A DNA stretch of 64,000 nt from contig JAQVKM010000005.1 of NCBI GenBank assembly GCA_028694645.1, positions 1-64,000 on the forward strand. Reading direction: 5' to 3'. This DNA is from Bacilli bacterium. Its GTDB lineage: Bacteria > Bacillota_I > Bacilli_A > RF39 > UBA660. Made by a program: the position numbers and the translations under genes. Below are positions 1 through 64,000 of this stretch, piece after piece (the stretch's first letter is position 1; every line of letters begins with the position of its first letter). Below the pieces are notes generated by a model. That model made no database searches. It was not told the origin of the DNA and saw only the letters and a program-made list of their open reading frames with translations.

Positions 1-71
1 AATAGTATATATAATTCACTTTTTATTTTATTAATATGAACTAAATAATTTTAAATAGGGGTTATTAATAA

Positions 72-100
72 TAAAAAAACATAACTTTTTAATTATGTTT
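72..100 (-). terminator. Rho-independent terminator
   Basis: An 8-bp stem (77-84 with 93-100) is followed on the minus strand by a run of T. It lies immediately after the stop codon of the HTH regulator gene at 100-885. Confidence 0.7.
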
Positions 101-885
101 TAAGATACTTTTCTAGATTGGATTTCTGCTATCTTAGAGAATACTTCACTGGCATTTTCTTCATTAATTTCAGTAAATCCTAGTTCTTTTAAAGCTTGCA
201 CTTTAATTGTATTTAATTCTAAAGTTCTACTTAACTTCTCTTCCATTTTTTGTTCAATTTGATTTACAAATCTACGATGAGATTCTGCTATTTTACTTCT
301 TGAAACTCCCCCACCTTGATATAATCTCATAGCAGAGAATAAGATACTTTCAAAAATAAATTGTTCTTCTTCATTATAAGCAAATTCTAATGGTTTTATA
401 AATCCTGCAGCTTTAGCCATATAGCCTAAAATATATTTAAGTTCATGCGATGTTTCCATTGTTTGCATAAAATGATATAAATATTTGTATGTTATTAATG
501 CTTTAGCTTTTTTATCATCATCTTCTAATTGCTCTTTCATTAAATTTATAATATTAGACATTATTTCTTTATGTTCATCATCTAAATTTTCATATATATT
601 TTCATTATCATTTTGATAATTATTTCTAATTGAATGTTCAAATAAGCTATTAACACGAGATTCTACATCTAATATGTAATCTGTATTAACTTTTATTGAA
701 TTTATCTCCTCTACTGATTTAACTCCTAATAAATTCAACAATAGAACTTTTTTATCTTTTGGCCATTTATTTAAATCATCTAAATCTAGATAATTGTATA
801 TCATTTGTCTTGATACACCTAAAAATTTAGCTAGTTTAACTTTAGAAATGCCTAATTCATGTAATATTTCATTTAGTCTCTCCAT
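100..885 (-). CDS. HTH DNA-binding regulator (XRE-like N-terminus)
   Basis: The 261-residue product starts with a compact helix-turn-helix (about residues 5-45; KLAKFLGVSRQMIYNYL reads like a Cro/C1-type recognition helix region). The remaining ~210 residues are predicted to be mostly helical, with no recognised effector domain and no membrane segment. The start is supported by an AGGAGG site 9 nt upstream. It is a single-gene unit: its own terminator follows, and mnmA lies behind it in the same direction. A tandem TTGACAATTGACAAT lies just upstream and could be promoter and binding site. The family is certain only at the level of HTH; target and ligand are unknown. Confidence 0.7.
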   Translation of the reverse strand: MERLNEILHELGISKVKLAKFLGVSRQMIYNYLDLDDLNKWPKDKKVLLLNLLGVKSVEEINSIKVNTDYILDVESRVNSLFEHSIRNNYQNDNENIYENLDDEHKEIMSNIINLMKEQLEDDDKKAKALITYKYLYHFMQTMETSHELKYILGYMAKAAGFIKPLEFAYNEEEQFIFESILFSAMRLYQGGGVSRSKIAESHRRFVNQIEQKMEEKLSRTLELNTIKVQALKELGFTEINEENASEVFSKIAEIQSRKVS

Positions 886-901
886 ATTGTTAAAACCTCC
901 T

Positions 902-935
902 ACTATAATTTTATCATATAATTGTCAATTGTCAA
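902..935 (-). promoter_or_regulatory. Promoter region with tandem TTGACA repeats
   Basis: Read on the minus strand, two TTGACA hexamers lie 7 nt apart (930-935 and 923-928). The first is 16 nt from a TAAAAT hexamer, and AGGAGG of the downstream HTH gene follows. The direct repeat could be a -35 element plus an autoregulatory site. This assignment is inference. Confidence 0.4.
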
Positions 936-967
936 TGTGTAAAGTAAAAGTAAATAAAAATTAAGTA

Positions 968-2071
968 TTATAAATATTCAATTTTTTTATTGTTTTTATA
1001 TACTTCTTTAATTATACCTCCACCTAGACATTCTTCATTTAAATAAAAAACACAAGCTTGTCCTGGTGTAACTGATTTAACACCTTCAGGATATTTAACA
1101 ATTATTTCATTATCTTTATATTCTATATAAACTTCATTATCTTTTTGTCTATATCTAAATTTTGCTGTACACTTTGTAGGTTTATTGTCACTGATCCAAT
1201 TAATATTATCAACAACTGCTTGATCACTAATTAAATAGTTATTTTCATCACTAAATGCTACATATAAAATATTTTCTTTTAAATTTTTTCCAACAACAAA
1301 ACTTCTGTCTTTATTACCGCCTAAATTTAATCCTCTTCTTTGACCTATCGTATAGTACATTAACCCAATATGTTTGCCAATTACTTCATTGGTTTCAATA
1401 TTGATTATATTGCCTTCTTTACTAGGTAAATAGTTTTTTAAAAAATCTTTAAAATTTCTTTCACCAATAAAACAAATCCCAGTTGAGTCTTTCTTTTTAG
1501 CCGTAATTAAATCATATTCTAAAGCTATTTTTCTTACTTCACTTTTTTCTAAATCACCAATAGGAAATAAAACATTTTCAAGTTGTTTTTTACTTAATTG
1601 AGATAAGAAGTATGTTTGATCTTTATTATCATCAATTCCTCTTAATAACTTATTATCTCTTATTCTAGCATAGTGCCCAGTAGCTATATAATCAGCTCCA
1701 AATTTTTTTGCTTCTTTAACAAACATATCAAATTTAATATATTTATTACACATTATATCAGGATTAGGAGTTCTTCCTTTTTTTAATTCATCTAAAAAAT
1801 AAGTAAAAACATAATCCCAATATTCTTTAACAAAATCTACTCTATGTAGTGGAATATCAAGTTTTTGACAAACCTCTAGTGCATCATTATAATCATTTTC
1901 TTGAGGACATATATCATTATCAATAGTAGGATTACCTAAAATATCATTATTAATAGTACTATCCCAATTACGCATGAATAAACCAATTACCTCATATCCT
2001 TGTTTTTTTAGTAAGATAGCGGCTACACTACTATCTACCCCACCACTCATACCTATTACTACTTTTTTCAT
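968..2071 (-). CDS. mnmA: tRNA-specific 2-thiouridylase MnmA
   Basis: MnmA installs the 2-thio group on wobble U34 of tRNA-Lys, tRNA-Glu and tRNA-Gln, using sulfur relayed from a cysteine desulfurase. The 367 residues match the usual length. The PP-loop motif SGGVDSS lies at residues 9-15, and the two catalytic cysteines are visible in NPDIMCN (C108) and STGICFIGE (C200). The start is fixed by AGGTGA 5 nt upstream, with TATAAT only 5 nt before that site. The gene stands alone here. The window also encodes tRNA-Glu and tRNA-Lys, but the C34 isoacceptors that MnmA does not modify. Confidence 0.97.
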   Translation of the reverse strand: MKKVVIGMSGGVDSSVAAILLKKQGYEVIGLFMRNWDSTINNDILGNPTIDNDICPQENDYNDALEVCQKLDIPLHRVDFVKEYWDYVFTYFLDELKKGRTPNPDIMCNKYIKFDMFVKEAKKFGADYIATGHYARIRDNKLLRGIDDNKDQTYFLSQLSKKQLENVLFPIGDLEKSEVRKIALEYDLITAKKKDSTGICFIGERNFKDFLKNYLPSKEGNIINIETNEVIGKHIGLMYYTIGQRRGLNLGGNKDRSFVVGKNLKENILYVAFSDENNYLISDQAVVDNINWISDNKPTKCTAKFRYRQKDNEVYIEYKDNEIIVKYPEGVKSVTPGQACVFYLNEECLGGGIIKEVYKNNKKIEYL

Positions 2072-2103
2072 AAAATCACCTAATTAATTATATCATAAAA
2101 CCT

Positions 2104-2736
2104 TTATTTAATAAACAAAAGTATCTTATTAAATATGATTGGAACTAAATATGTTTCTAATAAAGATGTTATAATTATACCTATAAATGTTATGATAAAT
2201 ATTTTCAAATATTTATTTATAATGTTTTTAAAACTAATTTCTTTTTTATTTATTATTGAATATATTAATATACTAGAAAATTTTAGTGAATATAAAAGTA
2301 AAGTTGAATATAATATGAAATTAATTATATGATGAGGAAAAATATAGCAAAGTGAGTATATTATTCCAATTGCTTTATATTTTAAAATAAAAGCAGAAAT
2401 AGAAAAACCAATAATAAATGACTTAATAAAATAAAGAAATAAATTAATTGGTATACCTATTATTGATATTCCTAAAATCCATATAATAACAATAATAGGT
2501 ATATTGGAAATCAAATTATTTTTTAAACAATCTATATAATTTAGATTATTATCTTTGATATTGTTTATAAATGAACTGACATAATTTTTTGCAAGTAATT
2601 GATCATTAGATGATAAATAACAAGTAAATACAGATCCACTTATAATTCCAATAATAAATATAATAAATAATATTTTTAAATACTTTTTATTATTAATATA
2701 ATACTTTTTAATATTAATCTTGTCCACTTTTAACAT
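2104..2736 (-). CDS. spoIIM: Stage II sporulation protein M
   Basis: SpoIIM is the membrane scaffold of the SpoIID-SpoIIM-SpoIIP peptidoglycan-degrading complex that drives engulfment of the forespore. The product is 210 residues, close to the Bacillus protein. It has a first membrane helix at about residues 19-41, an extracytoplasmic stretch, and several helices from about 72 onward. The segment around IKSFIIGFSISAFIL and the following IFPHHIINFILY are typical of the family. An AGGTGA site precedes the ATG. A sigma-E-like promoter lies just upstream, consistent with mother-cell expression. spoIID and spoIIP are not in the window. Confidence 0.85.
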   Translation of the reverse strand: MLKVDKINIKKYYINNKKYLKILFIIFIIGIISGSVFTCYLSSNDQLLAKNYVSSFINNIKDNNLNYIDCLKNNLISNIPIIVIIWILGISIIGIPINLFLYFIKSFIIGFSISAFILKYKAIGIIYSLCYIFPHHIINFILYSTLLLYSLKFSSILIYSIINKKEISFKNIINKYLKIFIITFIGIIITSLLETYLVPIIFNKILLFIK

Positions 2737-2751
2737 TTAATCACCTATTAA

Positions 2752-2780
2752 ATTGTATTTACAAAATTTAAAGATATTCC
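2752..2780 (-). promoter_or_regulatory. Sigma-E-like promoter of spoIIM
   Basis: On the minus strand GGAATATC (2780-2773) and AATACAAT (2759-2752) are 13 nt apart. They match the mother-cell sigma-E consensus (GKCATATT and CATACAMT) at 6/8 and 7/8 positions. spoIIM is a sigma-E gene in B. subtilis. Base composition is AT-rich, so chance matches are possible. Confidence 0.45.
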
Positions 2781-2826
2781 ATTTTTTATATATTTGTATT
2801 ATAATGTTATTGTTGAGGTGATTATA

Positions 2827-2928
2827 GTGAAAAAAAGTAAAAAAATAAATGGTCAAAAAATAGCTGTTTGGGCTATGTTGTTAGCTATGGTATTATCTTT
2901 TATAGCTACATGTTTTATGTATTTTTAA
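2827..2928 (+). CDS. 33-residue single-pass membrane miniprotein (Prli42/DUF4044-like)
   Basis: A GTG-started frame encodes 33 residues: a lysine-rich N-terminus (VKKSKKINGQK), one membrane helix (about residues 12-31, containing AVWAMLLAMVLSF), and a very short tail. GAGGTG sits 6 nt before the GTG. The arrangement (basic start, then a W/Y-x-ML-x-AM-x-LS type helix) resembles the Prli42 stressosome anchor and DUF4044 miniproteins of Firmicutes. No stressosome gene is nearby, so function is not asserted. It runs divergently from spoIIM and converges on gpr, whose stop is 6 bp away. Confidence 0.6.
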   Translation: MKKSKKINGQKIAVWAMLLAMVLSFIATCFMYF

Positions 2929-2933
2929 GATTA

Positions 2934-3953
2934 TTAATTAATCTTTTTTTTATGTAAAGAATTATTTATTCCATCACTAATTATACTACCAAGTTTTTCA
3001 ATAACAAAATCTATCTCTTTAGGCGTAATCATCAAATTATATCCAACTGGAGTTAAAACTTCATTAATTAGTTCTCTAATTTCATTATCACTTAATTTTC
3101 CAATTAATCCTAAAAGATATTCTTTGTCTTCATTATTAATGTCAATGTTTTGTTTTAAATAATTAATGTTTTTAAAACTGATTAATTTATTTATTGGATT
3201 TTTAATTAGTTTTTTATTAAAGGCATAATTTTTATGCATTAAATTAATTGTATCACTTACAATAGTTACGGCATCAACTACAGTTGGAATGCCAACAGCA
3301 ATAACAGGAATATTTAATGTTTCAAAATCAATTTTTTTTCTATTATTACCTATTCCACTTCCAGGAGATATGCCAGTGTTAGTCAATTGAATGGTTTTAT
3401 TTATTCTTTCAATTGATTTGCTAGCTAGAGCATCAATAATGATAATAAAATCTGGTTTAATATCATTTACAATGGCTTTAATATAATCTGATGTCTCTAT
3501 ACCTGTTTGTCCTGTAACACCTGGTTTTATAGCTAATACACGGCGATAATCACTATCTAAATCATCATACATAAAAATATGATTTGTTATAATAATATTT
3601 TTTAATGCTAAAGGTCCTAATGAATCAGGAGTTGATAATTCATTTCCTAAGGCTACAATTAAACAAGTATCATTTTGTTTAATATTTGTTTGTTCCATAA
3701 TTTTTGATAATTGTTTAGAAAAAACTGTAGTGACATTTTTTTGATTTTCACTATCAGTTATATCTTTAAATTCGATAGTTATATATATGCCCTCTTTTTT
3801 ATTTAACAATAATCCATTTTGTTCATCTAAAATTATTTCTGTTATCTTTATATCATTAAAATAATCGACATTATTTTTTAATTGTTCATCAATTGTTTCA
3901 ATAACTAAATCAGTTCTTATTTGATATTTTTTTAAATCTACTGTATGTTTCAT
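2934..3953 (-). CDS. gpr: Germination protease GPR
   Basis: GPR degrades small acid-soluble spore proteins during germination. It is made as a zymogen in the forespore. The product is 339 residues. The N-terminal YQIRTDLVIE (residues 10-19) matches the conserved processing region (IRTDLAxE). The two aspartates required in Bacillus enzymes correspond to D110 in STPDSLGP and D174 in IIIDALAS; GISPGSGIGN is also characteristic. AGGTGA lies just before the ATG. The gene is divergent from rpsT, and the intergenic region holds a nested inverted repeat. With spoIIM, ylbJ and cotE it is good evidence for endospore biology. Confidence 0.95.
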   Translation of the reverse strand: MKHTVDLKKYQIRTDLVIETIDEQLKNNVDYFNDIKITEIILDEQNGLLLNKKEGIYITIEFKDITDSENQKNVTTVFSKQLSKIMEQTNIKQNDTCLIVALGNELSTPDSLGPLALKNIIITNHIFMYDDLDSDYRRVLAIKPGVTGQTGIETSDYIKAIVNDIKPDFIIIIDALASKSIERINKTIQLTNTGISPGSGIGNNRKKIDFETLNIPVIAVGIPTVVDAVTIVSDTINLMHKNYAFNKKLIKNPINKLISFKNINYLKQNIDINNEDKEYLLGLIGKLSDNEIRELINEVLTPVGYNLMITPKEIDFVIEKLGSIISDGINNSLHKKKIN

Positions 3954-3970
3954 AACATCACCTATTATAT

Positions 3971-4022
3971 TTTTAACAAATTTAGCAAATATATTTGCTT
4001 TTTTTATAAATATTTGTTAAAA
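3971..4022. repeat. Nested inverted repeat between gpr and rpsT
   Basis: A perfect 16-bp palindrome, AGCAAATATATTTGCT (3984-3999), sits inside an outer 11-bp dyad, TTTTAACAAAT (3971-3981) with ATTTGTTAAAA (4012-4022). The right half overlaps the proposed -35 and -10 of the rpsT promoter. It could be an operator or a structured leader; the sequence alone does not decide. Confidence 0.6.
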
Positions 4023-4023
4023 T
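3995..4023 (+). promoter_or_regulatory. rpsT promoter
   Basis: TTGCTT (3995-4000), a 17-nt spacer and TAAAAT (4018-4023) precede rpsT by 36 nt. Both hexamers overlap arms of the nested inverted repeat. Confidence 0.55.
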
Positions 4024-4059
4024 ATAGTAGATTTAGATTATGATTTGGAGGTGAACTAA

Positions 4060-4323
4060 ATGGCAAATATGAAAAATGCTAAAAAAGCGATAAAAACAAG
4101 TGCTAAGAAAAAAGTAATTAATAATGATTATAAAGCTAGTATGAAAACAGCTATTAAAAACGTTGAAAAAGCTATCGCTTCTAAAAATGTTGAAAATGCT
4201 GCTGAATCATTAAAAACAGCTATTAAAAAAATAGATAAAGCATGTTCTGCTGGTGTTGTTACAGCAAATTATGTTGCAAGAACAAAATCACGTTTAACAC
4301 TTAAAGTTAACAGTATGAAGTAA
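4060..4323 (+). CDS. rpsT: 30S ribosomal protein S20
   Basis: S20 is a primary binder of the 5' domain of 16S rRNA. The product is 87 residues, lysine- and alanine-rich and fully helical in character. It begins MANMKNAKKAIKTS and carries the family features NDYKASMKTAIK and the C-terminal KSRLTLKVNS region. GGAGGTG precedes the ATG. It is transcribed alone from the promoter at 3995-4023, and a terminator overlaps the stop codon. Confidence 0.97.
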   Translation: MANMKNAKKAIKTSAKKKVINNDYKASMKTAIKNVEKAIASKNVENAAESLKTAIKKIDKACSAGVVTANYVARTKSRLTLKVNSMK

Positions 4324-4342
4324 AAATTACTTCTTTTTTTTT
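4317..4342 (+). terminator. rpsT terminator overlapping the stop codon
   Basis: GAAGTAA-AAA-TTACTTC followed by a run of T. The 5' arm contains the last codons and the TAA stop of rpsT. The 3' arm overlaps the stop of the convergent gene at 4327-4863. Confidence 0.8.
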
Positions 4343-4863
4343 GGCAATTTTTGAAGTGTAAATTCTCCACCAATATTTACAGCTAAATCATCTATGTTAA
4401 ATGGATATGATGTATTATTTTCAGGAGACATTAAATGAAAATTTAATTGTTCGAATTCTAATATTGATTTTGGTAAATAATCAATATAACTAGTTTCAAG
4501 TGTTATTGTTTTTTTAAGAACATAATTCTTACCCGAACTAATGTCTTCTAAAAAAGGTTTATATAATATATATTCTTGACCTGGTTTAATTAGTGCATTA
4601 GAAAAATTACATTGATGAAATTTACTTGCTTTTTTTAATACTATATTTTTATAAAAAAGAATGTAATGATTTGGAAAAAAATATTGGCTAGTACAAAGTA
4701 ACAGAGTTTCTTCAATCATTTTATATATATTTTGTATTGTTTTACCTTTGTTTTCTTCTATTATTTTTTTACTTATTCTATTTATAATTAAATTATTTAA
4801 ATTGATATCTTCTTCATTAATTAAATTAATTTCTTCAAATTTAAATATATCAATATTAGCCAT
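4327..4863 (-). CDS. Unrecognised 178-residue protein
   Basis: I do not recognise this family. The product is soluble-looking, has no signal peptide or membrane helix, begins with an acidic, Asn-rich helical stretch (to about residue 60), and ends in a lysine tail (LPKKKK). GAGGTG precedes the ATG. It is convergent with rpsT and divergent from the transglutaminase-like gene. The clean ribosome binding site and uninterrupted frame support a real gene. Confidence 0.65.
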   Translation of the reverse strand: MANIDIFKFEEINLINEEDINLNNLIINRISKKIIEENKGKTIQNIYKMIEETLLLCTSQYFFPNHYILFYKNIVLKKASKFHQCNFSNALIKPGQEYILYKPFLEDISSGKNYVLKKTITLETSYIDYLPKSILEFEQLNFHLMSPENNTSYPFNIDDLAVNIGGEFTLQKLPKKKK

Positions 4864-4965
4864 AAATCAACACCTCATTGGCATTTATTATATATTAAAA
4901 ATTAATATTGTGCAAGATTCTTTTTTTAATAAAAAAAATATGTTATACTTATACTAGGTGATAAT

Positions 4966-5883
4966 ATGAGAAAGCTTTTAGTAACAATTTTTTTATTAGT
5001 TATTATTGCATTGATTGCAAATAATTATGAATATATAATGCGTTTTGCAATGATAAATATTGTTTATCGTGATGAGATATTAAATAAAGAGGATAACTCA
5101 TATTATCGTGAATATAGTTGGAATTATGTACAACAAACAGATGATTTTTATCCAAATAATAAGCAAGATATTTTAAATATATTTTATAGTGCTTTAAATG
5201 GTGGTTGGAGTGAAGTTACTTTTTATTGTCCAGAAGAATACGCAACTTGCTTAGATGATGTTGAAGAAATGACAGATAGTAATTATTTATTATCAAATAT
5301 TAATAATTTTGTAGCTACATATAACAGCTATAGCAAAATATATATAAATTTAAATAATTTAGGTAGAATTAATATTCAATTCGTTAAAATATATAATGAT
5401 GAAATGATTATGGCTTTAAATCAAAAAATAGATCAAATTTATTCTGAAATAATTAAAGAAAATATGTCTGATTATGAAAAAATAAAAGCTGCTCACGATT
5501 ATATTATCAATAATACTGTATATGATCAACAACGAGCTAATGAAGTTAAAAATGGTATTAATACAGAAAATTATCATATTTCTAATACTGCTTACGGGAC
5601 TTTAATTAATCATAAAGCAATATGTGGTGGTTATACAGATGCTATGGCATTATTCCTAGATAAATTTGGTATACCAAATTATAAAGTAGCTAGTACTAGT
5701 CATATATGGAATTATGTTTATTTAAATAATGAATGGTTGCATTTAGATTTGACTTGGGATGATCCAGTTACTAGTAACAATGAAAATAGACTTGAATACA
5801 ATTATTTTCTTATTAAAACGGCTAAATTGCAAAGTATTGATACTGGACAACATAATTATGAAAAAGAAATATATAGTGAATAA
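4966..5883 (+). CDS. Membrane-anchored transglutaminase-like cysteine protein
   Basis: The product is 305 residues, with an N-terminal signal anchor (about residues 3-20) and a C-terminal transglutaminase-like domain (about 160-275). The papain-fold triad is visible as C220 in AICGGYTDA, H246 in STSHIWNY and D261 in WLHLDLTWDD. Such proteins act as proteases or peptide cyclases, or bind other proteins, outside the cell; the substrate is not evident. AGGTGATAAT precedes the ATG. It is a single-gene unit ending in a bidirectional terminator shared with the convergent ylbL-like gene. Confidence 0.85.
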   Translation: MRKLLVTIFLLVIIALIANNYEYIMRFAMINIVYRDEILNKEDNSYYREYSWNYVQQTDDFYPNNKQDILNIFYSALNGGWSEVTFYCPEEYATCLDDVEEMTDSNYLLSNINNFVATYNSYSKIYINLNNLGRINIQFVKIYNDEMIMALNQKIDQIYSEIIKENMSDYEKIKAAHDYIINNTVYDQQRANEVKNGINTENYHISNTAYGTLINHKAICGGYTDAMALFLDKFGIPNYKVASTSHIWNYVYLNNEWLHLDLTWDDPVTSNNENRLEYNYFLIKTAKLQSIDTGQHNYEKEIYSE

Positions 5884-5912
5884 AAAAATGTTAGAAAATA
5901 TCTAACATTTTT
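5884..5912. terminator. Bidirectional terminator
   Basis: The stem AAAATGTTAGA / TCTAACATTTT has A and T runs on both sides. It lies between convergent genes ending at 5883 and 5911. Confidence 0.75.
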
Positions 5913-6900
5913 ATTTTAAATAATTAATTGCTTCATCAAAAGTATTTATTCCTATTATTTCAATATCATAATTATTTTTTTCTTTTTCTTTTATAGCTTC
6001 ATTATAATTTTCACCATTAGGAACAAAGAAAATATCTGCTTCTTCTAAGACAGCTCCTTTTAATTTATATTTAACTCCTGATATTGAACCAACTACTCCA
6101 TCTTTTGAAATAGTTCCGGTACCACTTATTATTAAGCCATTTGTTATATCTTTTTGTATTAAATTACTATATATAGCTAGAGTTAGCATTAAACCTCCCG
6201 ATGGTCCAGATTCGGATGATTTAAATGTTATTTCTAATTTAGGGTCAGTTTTCACTTTATTTTGTTCAGTAATCATTATACCAATTATCAATTCATTATC
6301 GTATTTTTTTAAATATGCATATCTATTACATATTTTATTATTATTTTTTACTTCAATATTAATTTTTTGATTTTCGCTATAATTATTTAAAATATCATGA
6401 ATTTGATTCATATCACTAATTTTAATATTATTTATTGATAATATTTGATCACCTATTTTTAAATTTGTTTTTGCCTGCTCATCTATATATGTAACATATA
6501 ATTTGTTTGATAATATTTCTATTTTTTTATTAGCTTTAGTATAAGCTAATATAATTGCATTATTATTAGCTTCTGTTAATAATAAATGATTTCTAAAATA
6601 TATATCATCTTCTGTTTCTTTTGTATTTTCTATTTTTTCTTTTTTTAAAATATCGTAATTTTTAATTTTAGCTAGTAAAACAGAAAAAATACTTGCTTTT
6701 ATTTCCGATACATATGTCATGTTAATACTACCAGTTATGTTTAATTTATTATCAATTTTTATTCTATCGTTTGCATCTATTAATCCTCCGGGAGCCTCAA
6801 TATAATATGGAAGTTCAATAATAACTGACAGCATTATTATTATGTATAAAATTATAAATATAGCATTATTTTTTATAAAATTGATTATTTTTCTTAACAT
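5911..6900 (-). CDS. ylbL: YlbL/SepM-like PDZ-Lon serine protease
   Basis: The product is a membrane-anchored protease of 329 residues: one N-terminal membrane helix (about 12-30), a PDZ domain (about 130-190) and a Lon-type catalytic domain (about 215-310). The Ser-Lys dyad is visible as S234 in SGPSGGL and K279 in GVKYKLKGA. Homologues cleave signal peptides (SepM) or act with DNA-damage checkpoint proteins in B. subtilis (YlbL). AAAGGAAA precedes the ATG. It is divergent from ylbJ, the same neighbour as in B. subtilis, where both lie in the ylb region. Confidence 0.88.
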   Translation of the reverse strand: MLRKIINFIKNNAIFIILYIIIMLSVIIELPYYIEAPGGLIDANDRIKIDNKLNITGSINMTYVSEIKASIFSVLLAKIKNYDILKKEKIENTKETEDDIYFRNHLLLTEANNNAIILAYTKANKKIEILSNKLYVTYIDEQAKTNLKIGDQILSINNIKISDMNQIHDILNNYSENQKINIEVKNNNKICNRYAYLKKYDNELIIGIMITEQNKVKTDPKLEITFKSSESGPSGGLMLTLAIYSNLIQKDITNGLIISGTGTISKDGVVGSISGVKYKLKGAVLEEADIFFVPNGENYNEAIKEKEKNNYDIEIIGINTFDEAINYLK

Positions 6901-6965
6901 GTTGTATTTTCCTTTCTGTTTAATAATATCATTATACTAGAAATATATACTATATAGGTGATATT

Positions 6966-7922
6966 ATGATTAAATATATTAAAAACATAATAATTATACT
7001 TCTTTTACTTTTTTTTGTGGTTTCAATTATAAATAATTCTAATGATGTAATGTATTCTATTAATTTCTCTTTTGTAATATGGAAAAATAGTATTTTCCCA
7101 TGTCTATTTCCTTTTTTTGTCTTATCAGATTTATTAATTCATTATGGATTTGTTGATTTTTCTTCAAAAATGTTGAGTCCAATAATGAATAAATTATTTA
7201 AAATTAATAAAAATGTAGCTTTTATTTTTATTATGAGTATGATTTCAGGATTTCCTAGTAGCGCAAGATATACAAGAGAATTATACAATAAAAAATTAAT
7301 AAATGATATGGAAGCTACTAAAGCATTAATTTTTACTCATTTTTCTAATCCATTATTTATATTGGGAACTATATCTATATCATTTATTAAAAATAAAAAA
7401 ATTGGTTTATTTATACTTATTATTCATTATTTAACAAATATTATTATTGGGATATTATTTAGAAATTGTTATGTTGACAAATTGAATAATGAATTACAAG
7501 CAAATAATATAGTAAAAACAAATAACAATAAATTTAGTCAAATATTAACTAACTCTATAATTAATAGCATAAATAGTTTATTAGTTATATTTGGTACAAT
7601 TAGTTTTTTTTTAGTAATAACCACTATTATAGATAAAACTATACATATAAATGCATATTATCAAAGTATTATTAATGGTATTTTAGAAATGACACAAGGT
7701 ATAAAATATGTAAGTATACTTAATATTTCACTTAAATTAAAAGCAACATTAATTACAATGCTTTTGTCATTTGGTGGGATAAGTGTTCATATGCAAGTTA
7801 TAAGTTTTATAACTGATACAAAAATAAAATACCTTCCATTTCTAACAGCACGAATATTACATAGTGCAATATCAGGAATTTTGGTATTTATTTTATTTGA
7901 TTATTGGTTATATATTATTTAA
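6966..7922 (+). CDS. ylbJ: Sporulation integral membrane protein YlbJ
   Basis: YlbJ is a polytopic membrane protein of the nucleoside-recognition (Gate) family, needed for normal spore formation in B. subtilis. The product is 318 residues with about eight hydrophobic helices. The signature SGFPSSARYTREL (after the third helix) corresponds to the Gly-Pro-rich Gate motif, and FSNPLFILGTI follows. AGGTGATATT precedes the ATG. The stop overlaps by 4 nt the stop of the convergent prepilin gene. The transported molecule is unknown. Confidence 0.85.
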   Translation: MIKYIKNIIIILLLLFFVVSIINNSNDVMYSINFSFVIWKNSIFPCLFPFFVLSDLLIHYGFVDFSSKMLSPIMNKLFKINKNVAFIFIMSMISGFPSSARYTRELYNKKLINDMEATKALIFTHFSNPLFILGTISISFIKNKKIGLFILIIHYLTNIIIGILFRNCYVDKLNNELQANNIVKTNNNKFSQILTNSIINSINSLLVIFGTISFFLVITTIIDKTIHINAYYQSIINGILEMTQGIKYVSILNISLKLKATLITMLLSFGGISVHMQVISFITDTKIKYLPFLTARILHSAISGILVFILFDYWLYII

Positions 7923-9049
7923 TGAATTATTTTAGATAATGAATACTTATTAATATAATCATCTATTCTAACCCATAAAGCCACATCTTGAGATTGATAA
8001 ATATCTGTAGAAGTTGAACCTAGAAAAACTAAATTATTACTAATTGCTTTTTTAGCTCCAATTGTAAAATAGCATGATGAAGATGCATTAGCAAGTCCAT
8101 CGGAAAAACCACAGTCATTATTTATATAATCAAGACCATTCCACTCTCCTGCAGCATTCCATAAAATATCGATTGGTTCATATCCAGATACATTTTCTTT
8201 TGTAAAATTATTACTTTGAATCCAGTGGTTATAGTTATTAGCTCCACCTACTGTGGAAGTTGGATAATACAAAAGAAATTCAAATGAGTTCTTATTACTA
8301 GCGTTATATTTTCCTTCAAATAAATCAAGAGCAAACAAAGCACTAAATTTGTTTACGGAACTATTTTCCATAAAATCTGATCTTGAAGTAAATAAATTAT
8401 TTCCATTATCTATATTGTGATAAAATATTTTAGCATATGTTCCTTGTAAAACAGTTGCATCGTATAAATCTTTTATTTCTATATTAATATCATTTAATGT
8501 TAAATAAACTTCTGAAATACTAATTTCATTATCAACAACTACTTTAGCATCATCATATTCAATAACAACATTTAATCCATAGTCTCCTTCAACTAAAGAA
8601 TTATAAATAGGTATTTTTATTTGTAAGACACGATTATTTGTGTTTATTACTTCTTCACCTACAACTTTGTCATAATCAACAACTATATTTCCAATACTAC
8701 TTCCTTCAGATAATAAAATGCTATAGTCATCATATGTTATTGTCGTATTAAACGGATCAATTAATAACTTTGATTTTTTAGCCTCAATAGCCTCATTTTT
8801 TTTGTTATAAGTAAATTCTAAACAAGAAATACCGCAACTATTTACACTCACTAAATCATAAGCTTCTAAATCATCATGAATTCTTTTTGTAATAATTCCT
8901 TGCTTATTTAAAAGAGTGGTTTTAATATTACCAGCTAAATATAAATCTTTTATTGATATTACTAATTGAAATAACATTATAGCTATGGTGGAAACAATGC
9001 AAAATGAGATACCTAATTCTATAACTGTAAAACCTTTTTTATTTTTCAT
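7919..9049 (-). CDS. Type IV prepilin-like protein with unknown C-terminal domain
   Basis: Residues 5-30 (KGFTVIELGISF...) form a class III signal: a basic leader, cleavage between G and F, Glu at +5 and a hydrophobic helix. The product is 376 residues, long for a minor pilin. The C-terminal half is Asn/Ser-rich with aromatic residues (W-rich stretch near the end, including WNGLDY and ALWVRIDD). I do not recognise a domain. It lies 19 bp after the second prepilin gene (9069-10067), likely cotranscribed, and diverges from pilB. By position it could act like a PilW- or ComGF-type pseudopilin, but similarity is limited to the N-terminus. Confidence 0.8.
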   Translation of the reverse strand: MKNKKGFTVIELGISFCIVSTIAIMLFQLVISIKDLYLAGNIKTTLLNKQGIITKRIHDDLEAYDLVSVNSCGISCLEFTYNKKNEAIEAKKSKLLIDPFNTTITYDDYSILLSEGSSIGNIVVDYDKVVGEEVINTNNRVLQIKIPIYNSLVEGDYGLNVVIEYDDAKVVVDNEISISEVYLTLNDINIEIKDLYDATVLQGTYAKIFYHNIDNGNNLFTSRSDFMENSSVNKFSALFALDLFEGKYNASNKNSFEFLLYYPTSTVGGANNYNHWIQSNNFTKENVSGYEPIDILWNAAGEWNGLDYINNDCGFSDGLANASSSCYFTIGAKKAISNNLVFLGSTSTDIYQSQDVALWVRIDDYINKYSLSKIIH

Positions 9050-9068
9050 TATTATTCCCCTCTTTTTC

Positions 9069-10067
9069 TTAACTTATAACTGATTTATTTACAACAATAA
9101 CTGGTCTAACACCACAGTTTGTTGAAGTTGCAACTTGACTTGTTAATGTTTGTGACGTATTAACATACCATACATAGTTTGTTCCAGATGTACTAGCTGT
9201 TTGTGTCCAATAATTAGAACTAAATAACCAACTTGGTTCAGTAATAGTTCCACTACCACTAGATTTAACAGTTGCCCAATCTAGCGAAGCTAAATCAGCT
9301 ACTTCTATTCCTGATATTAATCTAGTTGAAATTAAATTTTCTCCAAGATTTAAATTTGTTGCATATGTGTCAACTAAATTTTTAACATATGAACTGTTAT
9401 AAGAATTAGTAAAATCATCAAATTTATATGTACTAGCATCAATATTAGATTCTTTTAATAATGTAACTGTTGCTGAATATGTATTACTGTTTTTAATTAC
9501 ATACCATGAAGTTCCACCAACAGTTACTGAATCGCCAATATTATAGTTTGTATATTGTGTTGTTGTTCCTGTTCCAAGTTTTAGTGTTGCAAATGTGTTA
9601 TCATTATATTCAATTACAACTCTGTATAAACTATCAATTTTGCCGGTATCTATTCTTCTAATAAATTTTTTCATTTCTTCGCTAAAAGTAGTATTTGTAT
9701 CTAATTTTGAAACTATATCAGTAGTATTTTCTTTTATAAAAATAATCATTTTAGCATTTATTTTGGAAACAATATCATTATAATAATCTTGATTTGCATT
9801 AGTTATAGCTGTTCCATTAGTAATATCAATATATCCTAAACTACTAGCATCTAGTGCTGCTTTTAAATCATCATATGTTACATCAGTTAAATATGTTGTA
9901 ATATCTTGTACACCATATAAACCAGGGACTGTATCATATCTAAATGTTATATCATAACTAGTTTTGACATTACTTATTTGTATAAACAAATATATTAATG
10001 TACTAGCTATAAATGTTGAAACAATTAGTGTTTCCAAAAGAGTAAAACCTCTATTAGTTTTTTTCAT
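9069..10067 (-). CDS. Prepilin-like protein with C-terminal DUF6273-like domain
   Basis: The 332-residue product begins MKKTNRGFTLLETLIVS, a prepilin peptidase site with Glu at +5, and a hydrophobic helix to about residue 28. The middle (30-170) is pilin-like. From about 175, GDSVTVGGTSWYVIKNS and the final NCGVRPVIVVNKS look like the DUF6273 type of domain found in surface and phage-tail-associated proteins. The gene is divergent from pilB and leads the short operon with 7919-9049. A pilus-tip or surface-binding role is inference. Confidence 0.82.
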   Translation of the reverse strand: MKKTNRGFTLLETLIVSTFIASTLIYLFIQISNVKTSYDITFRYDTVPGLYGVQDITTYLTDVTYDDLKAALDASSLGYIDITNGTAITNANQDYYNDIVSKINAKMIIFIKENTTDIVSKLDTNTTFSEEMKKFIRRIDTGKIDSLYRVVIEYNDNTFATLKLGTGTTTQYTNYNIGDSVTVGGTSWYVIKNSNTYSATVTLLKESNIDASTYKFDDFTNSYNSSYVKNLVDTYATNLNLGENLISTRLISGIEVADLASLDWATVKSSGSGTITEPSWLFSSNYWTQTASTSGTNYVWYVNTSQTLTSQVATSTNCGVRPVIVVNKSVIS

Positions 10068-10178
10068 AAACTTAACTCCTTTTTATTGTATTTATTATAA
10101 ATATATTATATAATAGTTTTAGGATAAATGCTAGTCCTAATGAATAAAAAGATGGAATAATAAAGGGGAGAATTCTTT

Positions 10179-11744
10179 ATGTTAAAAAAATTTGATTTTG
10201 AAAAAATGCCAGTCGTTGAAATTGTTAATGAAATATTAGTAGACGCTAGTAATAAAGGAGCAAGTGATATTCACTTTGATCCATATGAAGATTTTATGAA
10301 AATTAGAATTAGAATTGATGGTTCTTTGAGTGATTATTCGGAAGTTCCAAATTCTATTAAGAAAAATTTAGTTACACGTGTAAAAATAATTGCAGGTATG
10401 AATATAACAGAATCTCGATTACCTCAAGATGGTGCTATTAAAGCTACATTACAAGGTATTAATTTAGATCTTCGTGTTTCTTGTTTACCTACTTTAAATG
10501 GTGAAAAAATAGTTATTCGTATTCTAGATTATTCAATGAGTTCAAGTGGACTTGAAAATTTAGGTTTTACTAAATCTAATTTTGAAAAAGTAATTAAAAT
10601 AATATCTCAACCGAATGGAATTATTTTAGTAACAGGAGCTACTGGAAGTGGTAAATCTACTACTGTATACTCTGTTTTACAAAGATTAAATAAAGAGGAT
10701 ACAAATATAATTACAGTTGAAGATCCAATAGAAATGAATATACAAGGAGTAAATCAAGTTCAAACAAATAGTGAAATTGGACTTACATTTGCAACAGCAT
10801 TACGTTCTATTTTGCGTCAAGACCCTAACGTTATTATGATTGGAGAAATTCGTGATACTGAAACAGCTAGAATAGCTGTTAGAGCTTCTATTACTGGACA
10901 TATTGTTTTATCAACAATACATACAAATAGTTCGCTTAATACAATTGAGCGTTTACTTGATATGGAAGTTGAACGATATTTATTAGCTAGTGCTTTAACT
11001 GGTATTATATCTCAAAAATTAGCTCGTCGTTTATGTCCACATTGTAAAACAAAAAGAAAAACAAATGATTATGAAAAAGATATGTTTAAAAAAGTTCTAC
11101 ATCGTGATATAGAAGAAATATATACTACCGAAGGTTGTGAACATTGTGGAAATGGTTACAAAGGAAGAATTGCTGTTCACGAAGTATTAATTGTTAATCA
11201 AGAAATTAAGGATGCTATTAGCAGTAATATGAGAAAAGATAAATTAAGACAATTAGTTTATAGTGCTGATGTTACTACATTATTGCAAGATGGATTAGAA
11301 AAAGTTGCAGAAGGTTTAACTACTTTTGAAGAGTTACTTAAATTAATTGAACTTGATAATGATGATGGTGCTGGCGAATATGATTTAAATGATGCAATTG
11401 AATATACTGGTATTTCTCAAACAAATGGTGATGTTATAGTTAATGAACCTATAATTGAAGAAAAACCTGCTTATGAAGAGATAAAACCAAAAGAAATTAT
11501 TAAAGAGAAAAAAGAAGAAGTTGAATCTTTAGAACCAATTAAGCAAGAAATAAAAATAGATGAAGAAATAGCTAGTGAAAAACAAGCTATTGATGATGAT
11601 TGGGGTATGGAATTTGATAATCCAATTGTTGAAGAACCAGATGTAAAACAAGAAGAAATAATTGAAGAAAAGGAAGAAACTAGAAAAAAATCTTCTCCTA
11701 AAATTGAAGAAGATGATGATGATTTACTAAGTATGGAATTTTAA
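10179..11744 (+). CDS. PilB/GspE-type pilus assembly ATPase with acidic C-terminal tail
   Basis: This is the cytoplasmic motor for pilus or pseudopilus extension. The 521-residue product lacks the long N-terminal domain of PilB. The core (about 10-385) has Walker A GATGSGKST (153-161), the Asp box region EDPIE, Walker B-like VIMIGEIRD (218-225), STIHTN and the zinc tetracysteine CPHC...CEHC (286-323). After about residue 390 comes an unusual ~130-residue Glu/Asp/Lys-rich tail ending DDDDLLSMEF, with an inner copy-like WGMEFDNP. A GGGGAGA site precedes the ATG. No PilC, PilT or PilD lies nearby. It is divergent from two prepilins. Confidence 0.9.
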   Translation: MLKKFDFEKMPVVEIVNEILVDASNKGASDIHFDPYEDFMKIRIRIDGSLSDYSEVPNSIKKNLVTRVKIIAGMNITESRLPQDGAIKATLQGINLDLRVSCLPTLNGEKIVIRILDYSMSSSGLENLGFTKSNFEKVIKIISQPNGIILVTGATGSGKSTTVYSVLQRLNKEDTNIITVEDPIEMNIQGVNQVQTNSEIGLTFATALRSILRQDPNVIMIGEIRDTETARIAVRASITGHIVLSTIHTNSSLNTIERLLDMEVERYLLASALTGIISQKLARRLCPHCKTKRKTNDYEKDMFKKVLHRDIEEIYTTEGCEHCGNGYKGRIAVHEVLIVNQEIKDAISSNMRKDKLRQLVYSADVTTLLQDGLEKVAEGLTTFEELLKLIELDNDDGAGEYDLNDAIEYTGISQTNGDVIVNEPIIEEKPAYEEIKPKEIIKEKKEEVESLEPIKQEIKIDEEIASEKQAIDDDWGMEFDNPIVEEPDVKQEEIIEEKEETRKKSSPKIEEDDDDLLSMEF

Positions 11745-11767
11745 AAGGACTTTTATAAGTCCTTTTT
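11743..11767. terminator. Bidirectional terminator
   Basis: AAAAGGACTT-TTAT-AAGTCCTTTT with flanking A and T runs, between the convergent pilB-like gene and holA. Confidence 0.8.
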
Positions 11768-12707
11768 ATATTGTTAAAATAAATAATTCTAATCCAATAT
11801 TTTTATCTATTTTACCAGTTTTAATATTATAATCTAAATCAGCTAAAGACTCTAAATTGTTTAATAAATCTTGATCACTATACATTCTAGCTTTTTCTAA
11901 ACCTTTTTTTACTCTAAATTCATGTATTTCCAATAAAGAAGCAATATCTTTCTCAGAATATCCTTTTTTAATTAACATTTTACTTTGATACATAATTCTA
12001 ATTTGATTAGCTAACATAATAGCTATAGCAATTGGTTCTTCTCCATATCTTATCATTTCTTGATAACATTCAATAGCTTTTTCTTTATTCTTAATTAATA
12101 TATTATCAATTAATTTAAATATATCTAAATCTATATTTTTATTTGTTAAATCAATTATATCTTGTTTTGTGATATTCAAATTATTGTCTTTATATATTTT
12201 TATTTTATTAATTTCTTGATTAATTATATTTAAATTACTTCCTACCCTACTAATAAAAGTAAAAATATCATTATTATTAATATTATATGGTTTAAATTGA
12301 TTTAAAATAAAAGTATTTAAATTATCTATTTTATTAAATTCTTTTATTATTCCTTTTTCTTTAATTAAAGTCACTATTTTTTTTCTAGTGTCTAATTTTT
12401 CTTTATTTATAGTAAAAATAATAATCGTATTCATATTATTGCTATTTATGTATTGTTCTAATAATTTTGTGTTTTGTTCTGGTAGTTTTTTATTAGTTGT
12501 TCCTGTAAATATATATGCATTATTAACAATAATAAGTTTGCTATCATCAAATAATGATATGGTAGAAGCATCATCTAAAATATCTTTTAAATTATCATTT
12601 TCTAAATCATATTTGCTTATATTTAAATTATCTATTTTTTTATTGTGGATTATTTTATTAATTTCTTCATTAATTAAATATTCCTCTAACCCATAAAATA
12701 AGTACAT
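11766..12707 (-). CDS. holA: DNA polymerase III delta subunit
   Basis: HolA is the clamp-loader subunit that opens the beta clamp. The product is 313 residues, of the size of Firmicute HolA. It begins MYLFYGLEEYLINEEI, the usual Tyr/Gly-Glu-Glu start, followed by a degenerate nucleotide-binding fold and helical domains. The C-terminal segment with ANQIRIMYQSKMLIKKGYS matches the family's LxxQFRxLxxxKxL pattern. AGGTGATAAT lies just before the ATG and TATAAT 6 nt further up. In many Bacilli holA is near rpsT; here it is about 7 kb away. Confidence 0.93.
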   Translation of the reverse strand: MYLFYGLEEYLINEEINKIIHNKKIDNLNISKYDLENDNLKDILDDASTISLFDDSKLIIVNNAYIFTGTTNKKLPEQNTKLLEQYINSNNMNTIIIFTINKEKLDTRKKIVTLIKEKGIIKEFNKIDNLNTFILNQFKPYNINNNDIFTFISRVGSNLNIINQEINKIKIYKDNNLNITKQDIIDLTNKNIDLDIFKLIDNILIKNKEKAIECYQEMIRYGEEPIAIAIMLANQIRIMYQSKMLIKKGYSEKDIASLLEIHEFRVKKGLEKARMYSDQDLLNNLESLADLDYNIKTGKIDKNIGLELFILTI

Positions 12708-12800
12708 ATTATCACCTGTTATAATTATATCATTTTTAAAATAAAGAAAAAAGCATGTTTATCATACTTTTAAAATAATGTGTACGCTTTTGTTAAATAA

Positions 12801-13220
12801 TCAATCACAATAATCAGATATAGTAATTAAAGTGTCATCACTTTCATTATTAACATCTCCAACATCATATAATTTATATGTAAAATTACCATTATATTTT
12901 TGTATTCTAACAACTAATCCAGCTTCAAAAGGTTCTTTTGTTTTAGGATTTTTTACATCTTCATCAATAAAACCATATTGAATTAATGTGCTTAGATAAA
13001 CATCTCTTGGATCATCTTCGTTTGTTTCTGGTAATTGTTCTAAATTATTTGCTGCCCAAGACTTACCAGCTTCTGTTATATTTTCAAGTTGAACCTCACA
13101 TACTTTAGATTTATATTGTTTAATCGAACTTGAAATAGCTGGAACAGCTATCATACTAATTAAAGCTAGTATTACTAAAACACCAATTAATTCAGCTAAT
13201 GTAAAACCTTTATTCTTCAT
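12801..13220 (-). CDS. Type IV prepilin-like protein (short)
   Basis: The 139-residue product starts MKNKGFTLAELIGVLVIL with the G^F cleavage site, Glu at +5 and a hydrophobic helix to about residue 30. The body carries KVCEVQLENITEAGKSWAANN, then a small variable domain ending in ...ISDYCD. Two cysteines (C42 and the penultimate C) could form the D-region disulfide of pilins. It is the only prepilin in the window of ordinary major-pilin size. It sits between holA and the M16 peptidase pair, apart from the PilB gene. Confidence 0.85.
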   Translation of the reverse strand: MKNKGFTLAELIGVLVILALISMIAVPAISSSIKQYKSKVCEVQLENITEAGKSWAANNLEQLPETNEDDPRDVYLSTLIQYGFIDEDVKNPKTKEPFEAGLVVRIQKYNGNFTYKLYDVGDVNNESDDTLITISDYCD

Positions 13221-13251
13221 TTAAAACACCTTATTTCTAATATTATTATAT

Positions 13252-14556
13252 CTAATCTTTATTGTTTTGGCAAGCATCTAAAGGATTAATTATTAATGTT
13301 GTTTTATTATTAAAATCAATATTGTTTATTAATTCATTAAACTGTTCAAAATTTAATGCATCAGTTGTTTTGTAAAAATCAAATGATACTTCATTATCAA
13401 ATATTAGATCGTTAGAAATTTTATCATTAAGAGAATATATTGATTCACTCATATATAAATTTGAGCTTAGAAAACTCTTTTTTTTACGATTAAAATCATT
13501 TATATCAATATTATTAATTTTAATTTCTTCATCTATTAATTTAATAATTTCTTTTGTTTTAAATGTATCAGCTTGTATTATTATTTCAATATGTTTTTTA
13601 GCATTTATTATCATAAAGTCAATATCATTATTTATTATTTCTTTTTCTTTTAAATTTTCTATAAATTTTGATATAGAACTAAATTTAATATTTAAAAATC
13701 CATTTAAATAATAAAATATTTGTTTTCTTGAAATTTTCTCTATAAATTTTTCTATATTTATTTTATAACCTATAAATACATTTGGAATAGACACATTCAT
13801 ATTAAATATTTCTTCTTCAGCTACTACTTCATCTGGTTCATTATATTGTTTAATCTTAATTTCATGTTTATCATGAAATTTTTTATTTTCTTGATTTGAT
13901 TTAATTATTTCAATGATTTCATCTGGTTCTACATTTCCAGATATAGTTAAAATCATATTTGAAGGGTGATAAAATGTATTATAGCATTTATATAAATCTT
14001 CTTTAGTAATTGATTTTATATCTTCTTCTGTTCCAATAACTGGTATTTTAATTGGATTTTCATGAAAAGAATTGAACATTATTTTTTGAAATCCTAATCT
14101 AAAAGGATTATCTTTGTATAATTTTAATTCTTGTATGATAATATTTTTTTCTTTTTCTACATTTTTATCTGTAAAATAAGGATCTTGAACAAAATTTAAT
14201 AAATAATTTATATTCTCTTTAAAATTATCTGGACCACTAAATAAATAATATGTTTTATTATAATTTGTAGCGGCATTGTTTGAAGCACCATTATTTGCAA
14301 AAAAAGAAAATGGATCATCACCTGTTTTTTGTTCAAACAATTTATGTTCTAAAAAATGAGCAATACCAGATGGTGACTTATAAAATTCTGTTTCACCATA
14401 TGGTATAAATTCAGTATTTATTGATCCATATTTTGCTGTAAAAGTAACATAAATATCATTAACAGTATTCTTAGGAATAATATATACATCTAATCCGTTT
14501 TCTAATTTTTCATTATATATAGATAAATCTATTTTTTTTATTTCAGTTTTGTTCAT
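13252..14556 (-). CDS. ymfH: M16 zinc peptidase, YmfH type (active-site subunit)
   Basis: The 434-residue product carries the inverted zinc motif HFLEHKLFE (HxxEH) near residue 66, with the downstream Glu in the helix around NIIIQELKLY, so it is the catalytic partner. The family resembles insulinase and processing-peptidase beta subunits; B. subtilis YmfH is paired with YmfF and has been linked to maturation of the EF-P modification. AAGGAGAA precedes the ATG, which lies 14 nt inside the end of the upstream partner, so translation is probably coupled. The physiological substrate cannot be read from sequence. Confidence 0.85.
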   Translation of the reverse strand: MNKTEIKKIDLSIYNEKLENGLDVYIIPKNTVNDIYVTFTAKYGSINTEFIPYGETEFYKSPSGIAHFLEHKLFEQKTGDDPFSFFANNGASNNAATNYNKTYYLFSGPDNFKENINYLLNFVQDPYFTDKNVEKEKNIIIQELKLYKDNPFRLGFQKIMFNSFHENPIKIPVIGTEEDIKSITKEDLYKCYNTFYHPSNMILTISGNVEPDEIIEIIKSNQENKKFHDKHEIKIKQYNEPDEVVAEEEIFNMNVSIPNVFIGYKINIEKFIEKISRKQIFYYLNGFLNIKFSSISKFIENLKEKEIINNDIDFMIINAKKHIEIIIQADTFKTKEIIKLIDEEIKINNIDINDFNRKKKSFLSSNLYMSESIYSLNDKISNDLIFDNEVSFDFYKTTDALNFEQFNELINNIDFNNKTTLIINPLDACQNNKD

Positions 14557-15814
14557 TTTCTGATTCTCCTTTTAATAAATATATTGTATCTATACATATT
14601 TTTTTTGATAAATTAATTAAATCTTGTTTAGTTACTTTTTTAATATTAATTATTTTATCTTCAATTAAATCATTTTTGAAATACTCATGAGCTAAATAAT
14701 CATCAATAATTGAATTTTGTTTATCATAAAGATTTTTACAGGCACTAATATATGTATTAACAGCTTTATTTATCTCATCATCACTTATTGCCCCATTTTC
14801 CATATTTTTCATTTCTTCTTTTATTAGTTTTAGTGATAAATCAAAGTTTTTTGAATTTATTCCTGCTTCTATTTCTAAAATATTATATATATTATTGTAA
14901 TGTGAATTGACATTGTAACATAGAGAATTATTTTCTCTTAGGTTTTTAAATAGTTTTGAATCTCCACTACCACCTAATATATGAGAATAAATATTTAATA
15001 CATATCTTCTCTCAAAATCAGTTAATTTTTTTAATTTAAATGCAATTGCTAATTTACTTTGATTGCTATTAAATGATTCAATAATTATTTGTTCTTTTTT
15101 TCTAAATTTTTTATTTTCAACTTTATGTTCATGTTTATCATTATTATTGTTTTCTATTATCAATGAATTAAATAGATTTTTGATATTGTCTATTTCAATA
15201 TCTCCTATTACAAATATATCAACTTTATCATTTTTTAACATGTTTATATAAGATAAATATAAATTTTGTGACGTTATTTTATCAAGCATATCCATTTCTA
15301 AAAAAGGATCAATTGCATAAAAATTGTTTTTATCCATAGCTTCTCTCATTTTTATTAAACTATAAGCTCTAGGATTATCTTGAGTGCTACGTAGATTTTC
15401 AAACATTACTCTTTTAATTCTATTAAATGTTTTTTCATCAAATTGTTGATTTTCAATATTTGGATTAAAAATAATTTCTTTTAAAAATTCAATATTTTTT
15501 TGATTCATTCCCTCTTCCGTATATTTTTCATTTAAAAATGTTTGTCTTATTGAAAATACTCTATAATACCCCGATTTTGACGTTCTTATATTAATATTTG
15601 TATCATATAATTCTTCACTTTGAATTTCTAATTCACGTTCGGTTTTATATTTTGATGAAACAAAAGGCAATAAATCTGCTAAGAAGAATTTTTCCATTAA
15701 ATCTTCTTTAGTTAATTTATTTTTAAAATTTATCCTAACACTTATTGTCTTAAACTTATCAGTTTTAATTACATGAACATCATATTTTCCTATATTTACT
15801 TTATTGTATTGCAT
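14543..15814 (-). CDS. ymfF: M16 peptidase-like protein, YmfF type (inactive partner)
   Basis: The 423-residue product has the M16 fold (FFLADLLPFVSSKYKTERELE at the position of the metal motif, later NSHYNNIYNILEIEAGI) but no HxxEH, as in non-catalytic partners. It ends in TGA inside the next gene. Together with the YmfH-like protein it probably forms a heterodimer. The ATG follows GTGAGTGAATAA, a weak ribosome binding site. deoD ends 4 nt upstream, so deoD-ymfF-ymfH likely form one transcript. Confidence 0.82.
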   Translation of the reverse strand: MQYNKVNIGKYDVHVIKTDKFKTISVRINFKNKLTKEDLMEKFFLADLLPFVSSKYKTERELEIQSEELYDTNINIRTSKSGYYRVFSIRQTFLNEKYTEEGMNQKNIEFLKEIIFNPNIENQQFDEKTFNRIKRVMFENLRSTQDNPRAYSLIKMREAMDKNNFYAIDPFLEMDMLDKITSQNLYLSYINMLKNDKVDIFVIGDIEIDNIKNLFNSLIIENNNNDKHEHKVENKKFRKKEQIIIESFNSNQSKLAIAFKLKKLTDFERRYVLNIYSHILGGSGDSKLFKNLRENNSLCYNVNSHYNNIYNILEIEAGINSKNFDLSLKLIKEEMKNMENGAISDDEINKAVNTYISACKNLYDKQNSIIDDYLAHEYFKNDLIEDKIINIKKVTKQDLINLSKKICIDTIYLLKGESENEQN

Positions 15815-15818
15815 TTAT

Positions 15819-16517
15819 TCACTCACTTTCTATAATACTATCTAGCGCTAATTCAATCATTTTTGTGAAAGATTTTTCTCTTTGTTCACTTGTTGTTTCT
15901 TTATTTGTTACAAAACTATTAGAAACTGTTAATATACATGCAGCTTTTTTATTTAATATATTTGCATTATGAAATAAAGCAAATGATTCCATTTCAACTC
16001 CTAAGCATTTTTTTTCAATTTCAGAATTGATATCTTTGTAAAAAACATCACTAGAATAAATATCTCCTTCTGTTATTTTAAAATCATTTTGATTAGCAAT
16101 TTTTTTGATATTTTCATTTATCATTTTAGAACTTTCAATATAATTTTTATCATACCCATTTTGAACTTTGGCATAACTTGAATCTGATATTGAATTTTTT
16201 ACTAATATCATATCAAATACATCTAAATCTTTATGATAAGAACCACATGTACCTATTCTTATGATTGTATCAACATTATAATCATTAAATAATTCATATG
16301 AATAAATACCAATACTTGGCATTCCCATTCCAGATCCCATAATCGTTACTTCTATCCCTTTGTAAGTTCCAGTATAAGCTAACATATTTCTAACTTTATT
16401 AACTAGTTTAAAATTTTCTAAATAATTTTCAGCTATAAATTTTGCACGCAAAGGATCTCCTGGCATTATTACTTTTTTAGCTATATCTTTTTTTTCAGCT
16501 TCATTATGTGCTGTCAT
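15819..16517 (-). CDS. deoD: Purine-nucleoside phosphorylase, DeoD type
   Basis: DeoD performs phosphorolysis of purine (deoxy)nucleosides in the cytosol for purine salvage. From the chosen ATG the product is 232 residues, the normal length of the hexameric type. Motifs include GSGMGMPSIGIYSYEL, IRIGTCGS and VEMESFALF, with the nucleoside- and phosphate-binding residues. The ATG at 16517 is preferred over the in-frame GTG 9 nt upstream because GGATGTG is correctly spaced for the ATG. TATAAT sits 6 nt before that site. Confidence 0.95.
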   Translation of the reverse strand: MTAHNEAEKKDIAKKVIMPGDPLRAKFIAENYLENFKLVNKVRNMLAYTGTYKGIEVTIMGSGMGMPSIGIYSYELFNDYNVDTIIRIGTCGSYHKDLDVFDMILVKNSISDSSYAKVQNGYDKNYIESSKMINENIKKIANQNDFKITEGDIYSSDVFYKDINSEIEKKCLGVEMESFALFHNANILNKKAACILTVSNSFVTNKETTSEQREKSFTKMIELALDSIIESE

Positions 16518-16652
16518 ATTAATCACATCCTATATTTATTATATCAAATTTTATTTATATTTATTTATTAAATTCAAAAAAAATTTAAATTAGCAAAAAT
16601 AATTTTAATATATGTAAATTAATATGTCAAAATTATAATATTAAAATTTATT

Positions 16653-16709
16653 CAAAAAAAATGTATCAAATTTAAGATTTATAATTAATCTTAATGAATT
16701 TGATACATT
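16653..16709 (-). terminator. Long terminator after the polysaccharide deacetylase gene
   Basis: ATGTATCAAATT and AATTTGATACAT form a stem with an inner AAGATTAATT/AATCTT helix, followed on the minus strand by eight T residues. The rest of the 190-nt gap toward deoD shows only AT-rich sequence. Confidence 0.75.
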
Positions 16710-16718
16710 TATATTTTA

Positions 16719-18299
16719 TTAATTTATAATGTTGATAAAACTTTCAAAATTTGTACTAGAAAATATTGGATATCTAGGTATTTCAAATTTATCGTCACTT
16801 CTAGTAGCATTTCTACTACCTCCAACAAAAGCTATTTTAAATCCACTTTCAATTATGGCTTCTTTTGTTGAATTGCTATGTTGATAAAAAGGATAGCAAA
16901 AAGCTTTATTAGTATTCAATATTTCTATTGATTTATTTAAATCGTTTATTATTTCTTGTTTTGATAAGCATAATATTTTAGCTTTACCACAGTTGCCGTT
17001 TTTATGAATATCATATCCATGTGATTCAATTTCTAAGTAAGGTGAAATATATTTTTCTTTCGGCCACCATGCAGTTATTAAAAATAAAGTAGCATTTATT
17101 TGATATTTATTTAAAAGCCTTGGCAAGTGTGTATCAGTACCAAAAGCTCCATCATCAATTGTTATTAAAACAGATTTTTCAGGTAGTTCAATTTTATTAT
17201 ACATCCAATCAATAAATTCATTTATTGTTAAAGTCTTAAATCCATTTTCATTTAAATAAGCTAAATGTTTTTCAAATTCTTTTATTTCTTCACAAATATT
17301 TTCATTACAAACAGCTTGCTCCCCTTTTTCTTCATCATAAAAGAAATGATAATTTAAAATCGGTATACTTGTTGCAAAAAGACTATCATCAATATTTTTA
17401 TCAATAATATCTATATTATTTAATATGTCTTTCAAATTACTTATATTTATATTATTATTTATTTTGTAACTTGAAATATTTTTTAATTCATCTGTTATTT
17501 TACTTGCTTTATTATTATAAATAAAATTATTATCTTTTTTATTTATAATTAAATTATCATAATTTATATCATCTGATAATATTAAAACTGTATTATTTGG
17601 CAAAGCAATATTGTTATTTAACCATTTATAATAATCTTCTAATGATATAGTATTATATTTGTTATCTTTTAAATATGTTAATATTTCATTTATCTTTAAT
17701 TCACTTATACATTCATTGTAACAATTATTATTGTTTTGTTTTACAAAATTTAATACTGGAATATTATTGGTATATTTATTTATATTATTTTCATCATTTT
17801 CATATTTTAAAATATCATTTTTTTTAATTTTATAAATGTTATTTAAATAATTAATATAATAGTAGCTATCATCTTTCATTACATATGAAAATTTCATAGA
17901 TTTATTTATACTTATTATTTTATTATCATCAAGATATAAATTAAATTTGTTTTTTGTAATTATTTTTTCATTAAATTCTATATATGGAAGTTTACTTTCT
18001 TCTATATTAACAATATCACTTGCATCTTTATAATAAATATAAAAATTGCTATTCTTAATTTGATAATAACCTTTTTTATGATTTTTTTCTAGTGATAATT
18101 GTATATTATTTAAATTACCAATTTTAATATATTGATTATTATTATATTCATAAAGAAAACCATTTTTAATTTCAATCTTATCACTACAATCATAATTAAC
18201 AACATTTTTTTTAGAAATTATTTTAATATTATCATTAATATTTAATATAAGAATAGTAATGATAATTGTCATTAAATATTTTAGTATTTTTCTTTTCAT
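16719..18299 (-). CDS. Membrane-anchored polysaccharide deacetylase with degenerate duplicated N-terminal half
   Basis: The product is 526 residues from the ATG at 18299; an upstream in-frame TTG adds five residues. Numbers below count from that TTG. There is a signal anchor at about 8-28. The catalytic NodB domain (about 316-530) shows LITIDDGAFGTD (metal Asp), ESHGYDIH (H-x4-H metal ligands, as in PgaB/IcaB types) and CYPFY. Residues ~183-255 repeat the first part of that domain (IPVLNF, ECISELKINE, LPNNTVLILSDD) without metal ligands. It may deacetylate peptidoglycan or an exopolysaccharide. A strong terminator follows. Confidence 0.87.
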   Translation of the reverse strand: MKRKILKYLMTIIITILILNINDNIKIISKKNVVNYDCSDKIEIKNGFLYEYNNNQYIKIGNLNNIQLSLEKNHKKGYYQIKNSNFYIYYKDASDIVNIEESKLPYIEFNEKIITKNKFNLYLDDNKIISINKSMKFSYVMKDDSYYYINYLNNIYKIKKNDILKYENDENNINKYTNNIPVLNFVKQNNNNCYNECISELKINEILTYLKDNKYNTISLEDYYKWLNNNIALPNNTVLILSDDINYDNLIINKKDNNFIYNNKASKITDELKNISSYKINNNINISNLKDILNNIDIIDKNIDDSLFATSIPILNYHFFYDEEKGEQAVCNENICEEIKEFEKHLAYLNENGFKTLTINEFIDWMYNKIELPEKSVLITIDDGAFGTDTHLPRLLNKYQINATLFLITAWWPKEKYISPYLEIESHGYDIHKNGNCGKAKILCLSKQEIINDLNKSIEILNTNKAFCYPFYQHSNSTKEAIIESGFKIAFVGGSRNATRSDDKFEIPRYPIFSSTNFESFINIIN

Positions 18300-18376
18300 A
18301 ATATCAATTCCCAACTTTTTGTATTATATCATTTATCTTTATTTAGTAAAAGAAAAAATTTGGAAAAATCCAAATT

Positions 18377-20188
18377 TTATATATTTTCAAATTGCGAATT
18401 GTAAAGATTTGCATATAAACCTTGTTTATTTAATAATTCATTATGATTTCCCATTTCAACAATATCTCCTTCATTCATAACAATTATCATATCAGCATTT
18501 TTTATTGTTGATAAACGATGTGCAATAATGAAAGTTGTTCGCCCTTCCATTAATTTGTCCATTGCTTTTTGAATTAAAATTTCTGTTCTTGTATCTACAT
18601 TACTAGTAGCTTCATCTAATATTAATACTTTAGGATCAGCTAATATAGCTCTGGCTATTGTTAGAAGTTGTTTTTGACCTCCTGATATATTATTTGTTTC
18701 TTCATTAAGCTCCATATTATATCCGTCTGGAAGTGTTTGAATAAAGTGATGTACGTGTGCATTTTTAGCAGCTTCTATTACTTGATCATCTGTAGCTGAT
18801 AAATTACCGTATCTTAAATTATCCATTATTGTTCCAGTAAATAGCCAAGTATCTTGTAAAACCATTCCAAAAATATTTCTTAAATCTTCACGATTGAAAT
18901 CATTGATGTTTTTATTATCAATTAATATTGCCCCACTGTTTGTATTGTAAAATCTCATCAATAATTTTATCATTGTTGTTTTACCAGCACCAGTAGGCCC
19001 TACAATAGCTATTTTTTGACCACTTTTTATTTTGGCACTAAAATCATTAATAATAATTTTGTTTGAATCATATCCAAATTTAACATTCTTAAATTCAACA
19101 TTTCCTTCAATCTTATCTAATTTTACAGGATTTTCAATAATAATATTTTCTTCTTCTTGTTCTAAAAATTCAAAAACTCTTTCACTAGCTGCCATCATTG
19201 ATTGTAACATATTAGAAACTTGAGCTATTTGAGCTATTGGATTAGTAAACTGTCTAGAGTATTGAATAAAAGATTGAATATTTCCTACAGTTATTTTTCC
19301 TTTAACAGCAAAGTACCCACCAAATATAGCTACTAAAACGTAATTAATATTACCTATAAAAACCATTATAGGTTGCATAAGCCCTGATAGAAATTGACTT
19401 TTCCATGCTGTTTCATATAATAAATCGTTGTTTTTATTAAATTCATTTAACATTTTATTTTCAGCATTAAATACTTTTATAATACTATGACCCGAATACA
19501 TTTCTTCAATATTTCCATTTACATATGATAAATATTTTTGTTGATTAACAAAATGTTTTTGACTTTTTTTCATTATAAAACCAATTAACACCATAGATAT
19601 AGGTAAAACAATTACAGTTATCAATGTCATTGAAACATTAATCGATAGCATCATTACTAATATTCCAATTATAGTAGCAACTGATGTTATAATTTGAGTT
19701 GCGCTTTGATTTAAACTTTGACTCATAGTATCTATATCATTTGTTATTATTGATAATATTTCACCATGTGTTTTTTTATCAAAAAATGATATTGGCAATC
19801 TTCCTATTTTTTCAGATAATTCTTTTCTCAATTTATAAGTTATTTTTTGACTTATATTTGTCATTATAAATCCTTGTATATATGAAAATAATGCACTTAC
19901 TACATATAAAATTAAAGCTATGATAAGAATTGATTTAATTTTATCAAAATCAATACCATTTCCACCATTTATTTTACTAACTAATCCTGTATATAATTCA
20001 GTTGTTGCATTTCCTAATATTTTAGGACCAACAATACTAAAAACAGTACTACCTAAAGCAAATATCAAGATTAATATTAAACCAACTTTATAAAAGGACA
20101 TATAAGAAAATAGTTTTTTTATAGTTCCTTTAAAATCTTTAACTTTTTCATTTTTAGATCCGCTAGGACCATGACCTCTATTATTCAT
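18377..20188 (-). CDS. ABC exporter half-transporter with canonical ATPase site
   Basis: The 603-residue product has a six-helix membrane domain (about 25-330) and a nucleotide-binding domain (about 355-600). Walker A is GPTGAGKTT, signature NISGGQKQ, Walker B VLILDEATSNVD with the catalytic Glu, and the switch His is in IIAHRLSTI. The start overlaps the end of the upstream 735-residue partner by 8 nt, indicating translational coupling. It forms the lower half of a heterodimeric exporter under TetR control. Substrate is unknown; multidrug or lipid-like compounds are common for this group. Confidence 0.92.
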   Translation of the reverse strand: MNNRGHGPSGSKNEKVKDFKGTIKKLFSYMSFYKVGLILILIFALGSTVFSIVGPKILGNATTELYTGLVSKINGGNGIDFDKIKSILIIALILYVVSALFSYIQGFIMTNISQKITYKLRKELSEKIGRLPISFFDKKTHGEILSIITNDIDTMSQSLNQSATQIITSVATIIGILVMMLSINVSMTLITVIVLPISMVLIGFIMKKSQKHFVNQQKYLSYVNGNIEEMYSGHSIIKVFNAENKMLNEFNKNNDLLYETAWKSQFLSGLMQPIMVFIGNINYVLVAIFGGYFAVKGKITVGNIQSFIQYSRQFTNPIAQIAQVSNMLQSMMAASERVFEFLEQEEENIIIENPVKLDKIEGNVEFKNVKFGYDSNKIIINDFSAKIKSGQKIAIVGPTGAGKTTMIKLLMRFYNTNSGAILIDNKNINDFNREDLRNIFGMVLQDTWLFTGTIMDNLRYGNLSATDDQVIEAAKNAHVHHFIQTLPDGYNMELNEETNNISGGQKQLLTIARAILADPKVLILDEATSNVDTRTEILIQKAMDKLMEGRTTFIIAHRLSTIKNADMIIVMNEGDIVEMGNHNELLNKQGLYANLYNSQFENI

Positions 20189-22388
20189 TATTTAATTCCT
20201 CCTCACTAAGTTGTGATAAAGCAATTTCTTTATACACCAAATTATTTTTTAATAATTCTTCATGTGTTCCAATACCTACTATTTCTCCTTCATCAAGAAC
20301 AATTATTTGATCTGCATGCATAACAGTACTAATTCTTTGAGCTACTATTAAAATAGTACTTTCAGATGTATATTTTTTTAATGCTTTTCTTAATTTTATG
20401 TCTGTTTTATAATCAAGAGCTGAAAAACTATCATCAAATATATATATTTCAGGATTTTTAGCTATGGCTCTAGCTATTGAAAGTCTTTGTCTTTGACCTC
20501 CTGAAACATTATTACCTCCTTGAGATATTTCACTTTGATATTTTTCTTCTTTATTTTCAATAAATTCTAATGCTTGAGCTATTTGAGCTGCTTTTTTAAC
20601 TTCATCATCATTTATTTGATCAGCTCCAAATTTAATATTTGATTCTATTGTTCCAGAAAATAACATACCTTTTTGAGGAACAAAACCAATTTTATTTCTT
20701 AAATCATATAATGACACATCTTTTATATTAATATTATTTAATAAAATTTTTCCTCCTGTAACATCAAAAAATCTTGGAATTAAATTTATTAAAGTTGATT
20801 TACCTGATCCAGTTGAACCTATGAAAGCTGTTGTTGTTCCTGGTAATGCTGTAAATGATATATTTTGTAAAACATCTTCTTCAGCATCTGGATATCTAAA
20901 ATAAACATCTTTAAATTCTAATTTGCCTTTTATTTTATCATCAAATTTTATTAAGTTATCTTTTTCTTTTACTGATATTTTAGTATTAAATATTTCTTTA
21001 ATTCTTTTAACAGATACTAAAGATCTAGGTAAAATTATTGACAGCATAGCAAACATTAAAAATGATATAATAATTTGCATTGTATATGTAATAAAAGCCA
21101 TTAGATCTCCAACTTGCATATTTCCTGTATCTATTTTATCTGCTCCAAACCAAACAATTAATATTGAAACACTATTCATGATAAACATCATTGTTGGCAT
21201 CATTATTGTCATTGTTCTATTTACAAACAAATTAACTTTTGTTAAATCTTTATTAGCTTTATCAAATCTGTTTTCTTCATATTTTTCATTGGCAAATGCT
21301 CTAATAACGGGTAATCCTGTTATTATTTCTCTTGAAACTAAATTTAATTTATCAATTAATTCTTGAACTTTTTTAAATTTTGGTAATGCAAAAACAAAAA
21401 TAAATATAATAAATGTCATTATTGTGAATACTGCTACAGCTATTATCCATGATAATGGACTTGAACTAACTTTTGATAATGCTCCAAATCCTAAAATTGG
21501 GGCATAAATAATCATACGTAGTGACATTATAACTAACATTTGAATTTGTTGTATATCATTTGTACTTCTTGTTATAAGTGATGCTTGTGATAACTCATTA
21601 AATTCTTTAGATGAGAAATGCATTACTTTAAAAACTGTTTCTTTTCTTAAATCTCTTGAGAAAACAGCACCCACTTTACTTGATAAGAAAGCTATTAATA
21701 TTGTAATTGCCATAGCTAATAATGCAATTAAAACCATTTGAATTCCAGCTTTTACAATATAATTTACTTGTAACTTATCAACATCATAATTTATAGCTAT
21801 ATATTCTGATTTTACTGATGATATACTAGCTTGATTAATAATACTATCTGACATTTTATTAAAATTTTCTTCAAAACTATTTATTATTGGAAATAATTCA
21901 TTATCACTCATAAAACTCATTATTTGTAATATTTCCTCATTTGTTTTATTACCTAAGTTTTGATTCATTTGTGATAAATCAATTTTATTTGATTCAATAG
22001 CTGATAATATTAATGAAGGAGTTTTTAATATTTTGCTTAACTCATTAATTTCTTTTTCTTCTAGATTATTTAAAAGATATAAATTTTCATTTTTTAATAA
22101 TGGATATTTTTTTAAATATTCATTATCTTTATTTGTTATTAAGTTATAACTATTTAAAATAATTTTATCTTCATCATTATTAGTAAAAATCATTATTTTT
22201 TTCAATTGACTTTCTCTAATAACTTCAAATATATTATTTTCTATTCCTCCTTGTTGAATTCCTATGTTGATTATTTTAGAAGTATAATCAGGTAATCTTA
22301 ATTCTAAATTAACTTGTACAAAAAGTAGTACAATAATGATTATAATTGATATAATCGATTTTTTTAATATACTAAGTATTTTTTTCAT
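20181..22388 (-). CDS. ABC exporter half-transporter with degenerate ATPase site and large external domain
   Basis: The 735-residue product is longer than its partner because ~165 residues (about 40-205) are inserted between the first and second membrane helices, presumably outside the cell. Walker A is GSTGSGKST and signature NVSGGQRQRL, but Walker B reads IYIFDDSFSALD (Asp in place of the catalytic Glu) and the switch region is IVAQRISTV (Gln in place of His). This is the degenerate half typical of heterodimeric exporters. It begins 2 nt after tetR stops. Confidence 0.92.
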   Translation of the reverse strand: MKKILSILKKSIISIIIIIVLLFVQVNLELRLPDYTSKIINIGIQQGGIENNIFEVIRESQLKKIMIFTNNDEDKIILNSYNLITNKDNEYLKKYPLLKNENLYLLNNLEEKEINELSKILKTPSLILSAIESNKIDLSQMNQNLGNKTNEEILQIMSFMSDNELFPIINSFEENFNKMSDSIINQASISSVKSEYIAINYDVDKLQVNYIVKAGIQMVLIALLAMAITILIAFLSSKVGAVFSRDLRKETVFKVMHFSSKEFNELSQASLITRSTNDIQQIQMLVIMSLRMIIYAPILGFGALSKVSSSPLSWIIAVAVFTIMTFIIFIFVFALPKFKKVQELIDKLNLVSREIITGLPVIRAFANEKYEENRFDKANKDLTKVNLFVNRTMTIMMPTMMFIMNSVSILIVWFGADKIDTGNMQVGDLMAFITYTMQIIISFLMFAMLSIILPRSLVSVKRIKEIFNTKISVKEKDNLIKFDDKIKGKLEFKDVYFRYPDAEEDVLQNISFTALPGTTTAFIGSTGSGKSTLINLIPRFFDVTGGKILLNNINIKDVSLYDLRNKIGFVPQKGMLFSGTIESNIKFGADQINDDEVKKAAQIAQALEFIENKEEKYQSEISQGGNNVSGGQRQRLSIARAIAKNPEIYIFDDSFSALDYKTDIKLRKALKKYTSESTILIVAQRISTVMHADQIIVLDEGEIVGIGTHEELLKNNLVYKEIALSQLSEEELNNE

Positions 22389-22390
22389 AT

Positions 22391-23008
22391 TTAATCCTCT
22401 CTATATAAACCATTTTTAATAAAATTAATTTGGTTTTTGTAGCTGTTTTTCATATTTTCAACTTCTTCGTCTTCAGCTATAGTCATAATTATTTTTCTAA
22501 TTAATAACGTAACTAACATGTCAAATACATCTGACAATTCATCTTCATTTGATATATTTAAGTTAGATATATCAATTAAGTTTTTTATCTCCTCATTTAA
22601 AACATTTTTATGATCATGTTTATGAGGTGGCATCATAAATTTTTCATTTTTAGCATTCATATTGCAAAAAAAATTTTTAAAGAATTTTAGATTATTTTGT
22701 AAGAATATATAATTTGTTATATCATCAAATATTGAAATAAAGGAATTAAAGATATCACCATTATTTTTTATAAAATTTAATTTAAATATTTCTTTAATTT
22801 TATCTTTAAACTCATGAATTATTGTATGATATAAATCATTTTTGTCTTCAAAATACATGTAAAAACTTCCTCTTGGGATTGATGCTTCTTTAATTATATT
22901 GTTGATTGAAGCTTCTGTAAAAGTTTTTTCACTAAACTCTTTAATTGCAGCATTAATTATTTTTTCTTGTTTATTTTTATTTAAATTATAAAAAGTATTA
23001 GTTGGCAT
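22391..23008 (-). CDS. TetR-family repressor of the ABC exporter operon
   Basis: The 205-residue product has the TetR N-terminal helix-turn-helix (about residues 13-60), with SINNIIKEASIPRGSFYMYF as the recognition region, and a helical ligand-binding C-terminus. The ATG follows GGGGTGATGAA. It is first in a three-gene operon with the two ABC half-transporters (gaps 2 nt, then an 8-nt overlap). A perfect 9-1-9 dyad occupies the spacer of its own promoter, so autorepression released by the exported compound is the simplest model. Confidence 0.92.
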   Translation of the reverse strand: MPTNTFYNLNKNKQEKIINAAIKEFSEKTFTEASINNIIKEASIPRGSFYMYFEDKNDLYHTIIHEFKDKIKEIFKLNFIKNNGDIFNSFISIFDDITNYIFLQNNLKFFKNFFCNMNAKNEKFMMPPHKHDHKNVLNEEIKNLIDISNLNISNEDELSDVFDMLVTLLIRKIIMTIAEDEEVENMKNSYKNQINFIKNGLYRED

Positions 23009-23051
23009 TTCATCACCCCGTAATTATATTTATGCTTTAGACACATTTTCA

Positions 23052-23080
23052 ATTATATATGACAAGTTGTCATATGTCAA
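23052..23080 (-). promoter_or_regulatory. TetR-controlled promoter with operator in the spacer
   Basis: On the minus strand TTGACA (23080-23075), a 17-nt spacer and TATAAT (23057-23052) form a consensus promoter. The dyad ATATGACAA-G-TTGTCATAT (23057-23075) fills exactly the spacer. Binding of a TetR dimer there would exclude RNA polymerase. That the adjacent TetR binds it is inference. Confidence 0.85.
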
Positions 23081-23124
23081 CTTTTTTTCAAAAAAAAACT
23101 TATTTCTAAGTTTTATATCTTTTA

Positions 23125-23200
23125 TGGTAACCTGTACGGGGTTTGAACCCGTGTATATCGCCTTGAGAGGGCGACGTGTTAACCGCTTCACCAACAGGCC
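23125..23200 (-). tRNA. tRNA-Glu (CTC)
   Basis: A 76-nt cloverleaf with CCA encoded. The acceptor stem is GGCCTGT/ACAGGTT, and the TPsiC arm contains GGTTCAAACC. The anticodon stem TCGCC/GGCGA has loop CTCTCAA, giving anticodon CTC (codon GAG). The body resembles Firmicute tRNA-Glu. The first two acceptor pairs are G-T. Confidence 0.93.
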
Positions 23201-23208
23201 ATAAAGTA

Positions 23209-23237
23209 ATTATATACTTTATTTTGATTAAATACAA
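23209..23237 (-). promoter_or_regulatory. tRNA-Glu promoter
   Basis: TTGTAT (23237-23232), a 17-nt spacer and TATAAT (23214-23209) end 8 nt upstream of the tRNA 5' end. Confidence 0.75.
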
Positions 23238-23249
23238 GAATTATAAAAA

Positions 23250-23274
23250 GAAAAAAACAACTTTTATTAGTTGC
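23250..23274 (-). terminator. Terminator after the orphan gene 23311-24285
   Basis: GCAACT-AATAAA-AGTTG followed by T7 on the minus strand, just upstream of the tRNA-Glu promoter. Confidence 0.65.
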
Positions 23275-23282
23275 TTATATTT

Positions 23283-23311
23283 AATAATTAATTTTATAAA
23301 AATTAATTATT
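23283..23311. repeat. Perfect AT-only inverted repeat
   Basis: A 13-bp perfect dyad, AATAATTAATTTT and its complement, around ATA, directly downstream of the orphan gene's stop codon. It probably adds an RNA hairpin before the terminator. Confidence 0.5.
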
Positions 23312-24285
23312 TATATAAATGTTTTTTGATATGAGTTTTTTTCTTTTTCCCATTGTAAAGGTCTTACTGCATGTAATTTTTTTATAAAGTTAATTTCTTT
23401 TATTATCAATAATGCTTTTTCTTTAGGTAATCTTTTGAATATTTCATCTTCTTCAATACATAATATTTCATCTAAATAAATTACCGGTTCATTATTATCT
23501 TCATCACAACAAAGATTAATAATATTATTTGTCCAATATTCAACTAATTCATCATAATCATTATCATCTGCAAAAAATTCATATACTAAATTTTTAAATA
23601 AATCTTCAAAATTAGGATTTTTTAAAATATAATAACGAATGTCATATTCACATCTTCCATGTGCTTGAGTAGTACTCATAGCATTAAAAGTATCAGCCAT
23701 ATAAATATTCCAAGTCTTGGCTCCGATCATTCCAAATTCAAAAGCAATAACAGTAAGATCATCAGTGATTCCTTTTTGAACTAATTTTTGTTCATAATCT
23801 TCCATCTTTTCTTTATATTTAGTTGTTCCTATTTTATTCATTGCTTCTTTTATACAAAAACTTTTTTGATTATCAGTTAGTTCTAAATTTTCATTAAATA
23901 ATGTATATAGTAAAAAAGAATAACCTCCATTTGAGTAACCATCTAATACAATTCTGGCTAGATCAGTACTAGAATAAATTTTATCAATCAATTGTTTATA
24001 TATCTTACTATATGTACATAAATCATCAAAAAGTAATAATTGATTAGGATCTTCTTTAGGAGTTTTATCATAATCAATTAACATACATTCAACAATTGCT
24101 GTAGCTAAAAAAGTATCTTCTTTTGAATGCTTACTCTTCACCACTTTTATGGCTTCTTTTAATATTTCAAAATTCCTTCTTATATTGTTCCATATTGCTT
24201 CTCTTTCAACATAATTTTTATCAATATACCTTGCTTTATACAATTTATCATCAATTTTCTTAACTTTTTCAATTAAATTATTCAC
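23311..24285 (-). CDS. Unrecognised 324-residue cytosolic protein
   Basis: I do not recognise this family. The product is soluble, largely helical and acidic in its last third (ADDNDYDELVEYW, CCDEDNNE), with several cysteines and a central GMIGAKTWNIYMADTFNAM. The start is GTG after GGGAGG. It is a solitary gene between tRNA-Glu and tRNA-Met, with its own terminator. The tRNA-flanked position would suit a mobile-origin or accessory gene, but no integrase or repeats flank it. Confidence 0.7.
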   Translation of the reverse strand: MNNLIEKVKKIDDKLYKARYIDKNYVEREAIWNNIRRNFEILKEAIKVVKSKHSKEDTFLATAIVECMLIDYDKTPKEDPNQLLLFDDLCTYSKIYKQLIDKIYSSTDLARIVLDGYSNGGYSFLLYTLFNENLELTDNQKSFCIKEAMNKIGTTKYKEKMEDYEQKLVQKGITDDLTVIAFEFGMIGAKTWNIYMADTFNAMSTTQAHGRCEYDIRYYILKNPNFEDLFKNLVYEFFADDNDYDELVEYWTNNIINLCCDEDNNEPVIYLDEILCIEEDEIFKRLPKEKALLIIKEINFIKKLHAVRPLQWEKEKNSYQKTFI

Positions 24286-24427
24286 TTTAAAAACCTCCCT
24301 GTTTTATAATTATTATACACTTTTTAATTAATTATTATATACTTTTACTAATATTTGTCAATTAAAAATGCAATAATTATAATTTGCAAAAAAAAACTAA
24401 CTATTTCTAGTTAGTTAATTATCAATA

Positions 24428-24504
24428 TGGTAGCGCCGGAGAGATTCGAACTCACGACCTATCGGGTATGAACCGATTGCTCTAGCCAACTGAGCTACAG
24501 CGCC
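24428..24504 (-). tRNA. tRNA-Met (CAT)
   Basis: A 77-nt cloverleaf with CCA encoded. Acceptor stem GGCGCTG/TAGCGCC region, D arm AGCTCAGTTGGCTAGAGC, anticodon stem ATCGG/CCGAT with loop TTCATAC, TPsiC GAGTTCGAATCTC. The CAT anticodon could be elongator Met or Ile2; the G1-C72 pair argues against an initiator tRNA. Confidence 0.93.
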
Positions 24505-24523
24505 ATTTCAATTGAACGAATTA

Positions 24524-24552
24524 ATTATAACAAATTTATATTAGTTTGACAA
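24524..24552 (-). promoter_or_regulatory. tRNA-Met promoter
   Basis: TTGTCA (24552-24547), a 17-nt spacer and TATAAT (24529-24524) lie 20 nt upstream of the mature tRNA. Nothing else was recognised in the 371-nt interval between the orphan gene and the sirtuin apart from this tRNA. Confidence 0.8.
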
Positions 24553-24656
24553 TATGTTTTATTCATTTTATTAAAATTTATTTTATTAAACTAATTTTCA
24601 TTAATTTTTCATTTTAAATTAATTTATTTTATATTATAATGATATTGGTGAATTAT

Positions 24657-25379
24657 ATGAGTGATATAGACAAATTAAATAAAATGATCAATCAAAGCAA
24701 TAATATTGTCTTTTTTGGAGGAGCTGGAGTATCTACTGAAAGTGGGATTCCAGATTTTAGAAGTGTCGATGGATTATACCGAAAAAAGTATAAATATAAT
24801 CCTGAAGAAATATTAAGTCATCATTTTTTTATAAATAATACAAAAGAATTTTATGAATTTTATTTTGATAAAATGATTTATAAAGATGTTTTGCCAAATG
24901 ACTGCCATAAAAAGCTAGTTGAATTAGAAAAAGTTGGTAAATTAAAAGCTATAATAACGCAGAATATTGATAATTTACATTCAAAAGCAGGATCACAAAA
25001 TATTTATCAATTACATGGCACTATTAACGATAACTATTGCATGTTGTGTAATAATTATTATGATTTAAATTATATGATATATCATAGAAAAAACTTGATA
25101 TGTTCTTGTGGAGGTATAATTAAACCTGATGTTGTATTATATGAAGAACCTTTAAATGATAATATTGTTAATGACGCTATTAAAGCTATAAAAAATGCTG
25201 ATATGCTTATTATTGGTGGAACTTCTTTAAATGTTTTTCCCGCCGCTTCTTTAATTGATTTTTTTAATGGTAAATACTTAGTTGTTATTAATAAAGATAA
25301 AACAAGTTGTGACAATTTAGCTGATTTAGTTATTAATGACAATATTGGTTCTATCTTTAAACAAATAAAAATTGCATAA
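24657..25379 (+). CDS. SIR2-family NAD-dependent protein deacylase
   Basis: This is a sirtuin that removes acyl groups from lysine using NAD+. The product is 240 residues from the ATG at 24657. The earlier in-frame ATG at 24639 is rejected because it lies inside the TATAAT box (24635-24640), and TTGGTG suits the second start. Motifs are GAGVSTESGIPDFRS (NAD binding), QNIDNLHSKAG, catalytic His in LHGTIND, zinc cysteines CMLC and CSCGG, and GGTSLNVFPA. The gene is solitary, with its own terminator. Confidence 0.94.
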   Translation: MSDIDKLNKMINQSNNIVFFGGAGVSTESGIPDFRSVDGLYRKKYKYNPEEILSHHFFINNTKEFYEFYFDKMIYKDVLPNDCHKKLVELEKVGKLKAIITQNIDNLHSKAGSQNIYQLHGTINDNYCMLCNNYYDLNYMIYHRKNLICSCGGIIKPDVVLYEEPLNDNIVNDAIKAIKNADMLIIGGTSLNVFPAASLIDFFNGKYLVVINKDKTSCDNLADLVINDNIGSIFKQIKIA

Positions 25380-25391
25380 GCAATTTTTTAT
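25370..25391 (+). terminator. Terminator of the sirtuin gene
   Basis: AATTGC-ATAA-GCAATT followed by T5; the 5' arm contains the stop codon region. It is convergent with the gene at 25388-25777. Confidence 0.7.
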
Positions 25392-25777
25392 TTTATCTTT
25401 TTATCTAATAATTTTCTTAAATTTTCAATACGATCAAATTTATTAGATTTAGTAATATTTATTATATTTTTAAACATTAAATATGATCTAATCATTACTC
25501 CTGAAAATGTTCCAACAATAAATGTAATTCCTAATATATAAAAATCCATTATTAATAAATAACATCCAAAAGTTATTCCAATTATACTAATTAATGCTAA
25601 CAATAAAGTTAACTTTTTATTTCTCATTTCCATTTCTAAACTAATTACTTTATTTCTTAAATAAGTTAGTTGTTCTTTTTCTGTTAACTTCATATTATCA
25701 ATGACATTATTATATACTATTTCATTTTTACTTGTTTCATCACCATTAATCATGATGTTTACTTTATCATTTTTCAT
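25388..25777 (-). CDS. Unrecognised small membrane protein (129 residues)
   Basis: The product has a cytosolic-looking polar N-terminus (1-52) with a short coiled-coil-like stretch (QLTYLRNKVISLEMEMRNK), two membrane helices (about 56-76 and 80-100) and a basic C-terminal tail. No family recognised. GGGGGGAAAT precedes the ATG. It is downstream of uvrC in the same direction (60 bp), so it could be cotranscribed. Confidence 0.65.
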   Translation of the reverse strand: MKNDKVNIMINGDETSKNEIVYNNVIDNMKLTEKEQLTYLRNKVISLEMEMRNKKLTLLLALISIIGITFGCYLLIMDFYILGITFIVGTFSGVMIRSYLMFKNIINITKSNKFDRIENLRKLLDKKIK

Positions 25778-25836
25778 ATTATATTTCCCCCCAATAAATT
25801 GTTTTTTATTATAACACTTATAAATTAAAATGTAAA

Positions 25837-27603
25837 TTATTTATCATAATTTTGTAAAAAAGCTATTAAATTATCAGCTACTTTTTCAGGTAATATTGTA
25901 ATAAGTTCATCTTTAGTTAATTCTTTTAATTTATTTAATGTTTTATATTTTTTTAGTAATTCTTTTTTTCTAACATTACCTATTCCTTCAATATTATCTA
26001 AGAAACTTTCTAATGTTCCTTTTGATCTTAATTGTTTATGATAATTAATTGTAAAATTATGCACCTCATCTTGCATTCTTTCTAAGTAATAAAATAAGTT
26101 ACTTTTTTTATCTATTTTAATTTCTTCTATAGGTGTAAAAGCTAATAAGGAGCTAGTAACGTGTTTATCGTTTTTTCTAAGTCCGACAACCATTATATCT
26201 AAATTTAAACTTTCAATTATTTCTCTAGCTATATTTATTTGTCCTATTCCACCATCTACAATTATTAAATCTGGTTTTTCTAAATTATCCTTTATAATTC
26301 TAAAATATCTTCTATAAATAACTTCTCTCATCATATTATATTCATCTACAGAATCAATACTTAATTTAAATTTTCGATAATCATTCTTACTTGGAATTCC
26401 GTTTTTAAATACAACCATTCCGGATACATTAAATGTTCCAAACAAATGAGAATTATCAAATATTTCAATGCGATCTAGTTTATTTAGTTTTAATATTTTC
26501 ATTAATTCCTCATTGGCATTAATTGTTCTATTCTCATCTTTTGTTATTAATTCTATTTCGTTATTTAGTGATACCTTAGCATTATTATTAGCCATATCAA
26601 TTATTTTCTTTTTAACTCCCTTTATTGGAGCTAAAACCTTAATTTTAAAATAATCTGATAATAATTTTTCATCTATTATATTTGGGACCAGTATTTCTTT
26701 AGGTAAAATAAAGTTTCTTTCATAAAAATGAACAATATATCTTGTTAACTCATCTTCTACTTCATCAATTAATGGAATTATTTTAGAGTGTCTTTCAACT
26801 ATTTTACCACCTCTAATAAAAAATATTTGAATTGATAAATATCCTTTATTTATATAATAACCAAATATATCTCTATCAATTAAATCATTTATTTCAACTT
26901 TTTGTTTTATCAAAGTTATTTTTATATAATCTAATAAATCTTTTAACTCTTTAGCTTTTTCATAATTCATTTTTTCAGCTTCTATATTCATTTCATTTAT
27001 TATTTTATTTGTTACTAAATCATGATCTCCTTTTAAAAATCTTATTATTTCATTTTCCATTTGTTTTATAATATCATTATCTATATCAATAGCACAGTAT
27101 CCTAAACATTGACCTATGTGATAATATAAACATGGTTTTTTTTCATATGTCTTACATTTTCTTAGGGGATACATTCTATTTAATAAATTAACGGTATTTC
27201 TAGCTGCTGTAACATTTGGATATGGTCCATACATCCTATTTTGATTTTTTCTTTTATTTAAAGTTCTAACAACTAATAAACGTGGTACTTTTTCATTTGT
27301 TAATTCAATATATGGATAAGTTTTGTCATCTCTAAGTAAGATATTGTATTTAGGGTCATGTTTTTTAATTAAGTTATTTTCTAAAATTAATGATTCTGTT
27401 TCACTTGATACAATAACATATTCAAAATCAGTTATTTCACTAACTAAACGAGCTGTTTTTCCTGTATGTGTTCCTCTAAAATATGAAGACAATCTATTTT
27501 TTAAGTTTTTAGCTTTACCAACATATATTATTTGATTATCAATATTTTTCATTAAATAACATCCAGGCTTATTTGGAACTAATTTAAGTTTTTCTTTTAT
27601 CAT
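25837..27603 (-). CDS. uvrC: UvrABC system protein C (excinuclease)
   Basis: UvrC makes both incisions in nucleotide excision repair. The product is 588 residues from ATG 27603, preferred over an upstream start by GGATGTG spacing. Domains: GIY-YIG nuclease (about 10-95, IIYVGKAKNLKNRL), a Cys cluster CKTYEKKPCLYYHIGQCLGYC, the UVR UvrB-binding motif near 200, an RNase H-like nuclease with IEIFDNSHLFG and IIVDGGIGQ, and C-terminal helix-hairpin-helix (IEGIGNVRKK). uvrA and uvrB are not here. TATAAT lies 5 nt before the ribosome binding site; no SOS box is obvious. Confidence 0.96.
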   Translation of the reverse strand: MIKEKLKLVPNKPGCYLMKNIDNQIIYVGKAKNLKNRLSSYFRGTHTGKTARLVSEITDFEYVIVSSETESLILENNLIKKHDPKYNILLRDDKTYPYIELTNEKVPRLLVVRTLNKRKNQNRMYGPYPNVTAARNTVNLLNRMYPLRKCKTYEKKPCLYYHIGQCLGYCAIDIDNDIIKQMENEIIRFLKGDHDLVTNKIINEMNIEAEKMNYEKAKELKDLLDYIKITLIKQKVEINDLIDRDIFGYYINKGYLSIQIFFIRGGKIVERHSKIIPLIDEVEDELTRYIVHFYERNFILPKEILVPNIIDEKLLSDYFKIKVLAPIKGVKKKIIDMANNNAKVSLNNEIELITKDENRTINANEELMKILKLNKLDRIEIFDNSHLFGTFNVSGMVVFKNGIPSKNDYRKFKLSIDSVDEYNMMREVIYRRYFRIIKDNLEKPDLIIVDGGIGQINIAREIIESLNLDIMVVGLRKNDKHVTSSLLAFTPIEEIKIDKKSNLFYYLERMQDEVHNFTINYHKQLRSKGTLESFLDNIEGIGNVRKKELLKKYKTLNKLKELTKDELITILPEKVADNLIAFLQNYDK

Positions 27604-27630
27604 GATTATCACATCCAATAATATTATATC

Positions 27631-27660
27631 AAAAAAAGAACTAAATGTTTAGTTCTTTAA
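27631..27660 (-). terminator. Terminator of the CYTH-like gene, upstream of uvrC
   Basis: AAAGAACTAAA and TTTAGTTCTTT form a stem followed by T7 on the minus strand. The uvrC -10 (TATAAT, 27628-27623) begins right after the T run, so terminator and next promoter are fused. Confidence 0.7.
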
Positions 27661-28199
27661 TTATTAATAAATTCTTCATCATTGATATTTTTTGTTAAGT
27701 TAACCCATTCTATTTTATATTTACTATATAATTCATTAAAAAGTTCCATATTGCTTGATTCAATATTTAATTTTTCATATAAATCAAATATTATTTTTTC
27801 TAATTCAGAAGTTGTTTTATCATCTTGTATTCTTATTCTTAGAACATTACCAAATTTTATATTCTCATCTAATGTTATATATAAATTATTATAGATGTAT
27901 TTATGTCTAATTCGATATCTTTTTAAGTCAATCTTAATACCTAATTTATTGAACATATTAATTAAAGTTATATCATATTTAGGAGCTATAAATATATCAT
28001 CATCTATTTCATTTATATTTTCAGCTTTTAAATTCATTTTAATATATTTGTTTGTTCTAATAATTCTAAATTCTCTTTCCGTATGATAAAAATAAATTAT
28101 TTGTTTTTCTACTTCTTTTTTGCTACAATTTTGATCAAAAAAACTAATTAATTCAATTAATTTTTCTTGATTAACAAAAGTTCTTTTTTCAAGTCTCAT
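27657..28199 (-). CDS. Possible CYTH-fold (triphosphate tunnel) protein
   Basis: The 180-residue product begins RLEKRTFVNQEKLIELI and later has REFRIIRTNKYIKMNLK and RLRI-type strand patterns (KRYRIRHKYI, NVLRIRIQDD) with a closing ELEKIIFDLYEKLNI helix. Alternating Arg/Lys/Glu beta strands and the order of segments resemble CYTH enzymes (CyaB, thiamine triphosphatase, PPK-associated). The canonical ExExK is not exact (LEKR), so this is a tentative call. TAGGAG precedes the ATG. Transcribed upstream of uvrC but separated by a terminator. Confidence 0.5.
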   Translation of the reverse strand: MRLEKRTFVNQEKLIELISFFDQNCSKKEVEKQIIYFYHTEREFRIIRTNKYIKMNLKAENINEIDDDIFIAPKYDITLINMFNKLGIKIDLKRYRIRHKYIYNNLYITLDENIKFGNVLRIRIQDDKTTSELEKIIFDLYEKLNIESSNMELFNELYSKYKIEWVNLTKNINDEEFINN

Positions 28200-28283
28200 A
28201 TAGTCAACTCCTATTCTTATATTTATTATAACTCATAATTGATTAAAAATAAATAATAAGATATAATTTATTTGGTGATAAAC

Positions 28284-28868
28284 ATGATGTCTATTGAAAA
28301 TAATATAAATAATGAAATAATTATTAATAAATCTCGATTTATTTGTGAAATATTAAAAGTTAATAAAAATGAAGATATTAATGATGTTTTAAATGAAATA
28401 AAAAATAAGTATAAAGATGCAACACATTATTGTTATGCTTATATACTTGAAAGTAAGGTAAAATTTAGTGATGATAATGAACCATCTAATACAGCTGGCT
28501 TACCCATTTTAAATGTACTTAATCAAAAAAAATTATTTAATGTTATATGTATTGTTATAAGATATTATGGCGGAATAAAATTAGGTGCCGGTGGATTAGT
28601 AAGAGCATATACAAAAGCCGTGACTAGTGCATTAGATAAAACTAAATTAATTGAAATAAAAAAAGGAAAAATAATTCAAATAATATTTAAATATGATGAA
28701 ATAAAAAAAATAGAATATATTTTAAAAGATATTGTTATTATTGATAAAATATATGATGATAATATTATATTTGAATTTATTTTATCTGATGATAATTTTG
28801 AATTAATTATCAATAATCTTACAAACAAAATAATAAATTACAAAATATTAAAAGAAATTTATGTTTAA
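28284..28868 (+). CDS. YigZ/IMPACT family protein
   Basis: The 194-residue product (from the ATG at 28284, preceded by TTGGTGATAAAC; an in-frame TTG 12 nt upstream is less likely) has the UPF0029 N-terminal domain. It shows KSRFICEI, the HYCYAYIL strand, KFSDDNEPSNTAGLPIL and CIVIRYYGGIKLGAGGLVRAY, the YigZ signature. A C-terminal ferredoxin-like domain follows from about 130. The family is linked to translation regulation (IMPACT), but the bacterial role is not established. TATAAT lies 5 nt before the ribosome binding site. Confidence 0.93.
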   Translation: MMSIENNINNEIIINKSRFICEILKVNKNEDINDVLNEIKNKYKDATHYCYAYILESKVKFSDDNEPSNTAGLPILNVLNQKKLFNVICIVIRYYGGIKLGAGGLVRAYTKAVTSALDKTKLIEIKKGKIIQIIFKYDEIKKIEYILKDIVIIDKIYDDNIIFEFILSDDNFELIINNLTNKIINYKILKEIYV

Positions 28869-28871
28869 GAA

Positions 28872-28900
28872 TATACACAAATTTCTTTTTATGATATAAT
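28872..28900 (+). promoter_or_regulatory. tRNA-Lys promoter
   Basis: TATACA (28872-28877), a 17-nt spacer and TATAAT (28895-28900), 16 nt before the mature tRNA 5' end. Confidence 0.65.
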
Positions 28901-28916
28901 TAATTACGTGATACAT

Positions 28917-28992
28917 GTCTCCTTAGCTCAGTTGGTAGAGCAACTGACTCTTAATCAGTGGGTCGTGGGTTCGAATCCCCCAGGGGACACCA
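28917..28992 (+). tRNA. tRNA-Lys (CTT)
   Basis: A 76-nt cloverleaf with CCA encoded. Acceptor GTCTCCT/AGGGGAC, D arm TAGCTCAGTTGGTAGAGC, anticodon stem ACTGA/TCAGT with loop CTCTTAA (anticodon CTT, codon AAG), TPsiC GTGGGTTCGAATCCCCC. It is followed by its own terminator. Confidence 0.94.
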
Positions 28993-29005
28993 AATTGAAT
29001 TTAAA

Positions 29006-29029
29006 GCAACTATAATAAGTTGTTTTTTT
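29006..29029 (+). terminator. tRNA-Lys terminator
   Basis: CAACT-ATAATA-AGTTG followed by T7, 14 nt after the encoded CCA. Confidence 0.75.
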
Positions 29030-29075
29030 ATTTTATTCTTATGATATAATATAATTATATTTTAGGAGTGATATT

Positions 29076-29696
29076 ATGAAAGCAATAACAATACTTGATA
29101 ATGAGCCATATTTAAGACAAATATCATCAATTGTTTCTTCAAATGATACAAATTTATTAAATAACATATCATTATTAGAAGAATTCTGTGTTAAAAATGA
29201 AGTTATGGCAATGGCTGCTATACAGCTTGGTATACCAAAAAGAATCATTTATTTAAAAAATACTAATATTGATATAATAAATAAAAAACAAACAAATGAG
29301 GCAAATGAAGAAGAAAACAATTATAATGAATCAAGGATATTAATTAATCCTGTTATTCTTTCAAGAGAAGGTTTAACTGAGTATTGGGAAGCTTGTGCCA
29401 GTTGTCTAGATAATATTGGATTAGTACAAAGACCATATAAAATTAAAATTGAATATTATGATATTAATTTCAATAAAAAAATAGATATATTTAAAGGGTT
29501 TGAATCTACTGTTTTATCTCATGAAATCGACCATCTAGATGGGATTTTACATATTGATATAGCTAAAGAATTATATTTAATGCCTGTTGAAGAAAGAAAA
29601 ATATTTAGGCAAACTCATAATTATAATATATTAGCTAAAACTGGTAAATACGAAAATTTAATAAATAATAATAAAAAGTATGTTATTAGTAAATAA
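29076..29696 (+). CDS. def: Peptide deformylase
   Basis: This metalloenzyme removes the formyl group from nascent N-terminal fMet. The product is 206 residues. The three family motifs are recognisable but divergent: AMAAIQLGIP (usual GxGLAAxQ), EACASCLDN (usual EGCLS; supplies the metal Cys) and SHEIDHLDG (HExxH with metal histidines). An insertion of about 15 acidic residues (NKKQTNEANEEEN) separates motifs 1 and 2. TAGGAGTG precedes the ATG. Single-gene unit with terminator. Whether another canonical Def exists elsewhere cannot be seen. Confidence 0.9.
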   Translation: MKAITILDNEPYLRQISSIVSSNDTNLLNNISLLEEFCVKNEVMAMAAIQLGIPKRIIYLKNTNIDIINKKQTNEANEEENNYNESRILINPVILSREGLTEYWEACASCLDNIGLVQRPYKIKIEYYDINFNKKIDIFKGFESTVLSHEIDHLDGILHIDIAKELYLMPVEERKIFRQTHNYNILAKTGKYENLINNNKKYVISK

Positions 29697-29698
29697 TA

Positions 29699-29731
29699 AA
29701 ATAAAACAACATAATAAGTTGTTTTATTTTT
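29699..29731 (+). terminator. def terminator
   Basis: AATAAAACAAC and GTTGTTTTATT form an 11-bp stem followed by T, starting within 3 nt of the def stop codon. Confidence 0.8.
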
Positions 29732-29794
29732 AATTATTATTTAAAATAAAAATAATATTTGATATAATAGATATTAGTATAAGAAGGTGTTAAA

Positions 29795-30418
29795 ATGCAT
29801 AATTTATTTATTGTAATTGACTTTTTAAGTTTTATTTTAATATATTTTGTTTGTTTTTTTCCTAGATGGAATTTAAATAAGCTAAATCTTTTTTTAAAAA
29901 CAGCATTATATATTTATTTTATTTTTGTTATTTATTTTACGTTAATGCCATTATTTTTACCTATTCCTTTTATTAATACAAATTATACTTATTGGAATTT
30001 AAATTTAATTCCCTTTTATGATATAAAACTACATCATGATAATGCAATAAGAGAATTAATTTTGAATATTATAATGTTGATTCCATTTGGTATATTAGTT
30101 CCTATTATTTACAAAAAGAAATTTTTTAAAATTGTTACCTATTCATTTTTGATAAGTTTCATTATTGAATTTTTACAATTAATTTCAGTTAGAAAAATAA
30201 ATAGTTGCGATGTTACAGATTTGATATCTAATACTTTAGGAGGTATTATTGGTTATTTTATATATTTACTATTTAAAAAATATATACTAATTTTATTTAA
30301 TAAATTTAATATTCAAAACAAAGATAACTATAATAAAATTAATATTATAAAGATAATAATTTTATTATTAATTTTATTACAGCTAATTATTAGATCAATT
30401 ATATATTTATACATATAA
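29795..30418 (+). CDS. VanZ-family membrane protein
   Basis: The 207-residue product has five to six hydrophobic helices and the VanZ pattern: YWNLNLIPFYD near residue 70, RELILNIIMLIPFGIL near 90, and SFIIEFLQLISVRKINSCDVTDLISNTLGGIIGY near 130-165, with the Glu and Asp typical of the family. VanZ proteins can raise tolerance to lipoglycopeptides, but most family members have unknown roles. AAGGTG precedes the ATG. It is solitary and convergent with cotE through a shared terminator. Confidence 0.9.
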   Translation: MHNLFIVIDFLSFILIYFVCFFPRWNLNKLNLFLKTALYIYFIFVIYFTLMPLFLPIPFINTNYTYWNLNLIPFYDIKLHHDNAIRELILNIIMLIPFGILVPIIYKKKFFKIVTYSFLISFIIEFLQLISVRKINSCDVTDLISNTLGGIIGYFIYLLFKKYILILFNKFNIQNKDNYNKINIIKIIILLLILLQLIIRSIIYLYI

Positions 30419-30440
30419 AAAGAAACATTTGTTTCTTTTA
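30418..30440. terminator. Bidirectional terminator
   Basis: AAAAGAAAC-ATTT-GTTTCTTTT, between the VanZ-family gene and the convergent cotE. Confidence 0.8.
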
Positions 30441-30452
30441 AAATTGTTCAAA

Positions 30453-30986
30453 TTATTTTTCTATATAATTTTCATTTATATCATCTATATCTTTTAATTC
30501 TTCTTCATCCAATTCATCATCAACATCTTCCCAAGGTTCTTCTTCTTCTTCAATTGAAATTTTCATTTTAGTTTCACCAACTATTTCTACTCCTAATTCT
30601 TTTTCAATATCGAAATTTATGTTCCCGTCTTTATCAATATTAACTTGAGTACAGTTTGGTTGTTTTAAAGTTCTAACTATTATTTCAGTATCACTAGACA
30701 AATCAGCATTTTCTTTGATTTTTACATTAAATAGGTCGTTATAGTCTATTTTTTTATTAACTACTGTTGTTTTAGAATCATTTTCATATGAATACCATAT
30801 ATTTACATCATATGACCCATCAACACCTATTTTTTCTTTTGATTTATATCCTTTAAATTTATGATTTATCACCCAACATCCTAGAACCGTTGTAGGTATA
30901 TTTTCTGTGGTAATTACATAACTATTTTTAAAATATTTTTTACCTTTACCTATAACTGCTTTGGTTACAATTTCTTTAAAAGCCAC
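30453..30986 (-). CDS. cotE: Outer spore coat morphogenetic protein CotE
   Basis: CotE builds the outer coat layer around the developing spore in the mother cell. The product is 177 residues (B. subtilis CotE is 181). Conserved segments are FKEIVTKAVIGKGKK, VLGCWVINHKFKGYK, YDVNIWYSYENDSKT, VRTLKQPNC and EVVGETKMKI (here VEIVGETKMK), followed by the typical acidic C-terminus (EEEEEPWEDVDDELDEEEL). I choose the GTG at 30986, because AGGGGTG is ideally spaced; an in-frame start 15 nt upstream is possible. cotE follows oapA, but a terminator and a sigma-K-like promoter lie between them. Confidence 0.95.
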   Translation of the reverse strand: MAFKEIVTKAVIGKGKKYFKNSYVITTENIPTTVLGCWVINHKFKGYKSKEKIGVDGSYDVNIWYSYENDSKTTVVNKKIDYNDLFNVKIKENADLSSDTEIIVRTLKQPNCTQVNIDKDGNINFDIEKELGVEIVGETKMKISIEEEEEPWEDVDDELDEEELKDIDDINENYIEK

Positions 30987-31003
30987 TATATCACCCCTCA
31001 CTT

Positions 31004-31031
31004 TAAAATATGCTAAAATAAGGGTTTTGTG
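31004..31031 (-). promoter_or_regulatory. Sigma-K-like promoter of cotE
   Basis: On the minus strand CAC (31031-31029), 16 nt, and CATATTTTA (31012-31004) match the mother-cell sigma-K pattern (-35 mACm, -10 CATAnnnTA). The spacer includes ACAAAACCCTTATTTTA, also found in the OLE RNA promoter. B. subtilis cotE has a sigma-K promoter, so the match is biologically expected. The predicted transcript would begin almost at the ribosome binding site. Confidence 0.55.
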
Positions 31032-31033
31032 AA

Positions 31034-31062
31034 CAAAAAAAGTAGTTTTTTACTACTTTTTA
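31034..31062 (-). terminator. oapA terminator
   Basis: AAAGTAGT-AAAAA-ACTACTTT followed by T on the minus strand; the 5' arm overlaps the oapA stop codon. It separates oapA from cotE. Confidence 0.75.
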
Positions 31063-31637
31063 ATTTTATAAAAATGAGATATAATTTTAGCAAATTCATA
31101 TAAAATATAATTGCTTTTGTTTACAGCAAAACTTTTTCCCAAAGCTTTACCACCTATTGTTAAAGATGAAACTAATGCTGTTACAGTTAAAATAACTATA
31201 AATTTATTTAAATCTAAATTTTGTGCTAAATCAACTGCAATAATAGACGCGGCCGTACCAGATATAATTCCACATATGTCTCCAACAACATCATTACAAA
31301 AAGAAGATACTTTATCCGCATTTTTCTTAAATTTTACAGCTATATCTGCACCTTTTATTTTTCTAGAGTTCATAGAGTGAAAAGGTTTTTCATCAGCAGA
31401 TTGAACCGAAACTCCAATTATATCAAATAATATACCCACTAAAATAAATATTATTAATATTATTATACCAATTACAACATTAACATTAGGTATTATCATT
31501 TCTGATAAAAATGAAAATACAAAAGATATTGCAAATGCTAAAATAATAATTTTAATAATCCATTTTTGATCTACAAATTGTATTTTTTTTCTTTTAAGTT
31601 CTTTGTTTATACTTTTTTTCTCGTCTTTTTTTTTCAT
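31053..31637 (-). CDS. oapA: OLE RNA-associated membrane protein OapA
   Basis: OapA is the membrane protein that binds OLE RNA and anchors it at the membrane. In alkaliphilic bacilli the complex affects tolerance to alcohol, cold and magnesium stress. The product is 194 residues: a basic N-terminus (1-25), helices at about 27-47 and 52-76, a hydrophilic loop with SADEKPFHSMNSRKIKGADIAV, NADKVSSFCNDVVGDICGI, then helices with LTIGGKALGKSFAV near the C-terminus. These blocks are what I recall as diagnostic of OapA, and the ending resembles DUF21/CorC-type membrane domains. GGAGAT precedes the ATG. The OLE RNA gene lies immediately upstream. Confidence 0.88.
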   Translation of the reverse strand: MKKKDEKKSINKELKRKKIQFVDQKWIIKIIILAFAISFVFSFLSEMIIPNVNVVIGIIILIIFILVGILFDIIGVSVQSADEKPFHSMNSRKIKGADIAVKFKKNADKVSSFCNDVVGDICGIISGTAASIIAVDLAQNLDLNKFIVILTVTALVSSLTIGGKALGKSFAVNKSNYILYEFAKIISHFYKIKK

Positions 31638-31645
31638 AATATCTC

Positions 31646-31670
31646 CAAAAAAAAGGAATATTTATTCCTA
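31646..31670 (-). terminator. Terminator between OLE RNA and oapA
   Basis: AGGAAT-AAAT-ATTCCT followed by eight T residues on the minus strand. The T run ends 1 nt before the oapA GGAGAT site, so OLE transcripts would largely end here and oapA would be made from read-through. Confidence 0.7.
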
Positions 31671-32269
31671 ATTATTAATTAAATGGCATTTAAATTGATA
31701 AACTTTACGCCTTAAGGTCAAGTAGGTTTTCCCTCATTTCTACAGTGCGTTACCACACTTGCAGTTCCCTTTTAAAGAAATGAATATATTGTTACCAAAT
31801 ATATGACTTGATTACCACTGAGTACGTACTGCAATCCCAATTTAATTACACCCTAGGAGATTTCCCCACCAACAATTTATTATTAATTCTTTTTTGCAAA
31901 AATGGTTTCAAAAAGCAATAACGATATTAAATTGGCCAAAATAATATTGTCTGTCATTTATCCCATCATTTTCACGCAAGACAAGCTACACTACTCGTAA
32001 GTTTCCCCACATAGTAGGTTTAATCCTAAGTCGTCACAAGTCCATCAACATAAAGTGTATAGGCTTATAACAAGGTTAGGTCTCAGCGAATATTGGGTCA
32101 ATTATCGTATGCCATTACGGTTGCCCAATTATTCATTCATCCAGCACTCACCCCAAACTGGGCGTAAGAAGCAAGCACAAGAAGCTTCACAGATATGCTC
32201 TTGAGTGGTAGTTTAACCCCACCTTCATAATAAATTTAATTGACTAGAATAATGTGCCATCAATTAATT
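31671..32269 (-). ncRNA. ole: OLE RNA (ornate large extremophilic RNA)
   Basis: This is a ~600-nt non-coding segment, visibly richer in G and C than its surroundings and free of plausible reading frames. It lies directly upstream of oapA, the position and size expected of OLE RNA (~610 nt). The ends are complementary: ATTAATT..ATGGCA at 32268-32255 pairs with TGCCAT..AATTAAT at 31688-31674, closing the molecule. Inside are unusual G-rich single-strand-like blocks, GGTGGGGTTAAACTACC (near 32222) and two copies of a (G/T)GTGGGGAAA motif (near 32012 and 31868). It starts about 7 nt after a consensus promoter and ends at a terminator. It lacks RNase P, tmRNA and 6S hallmarks. A covariance-model search with the Rfam OLE model would decide. 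Confidence 0.85.
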
Positions 32270-32275
32270 GTTATA

Positions 32276-32304
32276 AATATACTATAAAATAAGGGTTTTG
32301 TCAA
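32276..32304 (-). promoter_or_regulatory. OLE RNA promoter
   Basis: TTGACA (32304-32299), a 17-nt spacer and TATATT (32281-32276) form a strong sigma-A-type promoter. The predicted start near 32269 coincides with the 5' arm of the closing helix. The 17-nt block ACAAAACCCTTATTTTA is shared with the cotE promoter. Confidence 0.85.
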
Positions 32305-32328
32305 ATTTTTAATAAAAAAAGGAAAACT

Positions 32329-32631
32329 TTATTTCCTTTTAAACCAGTATTTTATTAAATAAATTTCTAATGCAACAAAGCAAATTACTAAACCAATTGC
32401 TAATATATTATAAAATAATCCATCTGTATAATTAGCTAGCACACCAAGTAAAGATGTTGGAATATATTTATTAATCAAATTAGTTATTTCAGTTACATTT
32501 ATATTTTCACTTATAAAATGCATAATTCTAAAAAAAATTTCAGATATTCCTAAAAAATAAACAAAACTTTCAAAATTCTTTTTCCAAATTAAAATAATTA
32601 CTGATAATACTACTATAATAATTAAATCCAT
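32329..32631 (-). CDS. Unrecognised 100-residue membrane protein upstream of OLE RNA
   Basis: The product has about three hydrophobic segments (about 2-15, 22-40 and 72-94) and a basic C-terminal end (KYWFKRK). No family recognised. GAGGTG lies 7 nt before the ATG. It ends 25 nt before the OLE promoter with no clear terminator between, so partial read-through into OLE is possible. Position beside an RNA-membrane complex is suggestive only. Confidence 0.6.
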   Translation of the reverse strand: MDLIIIVVLSVIILIWKKNFESFVYFLGISEIFFRIMHFISENINVTEITNLINKYIPTSLLGVLANYTDGLFYNILAIGLVICFVALEIYLIKYWFKRK

Positions 32632-32674
32632 GTAAACACCTCTATCATATGTATTTAATTATATCAAATATAAT

Positions 32675-33619
32675 TTATTTTCTCAACAATATTTTTTCAT
32701 TTTTAGTTTCTAATTTTTTAATTTCTTCGTTAGCTACTATTTTTAATTTAAAATAAATATTATTTTCTTTTTTATTGTTTTTAATAATACAGTCTTCAAT
32801 AACACTAATTGCTTTTGAATCTAATAATTCTTCTTTTTTATATCCTCTATTAGATATTGTTTTTTCATATTGATTTAAAGCAGAGGTTGCATAAAGTAGA
32901 AAAATATCTTCTTCTGATTGTTGAGATAATTTTTGTAAGTTACTAATTGTTCTAATTACTTGATCTATTTCTTCAATTGAAAAACCAGGATTATTATCCA
33001 TAACATCATAAATATATGGTGCATTATAATAAAACATATAACTTCTGTTATTTTTAACTATATACATTTCTTTTGTTTCTTCACATTTTAATTTTTGTAT
33101 TTCTAAAATTTGATTTACTTTATCACTATTTGAATTATTTGATCTTGAAATCTTTTCCATATCATAGTATTCTTTTAATTTTGTTTTATTGTATTCAACA
33201 CCTTTAAAATGAATAACTGCTTTTGATTCTGGATATATATAATCCTGATAATTGTTCTCAATTAAAAAGTTTTTTAAATTTCCATCATTAAATTCTAATT
33301 TTTCATATATTTCACCACTAAATGATAATAATTCAGTATTATCTTTATTTAATTTAATTTTAGAAAACAATTGATCATTTTCGTCATAATATTTACTACT
33401 AACTAGTGGAAGATTAATAAATATATCATCATAATCAAGTCTTATGGTTACTTCAGTATCATCCAAATCCAAAACAGAAGAATCAATATTAAATTGAGTT
33501 AATAAGTTTCTTAATTCTTGTTTGTTCTCACTTTCATTTAATAATCCTAATAAATTAAGTTTTTCATTCAAATCATAATTTGAATATATTTCACTTACAC
33601 TATATGAATATTTTTTCAT
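32675..33619 (-). CDS. Unrecognised 314-residue protein
   Basis: I do not recognise this family. From the ATG at 33619 (GGGGGG five nt upstream; an in-frame ATG 18 nt earlier is less likely) it encodes a soluble, acidic, Asn/Lys-rich protein with no signal peptide. A central segment (RSYMFYYNAPYIYDVM) and a helical C-terminus are the only distinctive parts. It is transcribed toward the small membrane protein and OLE RNA (gap 43 bp). Confidence 0.65.
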   Translation of the reverse strand: MKKYSYSVSEIYSNYDLNEKLNLLGLLNESENKQELRNLLTQFNIDSSVLDLDDTEVTIRLDYDDIFINLPLVSSKYYDENDQLFSKIKLNKDNTELLSFSGEIYEKLEFNDGNLKNFLIENNYQDYIYPESKAVIHFKGVEYNKTKLKEYYDMEKISRSNNSNSDKVNQILEIQKLKCEETKEMYIVKNNRSYMFYYNAPYIYDVMDNNPGFSIEEIDQVIRTISNLQKLSQQSEEDIFLLYATSALNQYEKTISNRGYKKEELLDSKAISVIEDCIIKNNKKENNIYFKLKIVANEEIKKLETKNEKILLRK

Positions 33620-33673
33620 TTTATCCCCCCAAAACATACTTATTATTATAAATTAAAATTATCAATTTTGCAA

Positions 33674-33699
33674 GAAAAAAGTATTGCTTATCAATACTT
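33674..33699 (-). terminator. Terminator of the giant prepilin gene
   Basis: AAGTATTG-ATAAG-CAATACTT followed by T6 on the minus strand, adjoining the stop codon. Confidence 0.75.
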
Positions 33700-36600
33700 A
33701 TGTTCCTAAATATGTTATTTTAGCATATCCATCTCCTGAATTACCAGTTGCATTTTTAGTTCCATCAGAAGATGTCATATAAGATGGGCTTGATGCTATT
33801 GAGGTAGTCCATTGATAACCATCACCATCTATCATAACAGTATTTGTAAATTTGTAATTTGTCCAAGAATAAGAGTCACTTATTGTTGATGCAGTGGTAT
33901 TTTTTATTGTTCCGTCAGCATTTACTCCAATACATCCAAAATGTCCAGAAATATATGAAGAACCACCAGTAGTTACACCACCAGCATAAGCTCCACCGGC
34001 TCCACCATACCAGCCTGCTCCGCCACCATTTGATGCCCAATTAGCATTAACAAAACCAGCTCCACCAGTGCCAAATATACCAGCTCCTCCAGGATTTGCT
34101 GTTCCACTTATCCCGCCGGCAATTTGTCCCGCTGGGGTTTGTGATTTATATGTTAAAGTATTAGATCCACCTGTACCATATTTTCCAAGCAAACCACCCC
34201 CAGATCCACCAGATGTGGCCCAAGTAGCAGTATCATAAATAGATGCTCCAGCTCCGCCAGCTGCAACAATAATTCTGGAACGCAAACTTGCAACATTATT
34301 CCAAGCTCCACTTACAGTTCTAACATCAGTAGCGCCACCTCCAGCTCCACCAGCTGCCCCATTACCGGCTCCGCCGCCATTATAACCGCCAGTTATTAAC
34401 ATCGCTTTACCACCTACATAAACATATAAAGTTGTATTAGCTGTTAAATAGATTTCACCTTTTGTATAAGCTCCTAAACCACCTGTAAATGTAGTATTTT
34501 TAGTAGTTCCTTGAGCCCCCCATAATTCAATTTTATAATTTCCACTATGTGGAGCAGTGAAAACTTGATAATTTCCATTATATCCATATGCCCATGTATT
34601 TTCATTTGCATATCTTGTATTTGTATAATTTGTTATAGTTTCTTCTTTAACTAATGTTATTCTAGCATATCCAGAATTTCCATTACCTGCAGATGAACCA
34701 CTTGTTAATTTGTTTGGTTGATTAATTTGATTTTCTTTTGTTGTTGTCCAATTATATCCATCACCATCAATCATTTTAGTGTTAGTAAATATATAGCCTG
34801 TCCATGAATATGCACTTCCTGTATGATTTCCAGATGAATCAATTGAATCGACTCCTAAATGTCCTGAAATATATGAAGAACCACCAGTAGTTACACCCCC
34901 AGCGTGAGCTGCACCAGCTCCTCCATACCAGCCAGCGCCTCCACCACCAGAAGACCAGCCGGCATTAACAAAACCAGCCCCTCCAATACCAAAAGTTCCT
35001 GCAACCCCTGGACTTGTTGTATTACTTACTCCTCCAGAAGCTATTCCTGCTTCTCTAAGTGATATATATGCTAAGGCACTAGATCCACCTGTACCATATT
35101 TTCCAAGCAATCCACCACCGGCACCACCAGTTGCAGCCCAAGTAGCTGTATCATAAATAGAGGACCCAGAACCACCACCGGCAACCATAATCCTCGATCT
35201 TAAACTATTTGTTTCATTCCAAACAGAACTTGAAGATGTGCTAACTGTTCTAATATCAGTAGCGCCTCCACCGCCTCGCCCAGTTGCATAACCAGCTCCT
35301 CCACCATTCCAACCGGCAACGGGAGAATATGTCGTTCCTCCAACATAAACATATAAGGTTGTATTAGCTGTTAAATAGATTTCACCGGTTGTATATCCAC
35401 CTAGACCACCAAGATATTGACCATTTGACCCTCCTTGAGCACCCCATAATTCAAATTTATATGTTCCATTTTTTGGAGCGGTAAATATTTGATAATTGCC
35501 ACTAAAATCATAAGCCCATGTTTTATTATTGTTATTTATTTCTTCAGTTTGCATCGCCTCAGATTTATAACTAGGAGTAGATAAACTTATCTTAGCATAT
35601 CCATTAGCTGAATTACCAGAAACATATCCTGATGCATTTTTGGCAGGCATTAAAATATTTGTTCCTCTAAATGTTGTCCATTCATATCCTTCTCCATCAA
35701 CCATTTTAGTATTTGTAAAATAATATCCTGTCCACGAATATGCACTTCCTGTATTAATCCCAGCTGAATTAATTGAACTACATCCTAAATGTCCAGAAAT
35801 ATAAGAAGAACCTCCAGTAATTGAACTACCAGCATATGACATTCCAGCACCACCATACCAGCCAGAACCGCCTCCACCAGCAGACCATGTTGATTGATAT
35901 CCAGTTCCACCCATTCCAAAACTACCATTAGTTCCAAAAGTTTGAATGTCATTTGCTTTACCACCACCAGATTGTGTAGCGGCTGTTGCCTTATAAGCTA
36001 TTGCGTTAGCTCCGGCTATTCCATATAACCCTTGAAGCCCACCACCAGCTGCTCCATAACTATACCAAGATGTTGTTTCATAAACAGAAGCCCCAGAACC
36101 TCCAGCTGCAACCATAATTCTTGATCTTAAACTGTTCGCATCATTCCAAACAGTAGCAGTTGCATTATTAACTGTTCTAACATCAGTAGCTCCTCCGCCA
36201 CCTCTAGCATTTCCGAACCCTGTTCCACCGCCATTCCAACCACCAGTTACTGTTGTAGGTTGTTGTCCAACATAAACATATAGTTTTTCTCCTTGATCTA
36301 AATATACTTCACCTTTAGTATATGCTCCTAAACCTCCTGTATATGTAGTGTTAACACTTCCTCCTTGAGCACCCCATAATTCAACTTTATACATCCCACT
36401 ATATGGTGCTGTAAAAGTTTGATAAGAACCTGTATAATCATATTCCCAAACAAGAGATGAATTAGAAAATTCACTTAATTGAACCCAAGTATCTGTATTA
36501 TAAACATACGATTCTTTTGGTTGCCATGTTCCATCTACATATTGCATTACACATGAAACACCAATTTTACTTTTATCATTTTTTATATATTTATCAGATG

Positions 36601-37225
36601 TACTATTTTGTACGATCCAAATATCTCCTTCATCTGGAGAAGTAATTCCTTCATTTGACACATAATAATTATTTATTTTAGTAGTATTTATAACTCCAAC
36701 ATATCCTTCATTAGAAGTAGCTGGCAATTCATCTACGGTTGTATATGCTTGAACATTTAGTCTTAATCCAATATAATTAGCAGCACCTGTTGTAATATAT
36801 CCATTAAAACTTTCATCAAAATCTTCAGTACATTTTCCTTCTGCTGTATTAATATCTGTACTAAGTAAAGTTTTAGTTGCATAATGTTCTCCATTATCAA
36901 TACATAAAGCAACTTTCCCATCACTTGTAAGTCTTACAAATCCATTTTTAACAGAACCTTTATATGTTAATTTACCATTAGAATCAGTTTGAACTCCATC
37001 TTTAATGGTAAAACTTAAATAGCTTTCTATATCATCCATATTTTTTGCATAAAACAAATTAGTTGTTTCTAATAATCCTTGAGCACTACTTCTTAATGCA
37101 TTAATTTTTACACTATCAATTATATTAATTACAATAGGAATAGTTACTAATGCAATAACAGCTAAAACAACTAGTATTCCAAGTAATTCCACTAAAGTAA
37201 ATCCCTTTTTATTATTTTTATACAT
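33698..37225 (-). CDS. Giant prepilin-like protein with three ALK/LTK-type glycine-rich modules
   Basis: The product is 1175 residues from the ATG at 37225, which GGAGG marks; an upstream ATG would add seven. It starts KKGFTLVELLGILVV (G^F site, Glu +5, membrane helix). A pilin body with two cysteines follows to about residue 140, then a linker with IWIVQNSTSDKY. From about 260 come three ~290-residue repeats, each with TFTAP..G.YK.ELWGAQGG, GGLGAYTKGEIYL, YVYVGG, GGGGATD(V/I)RTV, LRSRI(M/I)VAAGG, GGGLLGKYG, GGSSYISGHLG and a closing Y(A/T)(K/R)I. This is the pattern of the glycine-rich domain of ALK/LTK receptors (Gly_rich family). Gene has its own strong promoter and terminator. A pilus-tip adhesin or filament role is inference. 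Confidence 0.9.
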   Translation of the reverse strand: MYKNNKKGFTLVELLGILVVLAVIALVTIPIVINIIDSVKINALRSSAQGLLETTNLFYAKNMDDIESYLSFTIKDGVQTDSNGKLTYKGSVKNGFVRLTSDGKVALCIDNGEHYATKTLLSTDINTAEGKCTEDFDESFNGYITTGAANYIGLRLNVQAYTTVDELPATSNEGYVGVINTTKINNYYVSNEGITSPDEGDIWIVQNSTSDKYIKNDKSKIGVSCVMQYVDGTWQPKESYVYNTDTWVQLSEFSNSSLVWEYDYTGSYQTFTAPYSGMYKVELWGAQGGSVNTTYTGGLGAYTKGEVYLDQGEKLYVYVGQQPTTVTGGWNGGGTGFGNARGGGGATDVRTVNNATATVWNDANSLRSRIMVAAGGSGASVYETTSWYSYGAAGGGLQGLYGIAGANAIAYKATAATQSGGGKANDIQTFGTNGSFGMGGTGYQSTWSAGGGGSGWYGGAGMSYAGSSITGGSSYISGHLGCSSINSAGINTGSAYSWTGYYFTNTKMVDGEGYEWTTFRGTNILMPAKNASGYVSGNSANGYAKISLSTPSYKSEAMQTEEINNNNKTWAYDFSGNYQIFTAPKNGTYKFELWGAQGGSNGQYLGGLGGYTTGEIYLTANTTLYVYVGGTTYSPVAGWNGGGAGYATGRGGGGATDIRTVSTSSSSVWNETNSLRSRIMVAGGGSGSSIYDTATWAATGGAGGGLLGKYGTGGSSALAYISLREAGIASGGVSNTTSPGVAGTFGIGGAGFVNAGWSSGGGGAGWYGGAGAAHAGGVTTGGSSYISGHLGVDSIDSSGNHTGSAYSWTGYIFTNTKMIDGDGYNWTTTKENQINQPNKLTSGSSAGNGNSGYARITLVKEETITNYTNTRYANENTWAYGYNGNYQVFTAPHSGNYKIELWGAQGTTKNTTFTGGLGAYTKGEIYLTANTTLYVYVGGKAMLITGGYNGGGAGNGAAGGAGGGATDVRTVSGAWNNVASLRSRIIVAAGGAGASIYDTATWATSGGSGGGLLGKYGTGGSNTLTYKSQTPAGQIAGGISGTANPGGAGIFGTGGAGFVNANWASNGGGAGWYGGAGGAYAGGVTTGGSSYISGHFGCIGVNADGTIKNTTASTISDSYSWTNYKFTNTVMIDGDGYQWTTSIASSPSYMTSSDGTKNATGNSGDGYAKITYLGT
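33701..36448 (-). repeat. Three tandem protein-coding repeats (glycine-rich modules)
   Basis: Approximate module limits are 35579-36448, 34649-35518 and 33701-34597 (first to third in the protein). DNA similarity is clear but imperfect, so the copies are old or diverging. Modules 2 and 3 are more like each other (shared GGLLGKYGTGGS and FGxGGAGFVNAxW) than like module 1. Confidence 0.9.
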
Positions 37226-37263
37226 AAATTCCTCCATATAGTTCATCTATTATTAATATAATA

Positions 37264-37292
37264 AATATAACAAATTTAATCATTTATGTCAA
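37264..37292 (-). promoter_or_regulatory. Promoter of the giant prepilin gene
   Basis: TTGACA (37292-37287), 17 nt, and TATATT (37269-37264). It starts within one base of the suf terminator's T run. Confidence 0.8.
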
Positions 37293-37316
37293 TTAAAAAT
37301 ACCCCTATGGGTATTT
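37293..37316 (-). terminator. suf operon terminator
   Basis: AAATACCC-ATAG-GGGTATTT followed by T on the minus strand; the 5' arm includes the sufS stop codon region. Confidence 0.85.
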
Positions 37317-38508
37317 AAATTATCTCTTGTTTAATGTTTGGATTATTTAATATTTCAATTAATTTATCTATTTCTTTTTTGGTATTATAAAAAGCTAAAC
37401 TTATACGAACTGTATTTTTAATTTTCAATTCATCTTGTAGTATTTTTGCACAATGATTACCAGCCCTAACACATATTTTATATTTATTTAAATATATAGC
37501 TAAATCTTGAGCAAATATATCTTTATAGTTTATAGTTATAATACCAGAAGTAGCATTTGCATTATAAATAATAATATTGTTATTTTGCTTTAATTTATTA
37601 ATTGCATATATACGAAGCTCTTTTTCATACTCTTCAATTTTATTTAAACCAATATCATTAATGTATTCTATAATTTTTCCAAATCCAATTACTCCAGCAA
37701 TATTTTGAGTTCCAGCTTCTAATATATATGGTAAATCACTATATATTCTGGTTTTATCACTAGAAAAACTTGCATTCATTCCTCCGCCAAAAATAATAGG
37801 TTTCATATTACGTAACAAACATTTTTTACCATATAATATTCCAAGACCTGTTGGCCCATACATTTTATGTGCTGAAAAAGCTAAAAAATCAATATCTAAT
37901 TTTTGAACATCAATTATCATATGTGGAACACTTTGTGCTCCATCAATAACAACTAAAATATTTAATTCATGGGCATATTTAATTATTTCTTCAATAGGCC
38001 TTACATCCCCAATAACATTAGTTATATGAGCTAAACTAATTACTTTTGTTTTATCAGTAATTATTTGTTTTAAATTGTTTAATGTAACTTCATAATTGTC
38101 AGTTAAATCTATATATTTAATATTTAAATTTAATAATTCTGCCAATTCATACCAAGGTAATACATTAGATGCATGTTCACTTTTGGTAATAATTATTTCA
38201 TCTTCATTACTTAATACATTTTTAAAATAACCAAAAATTATTTTATTTAAAGAATCAGTAGTTCCACTAGTAAATATTATTTCATCTTTTTCTTTAGCAT
38301 TAATAAATTGTTTAACTAAATTTCTTGTATGTTCAAATTTATTATCCACTTTTAAACTTATGTCATAATCTCCTCTATGAGCATTAGCACTGTATTTATT
38401 ATAATAATCACTAGTTATTTCACTTAAAATTTTTGGTTTTAGCGAAGTAGCTCCATTATCAAAATAAATAATATCTTCATTTAACATATAAAAATCTTCG
38501 CGATTCAT
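37315..38508 (-). CDS. sufS: Cysteine desulfurase SufS
   Basis: SufS is a PLP enzyme that mobilises sulfur from cysteine for Fe-S cluster assembly. The product is 397 residues, normal length. The PLP lysine lies in FSAHKMYGPTGLG, and the active-site cysteine in VRAGNHCAKIL. The start follows GGAGGTG. It is the last gene of sufC-sufD-sufS, 4 nt after sufD. No sufU or sufB follows, unlike the usual sufCDSUB order of Bacilli. Confidence 0.95.
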   Translation of the reverse strand: MNREDFYMLNEDIIYFDNGATSLKPKILSEITSDYYNKYSANAHRGDYDISLKVDNKFEHTRNLVKQFINAKEKDEIIFTSGTTDSLNKIIFGYFKNVLSNEDEIIITKSEHASNVLPWYELAELLNLNIKYIDLTDNYEVTLNNLKQIITDKTKVISLAHITNVIGDVRPIEEIIKYAHELNILVVIDGAQSVPHMIIDVQKLDIDFLAFSAHKMYGPTGLGILYGKKCLLRNMKPIIFGGGMNASFSSDKTRIYSDLPYILEAGTQNIAGVIGFGKIIEYINDIGLNKIEEYEKELRIYAINKLKQNNNIIIYNANATSGIITINYKDIFAQDLAIYLNKYKICVRAGNHCAKILQDELKIKNTVRISLAFYNTKKEIDKLIEILNNPNIKQEII

Positions 38509-38512
38509 TAAA

Positions 38513-39298
38513 TCACCTCCAATATTTATTTATAATATTTGTTATTTTTTCGTCGCTTTTTTCATTTAAAAAGCCATGTATTAATAAATTAGTAGCTGTT
38601 GCTTCATCAATTCCTCTAGATTTTAAATAAAATAATTCATTTTCATCAAAAGATGTAATAAGAGCTGAATGATCTGCAATTACATCTTGTTCTTCTATTA
38701 ACAAATTTGGACTAATACTACATTTTTTATTATTTAAATTAATTATTTTGTTATATTGATTTAAAATACATTCTTTAATATTATTTTCTACTATACTTGT
38801 AACATTAAAATCAATAGAACCATCTAATATAGTTATTCCTTTATTACTAATTCTACTAATTGAACTAGGACAATTATGATATATTATTAAATTATATTTT
38901 TGTGCTTCTTTAGCTATAACTTTATTATTATATATAATTGATGCATTTTTGCCATTTAAATTTATAACATCTAATTCTTTTACATTAAAAACATCATAAA
39001 ATTTATTTATAATTAATTTACTATTTTCTAATAAGTTATAAGTATATTTAATTTTTAAATTATTTGATTCATTAATTTCATATATACTAGCTTCTACATT
39101 TGGATATAAAAAACAAGAAATATCTAATTTAAGTTCATTAGTGTTTTTATATGTTATTTCAATAGAAGTAGAACCAATAACATCTATTTTCACTTTACTA
39201 ACATCAAATATATCTAATTTATCAGATAAGGTAAGAGTTATTAAATCATCACTATCTAATAATTTAATATTTTCTTCTTCTACAATTATTTTATTCAT
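38513..39298 (-). CDS. sufD: SufB/SufD-family scaffold protein (short)
   Basis: The product is a subunit of the SufBCD Fe-S assembly complex. It is only 261 residues, against over 400 for B. subtilis SufD, having lost most of the N-terminal domain. The beta-helix core and the C-terminal family block are intact: IADHSALITSFDENELFYLKSRGID, then ATATNLLIHGFL. It overlaps the end of sufC by 8 nt and is followed 4 nt later by sufS. I call it SufD because of gene order; similarity alone does not separate SufB from SufD. Confidence 0.85.
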   Translation of the reverse strand: MNKIIVEEENIKLLDSDDLITLTLSDKLDIFDVSKVKIDVIGSTSIEITYKNTNELKLDISCFLYPNVEASIYEINESNNLKIKYTYNLLENSKLIINKFYDVFNVKELDVINLNGKNASIIYNNKVIAKEAQKYNLIIYHNCPSSISRISNKGITILDGSIDFNVTSIVENNIKECILNQYNKIINLNNKKCSISPNLLIEEQDVIADHSALITSFDENELFYLKSRGIDEATATNLLIHGFLNEKSDEKITNIINKYWR

Positions 39299-40073
39299 TT
39301 GTTGATACTTCTTTCATGTCATTAAAATCAGATAATTCATTTTTTATAAAATCATATCCTTTTTCTTCTAATATACTTACTAATGTTGCATCCCCACTTT
39401 TAATTATCTTACCATCCATCATTATATGTATATAATCCGGTTTAATGTAATCCAAAAGTCTTTGATAATGTGTTATTAATAAAATACCTGCATCAGAATT
39501 TTTAAAATAATCAATTACATTTTCACCAACTATTTTAAGAGAGTCAACATCTAATCCCGAATCAATTTCATCTAATATAATCATATTAGGTTTTAATAGT
39601 TTTAATTGTAAAATTTCATTTTTCTTTCTTTCACCACCAGAAAATCCTTGATTAACTGAGCGATGAATCATATTTTTATTAATTGATAATTCTTCACACG
39701 TTTTATCTAATTCGTTTATAAAGTTCATTAGTTTAAACGCTTTTCCTTCTTTAGTATGTAAAGCTGTTCTTAAAAAGTCAGCATTTGTTACTCCTTCAAT
39801 TTCAGGAGGCATTTGCATTCCTAAAAAAAGTCCCATTTGAGCTCTTTTTTCTATTGATAAATCATTAATTAATTTATCATCGAAATATATTTCGCCACTT
39901 AATATCTTATAATTAGGATCTCCCATTATTATTTTTGACAATGTTGATTTACCAGTTCCATTTGGTCCCATAATAGCATGTATTTCACCACTATTTATCT
40001 CTATATTAAAATCATTTAAAATCACTTTATTTTCAATACTAGCTTTTAAATTTTTAATTATTAATTTGTGCAT
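39291..40073 (-). CDS. sufC: Fe-S cluster assembly ATPase SufC
   Basis: SufC is the ATPase of the SufBCD complex. The product is 260 residues from the ATG at 40073, with GGAGATG upstream; an earlier in-frame start would add ten residues. Motifs: Walker A GPNGTGKST, a Q-loop region LGMQMPPEIEGV, signature FSGGERKKNEI, Walker B MIILDEIDSGLD, and H-loop LLITHYQRLLDYI. First gene of the suf operon, divergent from the HIT gene. Confidence 0.96.
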   Translation of the reverse strand: MHKLIIKNLKASIENKVILNDFNIEINSGEIHAIMGPNGTGKSTLSKIIMGDPNYKILSGEIYFDDKLINDLSIEKRAQMGLFLGMQMPPEIEGVTNADFLRTALHTKEGKAFKLMNFINELDKTCEELSINKNMIHRSVNQGFSGGERKKNEILQLKLLKPNMIILDEIDSGLDVDSLKIVGENVIDYFKNSDAGILLITHYQRLLDYIKPDYIHIMMDGKIIKSGDATLVSILEEKGYDFIKNELSDFNDMKEVSTNE

Positions 40074-40151
40074 ATTATCATCTCCACTTATATATTTTAT
40101 CATATTTATAATAAAATAACTATAAAATTTAGTTTTTTAAAATCGATATAG

Positions 40152-40180
40152 TTTACTCTTTTTTTTATTTATAATATAAT
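40152..40180 (+). promoter_or_regulatory. Promoter of the HIT-family gene
   Basis: TTTACT (40152-40157), 17 nt, and TATAAT (40175-40180), 6 nt before the GGAGATG ribosome binding site. Confidence 0.65.
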
Positions 40181-40198
40181 TATTATGGAGATGATAAA

Positions 40199-40561
40199 AT
40201 GAATTGTATTTTTTGTAAAATTATTAATGACGAAATTCCTTCATATATGATATATGAAGATGAATATGTTAAATGTTTTTTAGATATCAATCCTGATGTA
40301 AATGGTCATATGTTAATTATTCCAAAAAAACATTATTTAGATTTAAATGATATTGATAATAGTATCTTAATACATATTTTTGATATAGCTAGAAAAATGG
40401 AGTTATTATTAAAAAACAAATTAAATATTGATGGATTAACATTAATACAAAATAATGGAGATATTCAGGATGTCAAACATTTTCATTTACATTTGAAACC
40501 TTATTATAAAATAAAGAAAGATATTAAATCTGTAGAAGAAATTTATAGCATATTAAAATAA
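40199..40561 (+). CDS. HIT-family nucleotide hydrolase
   Basis: The 120-residue product has the Hint-branch start NCIFCKIINDEIPS (possible zinc Cys pair), the DINPDVNGHMLIIPKKHY region, and the histidine triad VKHFHLHLKP. Such proteins hydrolyse AMP-linked phosphoramidates or dinucleoside polyphosphates in the cytosol. GGAGATG precedes the ATG. Solitary gene with own promoter and terminator, convergent with the gene at 40577-41578. Confidence 0.94.
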   Translation: MNCIFCKIINDEIPSYMIYEDEYVKCFLDINPDVNGHMLIIPKKHYLDLNDIDNSILIHIFDIARKMELLLKNKLNIDGLTLIQNNGDIQDVKHFHLHLKPYYKIKKDIKSVEEIYSILK

Positions 40562-40586
40562 AGATCATTTTGATCTTTATTTTTTT
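40556..40586. terminator. Bidirectional terminator
   Basis: AAATAAAGATC-ATTTT-GATCTTTATTT with a T tail; it covers the stop codons of both convergent genes. Confidence 0.8.
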
Positions 40587-41578
40587 GTTTTAATATAATA
40601 ATTTTCAACATCGTCTATTGTTATTTCAATCTTATTATTGGACTTATCATATATAACATCTTTTTTATTTGTTTCATAATATAAATAGGAATTAATTATT
40701 TCATAAAATAAATTATTATCTTCTTCAACTATGTTAATGATATCTTTTAAATCATTTTTAATAAATAAAGTAACTATTTTATCTTCAATTTTATTTTTTT
40801 CTAAATTATTAACATGATCTTTTAAATATTTTGACCATTTATAATTATAAATAATTAAATTACTCATTTTTTCTTGATATTCTTTATTACATTTATTCTT
40901 CAAAAATAATAAATAATTTTTAATTTTTTCTATGATATTATTTTCTTGTATTTCTTCTTTTATTTGTTCATTTTTATAATTAACAAATAATTTTAAATCA
41001 TGTTGCGCAGAATAATGAGAAATATCAAGAACATTACCATCATGCATTTGACTAATAATAAAATCATCTTGAACATCTAAATTTAAATAACTTTTTCTTC
41101 TACTTAATTCATCATAATCATAAAATTCTAAAAAACAAATTATCAACTCATATAGTGTATCATGATCAATCATCTCAATATCAACTATTTTCTTCATATT
41201 ATCAAATATTGCTATAGTATCATTTGTATTCAATAGTGATTTTTCTAAATCATTTAAATATATATAAGAATCAGCATATAATATTCCCATTATTTTTCTA
41301 TAAATTTCTATATTACTAATTTCAAGATGATTTATAAAATCAATCATTTCATCAACAGCTAATAAATAAGAAATATCGTCTAAATATTCTTTCTTTTTAT
41401 TCTCATCTAAATTTATTTTTTTTGTATCATCATTATTAAAATCTAACATTACTTCTTTAAATACTGATGATGAAATATTTTCTTGCATTTTAATAAATTT
41501 ATCTGCAAATTGATTTCTTAATATATTATTAAAATTAACACATTCTTTATTTTTATGAGTAAAAAAAACATTAATCAT
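40577..41578 (-). CDS. Unrecognised 333-residue protein coupled to the M29-like gene
   Basis: The product is soluble, helical, and rich in Asp, Asn and Lys; no signal peptide or family recognised. Its ATG overlaps the TGA of the upstream gene (ATGA), so the two are translationally coupled. Its position is where the catalytic half of an M29 aminopeptidase would lie, but I see none of that domain's metal ligands or conserved blocks. A functional link to the upstream product is inference from coupling. Confidence 0.7.
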   Translation of the reverse strand: MINVFFTHKNKECVNFNNILRNQFADKFIKMQENISSSVFKEVMLDFNNDDTKKINLDENKKKEYLDDISYLLAVDEMIDFINHLEISNIEIYRKIMGILYADSYIYLNDLEKSLLNTNDTIAIFDNMKKIVDIEMIDHDTLYELIICFLEFYDYDELSRRKSYLNLDVQDDFIISQMHDGNVLDISHYSAQHDLKLFVNYKNEQIKEEIQENNIIEKIKNYLLFLKNKCNKEYQEKMSNLIIYNYKWSKYLKDHVNNLEKNKIEDKIVTLFIKNDLKDIINIVEEDNNLFYEIINSYLYYETNKKDVIYDKSNNKIEITIDDVENYYIKTKK

Positions 41579-42159
41579 TTTTTTATACTTCCATTTTCTA
41601 ATATATTTTCAATTGTGTTAATTTTATCAATAATGTTATCGTCATTATAATTTTCCATTATAATAGTAAGTAATTTTTCATATGAAGCATAATTTTCTGG
41701 AAATGTTTTTCTAGCCCAAGTAGGATTAGGAAGAACTCCATATATAATATTTAGTTCATTATTATTTCTTTTTTCATTAAAAATTTTTCTTGTTTCTTCT
41801 TTATATAAATTAAGAATTTCTGTTTTACAATTATCATTATTATATATTATATCTTTTTTTGTTTTTAAAACAATGAAGCTTGCATTTTTTAATGCATATT
41901 TATTAAATGAATTTTTATTAAATTTATGTAATGACAATATATCTAAATCTTTTTCAGATTGTAACCCAATTAAAAAATCTTGTTCCAATTGTTCATCTTC
42001 TATTTCTAAATATATATCTTTAATACCAGCTAAACTTGCTTTTTCTTCTAATAGTGCAACCAATTCAAAGCACTCAATATCAAAACTTATATGTAGACTT
42101 TTACTTGTTAAACATTTTTCAAGTAACATATCTGCATATTTTTCATGTAGCATTTGCAT
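41575..42159 (-). CDS. Stand-alone N-terminal domain of an M29 (AmpS-like) aminopeptidase
   Basis: The 194-residue product matches only the N-terminal domain of the M29 metallo-aminopeptidases: LHEKYADMLLEKCLTSK, LVALLEEKASLAGIKDIYLE and the characteristic NPTWARKTFPE near residue 150. The catalytic domain with the Glu/His/Asp metal ligands is absent, and no frameshift is evident, since the following frame is unrelated. GGGGGAAATTTGG precedes the ATG. It lies 18 bp after pnp and is probably cotranscribed with it. It could be a binding protein or a remnant kept for another use. Confidence 0.7.
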   Translation of the reverse strand: MQMLHEKYADMLLEKCLTSKSLHISFDIECFELVALLEEKASLAGIKDIYLEIEDEQLEQDFLIGLQSEKDLDILSLHKFNKNSFNKYALKNASFIVLKTKKDIIYNNDNCKTEILNLYKEETRKIFNEKRNNNELNIIYGVLPNPTWARKTFPENYASYEKLLTIIMENYNDDNIIDKINTIENILENGSIKK

Positions 42160-42177
42160 CCAAATTTCCCCCTTATT

Positions 42178-44307
42178 TTATTTTAATGCATCTTTTCTAG
42201 ATAAGTTAAGTCTTCCTCTTTTATCATACCCTAGTGATTTTACTAAGATTTCATCTCCAACTTTTACTACATCACTTGCTTTTTCTATTCTTTCTTCAGC
42301 TAATTTAGAAACATGTACTAATCCTTCACAACCAGGCCATAATTCTACAAAACATCCAAAATCTTCTACTTTAACAACTTTACCTTTATATATTACATTT
42401 TCTTCTACTTCTCTAACTATTGATTTAATCATTTCTGCTGTTTTATCAATAATTTCTTGATTATAGTGATAGATTATTACTCTTCCATCATCTTCTAAAT
42501 CAACTTTAACCGCATTTGGATCGGTAACTGCATTAACATTACTAGATTCTAAAATAATTTTAGTAATTGTTTCTCCACCACGACCTATAACATCTTTAAT
42601 ACGATCAGGGTTAATTGTAAAAATACAAGTTTTTGGTGCATATTTACTAACTTCTTTTCTTGGTTCAGGTATTTGTTTAGTAATAACATCTAATATTTGT
42701 TGACGTGCAACATGAGCTTGATTTAAAGCTTCTTTTAATACTTCTTTTGTTATTCCTTTTATTTTAATATCCATTTGTAGTGCACATATACCATTTTTTG
42801 TACCTGCAACTTTGAAATCCATATCACCTAAATGATCTTCCATACCTTGTATATCAGTTAAAATAGTATAGTCTTCACCATCTGTTATAAGTCCCATAGC
42901 TATACCTGCTACTGGAGCTTTAATTGGTACACCAGCTGCCATAAGGGCCATACAACCTGCACATATACTAGCTTGTGAACTTGAACCATTACTTTCTAAA
43001 ATTTCTGAAACTACTCTTATTGTGTATGGAAATTGTTCTTCGGAAGGAATTACTTGTGCTAAAGCTCTTTCTCCTAAAGCTCCGTGTCCTATTTCTCTTC
43101 TACCAGGTGAACCATATCTACCAGTTTCTCCTACAGAAAATTGAGGAAAGTTATAATGTAACATAAATCTTTTCTCATCTTCAATTGAAAGACCATCTAA
43201 TATTTGATGTTCTCCTAAAGCTCCTAAAGTTACAGTTGATAAACTTTGTGTTTGCCCTCTTGTAAATAGTGCTGAACCATGAGTTCTTGGTAATAAATCA
43301 ATATCAGTTGATAACTCTCTAATTTCATCCATAGCACGCCCATCAGCTCTGGTATGTTCTTTAACAACTATTTTTCTAAATATTTCATATTCTATTTCTT
43401 CCAATATTAATTTTACTTTTGTTGTTAATATTTTCAAATCATTTTCTTTTAAATCACTATTTTCTTCTTCATATTTAGAAACAATTTCTTGTTTAATATT
43501 GTCTATAGCTTCATATTTTTCTAATTTATCTTTTATTCTCATTGCTTGATCTAAAGCACTAGAAGCCATTTGTTTGATTGTTTCTTTTAATTCTTCTTCT
43601 ATTTCTAATTTTTCATATATCATTTTAGGAAGCCCTACTTCAGATATAATTTTTTCTTGAAATTCACATAATTCTTTTATTGCATCATGACCAAACATTA
43701 AAGCTTCTAACATATCTTCTTCTGAAGCTTCTAATGATCCTGCTTCTACCATGTTAATAGCTTTTTTTGTTCCAGCTACTGTCAAATCAATATCTGATAA
43801 TTCTAATTGTTCTTTAGTAGGATTAATAATAAATTCACCATTTATTCTACCAACTTTAACTCCTGCTATTGGACCATCAAATGGTATTTCTGATATAGAT
43901 GTAGCTAAAGAAGATCCAAACATTGCTGCCATTTCTGGAGAATTATCTTGATCAACTGATAAAACTGTATTAATTATTTGGACTTCATTTTTAAAGTCTT
44001 CAGGAAACATTGGTCGCATTGGACGATCAATCATACGTGCTGCTAATGTTGCATTATCTGTAGGCCTTCCTTCTCTTTTAATAAATCCTCCTGGTATTTT
44101 ACCAACAGAATATAATTTTTCTTGATATAAAACCATTAATGGGAAAAATCCTGCTAATATATTAACATTTTTTGACACAACTACTGTACTAAGTACAACT
44201 GTATCTCCATATCTAACTAAAACAGATCCTGAAGCTTGTTTAGCTAATTCACCTATTTCGATAGTTAAATTTCTTCCTCTAAAGTCTAATTGATATATTT
44301 TTTTCAT
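42178..44307 (-). CDS. pnp: Polyribonucleotide nucleotidyltransferase (PNPase)
   Basis: PNPase is a phosphorolytic 3'-5' exoribonuclease of the RNA degradosome. The product is 709 residues from the ATG at 44307 (GGTGG upstream), normal length. Order: RNase PH-like domain 1 ([29 protein letters not shown]), all-helical domain, RNase PH-like domain 2 ([27 protein letters not shown]), KH ([16 protein letters not shown]) and S1 ([17 protein letters not shown]). It follows rpsO with an intervening hairpin, the classic rpsO-pnp order. Confidence 0.97.
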
Positions 44308-44330
44308 AAAACCACCTATTTCTTTCTTAT

Positions 44331-44361
44331 GTATATAAAAGGCACTCAAAAAAGGAGTGCC
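44331..44361 (-). terminator. rpsO-pnp intercistronic hairpin/terminator
   Basis: GGCACTC-CTTTTTT-GAGTGCC followed by TTTTATATA on the minus strand. The tail is imperfect, so read-through into pnp is likely. Confidence 0.7.
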
Positions 44362-44372
44362 TACTTATTATT

Positions 44373-44642
44373 TTATTTTCTTAACCCTAAATCTTTAACT
44401 ATATTTCTATATCTAGTTACATCGTTTTTGAATAAGTAGTTTAATAAACTTCTTCTTCTACCAACTTTTTTAAGTAACCCTCTTCTAGAATGATAGTCAT
44501 GACTATGTTCTTTTAAATGTTCTGTTAAATCTTTGATTTCTTCTGTTAAAATAGCTATTTGAACTTCTGCAGATCCTGTATCTCCTTCTGTTCTTGCATA
44601 TTTTTTAACAATATTTTCTTTCATTTCTTTTGTTAAAGCCAT
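44373..44642 (-). CDS. rpsO: 30S ribosomal protein S15
   Basis: S15 binds the central domain of 16S rRNA. The product is 89 residues with the family blocks [50 protein letters not shown] and a basic C-terminus. GAGAGGAGAA precedes the ATG. It is transcribed from a promoter 80 nt upstream and is followed by pnp. Confidence 0.98.
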
Positions 44643-44722
44643 GTTAGTTCTCCTCTCAATAATATTCGCTTATTCCTAGAAAAAAGTCGGATTTTCTTTT
44701 ATCCACGAACAAGTACAAATAT

Positions 44723-44751
44723 AATATACACTATATTTTATTAAAATGCAA
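44723..44751 (-). promoter_or_regulatory. rpsO promoter
   Basis: TTGCAT (44751-44746), 17 nt, and TATATT (44728-44723). The leader of ~75 nt has an AAATCCGACTTTTTTC segment but no clear S15 operator. Confidence 0.75.
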
Positions 44752-44762
44752 TAGTTTATTTA

Positions 44763-45281
44763 TTAATTAATAAAACCTATTTTATCAAATGGAAATAATC
44801 TTATTGATACTGTCCCTAATATAGTATTTTCTTTTATAGCTCCAAAATATCTACTATCAAATGATTCAGATCGATTATCTCCCATTACAAAATAATAATT
44901 ATCTTGAATTGTTATTTCTTCCATATTATCTACATATTCAGGCTCATCTTTTTTGTATTTTTCTTCTACATATTCTCCATTTATATATAGTTTATTATTA
45001 ACTATTTCTAATTTATCTCCAGGTAATCCAATTATTCTTTTAATTAATTTTTCTTCTTGAAATTCAAAAACAATAATATCATTTCTTTTATAAGTATTAT
45101 CAAATTTATTTAATATTAAAAATTCATTGTTTTGTAATGTATTTTCCATTGATGGGCCATCTACAGTAACTGGTGTTATTATAAATAATCTAATTAATAT
45201 TATAATTCCTATTATGATGAAATAAGGAATTGTTTCTTTCAAGTTTTTTAATATCATATTTTTCACTTTTATCATATCCAT
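44763..45281 (-). CDS. lepB: Type I signal peptidase
   Basis: Signal peptidase cleaves secretory signal peptides at the outer membrane face. The product is 172 residues, the short Gram-positive form. One N-terminal membrane helix (about 16-38), box B DGPSMENTL with the catalytic Ser, box D LIKRIIGLPGDKLEI with the general-base Lys, and box E MGDNRSESFDSRYFG. Several near-N-terminal starts are possible (ATG, ATG, GTG within 15 nt), so the N-terminus is uncertain. It follows rplS, with a terminator between. Confidence 0.95.
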   Translation of the reverse strand: MDMIKVKNMILKNLKETIPYFIIIGIIILIRLFIITPVTVDGPSMENTLQNNEFLILNKFDNTYKRNDIIVFEFQEEKLIKRIIGLPGDKLEIVNNKLYINGEYVEEKYKKDEPEYVDNMEEITIQDNYYFVMGDNRSESFDSRYFGAIKENTILGTVSIRLFPFDKIGFIN

Positions 45282-45319
45282 TCTTTATTAATTATAATAC
45301 CACAAATTAATTTATGCAA

Positions 45320-45341
45320 GAAAAAAAGGCTTATGCCTTTT
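45320..45341 (-). terminator. rplS terminator
   Basis: AAAGGC-ATAA-GCCTTT followed by T on the minus strand, overlapping the rplS stop. Confidence 0.75.
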
Positions 45342-45684
45342 ATTTGTCTCTACGTTCTTTAATTTTTGGTTGTTTTACTAAAGTTCTTAAGAAGTTTAAT
45401 TTAGCTCTTCTTACTTTACCTTTTCTTAAAACTGTAATTGAATCAATTTTTGGTGAATTAACTGCAAAAGTTCTTTCAACTCCTACACCACCAGATATTT
45501 TTCTTACAATAAAGTTTTTACCAATACCTGAATTTTTAATAGCCATAACTATTCCTTCAAATGCTTGAATTCTTTCTCTTTTTCCTTCAACGATTTTTAC
45601 GTCTACTTTAACTGTATCACCAACTCTAAATTCTGGTAAATCAGTTCTTATTTGACTTTTTGTAATCATTTCAACTTTGTTCAT
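45340..45684 (-). CDS. rplS: 50S ribosomal protein L19
   Basis: L19 sits at the 30S-50S interface. The product is 114 residues: [40 protein letters not shown] and [11 protein letters not shown] are family blocks. GGAGAGA precedes the ATG. It has its own promoter and a ~100-nt leader with a CCGCTG hairpin. Upstream are trmD and rimM in the same direction, as in the Bacillus rimM-trmD-rplS order, but with an extra gene inserted. Confidence 0.98.
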
Positions 45685-45765
45685 ATATAGTCTCTCCTTT
45701 TCTATTTACATATGATCATGAACTATTAAATTAAATCTTATATAAAATTTTTTTATATTTAAATC

Positions 45766-45789
45766 TTTCATCAGCGGATCACAATGAAA
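45766..45789 (-). promoter_or_regulatory. Possible L19 leader hairpin
   Basis: TTTCAT-TGTGATCCGCTG-ATGAAA forms a 6-bp stem with a 12-nt loop containing CCGCTG, the only GC-rich part of the rplS leader. It recalls the L19 ribosomal protein leader of Firmicutes, which is autoregulatory. The predicted transcription start falls close to or within the 5' arm, which weakens the call. Confidence 0.35.
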
Positions 45790-45791
45790 TA

Positions 45792-45820
45792 ATTTTAGCA
45801 TATTTATTTTTGTTTGTAAA
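45792..45820 (-). promoter_or_regulatory. rplS promoter
   Basis: TTTACA (45820-45815), 17 nt, and TAAAAT (45797-45792), directly after the stop codon of the gene at 45825-46310. Confidence 0.65.
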
Positions 45821-45824
45821 GCAT

Positions 45825-46310
45825 TTATCTTCTTTTGCGGCTATTTTCTACAATTTCTTCTTGTATATCATTAATTACTACTTCTCGTTTTTTAACTTCT
45901 TTTTTTGGCATAATAAAAGCTTGTTTAGATTTTATTTCATGTTCTAATAAAGATATTTTTTTTAATAATAAATCAATATATTTATCTTCTAAAAAAAGGC
46001 GGTATTTATATTCAACAATTTCTTTATATTTGCTCATTTCATTTAACGCTTCCATAAATGATGAATTATCTCCTTCATCATCTATTAAAGTTATCAAATA
46101 TTGTAAATATAAATCCAATTTTCTTTTAATTTTCTTTTTTAAAACTTTTTCTATTAAAACTGGTTTTATTATTATCATTGAATCAACAGCTATACCTGGA
46201 TAATTAAAAGTATTTTTAGGTAATACTTTATATCCATTAATTTTTTTAGTATCAATAATTGTTTTTTTATCATTATTGTGTCTAATAACTCTATATTTTT
46301 TTATTTTCAT
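45825..46310 (-). CDS. Unrecognised 161-residue basic protein between trmD and rplS
   Basis: I do not recognise it. A beta-rich start (KIKKYRVIRHNNDKKTIID), a central helix pair (KIKRKLDLYLQYLITLID, MSKYKEIVEYKYRLFLEDKYIDLLL) and a coiled-coil-like end with many Lys and Arg (finishing NSRKRR). No membrane segment. It begins 8 nt after the trmD stop, so it belongs to the rimM-trmD transcript. Its location suggests a translation-related role, but that is inference; it does not look like YlqD. Confidence 0.65.
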   Translation of the reverse strand: MKIKKYRVIRHNNDKKTIIDTKKINGYKVLPKNTFNYPGIAVDSMIIIKPVLIEKVLKKKIKRKLDLYLQYLITLIDDEGDNSSFMEALNEMSKYKEIVEYKYRLFLEDKYIDLLLKKISLLEHEIKSKQAFIMPKKEVKKREVVINDIQEEIVENSRKRR

Positions 46311-46318
46311 ATAAAACT

Positions 46319-46987
46319 TCAGCTCTTTTCTAATAAATCAGGTCTTCGTTCTTGTGTTTTTTTTAAACTTTGTTCATAACGCCATTTATTTATATTAGCA
46401 TGATTACCTGATAATAATACATCAGGAACTTTCATTCCTCTAAAATCAACTGGTTTAGTATAAACTGGATAATCTAATAAATTATTATTAAATGAATCAT
46501 TTTCATGTGATTTTTCATCTATAACACCATCTATTAAGCGAACAATACTGTCTGTTATTATCATACTAGGTAGTTCTCCGCCTGTTAAAACGAAGTCACC
46601 GATACTAATTTCTAAATCAACTATATTTCTTATTCTTTCATCAAATCCTTCATAATGACCACAAAGAATAATTAAATGATGATTATTTTTTAATTCATAT
46701 GCCATTTTTTGATTATATGTTTTTCCTTGAGGAGTCATCATAATTATCAATGAATCTTTTGTTTTAATGTCATCAATTGCATCAAATATTGGTTGTGGCA
46801 TTAATACCATTCCTTGACCTCCACCAAAACCATAATCATCTACTTTTCTATGAATATTTTTTGAGTAGTTCCTTATATTTATTATATTAATTTCAACATT
46901 TTTATTTTTAATAGCTCTTTTAATAATTGATTCATTTAAGAAGTTTTCAAACATATTAGGAAAAAGTGTTAATATATCAATTTTCAT
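46319..46987 (-). CDS. trmD: tRNA (guanine-N1)-methyltransferase TrmD
   Basis: TrmD methylates G37 in tRNAs reading CNN-type codons, preventing frameshifting; it has a SPOUT trefoil knot. The product is 222 residues. Blocks: FPNMFENFLNESIIKRA, DDYGFGGGQGMVLMPQP, ILCGHYEGFDERI, EISIGDFVLTGGELP and GNHANINKWRYEQSL. The ATG lies 11 nt inside the end of rimM, after GAGGGC. Confidence 0.97.
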   Translation of the reverse strand: MKIDILTLFPNMFENFLNESIIKRAIKNKNVEINIINIRNYSKNIHRKVDDYGFGGGQGMVLMPQPIFDAIDDIKTKDSLIIMMTPQGKTYNQKMAYELKNNHHLIILCGHYEGFDERIRNIVDLEISIGDFVLTGGELPSMIITDSIVRLIDGVIDEKSHENDSFNNNLLDYPVYTKPVDFRGMKVPDVLLSGNHANINKWRYEQSLKKTQERRPDLLEKS

Positions 46988-47468
46988 CTATTAAGCCCTC
47001 AATATTATTAATTACTATTTTATTATTTTGCAAATCAACTTCTTTTATAAATAAAGTTACTTTAGGAATTAGATATCTTTTTTTATCATTTTCAACAATT
47101 ATTAAATCTTGATGTGGAAGTTTTTCTATACTTTTAACCTTACCTATTAATTTATCTGTATATACTAATAGTCCTATTAAATCCTCATCAAAATAACCGT
47201 CTATTTTAATATCATCTTTATTTATATACACTTTTTTACCTTTATATTTTAATACTTCATTAATATTATTAATGTTATTTAAGGTAATCATATCATAGTT
47301 TTTATGAACTCTATATGTATTAATTATTTCTTCATCATAATTTGAGCCAATATATATTTTAAAGTTTTTCTTAAATATTAAATTTTTATATTGAAATTTT
47401 GATAATATTCTTATTTCTCCTTTTATGCCATGAGTATTTACAATATTACCAATATATATATAATTCAT
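46977..47468 (-). CDS. rimM: Ribosome maturation factor RimM
   Basis: RimM assists assembly of the 30S head. The product is 163 residues with an N-terminal beta-barrel starting YIGNIVNTHGIKGEIRI and a PRC-barrel C-domain (GKVKSIEKLPHQDLIIVE, YLIPKVTLFIKEVDL). AGGTGAAAT precedes the ATG. It ends in TGA within trmD. Confidence 0.95.
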   Translation of the reverse strand: MNYIYIGNIVNTHGIKGEIRILSKFQYKNLIFKKNFKIYIGSNYDEEIINTYRVHKNYDMITLNNINNINEVLKYKGKKVYINKDDIKIDGYFDEDLIGLLVYTDKLIGKVKSIEKLPHQDLIIVENDKKRYLIPKVTLFIKEVDLQNNKIVINNIEGLIDEN

Positions 47469-47475
47469 ATTTCAC

Positions 47476-48204
47476 CTACTTATCTAATTCATATAAAATT
47501 ATGCTTGTTGCAACAGCTACATTTAAACTCTCACAAGTTTTATTCATTTTGATGTATAAATAATCATCGCAATTATTTAATATATCATTACTAACACCAT
47601 TTCCTTCGTTTCCCATTATTATAGCAAATTTTTTAGTTTTTTCAATAGTTTTAATGTTTTTCCCATTAGTTACTTTAGTTCCTAAGATAATGTAATTTTC
47701 TTGTTTTAATTGATTTATAATATTTTTAATGTTTCTTCTTATTATATTTATATGAAATAACATTCCTTGTGAAGATCTTATTGTCTTAGAATTATATAAA
47801 TCAACCGTATTTTCTCCTAATATTATTGTATCAATATTAAATGCTACTGCACTTCTAATAATTGTTCCTAAATTTCCTGGATCTTGTATTTCATCTAAAA
47901 TTAAAATTTTATCACCTAATATCTCATTTTCTTTTATTTTTTTACATATACCTAGTATGTTGCTAGGATTATCTAATTCGCTAATATATTTAATAATTTC
48001 TTTTGTCACATACATTGTTTCAATATCATTATTATTTTTTTCTTCTTTTTCAAGTATTAATGTTTGTAATAATGACGCTTTTTTAGCCTCTTCAATCAAA
48101 TGTTGTCCTTCTATTAAAAATAACCCTGATTGATCTCGGTATTTTTTTATATTTAATTTTTTTATTTCTTTTATTTTTTTATTTTCTATTGATGTATATA
48201 GCAT
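47476..48204 (-). CDS. SpoU/TrmH-family RNA 2'-O-ribose methyltransferase
   Basis: The 242-residue product has an RNA-binding N-domain (LFLIEGQHLIEEAKKA) and a SPOUT C-domain with ILDEIQDPGNLGTIIRSA, IIMGNEGNGVS and ESLNVAVATSIILYEL, the three SpoU motifs. The ATG at 48204 follows AGGTGAG; an earlier in-frame start is less likely. The target (23S rRNA or tRNA) cannot be assigned. It is 8 nt before rimM and probably leads that operon. Confidence 0.93.
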   Translation of the reverse strand: MLYTSIENKKIKEIKKLNIKKYRDQSGLFLIEGQHLIEEAKKASLLQTLILEKEEKNNNDIETMYVTKEIIKYISELDNPSNILGICKKIKENEILGDKILILDEIQDPGNLGTIIRSAVAFNIDTIILGENTVDLYNSKTIRSSQGMLFHINIIRRNIKNIINQLKQENYIILGTKVTNGKNIKTIEKTKKFAIIMGNEGNGVSNDILNNCDDYLYIKMNKTCESLNVAVATSIILYELDK

Positions 48205-48230
48205 ATTTCTCACCTATATCAATTTTATCA

Positions 48231-48256
48231 AAAAAAAGACTTTTTATAAAGTCTTT
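48231..48256 (-). terminator. mutL terminator
   Basis: AAAGACTTT-ATAA-AAAGTCTTT followed by T on the minus strand, between mutL and the methyltransferase gene. Confidence 0.8.
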
Positions 48257-48260
48257 ATTA

Positions 48261-50015
48261 TTAAAAACCACTTCTTTTAAATAATTTTTCTAAATCTGCT
48301 TTTGAGTAATATATGATTGTGGGTCTTCCATGAGGACAATTAAATGGATTATCACAACTTCTTAAATCATTAATTAGATTTTCCATTTCCTCTAAAGTTA
48401 TTTTTTCATTACCTTTAATACTCATTTTACAAGCCATTGTTGAAGCTAAATTATCTCTAAATGTAGCTAAATTGAAATTTTTTTCTTTACTAATAACAAG
48501 ATCAATTACTTTTTTTATAGAGTTTATTTCGTTATTAACTGGTAACCAAGTTGGATGAGATTTAACAATAACAGAATTTATTCCAAATTGCTCTATATCA
48601 AAATTCATGTTATTTAAAAAATCTAGATTTTCACTTAATATAATATATTCGTTATTTGTATATTCTAGGGTAAGTGGAATTAATAGTTTTATTTTATCAT
48701 CACTTGGGTTTGATAATTTATTTAAACAAATTTCGTAATTTATTCTTTCTTTAGCAGCATGTTGATCCATTAAATACATGCCATTTTCATTTTGACAAAT
48801 AATATATGTCCCATGAATTACGCCAATTGGATACATAATAGGTAATCTTTCTTTTTCTTTTTTTTCTTCATAATTATATGTTAGAATTTCTTGAGATTCA
48901 TTTGATAAATCCTCATTTATTATATAATTTTCAGTATCTTCTTTTATTTCATCAAAATTTAATTTAAACTCTTTATATAATGGTTTATTATTTATGACTT
49001 CTTCTTTTTCTATTTCTATTTGAGGAATCAATGTAATGTTTTTTAATTTATTTTTTATTGTTTTAAATATTAATTCTTTTAATTCTTCAAATTTTGAAAA
49101 TTTAATATCCATTTTAGTTGGATGCACATTAACATCTACTAAACTAGGATCTACTTCTATGTTTATTACAACAACAGGATATTTATTGTCTGGTTTATAT
49201 GAGTGATAAGCATCATTTATTATTCTATTTAATTCTGAATTTCTAACTACTCTATTATTTACTAATGTTATTATTGTATTTCTACTAGATCTTTGAATTT
49301 CAGGCAATGATACATAACCATTTATTATATAATCATCATCTTCTGCTTTAATTTCTAACATTTTTTTAGTAATATTAATGCCATATATTGCATTAATTGT
49401 TTTTAATAAATTATTTGTTCCATCTGTATTTAAAATTACATTATTATTATTTGTTAATGTAAATCTTATTTCCGGATGAGATAATGCTATTTTATCAACA
49501 TAATCAGTAATACTAGCTAATTCAGTATATAAACTTTTCATATGTTTTAGTCGTGCTGGGGTGTTGTAAAAAAGATTATTTATTTCCATTATAGTTCCTA
49601 TTCTAGCTTCATCATTAGAAATATTAATTATTTTGCCACCATTTATTTGTACTAATGTCCCTACATTATTATTACAAGTTTTCAAAACTATTTCTGAAAC
49701 ACTCGCTATTGAAGCTAGTGCTTCTCCTCTAAACCCTAATGTTTCAATACGATATAAATCTTCTTCTGTTTTGATTTTACTTGTTGCGTGCCTCCCAAAA
49801 GCCAGAACAGCATCTTCTTTATCCATTCCATTACCATTATCAATAACCTTAATTTGTTTTGTTCCTGCTTCTATTAATTCTATTTTTATTTCACTTGCTT
49901 TAGCATCAATACTATTTTCAACTAATTCCTTAACAACACTAGCACATCTTTCAACAACTTCACCAGCTGCTATTTTATTAGCTAGTAATTCATCCATTAT
50001 TTTAATTTTACTCAT
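48261..50015 (-). CDS. mutL: DNA mismatch repair protein MutL
   Basis: The 584-residue product has the GHKL ATPase domain (NSIDAKASEIKIEL, DNGNGMDKEDA, LGFRGEALASIAS) and the dimerisation domain with the nicking endonuclease motif MDQHAAKERINYE and the zinc-site segments ACKMSIKG and NCPHGRPT. So this is the latent-endonuclease type, expected where MutH is absent. It follows miaB, the usual order near mutS in Firmicutes, but mutS is not in the window. Confidence 0.96.
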   Translation of the reverse strand: MSKIKIMDELLANKIAAGEVVERCASVVKELVENSIDAKASEIKIELIEAGTKQIKVIDNGNGMDKEDAVLAFGRHATSKIKTEEDLYRIETLGFRGEALASIASVSEIVLKTCNNNVGTLVQINGGKIINISNDEARIGTIMEINNLFYNTPARLKHMKSLYTELASITDYVDKIALSHPEIRFTLTNNNNVILNTDGTNNLLKTINAIYGINITKKMLEIKAEDDDYIINGYVSLPEIQRSSRNTIITLVNNRVVRNSELNRIINDAYHSYKPDNKYPVVVINIEVDPSLVDVNVHPTKMDIKFSKFEELKELIFKTIKNKLKNITLIPQIEIEKEEVINNKPLYKEFKLNFDEIKEDTENYIINEDLSNESQEILTYNYEEKKEKERLPIMYPIGVIHGTYIICQNENGMYLMDQHAAKERINYEICLNKLSNPSDDKIKLLIPLTLEYTNNEYIILSENLDFLNNMNFDIEQFGINSVIVKSHPTWLPVNNEINSIKKVIDLVISKEKNFNLATFRDNLASTMACKMSIKGNEKITLEEMENLINDLRSCDNPFNCPHGRPTIIYYSKADLEKLFKRSGF

Positions 50016-50049
50016 AACATCACCATTTTCTTTTATAATTATAACATAA

Positions 50050-50078
50050 GAAAAAAAATATTGAAATAATCAATATTT
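50050..50078 (-). terminator. miaB terminator
   Basis: AAATATTGA and TCAATATTT form a stem followed by T8 on the minus strand. Confidence 0.75.
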
Positions 50079-51500
50079 TTAATTTTCTATTTTTCCATTC
50101 ATACTCCATGTTTTTACATCAGTTATTGTTACATTTATTATTTTACCAATATTATCTGGATGAGCATCAACATTAACTAATTTCATAGTATCTGTATATC
50201 CAATTAAATAATCTTTATTTTTTTCACTATAATCTTCTATTAATACAGGTACTTTTTTATTTAGATATGATTCATTAGCTTCTAATGTATATTTATTTAT
50301 TAATTTATTTAATATTTGAAGTCTTTTGTTTTTCTCTTCTAAAGATACATTATCTTCCATTTTAGCTGCTGGAGTACCGTTTCTTGGGGAAAAAATAAAA
50401 GTAAAAGCTGAATCAAATTTACATTTATTAACTACATCTAAAGTTTCATTAAAATCTTCTTCTGTTTCATTAGGAAATCCAACAATAATATCTGTTGTTA
50501 TAGAACTATAAGGTAGAGCTTCTTTTATTTTATTATATAATGTTAAATAACTTTCTTTAGTATATCTTCTACCCATTAATTTTAGTATGTTATTTGACCC
50601 ACTTTGTAAAGGTAAATGAATATAGGGCATAATGTTTTTATTTTCTTTAATAACTTTAATCATTTCATCTGTAAAATCCCAAGGATGGCTTGTTACAAAA
50701 CGAATTCTTTCTATTTTTGTTTTAGCTACATCAGCAAGTAAATTTTCCATTCTATAATTGTCATTTAAGTCTTTACCATATGCATTTACATTTTGACCTA
50801 ATAAAGTTACTTCTTTATAACCATCACTAATCAATTGATTTATCTCGTCTAATATAAATTCTTTTGTTCTACTTCTTTGTTTACCTCTTGTATATGGAAC
50901 TATACAATAAGTACAAAATTTATCGCATCCATACATTATATTAATCCAAGCTTTATATTTTGAATCTCTTTTTACAGGAATGTTTTCAATAACATCTCCT
51001 TCAATACTATATACTTCTATTTCTAATTCTTGCTTTTCAATTGCATTATTTAATATATTAGGCAAATTATGAATATTATGTGTTCCAAAAACAATATCTA
51101 ACCATTTATATTTACTTAAAATTTCATTTACGACACTTTCTTCTTGAGCCATACATCCACATATACCGGCTATGATATGTGGTTTTGTTTCTTTTAAATG
51201 TTTAATTCTTCCAATCATTCCAAATACTTTATTATGGGCATTTTCTCTAATAGCACAAGTATTTAGTAAAATCAAATCAGCATCTTCCATATTATCACAT
51301 TTTGTATATGACATATCCTCTAAAATTGCTTTAATGTTTTCTGAATCATGTTCATTCATTTGACAACCATAAGTCTTTATAAAATATTTCTTATTAAACC
51401 CTAATTGTTTTAAATTTTCTTTTACTATATATTCATTTGTTTTTATTAAAACATCATTATTTGTTCTTTTTTTAGCTTCTATTAAATTTGGTGTAATCAT
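50079..51500 (-). CDS. miaB: tRNA-2-methylthio-N6-dimethylallyladenosine synthase MiaB
   Basis: MiaB is a radical-SAM methylthiotransferase acting on A37 of tRNAs. The product is 473 residues from the ATG at 51500, chosen by GAAGTGATAAA spacing. N-terminal Fe-S cysteines lie in TYGCQMNEHDSE, NTCAIRE and GICGCMAQEE; the radical-SAM triplet is in YGCDKFCTYCIVPY; the TRAM domain is at about 405-473. In Bacillus miaB is close to cotE; here cotE is 20 kb away beside OLE RNA. Confidence 0.96.
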   Translation of the reverse strand: MITPNLIEAKKRTNNDVLIKTNEYIVKENLKQLGFNKKYFIKTYGCQMNEHDSENIKAILEDMSYTKCDNMEDADLILLNTCAIRENAHNKVFGMIGRIKHLKETKPHIIAGICGCMAQEESVVNEILSKYKWLDIVFGTHNIHNLPNILNNAIEKQELEIEVYSIEGDVIENIPVKRDSKYKAWINIMYGCDKFCTYCIVPYTRGKQRSRTKEFILDEINQLISDGYKEVTLLGQNVNAYGKDLNDNYRMENLLADVAKTKIERIRFVTSHPWDFTDEMIKVIKENKNIMPYIHLPLQSGSNNILKLMGRRYTKESYLTLYNKIKEALPYSSITTDIIVGFPNETEEDFNETLDVVNKCKFDSAFTFIFSPRNGTPAAKMEDNVSLEEKNKRLQILNKLINKYTLEANESYLNKKVPVLIEDYSEKNKDYLIGYTDTMKLVNVDAHPDNIGKIINVTITDVKTWSMNGKIEN

Positions 51501-51567
51501 TTTATCACTTCTTTCACTCATCATATTAATAACATATATAATATTATCATATTAATTATAATAAATC

Positions 51568-51594
51568 AAAAAAAAATTGAAATTAATCAATTTT
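51568..51594 (-). terminator. ftsZ terminator
   Basis: AAATTGA-TTAATT-TCAATTT followed by T on the minus strand, just after the ftsZ stop. Confidence 0.7.
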
Positions 51595-51596
51595 CA

Positions 51597-52661
51597 TTAA
51601 AATACTCTTTTTCTTAAGAAAGTTGGAACATCATCATCGTCATCATCTGTTGATAAATCAATTGTTTTATCTTCTCTTTTTATATGAGATGTATTACTAA
51701 CATATGATGCTTTGCTTTCTTCAAAACCTGTTGCTATAACAGTAACAATTATTTCATCTGTTAAATTTTCATTAATAACAGCTCCAAATATTGTATTAAT
51801 ATCTGTATTTGCTGAAGCTCTAACTACTTCTGCAGCTTCTTCAACTTCAAACAAAGTTAAATTAGCGCCACCAGTAACATTAATTATAGCATCTGTAGCT
51901 CCGCTGATAGAAGTTTCAAGTAATGGAGATGAAACAGCTTGTCTAGCAGCTTCACTAGCTCTGTTTTCACCAATACCCATACCAATACCAATTAAAGCGT
52001 TTCCTCTTTTTTCCATTACAGCTTTTACATCAGCAAAATCTAAGTTAATTAATCCTGCTACTGCAATTAAATCTGATATAGATTGAACACCTCTTCTTAA
52101 GACATTATCAACTTCTTTAAATGATTCTAATAATGGTGTAGATTTATCTATTATTTCTCTTAATTTATCATTTGGTATAACTATTAATGTATCTACATGT
52201 TTTTTAAGTTCATCAATACCAGCTAAAGCTTGTTCCATTCTTTTTTTACCTTCAAATGAGAATGGTTTAGTAACAATACCTACGGTTAAAGCTCCCATTT
52301 TTTGAGCAATGTCAGCTATTACAGGTGCTGAACCAGTTCCAGTTCCTCCACCCATTCCACAAGTAATAAAAACCATATCAGCTCCTTCTAAAGCAGCTTC
52401 TATTTCTTTTTGTGATTCTATTGCTGATTCTTTACCAATTTCAGGTTTTCCTCCAGCTCCAAGACCACTTGTAAGTTCTATTCCTATTTGAATTTTAACT
52501 GGTGCTTTTGAAGTATTTAAAACTTGTAAATCTGTATTAGCTACGATAAAGTCAACGCCTTTAACACCTGATTCAATCATTCTGTTTACAGCATTATTTC
52601 CTGCTCCTCCGGCTCCTATAACTTTTATTTTAGCTAATTGATCCATATCTAATCCTAACAT
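51597..52661 (-). CDS. ftsZ: Cell division GTPase FtsZ
   Basis: FtsZ polymerises into the division ring. The product is 354 residues: [14 protein letters not shown], the tubulin signature [15 protein letters not shown]-type T-loops, and the T7 loop [13 protein letters not shown]. After a short acidic linker (STDDDDDD) it ends with the conserved peptide [10 protein letters not shown], which binds FtsA and other partners. GGGAGGA precedes the ATG. It lies 12 nt after ftsA. Confidence 0.98.
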
Positions 52662-52673
52662 ATTGAGTCCTCC

Positions 52674-53912
52674 CTATTCGCTGAAAAAGTATCCAAAGAC
52701 TTTACCTAACATCGTATCACTTGAAATTAAGTTTTTCTTAGCTGATAATAGTGTGTTCATATCATCTTTACTAATCATTGAATATTTTTTACCTTTTAAT
52801 TTTAGTTTTCCTATAAAATATACTATATTTCCAACTGCTGATGAAAATTTATTGTGTCTCAAGCCAACAAGTCTAATTTCTCCAATTTTAGTTTTTTTAC
52901 CCAAAACTTCTTCTGCAATCATTGAAAAATTTGACATATTGCTAGTACCACCTGTTATTAGTATATAATCTACATCGTGTTTTGTCAAAAGATTTATTTC
53001 TTTTCTTGCTAAAACTAGTATTTCTTCTAGTCTTGCCATAACTATTTCTGAAACTTCATATTGATTTATTTTGATTTTTTCATCATTTTTATTATTAATT
53101 TCATAAATATCGTTAACACTAGCATATTTCTTGTGAGCTAAAGCAAATTTTTCTTTAATGCGATTTGCATCTTCATTTGTAAGTTTATAAATATAAGCTA
53201 TATCATTATCAATATTTTTTCCACCCATTCCAATAATGGTACTTTTAACAACTATTCCTTTATTATATAAAGATATTGTTGTAGTTTCGTGTCCAATATT
53301 AATAACTGCTCCTATTTTTTCTTTTAAATCTTTATCTTTTGTTGCATACATATCTCCAATACAATTAAGAGATACATCTACTACTTCTAATCCTACATTT
53401 TCTAATAAATTTACAACTGATAGGATGTTTTTTTTAGGAACTAAAACCATTATAGCTCTTGTTGATAATACATTACCTTGCATTCCTTTTGGATCTTTGA
53501 TTCCATCTACATCATCTAAAGAAAAACTTACGGGAATAACTGTTACCATTTCTAATTCTTTATTTTTACTTGTTTTCATTGCATTTTGAAGTAAAGTTAC
53601 AACTTCTTTACCAGTTATTATTTCTTCTTTATTAAGTTCAATTTTGCCTTTAACCATTTCAAATTGTGCATAATAACTTGGTAATGATGTAATAACCTTA
53701 GAAATTTTTATTCCAAGCATTTCTTCTACTTTCTTAATTGCATTTTTTAAAGATTCACTTGCTTTTTCTACATCAGTAATTAATCCCTTTTTTATTCCTT
53801 CAGATTTAATAGAGGATGCAGCTAGTAGGTTTAATTTGTTGTTAAAAAGTTCACATGCAACAACTTTTATTGTATCTGAACCAATATCAACGCTAATATA
53901 AACCTGCTTCAT
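52674..53912 (-). CDS. ftsA: Cell division protein FtsA
   Basis: FtsA is an actin-like membrane tether of FtsZ. The 412-residue product has the actin-fold phosphate motifs (VDIGSDTIKVVA; AVINIGHETTTISLY), the 1C subdomain, IGMGGKNIDNDIA, and ITGGTSNMS. It ends in a hydrophobic-basic segment (MLGKVFGYFFSE) suited to membrane binding. AAGGAGATG precedes the ATG. The ftsA-ftsZ pair stands without the rest of the dcw cluster. Confidence 0.96.
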   Translation of the reverse strand: MKQVYISVDIGSDTIKVVACELFNNKLNLLAASSIKSEGIKKGLITDVEKASESLKNAIKKVEEMLGIKISKVITSLPSYYAQFEMVKGKIELNKEEIITGKEVVTLLQNAMKTSKNKELEMVTVIPVSFSLDDVDGIKDPKGMQGNVLSTRAIMVLVPKKNILSVVNLLENVGLEVVDVSLNCIGDMYATKDKDLKEKIGAVINIGHETTTISLYNKGIVVKSTIIGMGGKNIDNDIAYIYKLTNEDANRIKEKFALAHKKYASVNDIYEINNKNDEKIKINQYEVSEIVMARLEEILVLARKEINLLTKHDVDYILITGGTSNMSNFSMIAEEVLGKKTKIGEIRLVGLRHNKFSSAVGNIVYFIGKLKLKGKKYSMISKDDMNTLLSAKKNLISSDTMLGKVFGYFFSE

Positions 53913-54019
53913 ACTATCATCTCCTTATAATCTACATACAATTATACTATAGTTATAAAAATTTTGAAAGATTTTTTTATCATTTTTTATTAATTTAATA
54001 TATAAATTTAATAATAATC

Positions 54020-54055
54020 AAAATAAAAAAGAGGAATTTAATTATTCACTCTTTT
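54020..54055 (-). terminator. topA terminator overlapping the stop
   Basis: AAAAGAG..GAAT..ATTC..CTCTTTT followed by T on the minus strand. The 5' arm contains the last codons of topA. Confidence 0.75.
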
Positions 54056-56075
54056 CATAATTGCAATTACTGCATTTAATTTGTCCTTTTTTTTCTGTTA
54101 ACATTTTACCACATTCAGGACATTTTTCATCAATTGGTTTATCCCAATAAGCTGTTTTGCATTTAGGAAAATTATCACATCCATAAAAGATTTTTCCTCT
54201 TTTACTTCTTTTTTCAATAATATTACCACCACATTCAGGACATACACATATTTTTGTTGTTTGTCGTTCTGATGGTTTGATATATTTACAACTTGGAAAA
54301 TTACTACAAGCTGTAAATTCACCAAATTTACCTTTTCTTATAACAAGTGGTGATCCACATTCAGGACAATCTTCTCCTGTTTTGGTAGCTTCTTTTTTTT
54401 CCATAGCATCAAAAGCTTTTTTTACAGCTGGTTCAAATTCACTGTAAAAATCTTCCAATATTTTATACCAAATAGCTTTGTTATCTGCTATTTTATCTAA
54501 ATCATTTTCCATTTTAGCTGTGTATTCAACATTAATAATATGATTGAAAAAATCTTGTAATTTATTTGTTACTTCAACTCCAATTTCAGTTGGAATAAAT
54601 TTTTTATCTTCAATATTAACATAGCCTCTACTTTTAATATTATCAATTATTTTAGCATATGTACTTGGTCTTCCAATACCTAGTTCTTCTAAAGCTTTTA
54701 TCAATTTAGCTTCTGTATATCGAGCTGGTGGTTGAGTAAAGTGTTGTTCTTTTTGAATTAAAGAAGCTACTACAATATTTGATTTATATGTATCAAATGG
54801 TGGTAGTATTGTTTCTTTTTTATCTTCATAATCAGAATAAACTTTTAAATAACCATCAAAAATTATTGTTTGACCAGTTGTTTTAAATTTGTAATCATTA
54901 TTATCAAAGACAACCGTAGTATTATTTGTTTTAACTGGCGCCATTAAACTAGCTAAAGCACGATAATATATAAGTCTATATAATTTAAATTCATCTGGAG
55001 TTAAATATGGTCTAACAGTAATAGGATCTCTTAAAATACTTGTTGGTCTAATAGCTTCATGAGCATCTTGAACATTATCTTCTTTTTTACTTTTTCTAAC
55101 AAAACCCAAATATTCTTTTCCATATTTTGTTTCAATATAATTATTTGTAGAATTAATAAATTCACTTGATAATCTAGTTGAATCAGTACGCATATATGTA
55201 ATTAAACCAACTGTTTCATTTTCAAGTTCTATTCCTTCATATAATTTTTGAGCTAATGACATTGTTTTTTTTGCATTCATATTTAATTTATTTGATGCTA
55301 CTTGTTGTAATGTACTTGTAATAAATGGCATTGGTGCATTACTTAATTTAGATTTTGAATTAACATCTTCTATTTTAAATGAATTACTTAATTTATTTAA
55401 AATATTATTAGCTTCTAATTCATTTTTAATTTCTATTTTTTTATTTTTATATTCAAACAAATCAGCTTCAAATTCATTAAACAATCCTTTTATTGTCCAA
55501 TATTCTTCACTTATAAATTTATTTATTTCATCTTCTTTATCAACGATTAATTTTAAAGCTACTGATTGAACTCTTCCAGCAGAGGAACCATCTGTTTTAG
55601 ATTGAATTAATTTGCTTAATCTAAATCCAATTATTCTATCTAATATTCTTCTTGTTTCTTGTGAATTAACTAAATCTTTGTCTATTTTACGAGCGTGATT
55701 AAATGATTCTAAAATAGCATTTTTTGTTATTTCATTAAATACTATTCGTTCATAGTTATTTTCATTTAGCCCTAATACATCGTATAAATGATAACTTATT
55801 GCTTCTCCTTCACGATCAGGATCGGTAGCTAAATAAACAAAGTCTGCTTTTTTACATTCTTTTTTTAAATCATCTACTACTTTTTTCTTACCTTTAATAG
55901 TTACATAATCTGGTTTAAAATTATTTTCAACATCTACACCTAAACCATATTTACCTTTGGTTGATAAATCTCTTATGTGTCCTTTTGAAGATGTAACTTC
56001 AAAGTCGCTGCCTAGATATTTTCCAATTGTTTTTACTTTAGCTGGTGATTCGACTATTACTAGTTTTTTTGACAT
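54042..56075 (-). CDS. topA: DNA topoisomerase I
   Basis: This type IA topoisomerase relaxes negative supercoils. The product is 677 residues from the ATG at 56075 (AAGGAAGTGG upstream). The TOPRIM domain starts KKLVIVESPAKVKTIGKYLG and has YLATDPDREGEAISYH; the active-site Tyr is in LITYMRTDSTRLS. Three C-terminal zinc ribbons are present: CPECGSPL..CSNFPSC, CPECGGNI..CDNFPKC and a short CPECGKML..CSNC. It has its own consensus promoter. Confidence 0.97.
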   Translation of the reverse strand: MSKKLVIVESPAKVKTIGKYLGSDFEVTSSKGHIRDLSTKGKYGLGVDVENNFKPDYVTIKGKKKVVDDLKKECKKADFVYLATDPDREGEAISYHLYDVLGLNENNYERIVFNEITKNAILESFNHARKIDKDLVNSQETRRILDRIIGFRLSKLIQSKTDGSSAGRVQSVALKLIVDKEDEINKFISEEYWTIKGLFNEFEADLFEYKNKKIEIKNELEANNILNKLSNSFKIEDVNSKSKLSNAPMPFITSTLQQVASNKLNMNAKKTMSLAQKLYEGIELENETVGLITYMRTDSTRLSSEFINSTNNYIETKYGKEYLGFVRKSKKEDNVQDAHEAIRPTSILRDPITVRPYLTPDEFKLYRLIYYRALASLMAPVKTNNTTVVFDNNDYKFKTTGQTIIFDGYLKVYSDYEDKKETILPPFDTYKSNIVVASLIQKEQHFTQPPARYTEAKLIKALEELGIGRPSTYAKIIDNIKSRGYVNIEDKKFIPTEIGVEVTNKLQDFFNHIINVEYTAKMENDLDKIADNKAIWYKILEDFYSEFEPAVKKAFDAMEKKEATKTGEDCPECGSPLVIRKGKFGEFTACSNFPSCKYIKPSERQTTKICVCPECGGNIIEKRSKRGKIFYGCDNFPKCKTAYWDKPIDEKCPECGKMLTEKKGQIKCSNCNYEKSE

Positions 56076-56101
56076 AATCCACTTCCTTTTAATCAATATC
56101 T

Positions 56102-56130
56102 TTTATACACTAATAAATTATTATTGTCAA
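56102..56130 (-). promoter_or_regulatory. topA promoter
   Basis: TTGACA (56130-56125), 17 nt, and TATAAA (56107-56102). Confidence 0.75.
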
Positions 56131-56141
56131 CTTGTTTTATA

Positions 56142-57104
56142 TTATGACTTTACATTATTTTCATCATTAAATGTTCTTCCACATCTACTTCCCCATGCAT
56201 CAATTAATTTATTTTCTTTATATATTTTAATGATTTCACAATTATTAGAACATTTATTACATTCAAATCCTTTTGTTTCAAATTTTACATTTAATAAATC
56301 TAAATTATATATTTTATTTGTTTTATTTTGTTTAGCTAATATAGCTATTCCAAGTGCTCCCATTAAATGACTATTTTCATCTACTGTTACTTGTGTTTTT
56401 AAAATTTCATTAAAATATTTGATAACTCCAATATTTTTACTAACTCCACCTTGAAAAACTATTCTTTGCTCTATTTTTTTACCCTTGGATAAATTATTTA
56501 AATAGTTTAGTACTATACTTTTACATAATCCAGCTATAATATCTTCTTTATTGTATCCCATTTGTGCTTTATGAATTAAATCTGATTCTGCAAATACAGT
56601 ACATCTTGCTGCTATCTTAACAGGATTATTTGATGAAATAGCATATTTACCAAAATCTTCAATATTTATTTTTAATCTTTCAGCTTGACTTGATAAAAAT
56701 GCTCCTGTTCCGGCTGCACATAATGTATTCATTGAATAATCAGTAATTACTTCATTATTAATTATTATTATTTTTGAATCTTGTCCGCCAATTTCCAATA
56801 TTGTTTTGGTATCTGGATATATTGATAATGTTCCTATAGCATGTGCTGTTATTTCATTTTTAATAACATTTGCATCTAGCATTAATCCAATTAATTTTCT
56901 AGCACTTCCTGTTGTTCCAATTCCTTTAATTATATATTGATTTGGTAATTTACCTTTTATTTTCTTAATTAGGTTTTTAGTACTTGAAATAGGATTACCT
57001 TCAGTCCATATATATGTACTTAATATTATTTTATTTTCATCATCAATAATAACAGCTTTTGTTGAGATAGAACCAATATCAATTCCGAGATAGCAATTTT
57101 TCAT
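56142..57104 (-). CDS. Acyl-CoA dehydratase activase (BadF/HgdC-type ATPase)
   Basis: The 320-residue product (ATG 57104, after GAAGGA) has the acetate/sugar kinase-like fold: YLGIDIGSISTKAVI, GIGTTGSARKL, ILEIGGQDSKIII, CAAGTGAFLSSQAERL with the cluster cysteine, and VFQGGVSKNIGV. A second cluster Cys is probably ARCTVFAESD. Such activases transfer an ATP-driven electron to 2-hydroxyacyl-CoA dehydratases. A C-terminal Cys-rich extension (FECNKCSNNC, SRCGRTF) is unusual. It overlaps the upstream gene by 26 nt. Confidence 0.9.
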   Translation of the reverse strand: MKNCYLGIDIGSISTKAVIIDDENKIILSTYIWTEGNPISSTKNLIKKIKGKLPNQYIIKGIGTTGSARKLIGLMLDANVIKNEITAHAIGTLSIYPDTKTILEIGGQDSKIIIINNEVITDYSMNTLCAAGTGAFLSSQAERLKINIEDFGKYAISSNNPVKIAARCTVFAESDLIHKAQMGYNKEDIIAGLCKSIVLNYLNNLSKGKKIEQRIVFQGGVSKNIGVIKYFNEILKTQVTVDENSHLMGALGIAILAKQNKTNKIYNLDLLNVKFETKGFECNKCSNNCEIIKIYKENKLIDAWGSRCGRTFNDENNVKS

Positions 57105-58164
57105 TTTTTTTCCTTCTTTCAATCATATCATGAAATGCTTCTAATCTTGTTTTTATACCTACCTCACTTGTGTTAGCATCAAATGTAAAAAATAGTACTG
57201 GAATATCATGCTCTTTAGCTATTTTATTTATAATTGGCATAGCTCCTATTTCTGGCGTGCAAAATGATGCTTTAATATGAATAATACCATCTATTTTTTG
57301 ATCACATAAATATTTTGTGTGAGCTATATTGTCTGCTGCATCGGCTCCCATCTTATATTTAATATATTTTTTTATTCTTTTCATTTCCTTTTTAATTTTA
57401 TATTTTTTTTCAAATAATAAATAATGAACATTAGTAAATCTTGTTATTTCTATATTCATTGATGCTAATTCAGTTTCTAAAAAATAGTTACTAAATGGTT
57501 CCATTATTGTATATAATTCTCCTATTATTCCAACTTTTAAACATTCTTTTGGCTTGTTTACTTTTATTTTTTTAATTTTTTTATTATATTTTTTATAAAT
57601 TTTAAATAAATCAAAAAATCCTTTAGTTTTTAAAAAAGCATTTAGCATTTCTTGATTAGTATTTTTAAAATCGTTTTTATCTATTTCAAATCCTATATTA
57701 TGTCTAATATAATTATCTATTTTATCCATGTATCTAATCATTTTAGTTGTAATAAATAAATAATATAAAGATGACCATATATTAAAATTTTTATCTATTT
57801 TTTTAAATTCATGATAAATTTTTTTAAAATCTGTTTTTCCTTGTGATACTAAATTAATAAAAATAACATCATATCCTAAATCTTTTATTATTTTTTCTTG
57901 TAATTCTGCATAATATCCATATTTGCATCCACCACCAGCTTGAATTAAAATATTACTTTTCTTTTCTATATTTTCAATTAAAGTTCCTAATGTATATTTA
58001 AATGGTGTACATACAAATTCAGGACTATACTTTGTTCCAATTTCAATTGTTTTAGATGTTATTTTAACAGGATCTAAAATGTTTACATCTAATATATGTG
58101 ATAATAAATATTTAGCTGGAATATAGTAATTTCCCATTTGCGGAAATGATACGATCTTATTCAT
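57079..58164 (-). CDS. 2-hydroxyacyl-CoA dehydratase-related protein (HgdB-like)
   Basis: The 361-residue product has Cys-containing blocks of the dehydratase superfamily: PEFVCTPFKYTLG, IQAGGGCKYGYYAELQ and IKASFCTPEIGAMPII. The middle is basic and helical. It starts 8 nt inside the upstream gene and ends inside the activase gene. It probably binds an Fe-S cluster and is activated by the downstream ATPase; its substrate is unknown. In other Firmicutes these parts are fused in one very large protein of unknown role. Confidence 0.82.
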   Translation of the reverse strand: MNKIVSFPQMGNYYIPAKYLLSHILDVNILDPVKITSKTIEIGTKYSPEFVCTPFKYTLGTLIENIEKKSNILIQAGGGCKYGYYAELQEKIIKDLGYDVIFINLVSQGKTDFKKIYHEFKKIDKNFNIWSSLYYLFITTKMIRYMDKIDNYIRHNIGFEIDKNDFKNTNQEMLNAFLKTKGFFDLFKIYKKYNKKIKKIKVNKPKECLKVGIIGELYTIMEPFSNYFLETELASMNIEITRFTNVHYLLFEKKYKIKKEMKRIKKYIKYKMGADAADNIAHTKYLCDQKIDGIIHIKASFCTPEIGAMPIINKIAKEHDIPVLFFTFDANTSEVGIKTRLEAFHDMIERRKKNEKLLSRN

Positions 58165-59068
58165 GAATTTTTTTTCTTTCTAAAATATCAATAAAGCTTT
58201 CCAATCTAGTTTCAAATCCCGTTAAAATATTTGAATCATCTATAATTAAATTAATAAATGGAGTATTAATTTTTCTCATTACAAGTTCATTTACTAACGA
58301 ATCTGGTCCACAAGGAAATGTTGTTAAAAATATAATTCCATCAATATATTTTTTACTTAACAAAATAGAACCAATATTTTCTTTATTATATTTAAAATAA
58401 CAACTATTTGTTAAAATATTTGATTTATTAATACATTTTTTTGAATCAAATAAATCAGAATAAATTATTTCAATGTTATTGTTTTTTAAATAATTAACAA
58501 TAGGGTCCCCAATATATTCATCGTATATATTATAAGGATGACCTAATAATAATATTTTTATTTTTTTATTTTTTAAGTTATTAATATTTTTCATCATTTT
58601 TTTATCTTTAATATTTAAACTTTCTTTTAACGCTTCTTCATAAGCTATTTTAATTTGTTTTTTATTTCTTTTTAAAATTTTATTTAATTTCAAAAAACCT
58701 TTTAATTCTGTTTCGTTTTGAAATAAATCAATATTATAATTAATTATTTTCTTATTAAATAAATTATTAATTATATCATATGTAGCTAAAAAATTAGTAC
58801 ATGTTTGATTTTCTAGACCATAATTATCTATTCTAGGTATTAATATATAGTCACATTTATCTAGTAAATATGACACATGGCCAATATAGATTTTAAGTGA
58901 CATACACATTTCATCATTAGACATACTAATTCCTTTATCGATTATTTCTTTATTTGTTTTAGGACTTATTACAATATCAATATTTAATTTCTCAAAAAAT
59001 ATCTGCCATAAATCTTTAAAATAATAATAATATAAACTTCTTGGTATTCCTATTTTTATCTTGTCCAA
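58157..59068 (-). CDS. Acyl-CoA dehydratase activase-related protein (DUF2229-like)
   Basis: The 303-residue product starts KIGIPRSLYYYYFKDLWQIFF and carries MSNDEMCMSLKIYIGH, NQTCTNFLATYD, LLGHPYNIYDEYIGDP and TTFPCGPDSLVNEL. These are the Cys-bearing blocks of the DUF2229/HgdB-like family. The start is TTG after AGGTGATATT. It is first of three overlapping genes (8-nt and 26-nt overlaps), implying a single complex. No CoA-transferase or other fermentation gene is adjacent, so a classical 2-hydroxyacid pathway is not shown. Confidence 0.82.
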   Translation of the reverse strand: MDKIKIGIPRSLYYYYFKDLWQIFFEKLNIDIVISPKTNKEIIDKGISMSNDEMCMSLKIYIGHVSYLLDKCDYILIPRIDNYGLENQTCTNFLATYDIINNLFNKKIINYNIDLFQNETELKGFLKLNKILKRNKKQIKIAYEEALKESLNIKDKKMMKNINNLKNKKIKILLLGHPYNIYDEYIGDPIVNYLKNNNIEIIYSDLFDSKKCINKSNILTNSCYFKYNKENIGSILLSKKYIDGIIFLTTFPCGPDSLVNELVMRKINTPFINLIIDDSNILTGFETRLESFIDILERKKIHE

Positions 59069-59155
59069 AATATCACCTATAACATATTATTTAAAATATT
59101 AAATTTTATGAATAAATTTTTGTCAATAATTAATATTATAAATGGGAGGAATTTT

Positions 59156-59311
59156 ATGAATAACAAACAAACAATTAAATGTACCGTTGAAGATTGTAAG
59201 TATTGCGATTGTGATAAAGATACTTGTATGTTAAACAAAATAAAAGTTTGTAATTGTGATGGCAGTGGCATCAAAGAAACAACTATGTGTGATAGCTATA
59301 AAGAAAAATAA
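59156..59311 (+). CDS. Small Cys-rich DUF1540-like protein
   Basis: The 51-residue product from the ATG at 59156 (GGGAGG upstream; an earlier in-frame ATG lacks a site) has eight cysteines in a DUF1540-like spacing: C9, C14, C17, C19, C24, C32, C34 and C45 (CTVEDCKYCDCDKDTC). It is likely a metal-binding miniprotein. Its 3' end overlaps the 3' end of the convergent prepilin gene by 29 bp. Confidence 0.8.
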   Translation: MNNKQTIKCTVEDCKYCDCDKDTCMLNKIKVCNCDGSGIKETTMCDSYKEK

Positions 59312-61391
59312 AACTAAATCTGAATGTAACATTTTCTAAAGCACTTCCAGGATATGCATCATAATTAAACAAATTATTAATATCATTATAATTTCCTCCT
59401 CTTATAAAGAAAGGATTTGTTCCATTTACAAAAACATTTTGAGAATCATACCAATTGTTAGTTTCTCCTGTAGCATCGCCTAATATTGCACTTTTATAGG
59501 TTATTCCATTATATAAATCATAATATTTAGAGCTAGGCCATTCAACACTACCATTTAAACCTACAAATCCAGATTGATTATTATAATCAAGTCCTGGATC
59601 ATTATTGTAATTCCCCATAACTGCTTCTTTTAATAGTCCACCAGTATCATATACTCCATATATATTACCAGTTGTTGACTGTTCAACATTAATTTTATAA
59701 TTATTTCCACCTGTAATGTTAGACTTGTTAGTAATAATTACATCATTACCATATATTGAATGTGAAAGATAAGTTAGTGCTCCCCATTGTGTATTTTTTA
59801 TCAAATGTGTATTTGAAGTATTTTTAATTCCATATATATTTCCATATATATTCATATTTTTACTTAATATATAAGCTGATGATATGGAAATATAATTAAT
59901 TGGTTTTACATTCGGAATAGAATATATATCAACACCACTACTTTTGTTACAATTTGATATGTTTGGATTCTTATAACATTCTTCATCACTAGATAAGCTA
60001 GTTTGAAATTTTGAAATCCAAAATCCACTAATATCTTTATCTCCAAATACAAAAGCTGGATGTGTATAGTAATTACCATTATTGATTAAATCATCAGTCA
60101 TTCCGTTTAAATACTCATTTGTTTTTTGAAAAATAATATCTATTTGTTGTTCTTCATTTTTATTATTTTCTACGCTATTTACATTCCAAATTTTATAAGC
60201 AAATCTTGGTATCCATACATAAAATGCTAAAATGTCAGCTTCATATATTGGTTGATTTATAGCTACATCACTTAAATAATATTCACGAGAATGGCTTTCA
60301 TTATTTGATGCTGCTTTTTCTTTAACAACAACCGCATTAGCCCATTTTTTATTTTGATAATCCCAATAGATTGTTTTAGGGTCAGCTTTAAGCCAACAAT
60401 TTTTATTCTCATCATAAATTACAGGAATCATATTTTCATCTAATTTTGGAGTAGCTTCATTTAAAATATTATCAATATTATTAATATTGACACTAGTTTG
60501 AGCTATAACTTCGTTATTATATAAGACTCTTGTATATAATATATCTTTGTTTTCAAATTTAAATTCATATGTATTATTTGTTAAAACAATATTTTCATAG
60601 TTCAAATTTTCATCATTATTTTTTGTTGCATACTGATATATATAATTTTCATCAGTTGGATATTCACATGTTACTGTTTTATAACTAGATATTGAAGATG
60701 TATTTATTTTACAATTAATATTTTTGATGTCAAAAGTATTAAAAGTATATTCTTCTGATTTTGTTTTTAAACCAGCTTCATTAGTAACAATAAGAGAAAA
60801 AGTATGTTCGCCAGATTCTAAATTTTCAAATAAATAAGTAGCATTTTGTTTGTTATCATTAGTAACATATTTTTTACTATCAATACTAAATTCGTATTTA
60901 ATTATTTTACTTTCTTCATCATAACCTGAAGCTAATACTTTAATTGAATTATTTGTTGCAGCTATTATGGATAAAGATGCAATAGATGGTTTTGTTTCAT
61001 CTAAATACCCACATCCTTTATCTGAAACTTTTAATTTATCAATTGTTCCTTTAGCACAATAATCACCTTGTATTAAATAAACTATTTCTAATTTGTTGTT
61101 TTTGTTTTTGATAATTAAGCCTTTTTCAAAATTATTATTTTTAATTTTTAAATCTGATATTTCTTCTATTTTTATACCACTTTCAGTTATTGTTGTAAAT
61201 TTATTTTCAGCTATATAATAAGATACTGCTTCTAAAACATTTGAAGCACTATTTTTAAAAGCTTCTTTTTTTGAATATTTAATTATATTTAAAACGATAG
61301 GTATAGAAAGTAAAAAGATGATTACTAAAACAAGTGCAACACCTAATATTTCTATTAAACTAAAACCTTTTTGATTATACTTGTTTTTCAT
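59283..61391 (-). CDS. Large prepilin-like protein with FGE/lectin-like C-terminus
   Basis: The 702-residue product starts NQKGFSLIEILGVALVL (G^F site, Glu +5, membrane helix). A pilin body (to about 140) has two cysteines (QGDYCAKG, DKGCGYL); Ig-like beta segments follow (about 140-215, GEHTFSLIVTNEAG). From about 345 comes a long domain with WIPRFAYKIW, AFVFGDKDISGFWISKFQTS, QWGALTYLSHSIYG, YGVYDTGG and FIRGGNYND. This order recalls the formylglycine-enzyme/C-type-lectin-like module often attached to Firmicute pilins. AGGTGA precedes the ATG. A ligand-binding tip role is inference. Confidence 0.85.
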   Translation of the reverse strand: MKNKYNQKGFSLIEILGVALVLVIIFLLSIPIVLNIIKYSKKEAFKNSASNVLEAVSYYIAENKFTTITESGIKIEEISDLKIKNNNFEKGLIIKNKNNKLEIVYLIQGDYCAKGTIDKLKVSDKGCGYLDETKPSIASLSIIAATNNSIKVLASGYDEESKIIKYEFSIDSKKYVTNDNKQNATYLFENLESGEHTFSLIVTNEAGLKTKSEEYTFNTFDIKNINCKINTSSISSYKTVTCEYPTDENYIYQYATKNNDENLNYENIVLTNNTYEFKFENKDILYTRVLYNNEVIAQTSVNINNIDNILNEATPKLDENMIPVIYDENKNCWLKADPKTIYWDYQNKKWANAVVVKEKAASNNESHSREYYLSDVAINQPIYEADILAFYVWIPRFAYKIWNVNSVENNKNEEQQIDIIFQKTNEYLNGMTDDLINNGNYYTHPAFVFGDKDISGFWISKFQTSLSSDEECYKNPNISNCNKSSGVDIYSIPNVKPINYISISSAYILSKNMNIYGNIYGIKNTSNTHLIKNTQWGALTYLSHSIYGNDVIITNKSNITGGNNYKINVEQSTTGNIYGVYDTGGLLKEAVMGNYNNDPGLDYNNQSGFVGLNGSVEWPSSKYYDLYNGITYKSAILGDATGETNNWYDSQNVFVNGTNPFFIRGGNYNDINNLFNYDAYPGSALENVTFRFSFIFLYSYHT

Positions 61392-61453
61392 AAATCACCT
61401 CTATTCTATTATTTATATATATATTGTATAATAATTTTTAAATATTAACAATG

Positions 61454-62665
61454 TTATTTTAAATATTTCTTTGTAATTTTTTTATTGTTTAAAGATGCTT
61501 TACTAATTACTTTGGAACCAAATTTTTTCTTTAGTTCATCTACTGTTTTTTCTAATTTTGTATTGTCTTCTTTTATTTCCAGTTTTTCAAATAAAGATAC
61601 TTGATGTTTGCAATTGCTTATTAAATTATCTAATCTCATGCCAATTAATCTAATTGGTTTTTCATCATACATTTCATCTGCTAGTTGTTTAGCTGATAAA
61701 TATATTTCATCAGTTGAATTAGTTGGATTTAACAATTTTTTTTGATGAGTTCTACTTTTAAAATAACAATCTTTTAATTGAACAGCTATTACATTTGTAT
61801 ATTTTTTTTGTTGTCTTAAACTTCTCCCTAAATTATCAGCTATTTGTTCTAATATTTGATATATTTCAATTTTTGATGTTACATCATGTTGTAGGGTTGT
61901 TGAATTACTTATACTTGATAATTCATCTCTTTGTTTTTTTACAATATCATTATCTATTCCATTAGCTGAATCAATCATTTTATAAGCTTGATTTTTAAAA
62001 TATTTATATAGTTCTTCTTTTTTATAACAAGCTAAATCTTCTATTGTGTTAATGTTTAATGCTTTTAATTTTTGAGTTGATTTTTTACCTATACCAAATA
62101 ATTCTCCAACATCTAACGGAAACATTTTATTTTTTATTTCATAACTGTATAATGTATGAATTTTATTTGGCTTTTCAAAATCAGAGGCCATTTTAGCACA
62201 TAATTTATTATTACCTATTCCAATATTAACGGTAAAACCACATTTTGTTTCTATTTCATCTTTTAATTTTTTAGCAAATAATATTTCATCTTTATAAATA
62301 TGTTTTATTTTTGTATAATCTAAAAAACATTCATCAATTGAAAATATTTCTATATCATCTGTGTATTGATATAATAAATCAAACAATTTTTTTGACATTT
62401 TTTGATATAAATAATAATCAGGGGGATATATTTTTAAAACCCTACATTTAGATCTTGCACTATATAATGTTTCACCAGTAATTATCCCTAATTTTTTAGC
62501 TGAAGATGATTTAGCTAAAACAATACCATGCCGTTTTTCTTCATCACCACCTATTATGGCATAGCTGTTTCTAATATCATATTTATATCCTTTATTTAAT
62601 AAGTCTACTGCCGTCCAAGATAAAAATGCATTATTAACATCAATATGAAATATTATTCTCTCCAT
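61454..62665 (-). CDS. dinB: Y-family DNA polymerase IV (DinB-like)
   Basis: This is a translesion polymerase. The product is 403 residues from the ATG at 62665 (AGGTGATTCTT upstream). The palm motifs FHIDVNNAFLSW and FSIDECFLDYT carry the catalytic acidic residues; RHGIVLAKSSSAKKLGI lies in the fingers and GIGKKSTQKLKAL in the thumb HhH. The little finger lies from about 245, with a C-terminal SLFEKLEIKED resembling a clamp-binding peptide. An SOS box lies in its promoter. Confidence 0.94.
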   Translation of the reverse strand: MERIIFHIDVNNAFLSWTAVDLLNKGYKYDIRNSYAIIGGDEEKRHGIVLAKSSSAKKLGIITGETLYSARSKCRVLKIYPPDYYLYQKMSKKLFDLLYQYTDDIEIFSIDECFLDYTKIKHIYKDEILFAKKLKDEIETKCGFTVNIGIGNNKLCAKMASDFEKPNKIHTLYSYEIKNKMFPLDVGELFGIGKKSTQKLKALNINTIEDLACYKKEELYKYFKNQAYKMIDSANGIDNDIVKKQRDELSSISNSTTLQHDVTSKIEIYQILEQIADNLGRSLRQQKKYTNVIAVQLKDCYFKSRTHQKKLLNPTNSTDEIYLSAKQLADEMYDEKPIRLIGMRLDNLISNCKHQVSLFEKLEIKEDNTKLEKTVDELKKKFGSKVISKASLNNKKITKKYLK

Positions 62666-62681
62666 AAGAATCACCTATTTT

Positions 62682-62710
62682 ATTATATCACGAACATTTG
62701 TTTTGATAAA
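62682..62710 (-). promoter_or_regulatory. dinB promoter with LexA (SOS) box
   Basis: TATAAT (62687-62682) is preceded 17 nt upstream by the weak -35 TTTATC (62710-62705). The spacer holds CGAACATTTGTTTT (62691-62704, plus strand), matching the Gram-positive LexA box CGAACRNRYGTTYC at 10 of its 12 outer positions. LexA binding there would block the promoter. Confidence 0.75.
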
Positions 62711-62721
62711 TATATTTATAC

Positions 62722-62747
62722 AAAAAAGAAAGTAAAAACTTTCTTTT
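62722..62747 (-). terminator. Terminator of the prepilin gene 62759-63676
   Basis: AAAAGAAAGT-TTTT-ACTTTCTTTT followed by TT on the minus strand, just upstream of the dinB promoter. Confidence 0.8.
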
Positions 62748-62758
62748 ATATATATTAC

Positions 62759-63676
62759 TTATTTTCTTATATAAACATTGTGTGGAATATTAACATTAGC
62801 TGATACTACTGTAGCATAATATTGTCCGGCACCATGTGCATACAAAGTCAATGTAAATACTCCTGTTGTTGCATTATAATTTTTTGAATAATATAAGCTT
62901 CCATATACTGTACTATTATCTCCAAGAACCGCATTATTTACTTGAGTACCAGCTGTTCCTGTAACTTCTATTAAAAAATCTTCTACTGTTAATGATTGAT
63001 AATCACTAGCAGATAAACCATACGTTGCATAATTTGTTTTCAAATCAAAAGAATAACCTGTTCCTATATTTATAAGATTTTCTCCTTGACTAATTGTTGT
63101 AACTTTACTAGCTAAAGAAGATATACTCTCAGAACTTGTGGCAGTTACACCTTTTGAAGCTAACGCCTCTACTAATTCTTGCTTTTCAGCATTTATTTGA
63201 TCTAGTTGTGCTTGTAAATTATCTACTAATTCTTGACTTACTAAATTAACACTTAAATATGTATTTGTTGCTTCATCATATGAACATGTTCCTATTCCTG
63301 TTGTTACTTTTGTATTATTTATATTCTTAATTGCATAATATTTTTCATCTTGAATACATATTGCTGTTTTTCCATCTTTATATATTCTTACACTTCCAGT
63401 TCCTTTAAAATCACCTTTATATGTTAATTTGATATTATCAGTTGTTTCTCCATCATGTGTTTCATCAAATAAAAATACTTTATTTTCTCCTATATCATTT
63501 AAATTTTTAGCATAATATAATGTTGCACTTTCAAGTAGTCCATTTGCTGTAGCACCAAGTGCACCTTTTTTTACTTTTTCTACTATTCCTAATATCATTG
63601 GTACTGATATTAAGGCTATTAAAGCTAGTATTACTATAACAGCTAGTAATTCTATAAGCGTAAATCCTTTTTTCAT
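62759..63676 (-). CDS. Prepilin-like protein with coiled-coil linker
   Basis: The 305-residue product starts MKKGFTLIELLAVIVIL with a canonical prepilin site. The pilin body (30-140) is like that of the giant prepilin: GLLESATLYYAKN, LTYKGDF, KTAICIQDEKYYAIK and a second Cys in GIGTCSYD. A coiled coil follows (about 150-180, LVDNLQAQLDQINAEKQEL), then ASKGVTATSSESISSLASKV, a motif familiar from phage tail fibres, and a beta-rich end. AGGAGGACATTT precedes the ATG. Confidence 0.88.
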   Translation of the reverse strand: MKKGFTLIELLAVIVILALIALISVPMILGIVEKVKKGALGATANGLLESATLYYAKNLNDIGENKVFLFDETHDGETTDNIKLTYKGDFKGTGSVRIYKDGKTAICIQDEKYYAIKNINNTKVTTGIGTCSYDEATNTYLSVNLVSQELVDNLQAQLDQINAEKQELVEALASKGVTATSSESISSLASKVTTISQGENLINIGTGYSFDLKTNYATYGLSASDYQSLTVEDFLIEVTGTAGTQVNNAVLGDNSTVYGSLYYSKNYNATTGVFTLTLYAHGAGQYYATVVSANVNIPHNVYIRK

Positions 63677-63844
63677 AAATGTCCTCCTATTATTTAATTA
63701 ATGTTATATAATATAAAAATTACTCCAATTTTATATTTATTATATTGGTGGTATCTTTATGTGATAGCGTTCAAATTAACATATAATACATCATCACAAA
63801 TTTCAAAAAATGTATATTTGAAAATATAAATTTAATCACTAAAT

Positions 63845-64000
63845 TTATAAAATTAACCATATTTCTGGCTTTGGTGCTGATACTTTACAATTTCCATAAA
63901 AAGTTGCTCCGTCATTGTATGTTAAAATTCCTGTTGAAGCATTATAACTAATACTTCCGTAAGCATTACCTGTACCGCCACTGTTTACATTATAATCTAA
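63845..64000 (-). CDS. C-terminal end of a surface or prepilin-like protein (partial)
   Basis: An open frame enters from the right edge and stops at 63845-63847; 51 residues are visible. It contains GSISYNASTGILTYNDG, similar in layout to GSLYYSKNYNATTGVFTL near the end of the adjacent prepilin, so it may be a paralogue's C-terminal domain. The N-terminal part lies outside the window. The 168 bp between it and the next gene show nothing beyond AT-rich sequence. Confidence 0.55.
   Translation of the reverse strand, partial: LDYNVNSGGTGNAYGSISYNASTGILTYNDGATFYGNCKVSAPKPEIWLIL

Follow-up and report, generated by a model that had tools for sequence, protein, structure and literature searches.

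Full-length OLE RNA with its partner OapA beside cotE in an uncultured member of the Bacilli, and apparent transfer of the pair among relatives

The window (the whole 64,000-nucleotide stretch of DNA analysed here) carries a genuine full-length OLE RNA gene, ole, with its own housekeeping-type promoter, followed by oapA, which encodes the membrane-protein partner of this RNA. The copy is intact and unremarkable within an RNA class that is known but still unexplained. OLE is one of the largest conserved RNAs of bacteria for which no biochemical function is known. Our main reading, to which we give a probability of about 75%, is that this genuine pair would form a membrane ribonucleoprotein (RNP) in vegetative cells with a role in metal or stress physiology, and that it would be a mobile unit to which the neighbouring cotE gene is incidental. 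A wider proposal, which we hold to be slightly better than an even bet, is that across the order ole-oapA is a cassette that moves as a whole from one genus to another and exists as two co-evolving types of which one has shrunk to 378 nt, the cassette serving growing cells without sporulation, OapB or OapC, and not replaced by MpfA where it has been lost. The source genome comes from an order of Bacilli that are uncultured and have small genomes, probably the clade that papers on OLE call RF39. Its named relatives are metagenome-assembled genomes, mostly from animal gut.

The ole-oapA locus

The Rfam OLE model (RF01071) matches the minus strand at 31667..32276 over all 616 of its positions (model 1-616; 368.2 bits, E 1.4e-104, cmscan of the window), far above its gathering score of 50 bits, which bears out the earlier suggestion, made in a sequence-only reading, that a structured RNA of about 600 nt in this region is OLE. 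It is the single match in the 1.22-Mb draft genome (92.5% complete), where a second OLE is absent. The RNA is of the full-length type and possesses all elements including P5-P8 and a long P9, and its dimer contact elements are recognisable as motifs, that is, the A-rich loop L4, the L5 and L6 sequence motifs and the palindromic UGGCCA apical loop of P9.

The consensus promoter that the same reading had placed before the RNA is indeed there, as a sigma-A-type TTGACA-17-TATATT (32276..32304, minus strand) with 11 of 12 consensus positions, which stops where the OLE model starts. Because the -10 box overlaps the first ~16 nt of the model, the ole transcript probably starts near 32269. Nearly every OLE of the order has such a housekeeping-type promoter of its own in about the same place, 11 or all 12 of the consensus positions being matched at 71% of 92 loci versus 0.6% of mononucleotide shuffles. 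On the 3' side of ole, sequence reading and a script point to a candidate weak intrinsic terminator (minus strand, approximately 31648..31669), composed of the hairpin AGGAATAAATATTCCT and then TTTTTTTG, which was missed by a stricter scan because it has two G-C pairs only. Terminators between ole and oapA occur at 21 of 80 loci in the order, against 0.35 expected from mononucleotide shuffles.

On the minus strand the order is p100, ole, the weak hairpin, the GGAG ribosome site of oapA immediately after it, oapA itself and cotE. The p100 gene (32329..32631, minus strand) encodes a 100-aa membrane protein, oapA (31053..31637, minus strand) starts 29 nt after the OLE match and encodes 194 aa, and cotE (30453..31001, minus strand) encodes an outer spore coat protein (PF10628, E 1.4e-51), as had been recognised from the sequence. 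Both cotE and p100 were judged to lie outside the OLE system. Elsewhere in the window, the minus strand encodes (33698-37246) a 1182-aa protein that has an N-terminal methylation motif of pilin type and three glycine-rich repeats of ALK/LTK type (PF12810).

The locus shares with the OLE (RF01071) and OapA of Halalkalibacterium halodurans and Clostridium the same full-length model match, an oapA directly downstream and a CNNM-like OapA fold. It differs from them in that ole has its own promoter and a candidate terminator before oapA, and in its neighbour, which is cotE and not isoprenoid/exonuclease genes. It also contrasts with OLE variant 2, which comes from RF39-type gut bacteria, probably of the same order, and is devoid of P7 and P8 (PMC11332333).

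OapA, other partners and a possible mechanism

The 194-aa protein matches nothing in Pfam or NCBIfam. Its identification as OapA stands, since it belongs to one alignable family with the ORFs downstream of OLE: an HMM started from the window protein finds OapA downstream of, beside or near OLE at 94 of 95 loci. Invariant residues of the family include D72, G75, D116, G119, D120, G127, T160, K164 and K168, and the family has relatives among named Clostridia, for example Papillibacter and Oscillibacter. With a profile of 34 sequences, OapA is found in 95 of 146 genomes of the order, and OLE likewise in 95, plus one in which it is cut at a contig end, and the two co-occur in all but one OLE genome. 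Presence differs in two genomes, G129 and G065. The former was rejected as a case of OapA without OLE, the contig end being what cuts its OLE, while the latter (locus L081) has a full-length OLE and OapA went undetected within 7 kb or elsewhere in the genome. In most loci oapA lies within 200 bp of ole. At about a dozen (L058, L062 and L064 among them) the distance is greater, up to 4 kb and in some with genes between, so that ole and oapA need not share a transcript. A second oapA fragment in G107, which comprises the last 40 aa (38 identical to that genome's own OapA) and lies near a contig end, is probably an assembly product.

An AlphaFold model of the window protein (pLDDT 91) has as its best PDB matches in Foldseek MtCorB and CorC, which are CNNM Mg2+ transporters. 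CNNM/CorC chains make up six of the best seven matches (probability 0.91-1.00), and the predicted fold resembles the membrane domain of these transporters, although the E-values (1e-3 to 1.2) are marginal. Pfam CNNM gives weak matches to OapA in many relatives, and a sequence search of the PDB with the OapA profile gave no match. We infer that OapA may act in transport. The model agrees with the published relation between OapA and MpfA (PMC11332333). However, while MpfA/CorC/CorB Mg2+ exporters of the CNNM family have a fold like that of the OapA model, OapA with its 194 aa has no room for the CBS and CorC_HlyC domains that MpfA has, and no match to either appeared. MpfA-like proteins were found in just nine of the 146 genomes, five of which have OLE, and MpfA is therefore no replacement for OLE in this order; as a substitute for a lost OLE it was rejected, 46 of 50 OLE-less genomes being also without MpfA (Fisher p 0.49).

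Unlike the H. halodurans RNP, the system comes with no detectable OapC and no visible OapB. The sequence-only reading had proposed looking for both elsewhere in the genome. The search for OapC came up empty, with no L7Ae-family protein (PF01248) in any of 22 genomes (our own and 21 relatives), whereas controls were positive. As for OapB, none was seen among the two KOW proteins of our own genome, which read as L24 and NusG from sequence and size; with 92.5% completeness of the genome, an OapB could be missed. Absence of both from the RF39 clade has likewise been reported (PMC11332333). These absences, together with the reduced genomes, are what one would expect if OLE were a relic that no longer works without OapB and OapC. 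We regard this as highly improbable, in view of a full-length structure scoring 368 bits, an oapA that is intact at almost every OLE locus, promoters that are conserved, and complete pairs that have apparently been re-acquired in small genomes.

The mechanism that we favour for a working pair would run as follows. The ole gene would be transcribed from its own housekeeping promoter in vegetative cells, and the RNA would dimerise through its loops and be held at the membrane by OapA, giving a membrane RNP, as suggested by published studies of OLE in H. halodurans and Clostridium and by the conserved gene pairing. This OLE-OapA complex may tune divalent-metal (Mg2+) export or sensing, and stress tolerance; the fold of OapA and the Mg2+ sensitivity that OLE mutants reportedly show in H. 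halodurans both point to a metal role. The weak hairpin and T-run may end most ole transcripts, limited read-through yielding more RNA than protein, and the complex would do without OapB and OapC in this lineage. Finally, ole-oapA would be a self-contained unit (promoter, RNA and protein) that can be inserted, as presumably beside cotE, and lost or exchanged between species.

Sporulation genes and the cotE neighbourhood

The adjacent and co-directional cotE had been taken as a hint that OLE and OapA might serve sporulation or the spore envelope, in a genome thought to be sporulation-capable. At the gene level the latter is correct, SpoIVA, Spo0A, CotE and SpoIIR all being present in our own genome. 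In addition, OLE correlates with sporulation genes across Bacillota, from which a spore role has been proposed, and modest, unpublished spore defects in H. halodurans have been mentioned (both in PMC11332333). Distribution within the order nevertheless led us to reject a sporulation role derived from the cotE context. Nine genomes are devoid of SpoIVA, CotE and SpoIIR (G001, G008, G023, G024, G045, G049, G060, G064 and G090, SpoIIR having been searched in 28 chosen genomes), with Spo0A also absent or low-scoring in all except G064, and the OLE-OapA pair persists in eight of these nine. In three of them (G008, G023 and G064) the pair has been kept while the spore genes are gone, and congeners have spore genes. 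Conversely, SpoIVA is present in 48 of 50 OLE-less genomes, and OLE occurs in 18 of 20 genomes without SpoIVA versus 78 of 126 with it (Fisher p 0.02, uncorrected for kinship), so that its distribution, with the same proviso on kinship, runs if anything opposite to a spore role. The housekeeping type of the ole promoter speaks against such a role too. It is quite unlikely, in our view, that the pair serves spores, and retention of ole-oapA after spore-gene loss argues that spores are not the reason why it is kept in this order.

The neighbourhood itself is lineage-specific. Only five of 95 OLE loci have cotE within 7 kb, and it is immediately adjoining in the window alone: in three genomes of genus g63, which are the nearest relatives in the RpoB tree, cotE is convergent and ~1 kb past oapA, and in another relative (G043) it lies ~3 kb upstream of OLE. 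Since relatives without sporulation genes keep ole-oapA, the cotE neighbour is no evidence of a spore role; most likely it is incidental to the pair. How it came to be there may be read from G043, in which a p100 homologue directly precedes cotE, at 70 bp. As ole-oapA lies between these two genes in the window, the pair was probably inserted there, which is what this one relative suggests. At 60 other cotE loci p100 was never found beside cotE, and with two loci only it was rejected as a conserved partner of either OLE or cotE. Flanking genes of OLE are in general mostly genus-specific, at least one being common to 63 of 70 same-genus pairs versus 492 of 4395 other pairs.

Two types of the pair, their apparent transfer and the shortest OLE

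The OapA tree splits (support 99/97) into one clade that goes with full-length OLE (534-617 nt) and another that goes with short OLE (378-541 nt), and the OLE RNA tree gives a matching split (100/100). The short type accounts for 31 of 95 OLE loci, 29 with RNAs of 480-541 nt and two with RNAs of 378-381 nt. Its OapA, unlike that of the full-length type to which the window belongs, does not have a basic tail at the N terminus (net charge +1.5 versus +6.7). Both types occur in each of two genera, g42 and g22. The RpoB tree unites each of them (100/100 and 90/92, respectively), whereas AU tests reject a single clade both for OapA (p 2e-6 for g42, 1e-27 for g22) and for OLE RNA (p 8e-5 and 4e-55), these p-values being inflated since the groups were chosen after tree inspection. 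RpoB on the one hand and OapA and OLE RNA on the other are in conflict in both genera, which indicates that ole and oapA have been transferred or replaced together.

Genomes G143 (locus L098) and G109 (locus L100) have a short-type ole-oapA, the other sampled members of their genera having full-length ones. Both nest in the g23/g61 branch, with OLE identity to g23 of 77-82% versus 68-70% for RpoB. G109 is 92% identical in RpoB to its congener G054, yet 37% in OapA and 54% in OLE, while the corresponding values against G024 are 68%, 62% and 82%. The short OLE contig of G109 (23.7 kb) makes misbinning possible in this genome. In G143, where the OLE contig is 236 kb long and has typA 8 kb off, 77-82% identical to g22/g47 orthologues, misbinning is unlikely; as typA of its congeners is close downstream of oapA, the pair seems to have been replaced within one and the same region. 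A few relatives appear to have obtained ole-oapA from other genera.

Two deep clades supported in both trees might also stem from an ancient duplication, with differential loss, not transfer, behind the conflict, and deep paralogy of this kind could mimic part of it. As an account of the two types, we find this unlikely: nearly all sampled genomes are single-copy, G109 and G143 are closer to g23 in OLE than ancient paralogues should be, and G026 and G034 are 91% identical in OapA versus 85% in RpoB, a reversal that no other compared genomes show and a third apparent case of transfer. The second OLE of G376, an apparent two-copy genome, lies on a 4.8-kb contig similar to a different genus and is probably contamination; beyond it, second matches were seen in G158 and G314.

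Transfer of the pair remains our preferred reading. Compared with published OLE work, the matching ole and oapA types, the movement of the pair as a unit and the 378-381-nt form are apparently new, unit transfer and the ultra-short OLE being the apparent additions of this comparison. Shortening comes in degrees. The 480-nt OLE of G043 keeps P5 and P6, with P7, P8 and most of P9 gone (cmscan), and in two genomes of different genera, G026 (378 nt, L124:7001-7378) and G034 (381 nt, L125:7001-7381), P5-P8 and most of P9 are gone, the A-rich loop L4 and the 3' part of the model being kept together with a short P9 bearing a palindromic UGAUCA loop. An intact oapA follows 4 nt downstream in both. Published OLE variants 1 and 2 do not include this form. 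Set against the cryo-EM OLE dimer that we used as reference for contacts (PMC12286853), the 378-381-nt RNAs are without the L5, L6 and L7 contacts, and L4 and possibly a P9 kissing loop remain. In full-length OLEs with a parsed P9, this loop is often a palindrome of varying sequence (UGGCCA, UAGCUA, AGGCCU), as expected for a self-kissing loop; these loops come from a loose palindrome test, a strict one having missed most, and a sizeable minority went unparsed by the script. Single-strand folding of the ultra-short OLE was uninformative (z -1.1). The short forms and the apparent transfers single out the RNA plus OapA as a minimal set for reconstitution or heterologous tests. A further genome in the genus of G034 (G233) has a similarly weak OLE score.
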